Shown: positions 1-35,707 of the stretch, piece after piece | Numbering within the stretch: the stretch's first letter is position 1 | Layout: each line of letters begins with the position of its first letter | Source of the DNA: Bacteroidales bacterium | GTDB lineage: Bacteria; Bacteroidota; Bacteroidia; Bacteroidales; UBA932 | Assembly: GCA_017427385.1 (NCBI GenBank) | Contig: JAFRSW010000009.1 | Span: forward strand, 1 to 35,707 | Length of the DNA stretch: 35,707 bases | Direction of reading: 5' to 3' | Program-made: the position numbers and the translations under genes | Notes under the pieces: generated by a model | Told to the model about the DNA's origin: nothing | Seen by the model: only the letters and a program-made list of their open reading frames with translations | Databases searched by the model: none

Positions 1-1
1 C

Positions 2-1393
2 TGGCTCATCAAGGATAACCTCCGCGCCTGGGGCTTTGACGGAATTGTGATGTCGGACTGGAAGTCTACCTATACAACACTGGGTGTTCTAACCAGCGGG
101 CTGGATCTTGAGATGCCGGAGAACTTCACCACCAAGGTGGAGATGGTGAAGCCTCTCATTGAAAACGGAGTTGTCCCGGAGGCCAATCTGGATTTGATGT
201 GTCAGCACATACTGCAGGCATTTATAGCCTTCGGCCTTCTTGACCTTCCGGCAAAGGACGAGTCCATCCCGGAGGATTACGAGTACTCCAGGAATATGGC
301 GTATAACGCGGCAGTGGAGGCTCCCGTGCTCCTTACCAATAACGGCCTGTTACCCTTGAAGAAAGGACGTATCGTTGTTCTTGGCCCCAACGCCAATACC
401 GTAGCATACGGCGGTGGCTCCGGCAGGATGGATCCAATTCCCGGACGCAATATCACGCCTTTCGCAGGACTTAAGGCTCTGGGTAAGAAATATGATGTTC
501 AACTCATTGAAAGTGTTGATTTTACCTCTGCTGAACAGAAAGCCATCCAAAAGGCAAATGCCGTTATTGTGGTTGCAGGGTTCAACTATAAGACGGAGCT
601 TGAAAACCACGACCGGACCTACGGATTGCCCGACGGGCAGAACGAACTGATAGCGGCGGCATCGGCCCTGAACAAGAATACGGTTGTGATCATCAACTCC
701 GGCGGAGAAGTAGACATTACTCCATTCAAGGATAATGTTGCGGCCATCATCATGGCCTGGTACGGCGGTCAGGAAGGCGGCAAGGCGCTTGCCGACATCA
801 TTTCCGGTAAGGTTTCTCCTTCCGGCAGGCTTCCTTTCACCTTCTGGGGATCGGAGGATAAGAATCCGGCAGCGAAGTACTATCACGCTGATACGGCTGC
901 AATTCATCGCTCAAGCAAGAGCCGCCCGGAGTATCCGCATTCAACCTATAAGGAGGGGCTGTTCGTAGGATACCGCGGAGTAGAGAAGTTCGGTGTGGAA
1001 CCTATGTTTCCCTTCGGCTTCGGCCTCAGTTACTCAAGTTTTTCTTATTCGGGCGGAACCGTAGTTCCTACTGCCGATGGCTGCGAGATTGTCTTCACTG
1101 TTTCCAATACCGGGAAGGTGGACGCAAGGGAGACCGTACAGGTTTACGTGGCTCCTCAGAATCCTTCAGTAATGCGCCCTGCTTATGAGCTGAAAGGCTT
1201 TGACAAGAAGATGATAGCCAAAGGCAAAAGCGTGGAATTCTGCATACCGCTTAATTATCAGGATTTCTCCTACTACGACGTCGCTTCGCACAGCTGGAAA
1301 GTTGATGCGGGTGATTACAAAATCCTTGTAGGTTCGTCATCAAGCGATATTAAAATCAGTCTGGATTACACCCTGTTACAAACTGGAGATTAA
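2..1393 (+). CDS. Glycoside hydrolase family 3 beta-glucosidase-like protein, 3' part (5' end outside window)
   Basis: The frame is open from base 2, so the gene begins before the window; the apparent GTG start at 47 is internal. The first visible residues end in a GFDGIVMSDW motif, the GH3 nucleophile signature, with the nucleophile Asp codon at 56-58. The (alpha/beta)6 sandwich domain follows, with an ELENHDR stretch near 595-615 that resembles the acid/base loop of the family. The C-terminal third has the FGFGLSY motif and a fibronectin-III-like domain typical of Bacteroidota GH3 enzymes. The likely role is hydrolysis of terminal beta-linked glucose, or another sugar, from glycans; the substrate cannot be read from sequence. 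The 3' end overlaps the convergent PNP gene by 18 bases. Confidence 0.9.
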   Translation, partial: WLIKDNLRAWGFDGIVMSDWKSTYTTLGVLTSGLDLEMPENFTTKVEMVKPLIENGVVPEANLDLMCQHILQAFIAFGLLDLPAKDESIPEDYEYSRNMAYNAAVEAPVLLTNNGLLPLKKGRIVVLGPNANTVAYGGGSGRMDPIPGRNITPFAGLKALGKKYDVQLIESVDFTSAEQKAIQKANAVIVVAGFNYKTELENHDRTYGLPDGQNELIAAASALNKNTVVIINSGGEVDITPFKDNVAAIIMAWYGGQEGGKALADIISGKVSPSGRLPFTFWGSEDKNPAAKYYHADTAAIHRSSKSRPEYPHSTYKEGLFVGYRGVEKFGVEPMFPFGFGLSYSSFSYSGGTVVPTADGCEIVFTVSNTGKVDARETVQVYVAPQNPSVMRPAYELKGFDKKMIAKGKSVEFCIPLNYQDFSYYDVASHSWKVDAGDYKILVGSSSSDIKISLDYTLLQTGD

Positions 1394-2200
1394 TTCCCGG
1401 AAAAGCCCTGTCATCTTACGGGAAGCGAGATCGGCCTGACGGACGATCTCGTTTTCGTCTGTAATGTAGTCGTCTTCCGCTTCGTGTGCGATATCGGTGA
1501 TGACGGACATGCCCAGCACGCGGATGCCAGCGTGGCGTGCAACTATCACCTCCGGAGTCACACTCATGCCCACATTGTCTGCCCCCATAGATGCATAATA
1601 GGTATATTCGGCGGGGGTTTCGTAGGTGGGTCCGGTGCAGGAGACATAGATGCCGCGCTGCAGTTTAACCCCTTGTTTTTCAGCTATTTTCAGCATTCTG
1701 TCCTGAAGAGCCAGGTCGTAGGCGCAGGTCATGTCGGGGAAACGGGGGCCGAATTCATCCAGATTGGGGCCGATCAGCGGATTGGGAAGGAGGTTGATAT
1801 GGTCCCGGATAAGCATCAGGTCGCCGATGTTGAAGCTTTTGTTCATGGCTCCGGCGGCATTCGATACCAGAAGGTACTTGATGCCAAGTTTTATCATCAC
1901 CCGGATGGGCAGAACCACGGTATCCATAGGATAGCCTTCGTAGTAATGATAGCGCCCTTGCATTGCCAGCACACACTTCCCACCGAGGTTCCCGCATATG
2001 AAATTGCCCTTGTGGCCTACTGCGGTCGCAGCGGGAAAACCGGGTACCCTCACATAGGGCACCACAATAGGGTCTTCTATCTCTTCTGCAAGCTGACCGA
2101 GCCCGCTGCCGAGAATCACGCCCGCAACAGGCTTGCGCCCGTCGAGCCAGGACGACATGAAGGCGGCAGCCTCCTCGATAACCGACATCCTCTTATCCAT
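1376..2200 (-). CDS. Purine nucleoside phosphorylase family protein, second tandem copy with Asp at the base-specificity position
   Basis: This is a trimeric-type PNP of 274 residues. The visible family motifs are ILGSGLG (phosphate loop), GHKGNF, AMQGRYHYYEG, VSNAAGAMN, GPTYETPAEY (base-binding Glu) and the VTPEVIVARHAG segment. It aligns almost without gaps to the upstream neighbour at 2200-3027, so the two are tandem paralogs. At residue 236 it has Asp (SVITDIAHE), where the neighbour and guanine/hypoxanthine-specific PNPs have Asn. In human PNP, changing this Asn (N243) to Asp admits adenosine, and MTA phosphorylase also has Asp there. A 6-aminopurine nucleoside or methylthio-nucleoside substrate is therefore a reasonable inference. 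The ATG at 2200-2198 shares one base with the TGA of the upstream gene; the TTG one codon earlier is a poorer start. Confidence 0.9.
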   Translation of the reverse strand: MDKRMSVIEEAAAFMSSWLDGRKPVAGVILGSGLGQLAEEIEDPIVVPYVRVPGFPAATAVGHKGNFICGNLGGKCVLAMQGRYHYYEGYPMDTVVLPIRVMIKLGIKYLLVSNAAGAMNKSFNIGDLMLIRDHINLLPNPLIGPNLDEFGPRFPDMTCAYDLALQDRMLKIAEKQGVKLQRGIYVSCTGPTYETPAEYTYYASMGADNVGMSVTPEVIVARHAGIRVLGMSVITDIAHEAEDDYITDENEIVRQADLASRKMTGLFRELISSL

Positions 2201-3027
2201 CAAAGCGAAGCGACCAGTTTGGTAAACAGGGGAATCATGCGTTTTGTGGCGGCGTTCGCCTGCATCACCACGTCTTCACCGTCATTGAAGTTGCGCTCCA
2301 CGTTTTGGGTGTTGCAGATGTTGGTCACTACGGACATTCCGAACACGCGAAGACCGCAGTGGCGGGCCACAATGACTTCCGGAACGGTGGACATGCCCAC
2401 GAGGTCTGCACCGGAAGAACGGAAGAAACGCACTTCTGCGGGGGTCTCGTAGGAAGGGCCTGTGCCGCCGAAATAAATGCCCTGGTGCAGCTTGAAGCCA
2501 AGTTCTTCGGCAATCTCGAGGGCCTTCTTCTGAAGCTCGAGGTCGTAGGGGCAGGTCATGTCCGGGAAGCGGGTACCGAATTCCTCCATATTGGGCCCGA
2601 TCAGGGGGTTGGGCATGAAGTTGATATGGTCTTTGATGATAATGGTATCACCGACTTTGTATTCGGGATTGAGGGCGCCGGCGGCGTTGGAAACCAGCAG
2701 GAACTTGACTCCAAGCTTGCTCATGACGCGCACGGGGCGAGTCAGGGTGGCCATGTCGTACCCTTCGTAGTAGTGGAAACGGCCCTGCATCGCAAGAACG
2801 CATTTGCCACCGAGGTATCCGCAGATGAAGTTGCCCTTGTGGCCGATCACGGTCGAAACCGGGAAGCATGGGATCTCGGTGTAGGGGATGATGATGGGAT
2901 CTTCGATTATTTCGGCAAGCTTGCCGAGACCGCTACCGAGGATGATTGCTGCGATGGGTTTGCGGCCGTCGAGCTTGGACTCTATAAACTCTGCCGCAGT
3001 GTTGATCTTGTTGATTCTTTCGTCCAT
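2200..3027 (-). CDS. Purine nucleoside phosphorylase (trimeric type), first tandem copy
   Basis: This 275-residue PNP should cleave purine (deoxy)nucleosides with phosphate to free base and ribose-1-phosphate in the cytoplasm. It shows ILGSGLG, GHKGNFICGYLGGK, AMQGRFHYYEG, VSNAAGALN, GPSYETPAE with the purine-binding Glu, and MSTVPEVIVARHCG. Asn236 in SVVTNICN matches the residue that gives 6-oxopurine preference in well-studied PNPs. The His near the C-terminus that contacts the ribose 5'-OH in many trimeric PNPs (SHEEV motif) is not obvious here or in the paralog. The gene lies four bases after the deaminase gene and is followed by its own tandem copy. A deaminase feeding inosine-type nucleosides to this enzyme would make a short salvage path. 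Confidence 0.93.
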   Translation of the reverse strand: MDERINKINTAAEFIESKLDGRKPIAAIILGSGLGKLAEIIEDPIIIPYTEIPCFPVSTVIGHKGNFICGYLGGKCVLAMQGRFHYYEGYDMATLTRPVRVMSKLGVKFLLVSNAAGALNPEYKVGDTIIIKDHINFMPNPLIGPNMEEFGTRFPDMTCPYDLELQKKALEIAEELGFKLHQGIYFGGTGPSYETPAEVRFFRSSGADLVGMSTVPEVIVARHCGLRVFGMSVVTNICNTQNVERNFNDGEDVVMQANAATKRMIPLFTKLVASL

Positions 3028-3031
3028 AGTG

Positions 3032-4309
3032 TTATTTTATTTTAGACAGGGCCTGCCTGGCTTCGTGGAGTATCTCCTTTTCTCCCGGGATTTCCCGGTT
3101 CCGCATGACGAACCTGCCGCCGGCAATCACGGAATCTATGCAGTCGGAATGCGCGGAGTACACAAGATTGGCGAGGAACGGGCCGGGGGAGAGAAAATAG
3201 CTGCTGTCGGTCTCTACGATGGAGATGTCGGCGAGGGCGCCTTCCTTGAGGCGTCCGCTGTTGAGCCGCAGGGCCCTGGCACCATTGATGGTGGCCATGT
3301 CCAGGAGCTCAGGCAGAGGCAGGGCCTTGGGATCGTTCCTCCAGGCCTTCTGGAACAGGGCGGAGGTCTTCATGGCCTCGAGAATGTCCAGATTGTTGGA
3401 GGATGCGCACCCGTCGGTGCCGATGCAGACGTTCACGCCGGCATCGCGGAGCTCGTTGTAGAGGAACTTGTAGCCGGATGCGAGTTTGGTGTTGGAATTG
3501 ATGTTGTGGATGCAGTGGACGCCGTGCTTTGCGAGCAGTTCTATGTCGTGTTCGCTGAGCCAGAGGCAGTGGGCCGCCAGAAGGTTGGGCCCCAGAACAC
3601 CTATCCTGTCGAGATACTCAACCGGAGTCAGCCCACCGTGGGCCGCCTTGCAGTCCTGAACTTCCTTGAGGGTCTCGCAGAGATGGATGTGAAGGGGGAT
3701 ATTGTGCTTGCGGGCGAAGTCTGCGGCCCATATCATCATGGGCTCGCTCACGGAGTAAATGGCATGGAAAGCCAGTTCGTAGATGGCGCCCTCGTCTTTC
3801 CACTGGTCTTTTACCTCTTCATACTTGTGCTCGCACTGCTCCATCTGGCGTTTTGCCTCTTCCGGGTCTCCATGGTCGATTATGTCGTACCCTACAGCAG
3901 GGCGTATGCCCATTTCGGAGGCGGCTTTCTGGCATGCCTGGAAGAACCAGTACTGGTCGTTGAAGGTGGTAGTGCCGGTGCGGATCATCTCTATGCAGGC
4001 AACCTTGGCGCTCCAGTAGACGTAGTCGAAATCGAATCCGGCCTCTATGTCCCAGATCTTGCGGATCCAGTCCTGGAATACCATGTCTTCGCCTATGCCC
4101 CTCATGAGGGCCATTCCGGCGTGGGTGTGCATGTTGATGAAACCGGGGATGGCCACCTTGCCGGTGCAGTCCATCACTTCCACATCACCCGCGAGGTCCC
4201 AGTCGATGCAGGAGCCTGCGGGGCGGATCTTCAATATATGGCTACCACCGATGAGAACGTCTTTGCTCTCATCGGCGATGCATATATTCTTCAGCAGAAT
4301 TGAAGACAT
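3032..4309 (-). CDS. Amidohydrolase of the MtaD/SsnA type (5'-methylthioadenosine/S-adenosylhomocysteine deaminase-like)
   Basis: This 425-residue metal-dependent amidohydrolase has the ligand set of the adenosine-analogue deaminase group: PGFINMHTHAG with His61 and His63, HIHLCET with His209 and Glu212, His247 in AAHCLW, and Asp299 in GTDGCASSNN. An LxxGALADI-type C-terminal motif belongs to the outer beta-sandwich of the fold. Family members deaminate methylthioadenosine, S-adenosylhomocysteine or adenosine to the inosine analogues. Its start codon shares one base with the stop of the DUF3276 gene (TAATG), and the two PNP genes follow within four bases, which fits deamination followed by phosphorolysis. 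The exact substrate is an inference; guanine deaminase and chlorohydrolase relatives share the fold. Confidence 0.85.
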   Translation of the reverse strand: MSSILLKNICIADESKDVLIGGSHILKIRPAGSCIDWDLAGDVEVMDCTGKVAIPGFINMHTHAGMALMRGIGEDMVFQDWIRKIWDIEAGFDFDYVYWSAKVACIEMIRTGTTTFNDQYWFFQACQKAASEMGIRPAVGYDIIDHGDPEEAKRQMEQCEHKYEEVKDQWKDEGAIYELAFHAIYSVSEPMMIWAADFARKHNIPLHIHLCETLKEVQDCKAAHGGLTPVEYLDRIGVLGPNLLAAHCLWLSEHDIELLAKHGVHCIHNINSNTKLASGYKFLYNELRDAGVNVCIGTDGCASSNNLDILEAMKTSALFQKAWRNDPKALPLPELLDMATINGARALRLNSGRLKEGALADISIVETDSSYFLSPGPFLANLVYSAHSDCIDSVIAGGRFVMRNREIPGEKEILHEARQALSKIK

Positions 4310-4647
4310 TAGAAGTAACCTTCCTGATCTGGCTGGGTTTCGGGCCTGACGGGGATTTCACCTCCGAAGCAATTGTCGGTGATGTATTTGATGACTTCGT
4401 CCAGACCTTCCTTGAATTTCTCGAAATCTTCCTTGTAGAGGAAAATCTTGTGTTTGTCGTAGGTGAAAGTGCCGTCGGGGTTGTTCCGCCTCTTGCTCTC
4501 CGTGATAGTCAGATAAAAGTCATTCTGCCCCTTCGTGCTCTTTACATCGAAGAAGTATGTACGTTTACCGGCTCTGACAGGCTTTGAGTAAACATCTTCT
4601 GCATTGCGATCCTGGAAATTAACCTGATCTCTGTCCTCTCTGTACAT
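4309..4647 (-). CDS. DUF3276 / PUR-family nucleic-acid-binding protein
   Basis: This small basic-acidic protein of 112 residues matches DUF3276, a Bacteroidota family with the Pur-alpha/Whirly-like fold. Recognisable segments are the VYSKPVRAGKRTYFFDVKSTK strand region, DFYLTITESKRR and the KHKIFLYKEDFEKF helix region. Relatives bind single-stranded DNA or RNA; a specific role here is not known. It is the first gene of the minus-strand operon that continues into the deaminase and two PNPs. A TAATTTTG promoter element sits 34 bases upstream of its ATG. The divergent gene is nusB. Confidence 0.85.
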   Translation of the reverse strand: MYREDRDQVNFQDRNAEDVYSKPVRAGKRTYFFDVKSTKGQNDFYLTITESKRRNNPDGTFTYDKHKIFLYKEDFEKFKEGLDEVIKYITDNCFGGEIPVRPETQPDQEGYF

Positions 4648-4680
4648 AATCTGTAGTTTAAAATGGTTGTTTTATTACTG

Positions 4681-4688
4681 CAAAATTA
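4681..4688 (-). promoter_or_regulatory. Bacteroidota -7 promoter element for the DUF3276-deaminase-PNP operon
   Basis: Read on the minus strand this is TAATTTTG, an exact match to TAnnTTTG, and it lies 34 bases before the ATG at 4647. No clear TTTG lies 19-21 bases further upstream, so only the -7 element is supported. Confidence 0.5.
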
Positions 4689-4710
4689 GAATTTTTTGAG
4701 GATTAGATGC

Positions 4711-4718
4711 TATATTTG
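4711..4718 (+). promoter_or_regulatory. Bacteroidota -7 promoter element for the nusB cluster
   Basis: TATATTTG matches TAnnTTTG exactly and precedes the nusB ATG at 4742 by 23 bases. No -33 element at the right distance is evident. Together with the opposite element at 4681-4688 it forms a compact divergent promoter region. Confidence 0.55.
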
Positions 4719-4741
4719 CATATTATTTTTGTTTGAAAAAG

Positions 4742-5656
4742 ATGCTTAACCGCAGAATTCTACGTATAAAAGCCTTTAAGGCAATATACAGTTTCACGGA
4801 AAACCGGTCTGTGTCGCTCAAGGACCTTGAGGCGCAGCTGGACCGCTCCCTCGAATCTACGAGGGACCTTTATCTTTTCCTGTTATGCTGCGTGGGCCCT
4901 CTTACCAGAGAGGCCAGAGCCCGTCTGGAGGCCGCCAGGGGCAAGTTCAATCCTACCGAGGAGGAACTCCATCCCAACTTCAAGTTCGCAGATAACCTCA
5001 TCGCGCCCAAACTGGAGGAAGACCCTGATTTCCAAAAGATTACACAGAAGAAAAAGCTGAGCTGGGACCAGTACGACGTGCTTATCCACAATCTCTACGA
5101 TTCCATACGCACCAAGGATTACTATAAGGATTATCTGGCATCCGGCCCGAACACCCTGAAAGAAGATGCCGCCCTCTGGGTGAAGATATTCGAAGAGGAG
5201 TTCGTGGACTGCCAGGATCTGGAAGATATTCTGGAAGACCTCTCCATCTGGTGGAACGACGATCTTGCTTATTCCCTCACATGGTGCTGCAAGGCCATGG
5301 AGTCCATCGGAAAGGGCAGGCCCTGGAATCTCCCTCCGCTGTTCATGAGCGACATGGACGAAACCCACTCCAAAGAGAGCGACAAGGCATTCGTGGTCAA
5401 TCTTCTCCGCAAGGCATACAACGGATACGACAGATATGTGGAGATGATTTCCAATGTAACCCCCAAATGGGACCTTAACCGCATATGCTCGACCGACCTT
5501 TCGCTGATAGTATGCGGAATCGCGGAGTCGGAGGCTTTCCCCGGCATCGCTCCCAAGGTGACTATAAATGAGTTCGTGGAGATTTCCAAGTACTACAGCA
5601 CTCCGGAAAGCCGCGCTTTCGTCAATGGTATACTCGATAAACTAATCAATAAATAA
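4742..5656 (+). CDS. nusB: Transcription antitermination factor NusB, long Bacteroidota form
   Basis: This 304-residue protein starts with MLNRRILRIKAFKAIYSF, the typical N-terminus of Bacteroidota NusB, and its C-terminal half (RKAYNGYDRYVEMISNVTPKW, DLSLIVCGIAE, TINEFVEISKYYSTPESRAFVNGILDKL) is the conserved NusB helical domain. NusB binds boxA RNA with NusE/S10 and supports rRNA antitermination. It is about twice the length of E. coli NusB (about 139 residues), because an extra helical N-terminal region is normal in this phylum. A TTG three codons earlier (4733) is possible but the ATG at 4742 is preferred. It leads the cluster with yajC six bases downstream. Confidence 0.93.
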   Translation: MLNRRILRIKAFKAIYSFTENRSVSLKDLEAQLDRSLESTRDLYLFLLCCVGPLTREARARLEAARGKFNPTEEELHPNFKFADNLIAPKLEEDPDFQKITQKKKLSWDQYDVLIHNLYDSIRTKDYYKDYLASGPNTLKEDAALWVKIFEEEFVDCQDLEDILEDLSIWWNDDLAYSLTWCCKAMESIGKGRPWNLPPLFMSDMDETHSKESDKAFVVNLLRKAYNGYDRYVEMISNVTPKWDLNRICSTDLSLIVCGIAESEAFPGIAPKVTINEFVEISKYYSTPESRAFVNGILDKLINK

Positions 5657-5662
5657 CGCGTT

Positions 5663-6004
5663 ATGAATTTCCTTTACATTATCCTGCAAGATGTTGCCCA
5701 GAAGCCCGCTGGTGGCGGTGCAAGTTTCTGGATCATGATCCTTCTCCTTTTCGGTGTCATGTGGCTCTTCATGATCCGCCCGCAGCGCAAGCAGCAGAAG
5801 GAGCTCGAGAAGTTCCGCAACGAACTCAAGAAGGGTGACAAGGTTGTTACCGCAGGTGGTATCTATGGCACCGTGGCCGAAATCCAGGACCGCAGCGTGC
5901 TTATCAAGGTTGACGGGGATGTGAAGCTCCGCGTGGACAAGAACTCCATCGTCCGCGACTACTCCGACGCCCAGCCCACCAACGAACAGCAGTACCAGAA
6001 GTAA
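5663..6004 (+). CDS. yajC: Preprotein translocase subunit YajC
   Basis: This 113-residue protein has one membrane helix at about residues 21-38 (SFWIMILLLFGVMWLFMI), followed by the family motif RPQRKQQKE and a cytoplasmic domain with KKGDKVVTAGGIYGTV. YajC joins SecDF as an accessory subunit of the Sec translocon in the inner membrane. The gene starts six bases after nusB stops and six bases before the YbbR-domain gene, so the three are almost certainly cotranscribed. Confidence 0.95.
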   Translation: MNFLYIILQDVAQKPAGGGASFWIMILLLFGVMWLFMIRPQRKQQKELEKFRNELKKGDKVVTAGGIYGTVAEIQDRSVLIKVDGDVKLRVDKNSIVRDYSDAQPTNEQQYQK

Positions 6005-6010
6005 TCCGCA

Positions 6011-6931
6011 GTGAAGAACTGGCAGTATTTCCTGGGCTGCCTTGCCCTCTCGGCCGGTATCTGGCTTATCCATAATCTGTCCCATATGCAGACAGATGTG
6101 ATAACCGTGTCCGTTCTTGCAGAGAGCAACATCCCCGGAAGGGCTGCTTTTTCCAGCGATGCCGTATCGATGACCGCACGCTGCAAGGCTTCCGGCTTCC
6201 GCCTGATTTACCTGGGCCGGAAGAAGGATGCGATAACGGTGCGTTTCGATCCCGACGACCTCACGCACGAGGAAGGAGATTACTTCAGTATTGGTTCCGC
6301 CCAGCTCTACAGATATGTGAACGACATTTTCGGGGCCGGGTCCAGCGTGGAATCCTTCCTCTTCGAGAAAGTGCGTTTCCGTTTTATCCGCGAGCTGAAC
6401 AAGATGGTGCCGGTGAACGTGGTGAGTTCCACGACATTCCGGCCTCAGTACATGCAGAACGGGGATATAGGCATACAGCCGGACTCTGTGCTCGTATACG
6501 GCCCTGCGGATGTGCTGGCGAATATCACCGCCATCAACACACGTTCTATCGAGAAAAGCGACATCAAGGGCAGCCTCCATGGAGAAGTGGCCCTCGTGGC
6601 TCCGGATGGCGTCCGTCTTTCGGACAATACCGTATCGTGGACCATGGATGTCAGCAGATACGTCGAGCTGAATGCCGAGCTTCCCGTGAGCGGACGCAAT
6701 GTGCCGGCCGGAACAGGCTTCTCCATCTATCCCAACAGGGTGAATGTGGTGTTCCGCTGCGTGTTCCCCATAATCTCCGATCCGACCGTAAGCGCAGTCT
6801 GCTATGTGGATTACAGGGAGTTTGCGAAGTCTCTTACCGGCAAATGCATCATCCACTGCGACAATCTGCCCAAGGGAGTGATAAGTTATTCGGTGCAGCC
6901 GGAAGTGGCTGAATGCGTGGAGAAGCTATGA
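6011..6931 (+). CDS. YbbR-like (CdaR-type) membrane-anchored protein
   Basis: The protein has 306 residues and a GTG start six bases after yajC. It has a single N-terminal membrane helix (about residues 4-20) and an extracytoplasmic part built from YbbR-type beta-strand repeats, for example PVNVVSSTTFRPQYM, PDSVLVYGPADVLANI and the ARYVELNAELPV-like segment near residue 220. In Firmicutes, YbbR/CdaR proteins modulate the diadenylate cyclase CdaA, but in this cluster position the Bacteroidota protein has no proven role. Its TGA overlaps the ATG of the coaE gene (ATGA). Confidence 0.8.
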   Translation: MKNWQYFLGCLALSAGIWLIHNLSHMQTDVITVSVLAESNIPGRAAFSSDAVSMTARCKASGFRLIYLGRKKDAITVRFDPDDLTHEEGDYFSIGSAQLYRYVNDIFGAGSSVESFLFEKVRFRFIRELNKMVPVNVVSSTTFRPQYMQNGDIGIQPDSVLVYGPADVLANITAINTRSIEKSDIKGSLHGEVALVAPDGVRLSDNTVSWTMDVSRYVELNAELPVSGRNVPAGTGFSIYPNRVNVVFRCVFPIISDPTVSAVCYVDYREFAKSLTGKCIIHCDNLPKGVISYSVQPEVAECVEKL

Positions 6932-7872
6932 AGACCGTGCTGGTAACGGGCGGAATTGCGTCCGGCAAGTCGGAAGTCTGCCGCTATTTGACTTCCAGGG
7001 GTTTCGAGGTTTACGACAGCGACTCCCGCACCAAGGCCCTATACGATTCGGTTCCCGGGCTGAAGACCAGGGTGGAGGAGGCTATCGGCCTTCCTTTCAA
7101 GGAGATAGGCGTTATCTTCTCGGATCCGGCGAAACGCGGAAAGTTGGAGGCGGTGGTGTATCCGGAGGTGCTGAAGGACTTCCTGGCCTGGAAGGATGGA
7201 TGCACGGGGAGCGTGGTGTTCTTCGAGTCGGCGGTGGCGCTGGACAAGCCTCAGTTCGATGGCCAGTGGGATGCTGTGTGGCTCGTGACCGCTCCGCTGG
7301 AGGCCCGGCTGGCCCGCAATCCCAAGGCGGCCGGCCGCCTGCAGGCACAGAAGGAAGCGGATGCGTCGATAGCCGACGCTGTGATAGAAAATGATTCCTC
7401 TCTTGAGGAACTGCATAAGAAAGTAGATAAATTGATTAACGATATGAAAACAGATCTTACCAAGATTCTTTCCGTCTCCGGAAAGCATGGTCTTTACAAA
7501 TTCCTGGCTCTGTCCCGCTCGAATGCTGCCATTGCAGAGGCTCTCAGCGATGGCCACCGTACGGTGTTCGATCCGCACAGTCGCATCACAACTCTCTCGG
7601 ACATAGCTATTTACACCGACGAAGGCGAATTCAAGCTCAAGGAGGTTTTCCTCTCCATCCAGAAGGCTCTGGCCGACAAGGAGGCTCCCACTTCCAAGTC
7701 GCCCGAGGCGGAGATCAAGGCCCTGTTCGACAAGGCTGTTCCCAACTACGATCCCGACCGTTTCTACTTCTCCCACATGAAGAAGATCCTGGACTGGTAC
7801 AACGAGCTGGTGAAATATGCTTCCCTCGACTTTGTAGAAGAGGAAGAGAACGAAGAGAATGCCGAGTCTTAA
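6928..7872 (+). CDS. coaE: Dephospho-CoA kinase fused in frame to a DUF5606-like domain
   Basis: The protein has 314 residues from the ATG at 6928, which overlaps the previous stop; an ATG at 6913 is less likely. Residues 1 to about 172 are dephospho-CoA kinase, the last step of CoA synthesis: the P-loop is GGIASGKS (8-15), and the RLxAQ...ADAVIENDSSLEEL region is the usual CoaE C-terminal signature. The usual HP pair is YP here (VVYPEV). From Met173 the protein reads KTDLTKILSVSGKHGLYKFL, which is how stand-alone DUF5606 proteins begin, followed by IAEALSDGHRTVF and LSDIAIYTDEGEFKLKEV and ending in an acidic tail. In related bacteria these are, to my knowledge, two adjacent genes; here no stop separates them. 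The function of DUF5606 is unknown. The 3' end overlaps rimO by 14 bases. Confidence 0.85.
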   Translation: MKTVLVTGGIASGKSEVCRYLTSRGFEVYDSDSRTKALYDSVPGLKTRVEEAIGLPFKEIGVIFSDPAKRGKLEAVVYPEVLKDFLAWKDGCTGSVVFFESAVALDKPQFDGQWDAVWLVTAPLEARLARNPKAAGRLQAQKEADASIADAVIENDSSLEELHKKVDKLINDMKTDLTKILSVSGKHGLYKFLALSRSNAAIAEALSDGHRTVFDPHSRITTLSDIAIYTDEGEFKLKEVFLSIQKALADKEAPTSKSPEAEIKALFDKAVPNYDPDRFYFSHMKKILDWYNELVKYASLDFVEEEENEENAES

Positions 7873-9163
7873 GGTAATAACCCTCGGCTGTTCCAAGAAC
7901 ACGGTTGATACAGAGCATCTGCTGGCCCAATTGCCGGCAGATGCTTATACGATTTTCCCCGAAGATTACGCGGGGCCGGTGGATTATCTGCTGCTGAACA
8001 CATGCGGATTCATCGGCGATGCCAAGCAGGAAAGCATAGATGCCATACTCGCCGAGGCTGAGCGGAAGAAGAGGGGAGAGATAGGAAAGATTATCGTATT
8101 CGGCTGTCTGTCACAACGTTATGCAGCCGATCTGCCTAAGCTGATTCCCGAGGTGGATGAGTGGTTCGGCGCCAGGGACCTCGCTCCAGTTGTGCGGGCG
8201 CTCGGGGCCGTTCCTCGTCACGACCTGCGCAATGCCAGGCGTTTCGATGCCGGCGGGCGTGCCTATGCCTATCTCAAGATTTCGGAGGGATGCGACCGGC
8301 GCTGCTCCTACTGCGCCATCCCCTTCATCCGCGGAGCGCACCGTTCCGTGCCCATAGAGGATGTGGTGGAAGAGGCTCGCGGACTGGCCGCCGGCGGCGT
8401 GAAGGAACTGATCCTGATAGCCCAGGACACTACTTATTACGGTCTGGACCTCTATGGCCGCCGTGCCCTGGCAGACCTTCTGCGGGCGCTGTCCGATGTG
8501 CCCGGAATCGAGTGGATACGCCTGCACTATTCCTATCCGGAGGGATTCCCGGAAGATGTGCTGAAGGAGATGGCAGTCAATCCCAAGATATGCAAGTACC
8601 TCGACATCCCCCTCCAGCATATCTCGGACAAGGTGCTGCACAACATGCACCGTGGGGTCACGGGCGACTGGACGCGCGCGCTGATACGCCGCCTGCGGGA
8701 AGAGATTCCCGGGGTGGTGCTGCGTACTACCGTGATCGTGGGGCATCCCGGAGAGGGACCGGCCGAATTCCAGGAACTGCTGGATTTCGCCCGCGAGGCA
8801 CGTTTCGAACGCTTGGGAGCGTTCAAGTATTCTGAAGAAGAGGGGACCTGGGGCGCGCAGAACCTTAAGGACGATGTGCCGGAAGAAGAGAAGCAGCGCC
8901 GTTACGATGCCCTCATGGGCCTTCAGGAGGGGATTTCCGCCGAATTCAACGCCTCCCGCGTGGGCAAGGTGGAGCGCGTGCTGGCAGACGATGTGGTGAA
9001 CGGCAAGCTCGTGTGCCGTTCGCAGTACGAGAGCCCCGAGGTGGATGGTGAGATTATCGTCAGCGTGCCTTCCGGCACGGATCCCGCGTCTTTCGTGGGT
9101 CGTTTCCTCGATGTGCGCATAGTCGGCGCAGAGGATTACGATTTATTTGCTACCTTTGCATGA
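7859..9163 (+). CDS. rimO: Ribosomal protein S12 methylthiotransferase RimO
   Basis: This radical-SAM methylthiotransferase has 434 residues and should modify a conserved Asp of ribosomal protein S12. The N-terminal UPF0004 domain supplies the second cluster through Cys11, Cys49 and Cys83. The radical-SAM motif is C145-x3-C149-x2-C152 (GCDRRCSYC), followed by IPFIRGAHRS. IPLQHISDKVLHNMHR and GHPGEGPAEFQELLDF are typical of RimO rather than MiaB. A TRAM domain forms the C-terminus. The length is normal for the family. The gene overlaps coaE, and its last codons contain the promoter of the RNase P RNA gene. Confidence 0.96.
   Translation: MPSLKVITLGCSKNTVDTEHLLAQLPADAYTIFPEDYAGPVDYLLLNTCGFIGDAKQESIDAILAEAERKKRGEIGKIIVFGCLSQRYAADLPKLIPEVDEWFGARDLAPVVRALGAVPRHDLRNARRFDAGGRAYAYLKISEGCDRRCSYCAIPFIRGAHRSVPIEDVVEEARGLAAGGVKELILIAQDTTYYGLDLYGRRALADLLRALSDVPGIEWIRLHYSYPEGFPEDVLKEMAVNPKICKYLDIPLQHISDKVLHNMHRGVTGDWTRALIRRLREEIPGVVLRTTVIVGHPGEGPAEFQELLDFAREARFERLGAFKYSEEEGTWGAQNLKDDVPEEEKQRRYDALMGLQEGISAEFNASRVGKVERVLADDVVNGKLVCRSQYESPEVDGEIIVSVPSGTDPASFVGRFLDVRIVGAEDYDLFATFA
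9151..9158 (+). promoter_or_regulatory. -7 promoter element for the RNase P RNA
   Basis: TACCTTTG matches TAnnTTTG and lies inside the last codons of rimO. The predicted 5' end of the RNase P RNA is about eight bases after its final G, the spacing expected for this promoter class. No -33 element was found. Confidence 0.6.
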
Positions 9164-9166
9164 TTT

Positions 9167-9480
9167 AAAAAGGTGGGACGATCCGTCGCCCGCAAGGGAG
9201 GAAAGTCCGGACAGGAAAGGGCACCCCGCTGCGGAAAGCGCAGGAGGGAGTAATCTTTCGGAGGCCGTAACAGAAAATGGCTGCCAGAAATGGTAAAGGT
9301 GAAAACGCGAGGTAAGAGCTCACGACGTGTGGCGGTGACGTCATGCGGGTACGGCACCGGGGCCTGCAAAACCAAATATACCGGCAAATGAGGGCGGCCC
9401 GCCCGATGCCGGGGGGTAGGTTGCGAAGATAAATGACGGATTCAAAAACAGAAACCGGCTTACGGCCCCACCTTTTTGAT
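9167..9480 (+). ncRNA. rnpB: RNase P RNA (bacterial class A)
   Basis: The conserved core is plain: GAGGAAAGTCCGGAC near 9199-9213, the ACAGAAAATGG block near 9271, GGTAAGAGCTCACGA near 9311-9325, and the 3' universal block AGATAAATGACGG with ACAGAAACCGGCTTA near 9428-9462. The ends pair as helix P1: AAAAAGGTGGG at 9167-9177 with CCCACCTTTTT at 9467-9477. This ribozyme matures the 5' ends of tRNAs. About 310 nt is a normal length for type A. The P1 helix followed by T-rich sequence (9472-9486) may also serve as the terminator. Confidence 0.96.
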
Positions 9481-9491
9481 TTTTTAATGAG

Positions 9492-10253
9492 ATGAAGAAC
9501 ATCAAGTGGATATCGGTCCTTTTCTTCCTCCTGGCCCTCTCCTGCAAGGCCGGAGGCCCCAAACGCTATGGGATAGAGGTGGTGAAGGAATACGCCCACG
9601 ACACCGGCGCCTATACTCAGGGCCTGTTCTTCCACGATGGTCAGCTCTACGAAACCACGGGGCAGTACGGTGAATCAACATTGCGGAAGGTGGAACTCCA
9701 GACCGGCCATGTGACCAAGAAACTATCCTTCGGGCGGAAGTATTTCGCCGAAGGCTCTGTAGTCTTGGGAGACAATCTCTACATCCTCACCTGGACCAAC
9801 AAAGTGGCGTTTATCTACGACGCTGCAACCCTGGAATACAAGCAGACCTATTCCTATCCCCGAGAGGGATGGGGCCTGACCACCGACGGAAAGCATCTGA
9901 TTGCATCCGATGGCACCTCAAGGCTCTTTTTCCTGTCTCCTGATTTTAAATTGCAGAAGAGCATCACGGTCAAACTGAACGGCCGTCCGGTGCGCTATCT
10001 GAACGAGTTGGAGTGGATAGACGGGCGCATCTGGGCAAACGTCTATACGACCGATCTGATCGTGATAATCAATCCGTCGAGCGGAGAAGTGGAGGCAACC
10101 GTGGATTGCGGAGGCCTGCTCCCGGACAAGCTGCGCAAGCCCGATACCGATGTTCTGAACGGTATTGCTGTTGATGACAAGAGCAGGATTTACCTTACCG
10201 GCAAGAACTGGCCCCGACTTTATGAGGTCCGGCTGGTCCCCGTAAAGAAATAA
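9492..10253 (+). CDS. Glutaminyl-peptide cyclotransferase-like lipoprotein (beta-propeller)
   Basis: This 253-residue protein has a lipoprotein signal peptide with the lipobox LALSC (Cys18), so it should be anchored on the periplasmic or surface side of a membrane. The rest matches the bacterial/plant type glutamine cyclotransferase five-bladed propeller: DTGAYTQGLFFHDGQLYETTGQYGESTLRKV, FAEGSVVLGDNLYILTWTN, LNELEWIDGRIWANVY and DVLNGIAVDD. Enzymes of this family convert N-terminal Gln of secreted peptides to pyroglutamate. Several Bacteroidota export proteins whose first mature residue is Gln, so an envelope-modifying role fits. It stands alone between rnpB and the thiamine riboswitch. Confidence 0.88.
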   Translation: MKNIKWISVLFFLLALSCKAGGPKRYGIEVVKEYAHDTGAYTQGLFFHDGQLYETTGQYGESTLRKVELQTGHVTKKLSFGRKYFAEGSVVLGDNLYILTWTNKVAFIYDAATLEYKQTYSYPREGWGLTTDGKHLIASDGTSRLFFLSPDFKLQKSITVKLNGRPVRYLNELEWIDGRIWANVYTTDLIVIINPSSGEVEATVDCGGLLPDKLRKPDTDVLNGIAVDDKSRIYLTGKNWPRLYEVRLVPVKK

Positions 10254-10257
10254 TTGC

Positions 10258-10265
10258 TATCTTTG
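10258..10265 (+). promoter_or_regulatory. -7 promoter element upstream of the TPP riboswitch
   Basis: TATCTTTG matches TAnnTTTG. Transcription starting about eight bases after the last G would begin at the first base of the aptamer (about 10272), which supports both calls. Confidence 0.6.
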
Positions 10266-10271
10266 CTGTGC

Positions 10272-10352
10272 AAAAAGGGGGTACTTCGCTTTTGCGAAGT
10301 TGAGAATATACCCTTTGAACCTGATGCGGGTAATGCCGCCGGAGGAATTTTT
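10272..10352 (+). promoter_or_regulatory. TPP (thiamine pyrophosphate) riboswitch, THI element
   Basis: The conserved aptamer cores are present: TTGAGA at 10300-10305, then ACCCTTTGAACCTGAT near 10310-10325 and GGGTAATGCCGCCGGAGGAA near 10328-10347. The optional P3 arm is a perfect ACTTCGC/GCGAAGT hairpin (10283-10300) and the GGGTA/TACCC stem is P2. P1 can form between the A-run at 10272-10276 and the T-run at 10348-10352. The GGAGGAA segment lies immediately before the ATG at 10355, so ligand binding probably blocks translation initiation directly rather than by a separate terminator, which is absent. Confidence 0.95.
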
Positions 10353-10354
10353 AT

Positions 10355-12739
10355 ATGCGTAAATTTTATTTTGCCGCAGCCATTCTAGGCTGCATTTCAC
10401 TGGGTGCAGGTGCCCAGGAGGCCGATTCTCTGGCCACAGAAGAGCTTCAGACCATCATCGTTAGTGCCGTGCGCACGCAGAGTGATGCACCGTATGCGGT
10501 CAGCAATATTTCAGAACGGGAAGTACGTGAATTCAGCACTACGGGCAGGGAACTGCCTTTGCTTTTTGCGCGCACTCCCGGCGTTGTAGCCTGGAGCGAA
10601 AACGGCGTTGGCACGGGTACGACTTACATGAGGATACGCGGCGCTGCCGGATCCAGGATAAACGTTACTCTTGATGGCGTTCCGCTCAACTCGCCGGAGG
10701 ACCAGACGGTGTTTTGGGTGAACATGAATTCGTACGGAAGGCTGCTCGGAAGCGTTCAGATACAGCGAGGCGTAGGTTCGTCCACCAACGGCGACGGAGC
10801 TTTCGGCGGCACCGTATCCCTCGGCACCAAGGCATCTTCCCAGGTGCCCTCGGTCGAGCTGACATCTTCTTATGGATCATACAATACTTTCAATTATGGC
10901 GTGATCCTTTCCTCCGGGCTGCTGAAGAATCATTTCTGCCTCGATGCCGCTTATCATACTACATCTACCGACGGATATATCCATGGCACCGCGGGCCGTT
11001 CGGGCAGCTATATGGCGGCTTTGAGCTGGATTGGCCGCGATATTAAGATCGGATACCGCCTCCTGGGGAATTATGAAGTGACCGGCCAGGCCTGGAACGG
11101 CGTGACCGCTGGGAATGACGATCTTTCCATAATGGATGGGACCTATGGAACAGCCACTGGGATACATACTTACGGGGATATGTGCAAAGTGGGCCTGGGG
11201 CGTTTCAACTCCCTGTATGAGATGATGACTATAAGCGGGACGGATTATACTACAGACCGCTATAAGATGGACGATGGGTCTTTCTGGCCAAGGACTACCG
11301 ATAATTTCTGGCAGAACCATCATATCCTCAGCCTGGCCTGGAAGATTTCTCCTTATGCGAAATATTCGGCTGCAGCCCATTACACGGCCGGTTATGGCTA
11401 TTACGAGGAGTTCCGATACAATAATAAATTGCTCAAATACGGCCTGCCTGTCATGACTACCGATGCCGGAACGGTCAAAAGGAGTGATTTCGTGCGGCAG
11501 AAGGGGCTGGATCAGGATACTTACGGGGTTATATCTAACATTTCGTTCAAGAAGGATTCGTGGGATGCCGTTGCCGGTGTCTCGGTGCAGAATTATGTTG
11601 GTAAGCACTTCGGCTATCTGACCTATGCCTCGTCCAAAGACGTGGCGGACAAGTATCTTGCCTACGGCAGGTACATGTATTACGATTCCCCGGCCAGCAA
11701 GTTCGACGCAAGTGGCTTTGCCAAGGTGGCTTACAGTATCAACCCTCGCTTAAGTATCTATGGCGACCTGCAGCTCAGGTACGTAGATTTCGTGTCCTCC
11801 GGCTACAACGATAAATACATCGACAATGGCGATGGAACGGCCTCCAGGCACGTTTTGGACATTTCTTCCAACTGGATGTTCTTCAATCCCAAAGCCGGTT
11901 TTAATTACTTGTCCGGCGCTCACCGCGTATACGGTTCCGTGGCGGTTGCAAACAGGGAACCGGAGAGGAACAATTTTACCGACAACGGAAAGTATCCTGC
12001 CCCCAGGGCTGAACGGCTGTATGACTTCGAGGCCGGGTATAGTTACGATGGCAAGGCGTTCCGAGGAAGTGCAGGGCTTTATTATATGAAGTATAAGGAC
12101 CAGCTTGTGCAGACAGGGGAGAAGAGCGATATTGGGGAGTCCCTGACGACCAATATACCGGATTCCTACCGTGCCGGCATCGAATTGTCCGGTGCAATCA
12201 ATCTGTGCCCCTGGCTTACCCTGGAGGCGAATGCGGCCTTGAGCCAGAACAAACTGTTGGATTTCGATGAATATGTGGAAGATTGGGACAGTGCATCGGG
12301 AGTGACTGTCATTCATTACGATAACAGCACGCTGGCATTTTCTCCTTCTGCCATATGCAATTTCTTCGCGGATTTCCACTGGAAAGCGTTCCGTGCGGAG
12401 TGGAACACTTCTTATGTGAGCAGGACTTACCTCGATAATACGCAGAATGCCGACCGGAGCCTGCCTGCATACAGCATTACAAATCTTTCATTTAAGTACA
12501 CGCTTATGCCGGCCTTTATGACCGGTGTTCCGGACTGGCTCAGGCGCAGCCACCTGAAGGAAGCGGTATTAGGTCTGGATTTGGGCAATCTGTTCAATGC
12601 CCATGTGGCCCAGAGCGGTTGGGTTTATTCCGCCCTGTATGCCAGCGGCGGGCATCCGGACGATAATCGCTATTATCAGATCGGCTTTATCCCCGCCCCG
12701 CCGTTCACTATTACCGCCCACCTTACGGTCCGGTTCTGA
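10355..12739 (+). CDS. TonB-dependent outer-membrane receptor, probable thiamine (or thiamine precursor) transporter
   Basis: The protein has 794 residues with a signal peptide (about residues 1-20) and a TonB-box-like ELQTIIVSAVRT at about 30-42. The plug domain carries MRIRGAAGSRINVTLDGVPLNSPEDQ and SVQIQRGVGSSTNGDGAFGGTV. A 22-strand barrel follows, ending in the terminal aromatic expected for outer-membrane proteins (LTVRF). There is no N-terminal carboxypeptidase-like domain, so this is not a SusC-type protein. The TPP riboswitch just before the start is the main evidence for substrate: THI-controlled receptors of this kind are known in Bacteroidota. No inner-membrane thiamine permease or thiamine kinase follows. 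Confidence 0.9.
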   Translation: MRKFYFAAAILGCISLGAGAQEADSLATEELQTIIVSAVRTQSDAPYAVSNISEREVREFSTTGRELPLLFARTPGVVAWSENGVGTGTTYMRIRGAAGSRINVTLDGVPLNSPEDQTVFWVNMNSYGRLLGSVQIQRGVGSSTNGDGAFGGTVSLGTKASSQVPSVELTSSYGSYNTFNYGVILSSGLLKNHFCLDAAYHTTSTDGYIHGTAGRSGSYMAALSWIGRDIKIGYRLLGNYEVTGQAWNGVTAGNDDLSIMDGTYGTATGIHTYGDMCKVGLGRFNSLYEMMTISGTDYTTDRYKMDDGSFWPRTTDNFWQNHHILSLAWKISPYAKYSAAAHYTAGYGYYEEFRYNNKLLKYGLPVMTTDAGTVKRSDFVRQKGLDQDTYGVISNISFKKDSWDAVAGVSVQNYVGKHFGYLTYASSKDVADKYLAYGRYMYYDSPASKFDASGFAKVAYSINPRLSIYGDLQLRYVDFVSSGYNDKYIDNGDGTASRHVLDISSNWMFFNPKAGFNYLSGAHRVYGSVAVANREPERNNFTDNGKYPAPRAERLYDFEAGYSYDGKAFRGSAGLYYMKYKDQLVQTGEKSDIGESLTTNIPDSYRAGIELSGAINLCPWLTLEANAALSQNKLLDFDEYVEDWDSASGVTVIHYDNSTLAFSPSAICNFFADFHWKAFRAEWNTSYVSRTYLDNTQNADRSLPAYSITNLSFKYTLMPAFMTGVPDWLRRSHLKEAVLGLDLGNLFNAHVAQSGWVYSALYASGGHPDDNRYYQIGFIPAPPFTITAHLTVRF

Positions 12740-12746
12740 TTTCAGG

Positions 12747-12829
12747 CACATTTTAGGGTGTCATTTGTGGCTGAAAGTGCCATTTTAGCCCATGCATCCA
12801 CATTTTTGGGGGTTATTTGTGGCTGCAAC
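12747..12829. repeat. Imperfect direct repeat, two copies with a 52-base period
   Basis: Copy one starts at 12747 and copy two at 12799; both begin CACATTTT, have a G-rich step, and share ATTTGTGGCTG (12763-12773 and 12815-12825). The spacing between matching blocks is exactly 52 in both places. A weaker half-copy (CCATTTTAGCC) lies between them. It is non-coding and of unknown function. Confidence 0.7.
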
Positions 12830-12841
12830 GGCATATACGAC

Positions 12842-12868
12842 CAAGACCCGCTGTCGCAGCGGGTCTTG
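12842..12868. terminator. Perfect 12-bp hairpin between convergent genes
   Basis: CAAGACCCGCTG and CAGCGGGTCTTG are separated by a three-base loop. The GC-rich stem would stop or stabilise a transcript on either strand. Neither side has a proper T-run, so it could also be a 3' stabilising hairpin, either of the TonB receptor mRNA or of a small RNA read on the minus strand. Confidence 0.6.
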
Positions 12869-12878
12869 ACGGTTAGTT

Positions 12879-12968
12879 AGTAGTGTATTACCTTTATAAG
12901 AAGGTTAATTATTGTTGGTTAGAAGTTGTTGTTTCTAAATCACGATGCAAATATACACTACTTTTTTT
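12879..12968 (+). ncRNA. Candidate structured RNA: three-way junction followed by T7
   Basis: The outer arms AGTAGTGTAT (12879-12888) and ATACACTACT (12953-12962) are perfectly complementary. They enclose two small hairpins: ACCTTT/GAAGGT (12890-12905) and TTAGAA/TTCTAA (12919-12938). Seven Ts follow at 12962-12968, which gives plus-strand polarity to the element as an unusual terminator or as the end of a small RNA. No promoter was found for it on the plus strand. It is a prediction from base pairing only, and its family is not recognised. Confidence 0.4.
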
Positions 12969-12978
12969 ATTCTGCAAG
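12948..12978 (-). promoter_or_regulatory. Minus-strand -33/-7 promoter in the convergent intergenic region
   Basis: On the minus strand there is CTTG (12978-12975), then exactly 19 bases, then TATATTTG (12955-12948), a good match to the Bacteroidota consensus. No gene lies downstream on the minus strand before the 3' end of the TonB receptor gene. It may drive a small RNA of about 100 bases ending at the 12842-12868 hairpin. Confidence 0.5.
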
Positions 12979-13033
12979 AGAAAACAACAAAATTTTATTA
13001 AAAAGTTATCAACATTTTAAAATTATTTAAAAA

Positions 13034-13711
13034 CTACTCATCCAGCAGGTGCGGACGAAGCTGTCTGGTGCGCTCCAGGGCCTGTTCGTCCTGCCATGCA
13101 CGGATAAGCTTAGGATTGCCGCTCAGCAGCACCTCAGGCACTTTCCAGCCATTGAATTCGGCTGGCCTGGTGTAAACAGGAGGGGAGACCAGGCCGTCCT
13201 GGAAACTGTCGCTAAGGGCAGATGTTTCATCTGTCAAAGCCCCGGGAATGAGACGGACGATAGAATCTGCCAGAAGGGCCGCGGGAATCTCTCCGCCGCT
13301 CACCACATAGTCTCCGACAGAAATCTCGCGGGTGACGAGATGCTCGCGAATGCGATGGTCGATGCCTTTGTAGTGCCCGCACAGGAGGATGATGTTCTCC
13401 TTAAGAGAGAGCTCGTTGGAGATGCCCTGGTTCAGGATTTCGCCATCGGGGGAAAGATATATCACCTCATCGTATTCCCGTTCTGAACGAAGTTCTTCGA
13501 TCATACGGTAAACCGGTTCAACCATCATCACCATTCCGGCATCACCGCCATATGAATAGTCATCGATGTTCTTGCGTGACCCTATTCCGTATTTGCGAAG
13601 GTTGTGGACATGTATTTCCACAAGCCCTTTTTTGATGGCCCGCCCCACGATAGAGTGGCTGAGGGGACTGTCCAGCAACTCAGGAACAGCGCTGATAATG
13701 TCGATTCTCAT
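13034..13711 (-). CDS. trmD: tRNA (guanine-37-N1)-methyltransferase TrmD
   Basis: This 225-residue SPOUT methyltransferase makes m1G37 in tRNAs and prevents frameshifting. Its trefoil-knot motifs are clear: DDYSYGGDAGMVM (50-62), LLCGHYKGIDHR (109-120) and REISVGDYVVSGGE (128-141), followed by SDSFQDGLVSPPVYTRP. The ATG at 13711 is chosen because a TAACTTTG promoter element lies at 13739-13732 and because MRIDIIS is the normal N-terminus; the open frame running to 13750 would start upstream of the promoter. It is a stand-alone transcription unit here, divergent from the DUF349 gene. Confidence 0.95.
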   Translation of the reverse strand: MRIDIISAVPELLDSPLSHSIVGRAIKKGLVEIHVHNLRKYGIGSRKNIDDYSYGGDAGMVMMVEPVYRMIEELRSEREYDEVIYLSPDGEILNQGISNELSLKENIILLCGHYKGIDHRIREHLVTREISVGDYVVSGGEIPAALLADSIVRLIPGALTDETSALSDSFQDGLVSPPVYTRPAEFNGWKVPEVLLSGNPKLIRAWQDEQALERTRQLRPHLLDE

Positions 13712-13725
13712 AAAATTTTCTACAA

Positions 13726-13758
13726 TTTGCGCAAAGTTACCAAAAAACATTATATTTG
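13726..13758 (+). promoter_or_regulatory. -33/-7 promoter for the DUF349-yidC-yggS operon
   Basis: TTTG at 13726-13729, 21 bases, then TATATTTG at 13751-13758: a near-ideal Bacteroidota promoter. The predicted leader to the ATG at 13788 is about 22 bases. It overlaps the divergent trmD promoter region. Confidence 0.7.
13732..13739 (-). promoter_or_regulatory. -7 promoter element for trmD
   Basis: The minus strand reads TAACTTTG, matching TAnnTTTG, 20 bases before the trmD ATG at 13711. It decides the trmD start by excluding the longer frame. Confidence 0.55.
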
Positions 13759-13787
13759 TAAGCTATTATAATAATTAACTCACTACT

Positions 13788-15437
13788 ATGAGCGAAGAAA
13801 TCAAAAACCCCGAAGTTCAGGAAGAAAGCAGTTTCGTCGATAAGACCCTGTCCGAACTGTCGGATGTATTTAAAAGCCTGATGGATAGCGCCGACCGCAT
13901 GAGCCGGAGCAAAGAAGCTGAATCCATCAAGTCCGCATTCTATAAACTCCTCGGAAAACTCAAGAGCGAAGCTGGAGAGGCCACCGATGCATTCGTTGAA
14001 GTCGAAGAAAACTTCAAGAGCATCTATGCCGACTATAAGCGCGAGAGAGCTGAGTACAACAAGGAGCAGGATGCATTGAAAGAAGAGAATCTGGAAAAGA
14101 AGAAAGCTATCATCGAAGAGCTCAAGCAGCTTGTCGACGCCCAGGAAGACGTGAGCGCATCTTTCCCCGCCTTCCGTGAGATCCAGGACAAGTGGCGTTC
14201 CGTCGGCCCCGTGCCTGCTACGGCTTTCCGCGATATAAACAGCACATACCAGTTCAATGTAGAACGTTTTTACGATAAGGTTAAGATCAACCGTGAACTG
14301 CGTGACCTCGACTTCCAGAAGAACCTGGAGGTCAAGGAGAAGTTCTGCGAGGCCGCCGAGAAACTCGCCGAAAACGAGAACATCGTGACCGCGTTCAACG
14401 AGCTGCAGAAACTCCACGAGCAGTGGAAGGAATTCGGCCCCGTGGCCAAGGAATTCCGCGAGAGCATCTGGAGCCGCTTCCAGGCTGCCACGGCAGTCAT
14501 CAACAAGCGCTACCAGGCACACTTCGAGGAGCTTAAGGGCAAGCAGAAAGAGAATCTGGTAGCCAAGGAAGCCCTCTGCGTCAAGGTAGAAGAAATCGCA
14601 GCCCGCGAGGTCAAGTCTTCCGATGAGTGGAATGCCTGCGCCAAGGAAATCGAGGCCATCCAGGCCGAATGGCGCAAGATAGGCTTCGCCACCAAGAAAG
14701 ATAACCAGAAGATCTACGACCGCTTCCGTGCCGCATGCGACGCGTTCTACGCCCGCAAGCGCGACTACTACTCCCAGTATCGCGGAGAGATGGAAGCCAA
14801 CGTGGATAAGAAACTCGGCATCATCAAGATGGCAGAAGAGTTGAAGAGCAGCACCGAGTGGAAGAAGACCACCGAGAAGTTCATCGAACTGCAGAAGCAG
14901 TGGAAAGAGATAGGAGCTGTGCCCCGCAAGAAGAGCGAGCAGCTCTGGAAGCAATTCCGCGCCGCATGCGACGAGTTCTTCGCAGAGCGCGACAAGAACT
15001 CCACTCCCGAGAACAACTTCTTCGCCAACCTCAAGGCTAAGAAGAAGATAATCGAAGATATCAAAGCCTACGTGCCCGTAGAAGACGCCGAAGCCAACCA
15101 GGCCGCTGCCAAGAAGTTCGCAGACGAGTTCCAGGCAATCGGTTTCGTGCCCTTCAAGGATAAGGAGAACATCCAGACCGCATATCGCGAAGCCATGCAG
15201 GAGAAGTTCCCCAAGCTCCAGAAACCTCGTGCCGAGCGCAGCGCCAAGGACGGTCTCATCCAGCAGTACAAGACCCTGCAGCAGGAAATCGAGACCTTCG
15301 AGAACAATATAGGCTTCTTCTCCGCCTCCAAGAATTCCGAGGCCCTGATCAAGCAGATGGAAAGCAAGATCGCAAAGGCGAAGGAAGAGCTCCACAAACT
15401 CGAAGAAAAGATCCGCAAAGAAGAGGAGGGTGAATAG
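13788..15437 (+). CDS. DUF349-repeat coiled-coil protein
   Basis: The protein has 549 residues, is highly charged and helical, and has no signal peptide or membrane segment. It contains five DUF349 repeats, each with a WR/WK-x-IG/VG core followed by a helix: DKWRSVGPVP, EQWKEFGPVA, AEWRKIGFAT, KQWKEIGAVP and DEFQAIGFVP. The C-terminus ends in a basic/acidic coiled coil (KIAKAKEELHKLEEKIRKEEE). DUF349 proteins are widespread in Bacteroidota and their molecular role is not established. It has its own promoter and is followed after two bases by yidC, so it may be cotranscribed with membrane insertion functions. Confidence 0.85.
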   Translation: MSEEIKNPEVQEESSFVDKTLSELSDVFKSLMDSADRMSRSKEAESIKSAFYKLLGKLKSEAGEATDAFVEVEENFKSIYADYKRERAEYNKEQDALKEENLEKKKAIIEELKQLVDAQEDVSASFPAFREIQDKWRSVGPVPATAFRDINSTYQFNVERFYDKVKINRELRDLDFQKNLEVKEKFCEAAEKLAENENIVTAFNELQKLHEQWKEFGPVAKEFRESIWSRFQAATAVINKRYQAHFEELKGKQKENLVAKEALCVKVEEIAAREVKSSDEWNACAKEIEAIQAEWRKIGFATKKDNQKIYDRFRAACDAFYARKRDYYSQYRGEMEANVDKKLGIIKMAEELKSSTEWKKTTEKFIELQKQWKEIGAVPRKKSEQLWKQFRAACDEFFAERDKNSTPENNFFANLKAKKKIIEDIKAYVPVEDAEANQAAAKKFADEFQAIGFVPFKDKENIQTAYREAMQEKFPKLQKPRAERSAKDGLIQQYKTLQQEIETFENNIGFFSASKNSEALIKQMESKIAKAKEELHKLEEKIRKEEEGE

Positions 15438-15439
15438 GA

Positions 15440-17299
15440 ATGGATAAGAATACTATCACAGGTTTCGTCCTGATCGCGGTAATTTTATTCGGTTTCACAT
15501 TCTATCAGTCCAGACAAGCCCGCAAGGCAGCTGAATGGCTGGCCCAGCAGGATTCTATCGCACTTGCCGCCAGGATCGCGGCAGGCGATACCGTGGAATA
15601 TGCAGTGCCGGCGGAACCGTCAGAAACCGCCGTGGCCGCCACTCAGGAGCCCTCAGCCCAGGCTGCCATCTACAAGGACGCCGCCCTCGAGGCTGCACAT
15701 AATGCCGCCGCGCAGTTGGTAAAACTGGAGAACGACAAGATAGCCCTCACGCTCACAAGCCAGGGCGCACAGCCCTACAACGTTCTTGTTAAGGACTATT
15801 TCAACTACGACAGCACCGCGCTCTACATCTTCAAGGATGGCGGAGCATCCTACTCCGTAAGCGTCTACACCGGCGAGTTCATCCAGACCAAGGACTTCAA
15901 CTTCCAGATCGCGGAGCAGAACGACACATGCGTAGTCTTCCGTCTCCCGTTCTCCGACGGCGGATACATCGAGCAGCGCTATGCCCTTCAGGCCGGATCG
16001 TACATGGTAGACAACACCCTTTCCTTCATCGAGATGGGCAGCGTTCCCAGGAACGTATCCTCCATCGACATAGACTACTCAATGATCATCCCCCGCATGG
16101 AGAAGGGCTACAAGAACGAGGCTCAGTACTCCAAGCTGGATTTCTATCAGGAAGGGGATAAGAAGCCCACGGAGATCGGCCGCAGCCGCAATGGCAATAA
16201 GCGTGTCGACTCCCGTGTGAGCTGGTTCGCATTCCAGCAGCAGTTCTTCTCCGCCATCTTCCGCGCCAAGAACCAGTTCTCCTCCGGATCCTTCGACGTA
16301 GCTTTCTTCCCTCAGGAAGACGAGTCCCGCAACCTGATGGCCTGCAACGCAAAGATGCGCGTCGAGTACCGTCCAGGGCAGGACAACGTCATCCCCATGG
16401 AGATGTACCTTGGCCCCAACCACTACAAGACACTGCGCGAATACGGACAGAAATACGAGAAGGTCATCCCTCTGGGAGGCTCGCTCGTGGGGTGGTTCAC
16501 CAAATACGTCATCATCCCCATGTTCGATTTCTTCCACCGTTTCATATCCAATTTCGGCCTGATCATCCTGCTGATGACCATCGTCATCAAACTGGTGGTG
16601 TTCCCGCTGACCTACAAGTCATTTGCGTCATCCTCCATCATGGCCATACTCAAGCCGGAAATCGAGAAGATCAACGCCAAGTATCCCAAGCAGGAAGATG
16701 CGATGAAGAAGCAGCAGGCCACCATGGCCCTATACAACAAGGCCGGAGCCAATCCTATGGGAGGATGCCTGCCTACGCTGCTCACCTTCCCTATACTCTG
16801 GGCGATGTTCCGCTTCTTCCCAGCATCCATCGAGTTGCGCCAGCAGCCCTTCCTTTGGGCACATGACCTCTCCACCTACGATGCCATCCTGGAATTCGGT
16901 CACCGCGTGCCGCTGATAGGAGACCACCTCTCCCTGTTCGCGCTGCTGATGGCCGTCACCATGTGGATATACAGCAAGATGACCATGTCCGGGCAGGCTA
17001 CGGCCAACGACCCGAACGCACAGAGCATGCAGTTCATGACCAAGTGGATGATGCCCATCATGATGTTCTTCATCTGCAACAGCCTGTCTGCAGCTCTGAG
17101 CTACTATTATCTGCTTTCCCAGCTCATCAGCATGCTGCAGATCTGGGTGATACGCAAGTTTATCGTAAAGCCCGAGAAGGTGTATGCAAGGATGGCTGCC
17201 AACGAGAATAAGCCCGTCAAGAAGAGCAAATGGCAGCAAAGGCTGGAAGAAGCTCAGAGAATGCAGGAACAACAGATGCGTCAACAAAGGAAACGATGA
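15440..17299 (+). CDS. yidC: Membrane protein insertase YidC
   Basis: The 619-residue protein has an N-terminal membrane helix (ITGFVLIAVILFGFTFY), a large periplasmic beta-supersandwich domain (about residues 80-340), and the conserved C-terminal insertase core: LIILLMTIVIKLVVFPLTYKS, NPMGGCLPTLLTFPILWAMF and the last helices around SLFALLMAVTMWIYSKM and MMFFICNSLSAALSYYYLLSQ. The tail is very basic (RLEEAQRMQEQQMRQQRKR), as expected for ribosome contact. YidC inserts membrane proteins with or without SecYEG. Its TGA overlaps the ATG of yggS. Confidence 0.96.
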   Translation: MDKNTITGFVLIAVILFGFTFYQSRQARKAAEWLAQQDSIALAARIAAGDTVEYAVPAEPSETAVAATQEPSAQAAIYKDAALEAAHNAAAQLVKLENDKIALTLTSQGAQPYNVLVKDYFNYDSTALYIFKDGGASYSVSVYTGEFIQTKDFNFQIAEQNDTCVVFRLPFSDGGYIEQRYALQAGSYMVDNTLSFIEMGSVPRNVSSIDIDYSMIIPRMEKGYKNEAQYSKLDFYQEGDKKPTEIGRSRNGNKRVDSRVSWFAFQQQFFSAIFRAKNQFSSGSFDVAFFPQEDESRNLMACNAKMRVEYRPGQDNVIPMEMYLGPNHYKTLREYGQKYEKVIPLGGSLVGWFTKYVIIPMFDFFHRFISNFGLIILLMTIVIKLVVFPLTYKSFASSSIMAILKPEIEKINAKYPKQEDAMKKQQATMALYNKAGANPMGGCLPTLLTFPILWAMFRFFPASIELRQQPFLWAHDLSTYDAILEFGHRVPLIGDHLSLFALLMAVTMWIYSKMTMSGQATANDPNAQSMQFMTKWMMPIMMFFICNSLSAALSYYYLLSQLISMLQIWVIRKFIVKPEKVYARMAANENKPVKKSKWQQRLEEAQRMQEQQMRQQRKR

Positions 17300-17952
17300 T
17301 TGCATTTAATCTTGATAAAATCAAGGAGGAACTGCCATCAGGGGTTAAACTGGTGGCAGTTTCCAAATTCCATCCCTTCGAGGCCATCCTGGAGGCCTAC
17401 AATGAGGGCCAGAGGGCTTTTGGGGAGAATCGTCCGCAGGAATTCGCAGCCAAGGCTGTGCAGTTGCCGCCGGACATCGAATGGCACTTCATAGGGCATC
17501 TGCAGACCAATAAATTGAAACTGGTGCTGCCTTATGCCTATATGGTGGAATCCATCGACACCCTGCATCTACTGGAGGCTGTGAACAACTGGGGAGAGAA
17601 GAATAATAAGGTGATCAGCGTGCTTCTGGAAGTGCATATCGGTGCGGAAGAAACCAAGCAGGGCTTCACTCCTTCGGAGGTGAAAGCGGTGCTGCAGATG
17701 GCAGGTGAGTTCCCCTTCGTGCATTTCCGCGGCCTCATGGGCATGGCATCGCATACCGAAGATGAAGAAGCCATATCGGCTGATTTTCAGACGATCAAGG
17801 CCCTGTTCGATGAATGCCGCGCGCAGTATCCGCAGTTCACCGATTTCGACCAGCTATCCATTGGCATGTCGGACGATTGGCAGATCGCTACCCGCTATGG
17901 CAGCACGGAGGTGCGCATAGGAACTGCCATATTTGGCAGTCGGGAATACTAA
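17296..17952 (+). CDS. YggS/PLPBP family pyridoxal-phosphate homeostasis protein
   Basis: The 218-residue single-domain PLP protein has the Lys24 site in VAVSKFHP, FGENRPQEF, WHFIGHLQTNK, FRGLMGMASHTED, and LSIGMSDDWQIATRYGSTEVRIGTAIFG, all diagnostic of YggS/PROSC. These proteins buffer PLP in the cytoplasm and have no known catalytic activity. The ATG at 17296 overlaps the yidC stop (ATGA), showing translational coupling; longer frames from 17230 lie inside yidC and are unlikely. Confidence 0.93.
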   Translation: MIAFNLDKIKEELPSGVKLVAVSKFHPFEAILEAYNEGQRAFGENRPQEFAAKAVQLPPDIEWHFIGHLQTNKLKLVLPYAYMVESIDTLHLLEAVNNWGEKNNKVISVLLEVHIGAEETKQGFTPSEVKAVLQMAGEFPFVHFRGLMGMASHTEDEEAISADFQTIKALFDECRAQYPQFTDFDQLSIGMSDDWQIATRYGSTEVRIGTAIFGSREY

Positions 17953-17975
17953 TTCTGCAGGTTTTGCAAAAAAAG

Positions 17976-18007
17976 TTTGCATATTAAATATCTTATTCTT
18001 TTATTTG
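17976..18007 (+). promoter_or_regulatory. -33/-7 promoter of the trp leader and trpB2
   Basis: TTTG at 17976-17979, 20 bases, then TTTATTTG at 18000-18007, one mismatch from TAnnTTTG. Using the G-to-start spacing seen at rnpB, transcription should begin around 18013-18015, at or just before the leader-peptide ATG. Confidence 0.6.
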
Positions 18008-18014
18008 CAGAAGA

Positions 18015-18068
18015 ATGATGACAATCGCAAATATCTGGTGGTGGCGCTTACAACTCAAAAAGTCGTAA
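18015..18068 (+). CDS. trpL: Tryptophan leader peptide with three consecutive Trp codons
   Basis: This 17-codon frame encodes MMTIANIWWWRLQLKKS and then TAA. Three TGG codons in a row at 18036-18044 are very improbable by chance in a short leader directly upstream of a tryptophan synthase gene. The reading frame ends inside the 5' arm of a predicted antiterminator (18063-18072), as in the E. coli trp attenuator. It is too short for normal ORF calling. The initiation codon may be the first or second ATG; both are in frame, and the transcript would have almost no 5' leader. The assignment rests on codon content, position and matching RNA structure. Confidence 0.85.
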   Translation: MMTIANIWWWRLQLKKS

Positions 18069-18133
18069 GTTCCATTGCCGTATATATAGGAGTCAAGCAG
18101 CATATCGGACTTACGATGTGCTGCTTTTTTTTT
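18047..18133 (+). promoter_or_regulatory. Ribosome-mediated transcription attenuator of trpB2
   Basis: Three short segments are mutually complementary: 1 = CTTAC (18047-18051), 2 = TCGTAAGTTC (18063-18072) and 3 = GGACTTACGA (18107-18116). Segments 1 and 2 give a pause hairpin, and 2 and 3 a 10-bp antiterminator (one G-U pair). Segment 3 overlaps the loop and 3' arm of the terminator (18095-18126). Segment 2 starts at the last sense codon and stop of the leader peptide. A ribosome stalled on the Trp codons, about 20 bases upstream, leaves segment 2 free and allows antitermination; a ribosome at the stop codon covers it and lets the terminator form. Confidence 0.85.
18095..18133 (+). terminator. 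Intrinsic terminator of the trp attenuator
   Basis: AAGCAGCATATCG (18095-18107) pairs with CGATGTGCTGCTT (18114-18126) over 13 positions with one U-G wobble, around a six-base loop. Nine Ts follow at 18125-18133. It is 33 bases before the trpB2 start and is far stronger than needed by chance. Confidence 0.92.
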
Positions 18134-18166
18134 GTTAGAAACTCAAACAATTAACACCAATACATT

Positions 18167-19534
18167 ATGAAACAGAAGAAGTTCATGCTGCCGGAATCCG
18201 AGATTCCTACGCACTATTTCAACATCCAGGCCGTGATGCCGAACAAGCCCCTCCCGTTCCTCCATCCTGCCACGCGCCAGCCGCTTAAGCCCGAAGATCT
18301 CTATCCCATCTTCTGCAAGGCATGCGCCGATCAGGAACTGAATCAGACCGATGAGTGGATTCCTATCCCGGAAGAGGTGCGTGAGCAGTATGCCGCATAC
18401 CGTTGCACTCCGCTGGTGCGCGCCTACGAGCTTGAGAAGGCTCTCGGCACTCCCGCCCACATCTACTTCAAGAACGAGAGCGTGAGCCCTGCCGGCAGCC
18501 ATAAGCTGAATTCTGCAATCGCCCAGGCATACTATGCCAAGGAGCAGGGGATTACCAACCTGACCACCGAGACCGGTGCCGGCCAATGGGGTGGTGCCCT
18601 CAGCTATGCCACTAAGAAATTCGGCATAGACTGCGCCGTTTATATGGTAAAGGTCAGTTATGAGCAAAAGCCCTACAGGCGCTCTATCATGCAGACCTTC
18701 GGCGCAGCCATCACCCCTTCACCTTCGATGAGCACACGTGCGGGAAAGGATATCATTACCAGGAATCCTAACGACCAGGGCTCTTTGGGCTGCGCCATAT
18801 CCGAAGCCATAGAATTGGCTGTGTCTACTCCTAACTGCAAATATGCTTTGGGATCGGTGCTCAACCATGTCTGCCTCCATCAGAGCATCATAGGCCTGGA
18901 GGCCGAAAAGCAGATGGCTCTGGCAGGGGAGTATCCGGACATAGTGATTGCCTGCTTCGGCGGCGGTTCCAACTTCTCGGGTATTGCATATCCCTTCATG
19001 CGTCACAATATCCAGGAAGGGAAGAAAACGCGCTTCATAGCAGCAGAACCCTGCTCTTGCCCTAAACTCACCAAAGGCAAGTTCGAATATGACTTCGGGG
19101 ATGAGGCCGGAATGACTCCTCTGCTGCCTATGTTCACTCTCGGACATACCTTCAAGCCCGCATCCATACATGCAGGAGGCCTGCGCTACCATGGCGCCGG
19201 CGTCATCCTCAGCCAGCTGATGAAGGATGGATTCATGGAGGCGGTGGATATCGAACAGCTTGATTCGTTCCGCGCCGGCGTGCTCTTCGCCCGCACCGAG
19301 GGCATAATCCCCGCTCCGGAATCCTGCCATGCTATCGCCGCCACCATCACAGAAGCCCTGAAGTGCAAGGAAACAGGCGAGGCCAAGACCATCCTCTTCA
19401 ACCTGTCCGGACATGGATTCGTGGATATGGGTGCATACGACAGCTACTTCTCCGGAGAGATGCAGAACTACCACGTATCTGATGAGGAACTCGGCCGCTT
19501 TATAAAGAGCGCCGACGAGCTTAACAAGCAGTAA
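18167..19534 (+). CDS. trpB: Tryptophan synthase beta chain-like enzyme, TrpB2 type
   Basis: This 455-residue protein is longer than TrpB1 (about 400) and has the TrpB2 pattern: an extended N-terminus (LPESEIPTHYFNIQA), PAGSHKLNSA with PLP-Lys113, TETGAGQWGGALSYA with catalytic Glu135, and the PLP-phosphate loop GGGSN at 265-269. It condenses indole with serine to form tryptophan. TrpB2 usually does not partner with TrpA and there is no trpA nearby, so indole salvage is the likely role. Control by a Trp-codon attenuator directly upstream supports a tryptophan-forming function. It overlaps the convergent arginase-like gene by 14 bases. Confidence 0.93.
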   Translation: MKQKKFMLPESEIPTHYFNIQAVMPNKPLPFLHPATRQPLKPEDLYPIFCKACADQELNQTDEWIPIPEEVREQYAAYRCTPLVRAYELEKALGTPAHIYFKNESVSPAGSHKLNSAIAQAYYAKEQGITNLTTETGAGQWGGALSYATKKFGIDCAVYMVKVSYEQKPYRRSIMQTFGAAITPSPSMSTRAGKDIITRNPNDQGSLGCAISEAIELAVSTPNCKYALGSVLNHVCLHQSIIGLEAEKQMALAGEYPDIVIACFGGGSNFSGIAYPFMRHNIQEGKKTRFIAAEPCSCPKLTKGKFEYDFGDEAGMTPLLPMFTLGHTFKPASIHAGGLRYHGAGVILSQLMKDGFMEAVDIEQLDSFRAGVLFARTEGIIPAPESCHAIAATITEALKCKETGEAKTILFNLSGHGFVDMGAYDSYFSGEMQNYHVSDEELGRFIKSADELNKQ

Positions 19535-20129
19535 AGTACTTTTGTAGCACATTCCTGGTCCAGCGGTTGATTGCAAAATCTTCCGCTGTGCCGCCTTGTG
19601 CAGCGGTAATGCCCCCGCAGATATCAACCCCCACCAACTCCTTGCCGGCAAGGGCATCATCGATAGCGACCAGCAACTCCTGCAAGCTTGCAGTGCCCTG
19701 GTCCCAGTTGGTGCGGGCATATTCCGGGGATAGCCAATCCAGGTCTATACTTAGATAAACGCGGTCCGATTCCTCCACGAGCAGGGGATTGTACTGCCGG
19801 GAATGTGCTACCCAGCCCCCACAGGACAGAATTCCGCCGCCAAACAGCGGATCCTGGTCGTCGGGATGATGATCGATGAGCACAAGCTGCGTGGGCTCGA
19901 GCAGGGAGCGCATCCAGATGTCGGTCAGATAGTGATAATCGCCTCCGTCAATCCAATGTAAAGCATTGAGTGGCAGCGACTTGAAAGCCGCCTCAATCGC
20001 CGATTCCGCCTCGGCATCGCAGTAGCATGTGGTGCCTCCGAGACCTGTAAGGTCTAGCTGCAAAGCGCCCGACGGGGACCATTCCTCGTCGGAAAAAAGG
20101 CTGCTCATATGCACTAAAAGCGATTTCAT
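19521..20129 (-). CDS. Small arginase/ureohydrolase-fold family protein
   Basis: The protein has about 202 residues, shorter than true arginases (about 300). In order it shows the dimetal-site motifs of the fold: GGDYH (62-66, like GGDHS), DHHPD (86-90, like DAHxD) and SIDLDWLSP (127-135, like SxDxDxxDP, but with Ser for the last Asp), then GVDICGG (167-173). GTTCYCDAEA and GGGILSCGGWV are characteristic of a small Bacteroidota subfamily with this fold. The substrate is unknown; a guanidino or acetyl-polyamine hydrolase activity is only a guess. The ATG at 20129 is chosen because a TAACTTTG promoter element (20143-20136) overlaps the three-codon-longer start. Confidence 0.75.
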   Translation of the reverse strand: MKSLLVHMSSLFSDEEWSPSGALQLDLTGLGGTTCYCDAEAESAIEAAFKSLPLNALHWIDGGDYHYLTDIWMRSLLEPTQLVLIDHHPDDQDPLFGGGILSCGGWVAHSRQYNPLLVEESDRVYLSIDLDWLSPEYARTNWDQGTASLQELLVAIDDALAGKELVGVDICGGITAAQGGTAEDFAINRWTRNVLQKYFTAC

Positions 20130-20135
20130 CGCTGT

Positions 20136-20143
20136 CAAAGTTA
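20136..20143 (-). promoter_or_regulatory. -7 promoter element for the arginase-like gene
   Basis: The minus strand reads TAACTTTG. The expected transcription start would fall at about 20128-20129, on the chosen ATG, so the mRNA could be leaderless. Confidence 0.5.
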
Positions 20144-20164
20144 GGAAAAAACAAAAAAATAACC

Positions 20165-20172
20165 TATTTTTG
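20165..20172 (+). promoter_or_regulatory. -7 promoter element for the glycine cleavage operon
   Basis: TATTTTTG matches TAnnTTTG and lies 19 bases before the ATG at 20192. The 53-base gap between the divergent genes leaves no room for a glycine riboswitch. Confidence 0.5.
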
Positions 20173-20191
20173 TATGATTCAGTTATAGATT

Positions 20192-20659
20192 ATGGCTTTG
20201 GAACCCACATTCCCTCTGGATCCCGAAAAGGTCTATTTCTCTGCCGATGAGCTCACGCTCCCGACGGAGGAGGGAGAAAAAACCCTGAAAATGGGTTACT
20301 GGATTCTCGAAGACCCCATCCGCATCCACAAGCTCATAGTTAAGGAAAAGACCCTCCACGTAGATGAAATGGAGGTTCTCCGCCCTCTGGAAAGCAAACT
20401 TCGCAAGGCGGATCCCGATTATTACAAGCGCTTCGTTGGGCTTAAGCTCATCATCGACTATCCTGGGTACAGCAGCGGCATAGTCGCGAGCATCCCATTT
20501 GAGAACGACCCGCTGGGATTCTACAAGTGGTGGCGCAAGGGTGCACACGAAGACAAGGTCTATCTGTCCCTCGGCCGCCAGATACAACTTTTCCAGAAGG
20601 TTGCGATGATGGATCCCAAACTGATTTTGAAAAAGGACCTGGAAATACTCAGGCGATAG
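20192..20659 (+). CDS. Protein of unknown function at the head of the gcv operon
   Basis: The product has 155 residues, with no signal peptide or membrane helix, so it is probably cytoplasmic. It is rich in charged residues and has a YWILEDPIRIHKLIV segment, a GLKLIIDYPGYSSGIVASIPFENDPLGFYKWWRKG region in the middle, and a helical, basic C-terminus (PKLILKKDLEILRR). I do not recognise a family. Its stop codon is five bases before gcvT and the promoter lies upstream of it, so it should be cotranscribed with the glycine cleavage genes. It is not the L protein (lipoamide dehydrogenase), a lipoate ligase or a known gcv regulator. Confidence 0.8.
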   Translation: MALEPTFPLDPEKVYFSADELTLPTEEGEKTLKMGYWILEDPIRIHKLIVKEKTLHVDEMEVLRPLESKLRKADPDYYKRFVGLKLIIDYPGYSSGIVASIPFENDPLGFYKWWRKGAHEDKVYLSLGRQIQLFQKVAMMDPKLILKKDLEILRR

Positions 20660-20664
20660 CATAA

Positions 20665-21765
20665 ATGGATAACCAATTGAAAATCACTTGTCTCCACGGC
20701 GAACACGTAGCCCTTGGAGCAAAAATGAGCCCTTTCGCAGGCTTCGACATGCCCATCCAGTACAGCTCCATCACAGAAGAGCATAACGCAGTACGCCACG
20801 CGGCGGGCATCTTCGATGTATCCCACATGGGCGAGATATTCATCAACGGCCCTCAGGCAGAGGAGTTTGTGAATCACATCTTCACCAACGACGTGCGCCC
20901 CATGGAACCCGGTTCCATCCTCTACGGCATGATGCTCTATGAGGACGGTGGCACCGTGGATGACCTCCTGGTGTACAAGGAATACGCTCCCGATGCATTC
21001 CTGCTCGTGGTGAACGCCGCCAACATCGACAAGGATTACCAGTGGATACTCAAGCAGGCAGAAGGATACAAGGTAGGCATCCTGAACGACTCTGACAATT
21101 GGGGCCAGGTGGCCGTACAGGGCCCCGGCGCAGAGGCTGTCGTATGCAAGGTGCTCGGCACGGATGTATCCGGCGTAGCCTTCTACCACTTTGTGGATTC
21201 CGAACTCTACGGCAAGCGCGCCATCTTCAGCCGCACAGGCTACACGGGCGAGGATGGATTCGAGATCTACGCCACTCCCGAGGCCATCGTAGACCTATGG
21301 AAGGCCTTCCTGGCCGCCGGCGTTGCCCCTTGCGGACTCGGCTGCCGCGATACTCTCCGCTTCGAGGCGGGCCTCCCGCTCTACGGCGACGAGCTCACCC
21401 CCGAGATCTCCCCGGTCATGGCAGGATTCTCCATGTTCTGCAAGCTGGACAAGCCCGAATTCATCGGCAAGGATGCCCTCGTGAAGCAGAAGACCGAAGG
21501 CGTTGCCAAGAAACTGGTCGGCATCGAAATCGCCGACAGGGCCATCCCGCGCGCAGGTTATCCCGTTGTGCTGGACGATGGCACCCAGGTCGGCGTGGTC
21601 ACCACCGGCTACCACTCCATCAGCCTCGACAAGAGCATCTGCTTCGCCCTCGTCGATGCGCAGTATGCGCCCCTGGGCACAGCACTCAACATTCAGATCC
21701 GCCACAAGGTATTCCCCGGCGTGACCGTAAAGAAAAGATTTTATCAAACAAACTATAAGAAATGA
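20665..21765 (+). CDS. gcvT: Glycine cleavage system T protein (aminomethyltransferase)
   Basis: The 366-residue tetrahydrofolate-dependent aminomethyltransferase takes the methylene group from the aminomethyl-lipoyl arm of H protein. Typical motifs are [31 protein letters not shown] (with the folate-contacting Asp in the family), [44 protein letters not shown] and [18 protein letters not shown]. Length is normal. The TGA overlaps the gcvH ATG, showing translational coupling. Confidence 0.97.
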
Positions 21766-22139
21766 GCAAGATTCTAGACGAGCTTCTCTACAGCGAATCC
21801 CACGAATGGGTTAAAGTAGATGGAAATATCGCCATCATCGGCGTCAGCGACTTCGCACAGGCAGAAATGGGTGACATCACCTATGTCGATGTGCCTGCAG
21901 AGGGTGACACCGTCACCAAGGAAGAGGATTTCGGCGCCCTCGAGAGCGTGAAGGCCTCCAGCGAACTGTATTCTCCCGTAAGCGGCGAGGTTGTTGCCGT
22001 CAACGAGGAACTTGAAGACAAGCCCGAACTCATCAACGAAGATCCCTACGGCGCTTGGATCATCAAGGTCGAAATGAGCGACAAGAGCGAGCTGGAAACA
22101 CTGCTCAACGCTGCTGCATACGCCGAAATAGCAAAATAA
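21762..22139 (+). CDS. gcvH: Glycine cleavage system H protein
   Basis: This 125-residue lipoyl carrier has the lipoyl-lysine Lys64 in [19 protein letters not shown], and [35 protein letters not shown] at the N-terminal side, which is classic H protein. It shuttles the aminomethyl group between P, T and L proteins. It overlaps gcvT by four bases and is followed seven bases later by gcvPA. Confidence 0.98.
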
Positions 22140-22146
22140 AACGGAT

Positions 22147-23448
22147 ATGGCGGGATTTTCTTATTTCCCTCATACCGACGATGATATCCGCGTGATGCTC
22201 GAGCGGGTAGGCGTCCGGAGCCTGGACGACCTCTACTCCGACGTGCCCGCGGATTTCATTTATAAGGGGGAATATGACCTGCCTGCCGCCATGAGCGAGC
22301 AGGAGGTCCGGGATTTCTTCGAAGAGCTTGGCAAGAAGAACACACAGCTCAAGGTGTTCGTGGGCCAGGGCGCATACGACCATTACGTGCCGTCCGTCCT
22401 TCCTTACATCACCTCGCGCAGCGAGTTTCTCACGGCCTACACTCCCTACCAGTGCGAGATTTCGCAGGGAACGCTCCGCTACATCTTCGAATGGCAGTCC
22501 ATGGTCTGTCGCCTCACGGGGATGGATGTGGCTAACGCTTCCATGTATGATGGCCCTTCGGCAGCCGCCGAGGCTCTTAGGATGAGCGTGGCCTGCACCC
22601 GCAAGCGGAACAAGGTTGTGGTTTCCACCAAGCTGATGCAGAACGTGCTGGACGTGGTGAAGACCTACCTCAAGTATCCTGATATCGAGGTCGTATATGC
22701 CTGGGACGTGCTTACCGAACTCGGCCCGGACGTTGCCGGTGTGATAGTCCCCTCCATCTGCCGTCACGGCGTCATCCAGGACCTGACGGGCATCGCCGAC
22801 GCGGTTCATGCCGCCGGCGCCCTGCTGATAGAATACTGTGATCCTTCCGCCCTGGCAGTCCTCAAGACCCCCGCAGAATGGGGCGCGGATATCGCTGTGG
22901 GTGACGGACAGTCCCTCGGCATTCCTCTCTGCTACGGCGGTCCCTATGTGGGATTCCTTGCCTGCAAGAGCGACTACATGCGCAAGCTCCCCGGCCGCAT
23001 AGTCGGCCAGAGCGTTGATGCTTCTGGAAAGCGTTGCTTCGTGCTTACACTTCAGGCCCGCGAGCAGCACATCCGCCGCGAAAAGGCTACTTCCAACATC
23101 TGCTCCAACCAGAGTCTGATGGCCCTCTGGGTCACCGTTTATCTCTCTCTGATGGGCCCTGAAGGCCTCCGCAAGGTGAACGAGCTCTCCTGCGCAGGTG
23201 CGCATTATCTCTACGACGAACTGCTCAAGACCGGCCGCTTCGAGGAGGCATTCCCCGGACGTCCGTTCCTCAAGGAGTTCTGCCTCAAGCCTCTGGTTCC
23301 TGTGGCAACCCTGCAGCAGAAGCTGCTGGATGCCGGATTCTTCGGCGCCCTCGAACTCGACGGCTACGTTACTTTCTGTGTGACTGAAAAGCGCACCAAG
23401 GCTGAAATCGACGCCCTGGTAGCAGTTGTAAAGGAGATTGCGTTATGA
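22147..23448 (+). CDS. gcvPA: Glycine dehydrogenase (decarboxylating) subunit 1, GcvPA
   Basis: The 433-residue N-terminal half of the P protein is encoded as a separate subunit. The start FSYFPHTDDDIRVML, then VGQGAYDHYVPSVLPYITSRSEFLTAYTPYQCEISQGTLRYIFEWQSMV, NASMYDGPSAAAEAL and QSLGIPLCYGGPYVGF are diagnostic. This half lacks the PLP lysine and acts with GcvPB to decarboxylate glycine. Split P proteins are common in Firmicutes, Thermotogae and archaea. Many Bacteroidota have a single-chain GcvP. Its stop overlaps the gcvPB ATG. Confidence 0.96.
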   Translation: MAGFSYFPHTDDDIRVMLERVGVRSLDDLYSDVPADFIYKGEYDLPAAMSEQEVRDFFEELGKKNTQLKVFVGQGAYDHYVPSVLPYITSRSEFLTAYTPYQCEISQGTLRYIFEWQSMVCRLTGMDVANASMYDGPSAAAEALRMSVACTRKRNKVVVSTKLMQNVLDVVKTYLKYPDIEVVYAWDVLTELGPDVAGVIVPSICRHGVIQDLTGIADAVHAAGALLIEYCDPSALAVLKTPAEWGADIAVGDGQSLGIPLCYGGPYVGFLACKSDYMRKLPGRIVGQSVDASGKRCFVLTLQAREQHIRREKATSNICSNQSLMALWVTVYLSLMGPEGLRKVNELSCAGAHYLYDELLKTGRFEEAFPGRPFLKEFCLKPLVPVATLQQKLLDAGFFGALELDGYVTFCVTEKRTKAEIDALVAVVKEIAL

Positions 23449-24836
23449 GGTACTACGATAAACTGATTTTCGAGTTAAGTCACAAGGGTCGTACTGGGTA
23501 TTCGCTGCCTGGCAGTTCGCTGGGCAAAGTGGCTTTGCCCAGCGAACTGCTCCGCAAGTCTCCGCTTGATCTGCCGGAAGTGAGTGAAGTGGACGTTGTG
23601 CGTCACTACACCAACCTGAGTCAGATGAACTTCGGTGTGGATACGGGATTCTACCCGCTGGGATCCTGCACCATGAAATACAATCCCAAGATCAACGAAG
23701 AGATAGCCGCGCATCCGCTGTTCGCAGGTCTTCATCCTCTGCAGCCCGCCGAGACGGTGAAAGGTGCGCAGGAGGTTATAGACGGCCTGGATGCTGCTTT
23801 GGCGGCGATTACAGGCATGAAACACTTCACCTTCCTGCCCTGCGCCGGCGCTCACGGTGAACTCACCGGCCTAATGCTCATGCGCGAGTATCATCTCGCC
23901 AAGGGCGATACGGCCCGCGTCAAGGTGATCGTGCCCGACAGTGCGCACGGCACCAATCCTGCATCAGCCGCTGTATGCGGACTTGAGATCGTAGAGGTGA
24001 AATCCGGAGCGGACGGCCTGGTGGATGTGGAAGCCTTGAAGCCACTCCTGGGGCCTGATGTGGCCGGTATAATGATGACTAATCCCAACACCCTCGGCCT
24101 CTTCGAACGCCAGATAGGCGAGATCGCAAAGCTGGTTCATGAGGCGGGCGGCCTGCTCTACTACGACGGCGCGAACATGAATCCGCTGCTCGGAAAGGTA
24201 CGCCCCGGCGACATGGGCTTCGACATCATGCATCTGAACCTCCACAAGACCTTCTCCACCCCTCACGGCGGAGGCGGTCCTGGAAGCGGCCCTGTGGGTG
24301 TAGGGGAGAGGGTGCTGCCGTATCTGCGTATTCCGCAGACATCCGGATTCCATGGCAACTTCGGAGTGATGCTCCGCGCATACGCATACATCCTCATGCT
24401 CGGCCGCGAGCATGTGAAGATGGCAGGCCCGCTGGCCACCCTGTCGGCGAACTACATCAAGGAATCGCTGAAAGACTGCTACAAGCTGCCCATCCCCACC
24501 GTCTGCAAGCATGAGTTCGTGTTCGACGGCCTCATAAACGACGGTGCACGCGAGGGCAAGGCCGGTGCTACCACGCTGGATGTTGCCAAGCGCCTGCTGG
24601 ACTACGGATATCACGCCCCGACCATCTACTTCCCGCTCCTCTTCCATCAGGCCCTGATGATAGAGCCCACGGAGACCGAATCCCTCGAGACCCTGGACGA
24701 TTTCATCGCGGTGATGAAGAAGATTGCGGCGGAGGCGGCCGAAGACCCGGATATCCTGCATGGAGCGCCACACAATGCGCCCATTGGCAGGCCCGATGAA
24801 ACCACAGCGGCACGTAATCCAATCCTCAAAGCATGA
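23445..24836 (+). CDS. gcvPB: Glycine dehydrogenase (decarboxylating) subunit 2, GcvPB
   Basis: The 463-residue catalytic half of the split P protein has the PLP lysine Lys268 in HLNLHKTFSTPHGGGGPGSGPVGV; upstream are YPLGSCTMKYNPKIN, VPDSAHGTNPASA and TNPNTLGLFE. It decarboxylates glycine and passes the aminomethyl group to GcvH. Residues about 23-35 are encoded by a perfect 18-bp inverted repeat (see 23512-23550), in the normally variable stretch between TGYSLP and LPEVSE. It overlaps both neighbours by four bases. Confidence 0.97.
   Translation: MRYYDKLIFELSHKGRTGYSLPGSSLGKVALPSELLRKSPLDLPEVSEVDVVRHYTNLSQMNFGVDTGFYPLGSCTMKYNPKINEEIAAHPLFAGLHPLQPAETVKGAQEVIDGLDAALAAITGMKHFTFLPCAGAHGELTGLMLMREYHLAKGDTARVKVIVPDSAHGTNPASAAVCGLEIVEVKSGADGLVDVEALKPLLGPDVAGIMMTNPNTLGLFERQIGEIAKLVHEAGGLLYYDGANMNPLLGKVRPGDMGFDIMHLNLHKTFSTPHGGGGPGSGPVGVGERVLPYLRIPQTSGFHGNFGVMLRAYAYILMLGREHVKMAGPLATLSANYIKESLKDCYKLPIPTVCKHEFVFDGLINDGAREGKAGATTLDVAKRLLDYGYHAPTIYFPLLFHQALMIEPTETESLETLDDFIAVMKKIAAEAAEDPDILHGAPHNAPIGRPDETTAARNPILKA
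23512..23550. repeat. Perfect 18-bp inverted repeat inside gcvPB
   Basis: Arm 1 is GCAGTTCGCTGGGCAAAG (23512-23529), the loop is TGG, and arm 2 (23533-23550) is its exact reverse complement. It lies 67 bases after the gcvPB start. The mRNA would form a very stable hairpin without a T-run, so it is not a normal terminator. Confidence 0.95.
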
Positions 24837-25984
24837 AAAGACTGATGATTGCAGGCCTGATTTTGCTTCAGGCCTGCTCTTCTACCATATCGGTGAAGGA
24901 AAGATTCGCAGAAACGACTCCAGGAGGCGTAAGCTCTGCTGTTGCACACCGCGGATGCTGGCTTCGCGAGCATGACGGCGAGTTTTTCATCCCGGAAAAC
25001 AGCACCTACGGCATCGAAATGGCCAGGCGCTACGGCTATCCCGCCGTGGAGATGGATGTGAAGTACACCAAGGACCGCGTCATGGTCTGCATGCACGACG
25101 GCACCATCAACCGCACAATGCGCAATGCATCGGATTATTCCAAGATCGAAACACCTGTGCGGGTGAAGGATTGCCTGTTCGAGGACCTTCGTAACAACTA
25201 TGTTCTGGAATCCTCCGATCCCGCAAAGCGCACTCCCATCCCCACGCTGGAGGAAATGCTGCTGGCGTGCAAAAAGAATGGCATCGTGCCCATGCTCCAC
25301 AGTAAGGTATGGGAGAGCTATGAGCTTGCCCAGAAGATACTGGGAGACGGTTGGATTGCTTTCGATGCCGACTACCACGCCATGTGCTATGCGCGTCGTG
25401 TCTCCAACTGCCTCGTGCTCTGGGACCCCGGTCGCGTGAGCGCGAAGGAGACCATCGGAGGCCTCCGTGGCCTCGGCGGATGGGTAGGCATGAGCACCAT
25501 GAAATACGACATGGAGGATGCCGAGTACATCGCTGCCGTGCAGTCTGTAGGCTACTGGGTGCAGGCATCCATCTTCCCCACACCTCACGAACAGAGGGCC
25601 CTTATGGACGGAGTCGACATAGAACTGTCGGATTTTTACTGGTTCCAGTCCAATGGCCGCGAGCCGGCTGCTTCTGTGGATGAGGTAGTTACGTTGAAGG
25701 CGGGGGAGAGCTGGCAGAGCCCTGCGATGGAAGTGGGGGATTTCGCTGCGATGACCATTCAACTGCAATTCGCCGGGGCCCTGGAGTTGCGTGTAAAGGA
25801 TCATATCCACCGCGACTCGCGTCCGGCTGACTGGAAGTTGGAGGACAGGGTTTACCAGTTGAGCCGGGCTGACTATGGCGAAGAGGTCGTTGGCATCCGC
25901 ATGTATAAATCCGCTCCGGCTTTCGAGATTGTAGCGGGTGAGGATATGGAAGTAAAAGTAAATGCTGATGTATATGAACTGTAA
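24833..25984 (+). CDS. Glycerophosphodiester phosphodiesterase-domain lipoprotein
   Basis: This 383-residue lipoprotein has the lipobox LLQAC (Cys15). The GDPD TIM-barrel motifs are HRG (catalytic His39), PENS (Glu55), EMDV (metal residues Glu73 and Asp75) and the second catalytic His88 in MHDGTINR, followed by PTLEEML and the late barrel segment GYWVQASIF. It probably hydrolyses glycerophosphodiesters or a related phosphodiester outside the inner membrane. About 100 C-terminal residues (from KAGESWQSPAMEVGDFAAMTIQ) look like an added beta-sandwich. Its ATG overlaps the gcvPB stop, so translation is coupled to the glycine cleavage genes, a combination that is not obvious metabolically. Confidence 0.87.
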   Translation: MKRLMIAGLILLQACSSTISVKERFAETTPGGVSSAVAHRGCWLREHDGEFFIPENSTYGIEMARRYGYPAVEMDVKYTKDRVMVCMHDGTINRTMRNASDYSKIETPVRVKDCLFEDLRNNYVLESSDPAKRTPIPTLEEMLLACKKNGIVPMLHSKVWESYELAQKILGDGWIAFDADYHAMCYARRVSNCLVLWDPGRVSAKETIGGLRGLGGWVGMSTMKYDMEDAEYIAAVQSVGYWVQASIFPTPHEQRALMDGVDIELSDFYWFQSNGREPAASVDEVVTLKAGESWQSPAMEVGDFAAMTIQLQFAGALELRVKDHIHRDSRPADWKLEDRVYQLSRADYGEEVVGIRMYKSAPAFEIVAGEDMEVKVNADVYEL

Positions 25985-26840
25985 AGTATTCGTCCTGGCT
26001 GCCTGTGCCCTTGCGCTGGGAGCCTGCTACAGTGTTAAGAACGAAGATCCGCTGCCTCTCAAGGAAGTGATCGAAGTGGCTGGCAGACAGGGAGTTGCCT
26101 GCGACGGAGAGTATTACTATGTGTCGGGCTCCACAGCCCTCTACAAGTATACCCTGAAGGGTGAACTGGTGCTTTCGAACGAGACTCCTTTCGAGGGCAT
26201 TACGGCCGGATCTCCCGCCCCTAACCATATCGGGGATATCGATGTGTTTGAGAAGGAGATTTACGCTGGATGTGAGTATTTCATGGACGGCGTTGGGCAG
26301 AACATACAGATTGCAATCTACGATGCCGCTACGCTCAAATACAAGCGCTCTATGATCTGGAATGCCGATTCTGGCCAGGTAGAGTGCTGCGGGCTGGCGG
26401 TCGACCGCACCCGCGGGCTTGTGTGGATGGCGGACTGGGTTAACGGAAGCCACCTGTATTGCTACAGCAAGCAGACAGGCAGCTACATGGGCAAGGTCGA
26501 ACTCGATCCTGCTCCTGGTCTCCAGCAGGGCATCTACTGCCGTGGAGACGGCCGCATCCTGATATCCAGCGACGACGGCGATGCCGATAAGGGCGATCCC
26601 GACCATCTGTATTATTGCATTCCCTTCGTGGATGACGTGATCCAGAAAAAGGCCGAGGTATCGCTGTTCCTCACCATGAACGCCTTCCGCCGTGCCGGCG
26701 AGATAGAAGGCCTCTGCGTCAATCCCTCCAACGGTTCGCTGGTCGTTCTCTCCAACCGCGGCGCCCGCATCATCAAAGGCATGCCCAGCGGCTTCTACGA
26801 GGGTTATGACAAGGAAATTCATGAGTTGTATATTTTCTAA
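25962..26840 (+). CDS. Lipoprotein with beta-propeller-like (SMP-30/NHL-type) fold, function unknown
   Basis: The protein has 292 residues, or 288 if it starts at the third Met codon (25974), which gives a cleaner signal peptide ending in the lipobox LGAC. The body has repeated blade-like patterns: GVACDGEYYYVSGSTALYKY, HIGDIDVFEKEIYAGCEYF, CCGLAVDRTRGLVWMADWVNGSHLYCY, GIYCRGDGRILISSDDGD and IEGLCVNPSNGSLVVLSNRG. This resembles secreted propellers that hydrolyse or sense small molecules, but no catalytic set can be named. It overlaps the GDPD gene by 23 bases and ends the operon before a hairpin at 26860-26897. Confidence 0.75.
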   Translation: MLMYMNCKVFVLAACALALGACYSVKNEDPLPLKEVIEVAGRQGVACDGEYYYVSGSTALYKYTLKGELVLSNETPFEGITAGSPAPNHIGDIDVFEKEIYAGCEYFMDGVGQNIQIAIYDAATLKYKRSMIWNADSGQVECCGLAVDRTRGLVWMADWVNGSHLYCYSKQTGSYMGKVELDPAPGLQQGIYCRGDGRILISSDDGDADKGDPDHLYYCIPFVDDVIQKKAEVSLFLTMNAFRRAGEIEGLCVNPSNGSLVVLSNRGARIIKGMPSGFYEGYDKEIHELYIF

Positions 26841-26859
26841 TTAAATAATTTTACATACT

Positions 26860-26897
26860 AACAAGGGGCGATTGTTAATAACTTTCGCCCCTTTGTT
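26860..26897. terminator. Terminator-like hairpin after the gcv operon
   Basis: AACAAGGGGCGA (26860-26871) pairs with TCGCCCCTTTGTT (26885-26897) with one bulged base, giving a 12-bp stem. The loop and the downstream flank each contain TTGTTAATAACTT (26872-26884 and 26893-26905). The T-tract is short. Confidence 0.65.
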
Positions 26898-26918
26898 AAT
26901 AACTTGGCAGTTATGACG

Positions 26919-26949
26919 TTGATATTTCATATCAAAAGGACGAACTTTG
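26919..26949 (+). promoter_or_regulatory. Probable -33/-7 promoter of the surface-protein operon
   Basis: TTG at 26919-26921, 20 bases, then GAACTTTG at 26942-26949, one mismatch from TAnnTTTG. The predicted start of transcription is within a base or two of the TTG initiation codon at 26957. Confidence 0.45.
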
Positions 26950-26956
26950 CAATACT

Positions 26957-28261
26957 TTGCAAAGAATCAGAACCAATACCCTGCTATTGATTCTGCTGTT
27001 GGTATTTTTACCCACGGCAGGACTTTTTGCAGGCACTTTGGTTCACAGGGACACAGTCCGTGTCTATTTCCGCCAGGGAAAGGCTAATTTCGACCCATCT
27101 TTCGAAGACAATGCGGCCCGCATCAGGGCCGTTGGCTCTCACATGTCCGGTGCCGACAGGGTGCGAATACTCGCATCGGCATCGCCGGAAGGGTCGCGCT
27201 CTCTCAACGCCGACTTGGCGAACAGGCGTGCAAAATCTATCGCCGCCTTCCTTCACAAAAACTATGAATTCCAGTCCAGCCGGTTACAAACTCGCTATAC
27301 TGAGCTGGACTGGGCAAACTTCGAAGAACTGGTGGATGCCGATGAAAGCATCCCCTCGCGGGACAAGGTGAAGGCCATCATCGCCAGGAAAGACCTCATG
27401 GCGCTCAAGCGCATGCAGGGCACTGCCTCCTGGAATTACATGTACAAGAATCTTTTCCCGTCCCTGCGTTCCACTTTCCTTGTGTTTGAGTACGACATCG
27501 AGTTGAAGGAGCCTGAGCCTGTGAAGGTGAAGGCAGCAGTTGAACCATGGGTCCCAGAATTCCTTGCTGCACCTGTAGCGCTGATTGACATTCCATCCAG
27601 CCGGATGACTGGAAGTGCGGTTGCAGTAGCGCAAACGATCGAAACAGCACCTTCCCCCATATCAACTGTTTTGCCAGTGGAGGAGAAGGGGGAGGTGTAC
27701 TGGCGGATGCGTATCTCAGACCGCTATCTGAAGACGAACTTGCTGTTCTATCCGCTGCTGCTGCCATCCATTGGCTACGAGTACCGCTTTGCCAATAAGA
27801 TCTCTGCTTCTTTTTTGGCCTACTACAGCGCCCTGGACTGGTTCACATCAGACACAAAGTTTCGCGTTCTGGGCATACAGCCTGAGCTTAGGCTCTGGAC
27901 CAAGAGCCTGATGTTCCGATCAGAGTGGTTTTTCGGTCTGCATGGCAACTTCGGATGGTATAACATTGCCCTGGGCGGGGATTATCGCTACCAGGATCAT
28001 CAGCAAGGCACTCCAGCGTATGGCGGAGGCTTGAACATTGGCTGCAGAGTGCCTCTTTTCCTGAAAGAAGACACCCGATGGGGAATCGAGTTCTCGTTAG
28101 GAGCCGGCTACATGCCACTCTGGTACGACATCTACTACAACGTGCCAAACGGCCGCTTGATGGGAGATAAGCAGATTGTTTACTTCGGTATCGACCAGGC
28201 CTCGATCAACCTGACCTATCGCATCGGCCGAACCGAAATCAAAGGGAGGAAGCGCAGATGA
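26957..28261 (+). CDS. OmpA-like periplasmic domain plus DUF3575 outer-membrane barrel protein
   Basis: The protein has 434 residues. The frame has no ATG or GTG before residue 59, and a signal peptide (QRIRTNTLLLILLLVFLPTAGLFAG) follows directly on the TTG at 26957, so TTG is taken as start. Residues about 30-190 look like an OmpA-type domain (VRVYFRQGKANFDPSF, ILASASPEGSRSLNADLANRRAKSIAAFL). After a linker, residues about 240-430 match DUF3575: YLKTNLLFYPLLLPSIGYEYRF, LGIQPELRLW, FGLHGNFGWYNI and a C-terminal barrel. DUF3575 proteins are commonly encoded with fimbriae and surface lipoproteins in Bacteroidales. The stop overlaps the next ATG. Confidence 0.85.
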   Translation: MQRIRTNTLLLILLLVFLPTAGLFAGTLVHRDTVRVYFRQGKANFDPSFEDNAARIRAVGSHMSGADRVRILASASPEGSRSLNADLANRRAKSIAAFLHKNYEFQSSRLQTRYTELDWANFEELVDADESIPSRDKVKAIIARKDLMALKRMQGTASWNYMYKNLFPSLRSTFLVFEYDIELKEPEPVKVKAAVEPWVPEFLAAPVALIDIPSSRMTGSAVAVAQTIETAPSPISTVLPVEEKGEVYWRMRISDRYLKTNLLFYPLLLPSIGYEYRFANKISASFLAYYSALDWFTSDTKFRVLGIQPELRLWTKSLMFRSEWFFGLHGNFGWYNIALGGDYRYQDHQQGTPAYGGGLNIGCRVPLFLKEDTRWGIEFSLGAGYMPLWYDIYYNVPNGRLMGDKQIVYFGIDQASINLTYRIGRTEIKGRKRR

Positions 28262-29283
28262 AGAATTTCCTCCGCATAACAACCTTGCTGCTTCTGCTTC
28301 TGGCCGGTTCATGCGACGTACATGAATTACCGGAGGGGGAAGACTATGTTCTCATGACTTTCCGCTTGCATTACGATGAGGAAATGCCACCCTATCAGGA
28401 CCTGACATTCGAATCCAAAGCATCTGCTCAAGCTTTGCAGTTAACACCATCTTATGCTCTTAGGACAGTTCTTGGACTATATGAATCTCAACCTGGAGGA
28501 ACATGGTCACATACTCCATTTTGGAAAACGGAAGTGATCGATGATAATTATTCCAGCCTGGACAGGGATGTTTCGGTTTTACTGCCTCCCAAGCGTTTTC
28601 GTGCTTTTATATGGACTGATTATGTAAGAACTGATGGAGGAGACAACTATTTCTTTATTGAAGATTTCCCAGAGGTCCGTCAGGCTCCGGGGCAGAGTGC
28701 CGGCGGTGATTTCATGGCATCCTACTATGCGGTTGATTTTGCCCCGATGGACGAGGTGACGTCTCTTGATGCATCCGTGGAACGCATAGTGGAGATGACA
28801 CGCCCTTCTGCTAAGATATGTTTTTATGCAAGTGATATTGAGGATTATTTGACTGAGTTGCGCAAACGTGCCGCATCCGTCAATGGATATCCGGATGCAA
28901 TTACTCCGCTTAGTATCAATCTCGATTCTTACACGATGAAAGTGACTTATCTGGGATTTCTCCCGGATGCATGGAACGTACGTGAAGGTCTTTCTTCTGA
29001 TTCAAATACCGGCCATTCTTTCCTGGGACATGCAAGCCTTATTGATAATGGTTCAGTATATTTCGGATGCGACTACGTGTTCTCGGGCGAGGAAAGCAGC
29101 ATTGATGTAATGCTGGAAGTTTTCGATCCGGCGGGAGTACTGATAACTCGACTTAATAAAATAACAATACCAATTTCAAAAGGAAAAACCACAACTGTTA
29201 CCGGACGCATGATGACGCACGGTATTTCCGGTTCTGTGGTTATAGACCCCGAATATGATGGCGAATTCAATATCTATATATAA
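28258..29283 (+). CDS. Fimbrillin-type/DUF6562-like surface lipoprotein
   Basis: The 341-residue lipoprotein has the lipobox LAGSC (Cys19). The pattern SVLLPPKRFRAFIWTDYV, then a DFMASYYAVDFAPMDEV stretch and VERIVEMTRPSAKICFYASDI, parallels the transthyretin-like first domain of Mfa2/FimB and DUF6562 proteins, and matches the layout of the first domain of the next gene (YKVVFWAQ, RDAFTAFDVITL, KRPFAQINF). A role as a cell-surface anchor or accessory of a fimbria-like structure is inferred. It is translationally coupled to the OmpA/DUF3575 gene. Codon use from about 28400 on is visibly more AT-rich than the housekeeping genes to the left. Confidence 0.7.
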   Translation: MKNFLRITTLLLLLLAGSCDVHELPEGEDYVLMTFRLHYDEEMPPYQDLTFESKASAQALQLTPSYALRTVLGLYESQPGGTWSHTPFWKTEVIDDNYSSLDRDVSVLLPPKRFRAFIWTDYVRTDGGDNYFFIEDFPEVRQAPGQSAGGDFMASYYAVDFAPMDEVTSLDASVERIVEMTRPSAKICFYASDIEDYLTELRKRAASVNGYPDAITPLSINLDSYTMKVTYLGFLPDAWNVREGLSSDSNTGHSFLGHASLIDNGSVYFGCDYVFSGEESSIDVMLEVFDPAGVLITRLNKITIPISKGKTTTVTGRMMTHGISGSVVIDPEYDGEFNIYI

Positions 29284-29317
29284 TTATCTTATGTTCAATT
29301 CAAAATTCATTAAATCA

Positions 29318-32300
29318 ATGAAAAAATTACTTTTTTCAGCACTTGCAGTTGTCGTGACGCTATTCGCCACGAACTCCTGCGTACGCGAGCCGAACTACAT
29401 TGAGGATCCCTCGCAAGGTGTGACCGTGAGTTACTCTGTGACTCTCGATCAGGTCCAGAAAACCAAGACTACCTTGGCGGAACTGGACGACATCGCTGTA
29501 GACAAACTGTTCTACAGTGTCTATCAGTTGACAGGTACAAACACGTACACTGCCATCGACCACTCAGACTACCACAAGGCGGTAGATCTTTCCGCTACAG
29601 GCACCGCTGACGTGACGGTCAAGCTCATTAAGGGTGAGACTTACAAGGTGGTATTCTGGGCGCAGAAAGGAACCGCTTATGTAAGCACTATCGACAAGGA
29701 TCATCCTCTCGGTGAAATCACCATCGATTACACCGCGAGCGATTCCTATGCTGCCGACAGGGATGCCTTCACTGCATTCGATGTTATCACACTTGATAGC
29801 ACAACTCCTGGCACCGACTATTCTTCCACGTTCAGCAAAGAGATTCACCTCAAGCGTCCATTTGCACAGATCAACTTTGGTGCAGATGATGTCGCCCAGG
29901 CTGCTGTTCAGGGGTATGCCGCCTATTCATCCGTGGTTGCTGTGAAGCAGGCTGCTTCAAAGTTCAATGTGACCACAGGAGAGGCAAGCACTCCTGTAGA
30001 CGCTACTTTCAAGAGCACAGTGCTTCCGGAAGTTGCTGTTAACTTCGACATCAACAACGTTACTTACCAGAGGGTAGCAAAGGCTTTTGTTCTTCCCGAA
30101 GGAACATTTACCGTTTCCAACGATGGAACAGCCGGTACAATCACTTCACCTCTTTCCACCACACCTGAAGTGTCTCTAACACTTACTGTTAAGAAGGGTG
30201 AAAATTCTCTCGTACTCGATCCTCGTTCCAAGTCTAGCGTGACAGTGCGTAGCAACTATCGTACTAACCTCCTTGGTCATCTTATCACTACGGATGCTAC
30301 CTTCCAGGTTGTGGTCGATAACGACTATGAAGGATCTACCGATCATGTTTCAATTGTTTCCCTTGGTAATGCAAGTGGCAACAACGAAATAACCATGGGC
30401 GATGCGGAAGGCATTTCTTCTGATATCAACTTCGGTGAGCACCCGGTTGTCCTGAATAATACTCTGACCATCAATGGAGATGTAACCATTTCCAATGGTG
30501 CTTCGCTTACCGTCAACGCGGCCATCGAAGTTGCAGAAGGTGCGACTCTTACTCTCGACAACGTCACCATTGACAATGCATCCACTGCACCTCAAATCAA
30601 GGTTTCCAAGGGCGCAACGCTTATCATCAATGGTGGTACTTATACTGCTACCGATGTCGATCAGCTGTTTAACCTGCTTACATCGACTATCAGTCCTGCA
30701 AAGATTGGAAGGCGTGATAACAGCACCAAGGGCGAACTCATCATCCGCGGCGGCACCTTCATGGGTGATCCTACTGCTTACGTGGATACCGATCACTATA
30801 CTGTTACTGATAATAACGACGGCACATTCACTGTTGCCCAGAAGCCCGTGACCCTGACCGTGGAGGCAGGTGACGTTAGCATGAAGATGGGTGATGCCGC
30901 TGTGCTTAAGACACTCACTGTAGACCCTGCTGATACGGATCTCTCTGGTATCTCTTTCGAATATAGTGTGGCAAACGTTGCTTCCGCAAGTTATGATCCT
31001 ACTTCTGGAAAGATCTCTGTTAACGCTGTTGGTGTAGGTTCTACCGTAGTCACCGTTAAGGTTGGCACCGCAACTGCTACAATCAATGTGGCCGTTGGTG
31101 AAGCAGATAGCATTTCAGTGGATCCTGCGAGTGTTTCAGTTAAGGTTAATGAAACGTCTTCTGCGGTTACTGTCACATTAAACAACGAGGCGATTGTCAG
31201 CAGTGTTGCATCCAACAATGCAAACTGCACCGTTAACTGGACATCCGGAAATACTTTCACAGTGACTGGTGCCGCTATCGGCGAATCCGTTGTTACTGTG
31301 ACAGCATCCAATAGTCTGACTGCAACAGTAGCTGTGACCGTCAGCAAGGCCGATGCAGTAAAACTGTCTGCCCCTGTGCTTAGCACCGAAAACGCCACAG
31401 CTGATGAAACAAGTATCATGCTTACCTGGACTGCCGTTGCAAATGCTTCCGGTTATGCCGTAAGCTATGGCGCGGAGAGCCCTGTCAATGTGACAGATCC
31501 TGAAGTAACCCTCAGCGGCCTCGCGCTTGCAACTAATTATACGATCTCCGTTGTTGCAAAGGGTGACGGTGATGCTTACACGGATTCTGATGCTTCCAAT
31601 GCCATAGTTGTTTCTACCGATAAGGGAACTGTAACCATTGCTCTTGTCGCCGACGAATTCAATCTTATAGAAGGCACTATTCCGGCATATAGTCAGGCCA
31701 CTATCAATGCAAGCGTTAAGTATGGTCAGACTGAAGTGCAGGGCGCAACTCTTACTTATTCGGTAAAACAAGATGACATGAAGGGCAATGTGTCCGTTTC
31801 TGATGCAGGCGTCATCACTGCAGGTGCCGGCGAAGCCGCCGCAACCATTTATGTCAACTATGCAGGCAACACTACTTACAAGCCCGCTCAGGCAGAAGTG
31901 ACAGTTGGTGTTTCAGAAAAGGCGCTTGAGTCAATCAGTCTAAACACTGAATTGGTTAAGAAGACCTTCGAACTGAACGAAGAATTCACTCACAACAACA
32001 TCGTCGTGACCGCTAATTATAATAACGGTACAACTGGAGATGTGACTGCAGGTGCAACGTTCTCCGAGGTTGACATGACGACAGCTGGTGAGAAGACAGT
32101 CACTGTAAGCTATGGCGGAAAGAGTGCAACATATAATATTACGGTAAATGCGGCTGTGGTTAATCCCGTTGATCAGACTATCAATCTGACAATTGGTGGT
32201 GTTGCAGTAGGAGAGACAGTCAACAAGGTATATGGTGATGCTTCTTTCACTGTAGTGGGTTCTGCAAACAATGCGGTAACATTCACTTCAGGAACCACTT

Positions 32301-34006
32301 CAGTTGCAGAGATTACTGAGGCTGGTGTAGTAACTATTAAAGCTGTCGGTTCAACCGTTATCACAGCCACGGCAGCTGCTTCTGCTGAATATAACGAAAC
32401 TACCAAGACCTTCACGCTTGTTGTTGCGAAGGCTGATCTTTCCGCTCCTACTGTACAGGCCTCTGCCGGTACCGATAAGAAGATTACCGTTTCTTGGGAT
32501 GCCGTTACTGGAGCCGCTTCCTACACTGTGAAGATTGGTGAAACAGAGACCGCTAACGCAACCTCTCCTTTCGTGACCGCAGCTCTCGAGAATGGTGCCT
32601 ATGCAGTTTCCGTTAAGGCAATCGGTGATGCAAATCACAATGATTCTGCTTACAGCACAGCCCAGAGTGTTGAGATTGCTGACGCACAAACTCCCACGGA
32701 CTATATGGTGCCTTCTGGTGAACCCGAAACGCTTCCTTATTCCGCTGCTTTTAAAGCCGATGGTCAGGGGAGATTTGCAGAATGGTATAAAGTTCAGGAC
32801 GAGGCAGTTGAACACGTTTGGACTTATTCTAGCAGTTATGGCATGAAAGCATCTGCTTATGTGAGCAACACTAACCATGCAACAGAAGCCTGGCTCTACT
32901 CTCCTTATGTGACTATTCCATCAACTGCGGTTACACCAGTTCTTACATTCAAGCACGCTCTGAATAAATTTGGCAACAATACTACTGACATTAGCGAAGC
33001 AACATCTGATGCTTCCGTCTGGATTAGGGAAGCTGCTGGAGAATGGTCACAACTTAATGTGACTTATCCTGACGCTCAGAGTTGGACATTTGTATCGGCC
33101 GGAAGTGTCGCTCTCGACGCTTACAAAGGAAAGAATATTCAGATTGCTTTCAAGTATGTTAGTTCTACTGAGAAGGCTGGCACATGGGAAATCGATGAAT
33201 TCTCGATTGAGGATACAAGTGCCCCGATTGAAACAACCATCTCCTTCAGCTCTGGTACTTCTTCTGAAAACCCGATGAAGGTTGCAAAAGGTGCGAAGAA
33301 GACAAATACTGTTACAACCAATAATACATCCGGTTCGAAGACCTATGTGTCTAACAATACCGCAGTTGCAACAGTAGATTCTTCCACTGGTGAAGTGACA
33401 GGTGTTGCTGCTGGTACCACCACCATTACTCTTACTATTGGAGCTAGCGGTCGATATACGCAGAAGAGCGAATCATACTACGTTGAAGTAACGGAAACGA
33501 CAGGCGGTGACACCCATGAAGATATAGTGTTCAATCTAGACCTATCTGAGGCATCAACCTATCCAGATGGTTTCCCTACAGCATCGGGAACAAAGAGTGG
33601 AACTCACGTCTTTACAGCAAGTGATGATGAAAACTACGACTTTGCTTTCTCATGTAATACGGGTTACTACAAGTCTAATGGCTATTTGATGATAGGAAAA
33701 TCAGGTAAAACAGAAAATACTGCTTCAATCATTACCCTCCCAGCTATAGCAAATTATAAGCTTTCTGCTGTCAAGATTACAGCGTCTTCTGGTGTGTCAA
33801 CTAACGTTAAGGCTTATGTGTCAACAGGATTTGATACTGGCAAGGTGTCTGATGCAGATTGGCAATTTGTTCAGAATGGGAGTAGCTCATTTACGATATC
33901 AGGAACATCCGCAGGTGTCGGTTATAAACTATATATGCTCGGAACGGGTACTTCAACTTATAATGCTCAGCTAACCAAACTCGAGTTAACATACACCTAC
34001 GAGTGA
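29318..34006 (+). CDS. Giant surface lipoprotein: DUF6562-like head, beta-solenoid-like stretch, Ig-like/FN3 domains
   Basis: The protein has 1562 residues from the ATG at 29318, chosen because MKKLLFSALAVVVTLF with Cys21 is a good lipoprotein signal; an in-frame ATG at 29291 is possible. Approximate order: fimbrillin/DUF6562-like domain (25-330), repetitive beta-solenoid-like stretch (TLTINGDVTISNGASLTVNA, 360-500), Bid2-type Ig-like domains (510-680), FN3 (681-770), further Ig-like domains (870-1045), FN3 (1043-1125), choice-of-anchor-type jelly roll (1137-1305), a last Ig-like domain (1307-1395) and a C-terminal beta-domain. It is probably an exposed adhesin or scaffold. It ends at one TGA, after which the same frame stays open into the nuclease. 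Confidence 0.85.
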   Translation: MKKLLFSALAVVVTLFATNSCVREPNYIEDPSQGVTVSYSVTLDQVQKTKTTLAELDDIAVDKLFYSVYQLTGTNTYTAIDHSDYHKAVDLSATGTADVTVKLIKGETYKVVFWAQKGTAYVSTIDKDHPLGEITIDYTASDSYAADRDAFTAFDVITLDSTTPGTDYSSTFSKEIHLKRPFAQINFGADDVAQAAVQGYAAYSSVVAVKQAASKFNVTTGEASTPVDATFKSTVLPEVAVNFDINNVTYQRVAKAFVLPEGTFTVSNDGTAGTITSPLSTTPEVSLTLTVKKGENSLVLDPRSKSSVTVRSNYRTNLLGHLITTDATFQVVVDNDYEGSTDHVSIVSLGNASGNNEITMGDAEGISSDINFGEHPVVLNNTLTINGDVTISNGASLTVNAAIEVAEGATLTLDNVTIDNASTAPQIKVSKGATLIINGGTYTATDVDQLFNLLTSTISPAKIGRRDNSTKGELIIRGGTFMGDPTAYVDTDHYTVTDNNDGTFTVAQKPVTLTVEAGDVSMKMGDAAVLKTLTVDPADTDLSGISFEYSVANVASASYDPTSGKISVNAVGVGSTVVTVKVGTATATINVAVGEADSISVDPASVSVKVNETSSAVTVTLNNEAIVSSVASNNANCTVNWTSGNTFTVTGAAIGESVVTVTASNSLTATVAVTVSKADAVKLSAPVLSTENATADETSIMLTWTAVANASGYAVSYGAESPVNVTDPEVTLSGLALATNYTISVVAKGDGDAYTDSDASNAIVVSTDKGTVTIALVADEFNLIEGTIPAYSQATINASVKYGQTEVQGATLTYSVKQDDMKGNVSVSDAGVITAGAGEAAATIYVNYAGNTTYKPAQAEVTVGVSEKALESISLNTELVKKTFELNEEFTHNNIVVTANYNNGTTGDVTAGATFSEVDMTTAGEKTVTVSYGGKSATYNITVNAAVVNPVDQTINLTIGGVAVGETVNKVYGDASFTVVGSANNAVTFTSGTTSVAEITEAGVVTIKAVGSTVITATAAASAEYNETTKTFTLVVAKADLSAPTVQASAGTDKKITVSWDAVTGAASYTVKIGETETANATSPFVTAALENGAYAVSVKAIGDANHNDSAYSTAQSVEIADAQTPTDYMVPSGEPETLPYSAAFKADGQGRFAEWYKVQDEAVEHVWTYSSSYGMKASAYVSNTNHATEAWLYSPYVTIPSTAVTPVLTFKHALNKFGNNTTDISEATSDASVWIREAAGEWSQLNVTYPDAQSWTFVSAGSVALDAYKGKNIQIAFKYVSSTEKAGTWEIDEFSIEDTSAPIETTISFSSGTSSENPMKVAKGAKKTNTVTTNNTSGSKTYVSNNTAVATVDSSTGEVTGVAAGTTTITLTIGASGRYTQKSESYYVEVTETTGGDTHEDIVFNLDLSEASTYPDGFPTASGTKSGTHVFTASDDENYDFAFSCNTGYYKSNGYLMIGKSGKTENTASIITLPAIANYKLSAVKITASSGVSTNVKAYVSTGFDTGKVSDADWQFVQNGSSSFTISGTSAGVGYKLYMLGTGTSTYNAQLTKLELTYTYE

Positions 34007-34054
34007 AACTCATCCGGAGGCGGAACCTCCGGGGGCCAAACGGCCACAGCTACG

Positions 34055-35515
34055 GTGACCACCGAAGCTGCATCTGACCTAAGTTCTGGAGGGGCAACCC
34101 TCCAGGGCTCCTGGTCGGGAGCAACCGGAGAATTCCTAGATATGGGATTCAAATATGGCACCAACCAAAGTTCTTTGACATCTGATCTGGCGGCTCCGTT
34201 AGGTTACGGCGCCAGCGGGAGCTTTAGTGCACAGTTGTCCGGCAAATCGCCCAATACTACCTATTATTACAAGGCTTACGTGCGCGAATACAATGCATCT
34301 GCCCAGCAGTACGAGTACCGTTATGGCAGTGTTGTATCCTTCAAGACCAAAGCCATAGCGACAGCAAGCGTAACTACCGGTTCGGCCACGAATATCAGCT
34401 CCGCAGGGGCAACCCTGCAGGGCTCTTATTCGGGGGCAACTGGAACGGTGACGGACCGTGGCTTCTATTGGGGCACTTCGTCGGCGTCGATTCAGAATCC
34501 AACTACATCCACGCCGACTGTGGCTCTTGGAAGCGGCAGTTCTTCTGGGTCGTTTAGCGGATCATTGTCTTCGCTATCCACCAGCAGCACTTATTACTAT
34601 CGGGCATTTGTCGTTGAATACGATGAATCCCAAGGCAAGTATGTGGACCGCTTGGGAAGCATTCAGTCCTTCACTACATTGGCAGAGGGGCAGGTCTCGC
34701 GTGGCTATTTGGACTGCTATGAAGTTCCTGCTGTTTCTGCATCTGGCACCGGATCATCCGGCGAAGAGACATACGGCAGCACAAAATGGCGTTTATGGAG
34801 CACTTCTACATCGACGCAAAAGGTTGTGACTCATACTTTCCAGCAAAATGGCAAGGTGATACGCAACTATACGGCCATGGTGGATAAGAATAAAAAGGCT
34901 CCGCTTTGGAGTGCGTTTGTGATGCATGCGGATGTTTTCCCCGATGATAATGTGGGTCGAAGTGGTTCATGGAATCCGGATCCCGCATTCGGTGATGACT
35001 GGCAGCAGAGTTCAAGCGACAGCAACTATAGTCGCGGACACTTTGTGGCTTCGAACTACAGGCAGAACAAGAATAATGGCAGCACGTCTGATAGTAACAA
35101 GCAGACCTTCTACTACACGAATCAGGCTCTTCAGTGGCAGGATAGTTTTAATAGTGGAGTATGGAGTAATCTGGAACAGGCGGTAGCCGGGCATGCGCCA
35201 ACAGGTCGCGATACGTTGTATGTTGTTGTTGGTACGTTATACGAATCCTCAAAAACTTCCAGTGGTGTGCCCGTGCCCAGCCACTTCTACAAGTTGCTGA
35301 TGAAATGCTCGTTCAATTCTGCAGGCGAGATGACGGCTGCATCCGGCTGTGCATACATCTTTACCAACGAAGCTCATTCCGGCGAATCATATACGGACTC
35401 CAAATTCCGCACGACTATCGACTCGATAGAACAGCGCACTGGTATCGATTTCTTCCACAACGTCCCGGACAACTTCGAGAATACTGCTGAACAATCATCA
35501 ACCCCCTTGTGGTAG
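34055..35515 (+). CDS. Extracellular DNA/RNA non-specific endonuclease with two FN3-like repeats, lacking its own signal peptide
   Basis: This 486-codon frame starts at a weak GTG and has no signal peptide. Two modules repeat with a 315-base period (GATLQGSWSGATG near 34095 and GATLQGSYSGATG near 34410), each ending in YYYKAYVxEY / YYYRAFVxEY, typical of Bacteroidales surface nucleases. The C-terminal about 230 residues are the NucA/EndoG (beta-beta-alpha-metal) domain: YSRGHFVAS with the catalytic His of the DRGH motif (Asp replaced by Ser), QTFYYTNQALQWQDSFNSGVWSNLE with the metal-binding Asn, and VVVGTLY. The frame is identical to that of the giant lipoprotein and is open back to the TGA at 34004, with a Gly/Ser linker between. 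It may be the detached C-terminus of that protein. Confidence 0.8.
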   Translation: MTTEAASDLSSGGATLQGSWSGATGEFLDMGFKYGTNQSSLTSDLAAPLGYGASGSFSAQLSGKSPNTTYYYKAYVREYNASAQQYEYRYGSVVSFKTKAIATASVTTGSATNISSAGATLQGSYSGATGTVTDRGFYWGTSSASIQNPTTSTPTVALGSGSSSGSFSGSLSSLSTSSTYYYRAFVVEYDESQGKYVDRLGSIQSFTTLAEGQVSRGYLDCYEVPAVSASGTGSSGEETYGSTKWRLWSTSTSTQKVVTHTFQQNGKVIRNYTAMVDKNKKAPLWSAFVMHADVFPDDNVGRSGSWNPDPAFGDDWQQSSSDSNYSRGHFVASNYRQNKNNGSTSDSNKQTFYYTNQALQWQDSFNSGVWSNLEQAVAGHAPTGRDTLYVVVGTLYESSKTSSGVPVPSHFYKLLMKCSFNSAGEMTAASGCAYIFTNEAHSGESYTDSKFRTTIDSIEQRTGIDFFHNVPDNFENTAEQSSTPLW

Positions 35516-35573
35516 TATAAACTCAAAGAACTATCTACATCTTCTATCACCAAAGCCCGACCTCACTGACATG

Positions 35574-35610
35574 AACCCCGAAAGTTAGACAAAAAACTTT
35601 CGGGGTTTTT
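35574..35610 (+). terminator. Hairpin with T-run formed by the IS terminal sequence
   Basis: AACCCCGAAAGTT (35574-35586) pairs perfectly with AACTTTCGGGGTT (35595-35607), with loop AGACAAAA, followed by Ts to 35610. It can end the nuclease-operon transcript and shield the transposase from read-in. Confidence 0.8.
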
Positions 35611-35613
35611 GTT

Positions 35614-35707
35614 ATGCGAAAAACACACACATTTGAAGATCGCCTTAAGTATATGAGAATGCTTGAGGAGGGTTATTCCGTTAATCACATCTCAACCCAT
35701 TATGGTA
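35614..35707 (+). CDS. Transposase OrfA (helix-turn-helix subunit), N-terminal part only
   Basis: Thirty-one codons are visible before the window ends, beginning with MRKTHTFEDRLKYMRMLEEG and then YSVNHISTHYG. This is the usual start of the HTH (HTH_28-like) OrfA of IS3-family elements, which recognises the terminal repeats. Whether the full gene is intact cannot be seen. Confidence 0.75.
   Translation, partial: MRKTHTFEDRLKYMRMLEEGYSVNHISTHYG

Follow-up and report, generated by a model that had tools for sequence, protein, structure and literature searches.

Why would a single gene for a TrpB-like enzyme, in a genome of the Bacteroidota type, be preceded by a short open reading frame (ORF) with a run of tryptophan (Trp) codons and by a terminator hairpin? 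We address this question for a stretch of 35,707 nucleotides from a Bacteroidales bacterium (contig JAFRSW010000009.1), the whole of which is called the window below. A preliminary description, made from the letters of the DNA, had proposed a Trp attenuator (a Trp-Trp-Trp leader peptide plus switching hairpins) on a lone trpB2 in a Bacteroidota-type host. Host and target have both held up, and the elements of the attenuator can be read in the sequence, are conserved in relatives and covary. The best explanation, in which we place high confidence, is ribosome-mediated transcription attenuation of trpB2 by charged tRNATrp. In this gut bacterium, trpB2, and with it the making of tryptophan from indole, appears to be switched on only under tryptophan shortage. 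The regulation of trpB2 would itself link this enzyme family, which is annotated only loosely, to the supply of tryptophan in Bacteroidales that are mostly uncultured.

The Target Gene and Its Leader

The putative regulated gene, trpB2 (positions 18167–19534, plus strand), encodes a TrpB-like PLP enzyme of 455 amino acids. Typed with profile families, the protein scores 694.1 bits against NF009057 (cut-off 366) and 585.6 bits against TIGR01415 (cut-off 518.85), while its score against canonical trpB (TIGR00263) is 149.5 bits, under the cut-off of 392.45. Its function is assigned by homology, and it probably uses indole. A TrpB2 of B. thetaiotaomicron (BT_RS23500) brought a growth benefit to an E. 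coli trpA mutant kept together with wild-type E. coli; the authors attribute this to the conversion of secreted indole (PMC11535334). Control of trpB2 by Trp fits this indole-conversion role. Upstream of the leader lies a YggS-like ORF (17230–17952), co-oriented with trpB2. Elsewhere in the window, a TPP riboswitch (10267–10364) is found 5′ of a gene that by eye resembles a TonB-dependent receptor, and a bacterial class A RNase P RNA occupies 9170–9478.

Read directly from 17976 to 18170, the sequence comprises, from 5′ to 3′, TTTG, a 20-nt spacer, TTTATTTG, 7 nt, ATG, the peptide, the terminator and trpB2. The peptide MMTIANIWWWRLQLKKS (18015–18068, plus strand) has 17 codons, from the ATG at 18015 to the stop codon UAA at 18066–18068, and its three Trp codons (18036, 18039 and 18042) are adjacent. 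There are, then, putatively regulatory Trp codons in a predicted translatable leader ORF upstream of trpB2.

The pairing elements follow on the same strand. Segment 1 (GCTTACAACTC, 18046–18056), supported by the 1:2 helix pairing in 48 leaders, contains CTTAC at 18047–18051 and has segment 2 (GTCGTAAGTTC, 18062–18072) as its partner. Segment 2 overlaps the leader stop and, judging from the covariation of 2:3, alternates between segments 1 and 3. Segment 3 (GGACTTACGAT, 18107–18117), found by helix search, takes in the whole 6-nt loop of the terminator, together with a single nt of its 5′ arm and 4 nt of its 3′ arm. The intrinsic terminator hairpin (3:4; 18095–18126), to which both folding and covariation point, has 13 bp and −21.0 kcal/mol and is followed by a T-run to 18133; two of its nine Ts (18125–18133) pair within the stem. 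The 2:3 pairing had been put at 10 nt; the pairing exists, with a length of 11 bp (p 0.005 versus shuffles). The three pairings 1:2, 2:3 and 3:4 are mutually exclusive, and the 126-nt leader folds at −46.4 kcal/mol versus −26.5 ± 3.5 kcal/mol in 200 dinucleotide shuffles (z −5.63).

Promoter-Like Boxes and the Predicted Start of Transcription

Promoters of Bacteroidota carry a TTTG box at −33. In the window, in keeping with the proposed start of the transcript at the leader ATG, promoter-like boxes stand just 5′ of that codon: TTTG at 17976–17979 is followed, after the 20-nt spacer, by the −7-like box at 18000–18007, the pair (17976–18007, plus strand) matching 9 of 10 consensus positions, and the ATG comes 7 nt past the second box. 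Sixty-nine leaders could be scored in the same way (one more was too short). A −33/−7 pair of at least 8/10 was found upstream in 66 of them, versus 31% of 680 shuffled stretches, and the first in-frame ATG lies 7 or 8 nt past the −7 box in 31/69. Judged from these boxes, a transcription start at the leader ATG, or within a few bases of it, is plausible.

A TAnnTTTG promoter box is named in the available part of PMC6414381. For B. thetaiotaomicron, 5′ UTRs of less than 10 nt make up only about 3.7% in the portion of PMC7366714 at hand, and the predicted start near the leader ATG would therefore be unusual. The same portion describes the phylum as being without classical Shine-Dalgarno sequences; in such a phylum, a start codon this close to the promoter makes the leader a candidate for a nearly leaderless attenuator peptide.

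Conservation and Covariation

Two checks had been set beforehand, namely whether relatives retain the TGG run and whether segments 1–4 show compensatory pairing. Eighty loci came from one scan of genome contigs (the best 80 of 592 relatives) and 30 from the 59 genomes of the window's family (the window genome counted in); 112 loci, minus three without a gene start and two extra copies of the window, left 107 upstream regions. A mechanical rule, which asked for a short ORF beginning with ATG and having two or more Trp codons in a row, found such a frame upstream of trpB2 in 71/107 regions. Applied to 20 shuffled sets, the same rule gave 0.95 on average and never more than 2, which bears out the expected retention. 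Broken down by the identity of TrpB2 to that of the window, the rule finds the frame in 1/1 at 100%, 38/39 at 90–99%, 17/24 at 80–89%, 5/28 at 70–79%, 7/11 at 60–69% and 3/4 at 50–59%. It omits two leaders with a GTG start (L011 and L070) and takes in one false match in a longer frame (L105).

Curated by hand, 72 of the 107 loci have an adjacent-Trp leader and 35 do not, two genomes of the window's own genus (G022 and G041) being among the latter. Left out of the leader list were L072, L103 and L105, where TGGTGG occurs only within longer frames, and L024, where by eye there is no leader. Three loci counted as being without a leader (L014, L027 and L029) do, on visual inspection, contain short frames ahead of a hairpin, with one to three Trp codons that are not adjacent. 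At six leaderless loci (L007 and L008 of G022 and G041, L072, L083, L086 and L105), trpB2 is preceded by a gene for a small membrane protein, by eye fumarate reductase cytochrome b-like, and a hairpin. The TrpB2 proteins of L007 and L008 have 75–77% identity to that of the window and lie elsewhere in the tree, as if replaced or transferred. Upstream of trpB2 at L010 there is what by eye looks like a deleted attenuator; it is similar to the first part of the leader of L013, the sister of L010 in the TrpB2 tree, and ends before the Trp codons.

For covariation, 49 of the 72 curated leaders were chosen on visual inspection because their segments are alike, and one duplicate was removed, giving an alignment of 48; the other 23, whose divergence was too great for alignment, were left out, and a selection of this kind favours the structure. 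The terminator helix 3:4 is paired in 90.5% of 576 cells (slid controls 31.3–53.1%), with two-sided changes in all 12 aligned pairs, a number reached by 3/500 shuffles, and in 142 cells versus 43 in shuffles. The 2:3 helix is paired in 95.2% of 421 cells (slid controls 24.0–42.1%); two-sided changes occur in 6/9 pairs, with 28/500 shuffles reaching as many, and in 48 cells versus 12.7. For 1:2, 89.6% of 432 cells are paired (slid controls 27.8–41.2%) and 19 cells have two-sided changes versus 6.6 in shuffles, these falling in 3/9 pairs, as many as are reached in 233/500 shuffles. Kinship among the leaders inflates the shuffle controls of these counts. An example of a compensatory change is seen in columns 34–35: 15 leaders have TC there and 33 have CT, and columns 102–103 of segment 3 change correspondingly, with the exception of one leader that pairs via G-U. 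The expected compensatory pairing is thus clear for 2:3 and 3:4 and weaker for 1:2.

How the Leader May Switch

From its anatomy, its conservation, its covariation and folding with a simulated ribosome, we infer that the window leader responds to Trp, stalls ribosomes, and contains both the start and a conditional end of transcription. The RNA would begin at the leader ATG or within a few bases of it. With enough Trp, the ribosome would reach the UAA inside segment 2 and mask that segment; the terminator (18095–18126) could then fold and trpB2 would not be transcribed. When Trp is short, the ribosome would wait at the Trp codons (18036–18044) and cover segment 1, leaving segment 2 free to pair with the newly made segment 3, that is, with the terminator loop and the apex of the 3′ arm. 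Closure of the terminator would thereby be delayed too long, and trpB2 would be read. If the leader is not translated at all, 1:2 would form and termination would be expected again.

In the simulations, all RNA 5′ of the ribosome front was masked before folding. With the RNA made up to 18118 and the ribosome at any of the three Trp codons, the predicted fold is the 11-bp 2:3 helix (−16.0 kcal/mol). With the ribosome at the UAA the terminator alone forms, and without a ribosome 1:2 forms together with the terminator. Once the RNA extends to 18122, a stall at the first Trp codon favours the terminator, while stalls at the other two keep 2:3. In the full-length RNA the terminator wins in every state tested, at −22.9 to −24.5 kcal/mol with a stalled ribosome versus −11.0 kcal/mol for 2:3 alone. 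Because the full-length terminator is more stable even behind a stalled ribosome, antitermination must be kinetic. Segment 3 is finished 9 nt ahead of the terminator arm, and nine basal terminator pairs are not common to the 2:3 helix; their exclusion by 2:3 would presumably be steric or kinetic.

Alternative Explanations

Could the hairpin be nothing but a terminator, either of the yggS-like gene or as a leader of fixed strength, with an incidental Trp ORF and constantly low trpB2? Intergenic terminators are common, and the upstream YggS-like ORF does run in the same direction. However, promoter boxes lie 5′ of the leader, with the hairpin between them and trpB2, and both the adjacent TGG codons and the alternative 2:3 helix are kept, the latter with compensatory changes; we regard this reading as very improbable. 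A structured 5′ leader with a terminator would also suit a ligand riboswitch, a T-box or a protein-bound RNA that dispenses with the leader peptide. Yet no such Rfam family matches at the gathering threshold, nor at E up to 10 within 17940–18170, and the conserved core consists of Trp codons and switching helices, which makes this the least probable of the alternatives.

A subtler question is what the ribosome would sense. The tnaC leader needs specific spaced residues and Rho. In a tnaC-like arrangement, nascent-peptide arrest or coupled translation would take the place of waiting for charged tRNATrp; free Trp or indole could be sensed within the ribosome by a peptide rich in Trp, and the stop codon does fall within segment 2. 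However, the residues flanking the Trp run vary among leaders, whereas the run itself is preserved, along with the pairings and an intrinsic terminator. This arrangement is quite unlikely, if slightly less so than the other two, and attenuation by charged tRNATrp remains the reading adopted here.

Distribution of the Leader and of Canonical trp Genes

Leaders were searched for with R1, a model built from the 48 trpB2 leaders only. Matches to R1 near 20.4 bits are no evidence, because wrong-strand matches reach 20.4 bits. The model missed the trpB2 leaders L026, L028 and L107, and ten of its matches (L152, L156–L158, L160, L162, L198, L203, L204 and L207) were dropped as being, by eye, unrelated terminators or coding DNA.

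Of the 59 genomes in the family, 30 carry a trpB2 of nearly full length and three a fragmentary one. Canonical trpB exceeds its cut-off in 12, five of which are among the 33 with trpB2, so that it was not found over the cut-off in 28/33 trpB2-bearing genomes. Canonical trpB is closely preceded by an R1 match in 10 of these 12 genomes. A trpE match is present in 15/59, none over the curated cut-off: nine exceed 400 bits, and the six weak ones (40–116 bits) were treated as putative other chorismate enzymes. In the window genome (77.75% complete), no canonical trpB scored above the cut-off and trpE had no match; neither gene was found in G034 and G052 (98% and 95% complete), which carry the leader on trpB2. 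At L151, L153 and L154 (G031, G049 and G011), canonical trpB has a WW leader and there is no trpE match, so perhaps TrpB serves salvage there too.

In a second set (50 of 78 genomes), canonical trpB over the cut-off was not found in 36/50 trpB2-bearing genomes; it is present in 3/28 with a trpB2 leader and in 11/22 without. Fifteen genomes of this set have canonical trpB (14 over the cut-off and one truncated), and in 13 of these R1 matches at trp genes, 12 times just upstream of trpB (three weakly, at 26–30 bits) and once before trpE (L189). Leaders occur on both trpB2 and canonical trpB genes in G642, G644, G618 and G045.

Taken over 79 genome rows, one genome being counted twice (L005 and L088 are identical rows at the same contig coordinates) and the truncated trpB of L103 (391.5 bits, just under the cut-off of 392.45) being counted as present, canonical trpB accompanies 4/44 trpB2 leaders versus 15/35 leaderless trpB2 genes (Fisher p 0.001); no canonical trpB was found in the other 40 rows with a leader. 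Across 11 phylogenetically independent pairs, leader and trpB differ in opposite directions in 3.1 and in the same direction in 1.1 on average (median p 0.625). The raw counts suggest a link between the trpB2 leader and loss of the trp operon that the independent pairs do not support, and the idea that the leader sits on trpB2 where the operon has been lost was dropped as a proven rule. Gene absences are soft, since many of the genomes are incomplete MAGs.

Kinship with Bacteroid-trp

The preliminary description knew of no described example and suggested an unannotated regulatory family. This was abandoned: Bacteroid-trp (RF01692), listed in Table 1 of PMC2864571 (Weinberg et al., 2010; part of the article available), is already described, and the window leader is related to it. 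In the parts available of two further sources, Bacteroid-trp is placed before the trp operon of Flavobacterium psychrophilum (PMC6414381) and clues of leader-peptide attenuation are reported before amino-acid operons of the same species (PMC9723704). The main text of PMC4833913, as far as available, mentions neither trpB nor Bacteroides. In the literature searched, which held few subscription journals and no supplements, no article describing the attenuation of trpB2 in Bacteroidota came up.

An Rfam scan of the window at the gathering threshold found nothing at the leader. A relaxed scan of 17940–18170 (231 bases) gave 32.5 bits with RF01692 (E 0.033), below the gathering threshold of 49, which is passed by one of 20 related trpB2 loci (L076, 49.9 bits). 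At E up to 1, RF01692 matched 0/9 trpB2 loci in a 59-kb relaxed scan, the larger search being a harder test. In the reverse direction, R1 was run on nine RF01692 loci (L113, L117 and L163–L169) and matches every one of them, at 34.8–63.6 bits (E 1.7e-6 to 1.7e-13). Because a model from trpB2 leaders alone finds RF01692 loci outside it, the window leader can be regarded as a relative of RF01692 that is linked to trpB2 and lies below the threshold; by Rfam score it is not a member. The Rfam model stops inside the terminator 5′ arm and pairs the first hairpin only; the switching part (2:3 and 3:4), absent from it, is supplied here, and the family is extended past the Rfam threshold.

RF01692 matches occur in 29/296 genomes of the phylum (27 over the cut-off) and in 19/247 of the order (11 over), with adjacent Trp codons at all 29 phylum loci. 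Like these, the window leader belongs to Bacteroidota and has a short Trp-run peptide, similar surroundings of the stop codon, a terminator before a Trp gene and an antiterminator mostly within the terminator loop and 3′ arm; the Trp-rich leader ORF before a Trp-synthesis gene, a trait of RF01692 in this phylum, is present too, with the function of TrpB2 assigned by homology. The targets differ. The gene following L113, L119 and L172, as well as the R1 locus L189, is trpE (416–433 bits to trpE_most, the best family, under its cut-off of 517.7), and that following L117, L163 and the R1 locus L145 is canonical trpB (575–587 bits with TIGR00263, over the cut-off). All five typed RF01692 loci thus precede trpE or canonical trpB, whereas the window target is a stand-alone trpB2.

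R1 also matches leaders with a run of His codons and a hairpin (e.g., ...SYHHHHTCRS) directly before hisG (TIGR00070, 189–193 bits) in three Bacteroidales genomes: L205 (G644:C73:3941-4029, 37.4 bits), L202 (G640:C22:3865-3946, 32.3 bits) and L206 (G642:C1:106279-106361, 26.1 bits). None of the three matches an Rfam family at gathering, and hisG has no match in the window's own genome.

Loop Capture and Comparison with Other Attenuators

In the trp attenuator of E. coli, segment 3 is the 5′ arm of the terminator. In the window, 1 nt of the 11 in segment 3 comes from this arm. The 2:3 helix search covered 68 of the 72 trpB2 leaders (no terminator was parsed in four): the helix has p ≤0.05 versus shuffles in 48 and not in 20, and in 10/68, mostly divergent leaders, at least half of the bases of the best helix come from the 5′ arm, which is the E. 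coli arrangement. Among RF01692 loci, 46 of 47 could be parsed; the best helix includes at least 3 loop nt in 38 and takes at least half of its bases from the 5′ arm in two, and 24/46 reach p 0.05. Swapping the 2:3 sequences lowered the mean from 20.8 to 16.6, which is not used as proof because it is confounded by close relatives. Loop capture seems to be usual in the family and not universal.

A broader proposal is offered tentatively and with somewhat more doubt than belief. The Bacteroid-trp attenuator may be a portable sensor of Bacteroidales, placed on the trp operon where there is one and on stand-alone trpB2 in indole-salvage lineages whose tryptophan synthesis has been lost, where the use of neighbours' indole would be gated by the charge of the cell's own tRNATrp. 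Most of the family would act by kinetic, sterically exclusive capture of the terminator loop and 3′-arm apex, and a His-codon version would stand before hisG.

Attenuators with UGG-run leaders outside Proteobacteria have been described for actinobacterial trp genes, and in C. diphtheriae a candidate stands ahead of a second trpB gene, trpB2A (Seliverstov et al., 2005; PMC1262725). Attenuators on secondary trpB genes are therefore not unprecedented. This case differs from the window in its phylum, and "trpB2" there is the name of a gene copy in the trpB2A operon, not an established TrpB2 type. The stand-alone salvage target trpB2 and the loop-capture layout seem to be the new parts.

The preliminary description had called the leader exactly the classic E. 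coli trp design. With the E. coli attenuator (trpL, RF00513) it does share the Trp codons, a stop near segment 2, the exclusive pairings 1:2, 2:3 and 3:4, and a terminator with a U-run; Trp_leader RF00513 itself has no match in the window leader, either in the Rfam scan at gathering or in the relaxed scan of 17940–18170. "Exactly" goes too far: segment 2 of the window captures the terminator loop and the apex of the 3′ arm and hardly any of the 5′ arm, the 5′ UTR predicted ahead of the peptide is all but absent, and the target is a single salvage gene in place of an operon. Loop capture is a testable departure from the textbook attenuator layout.
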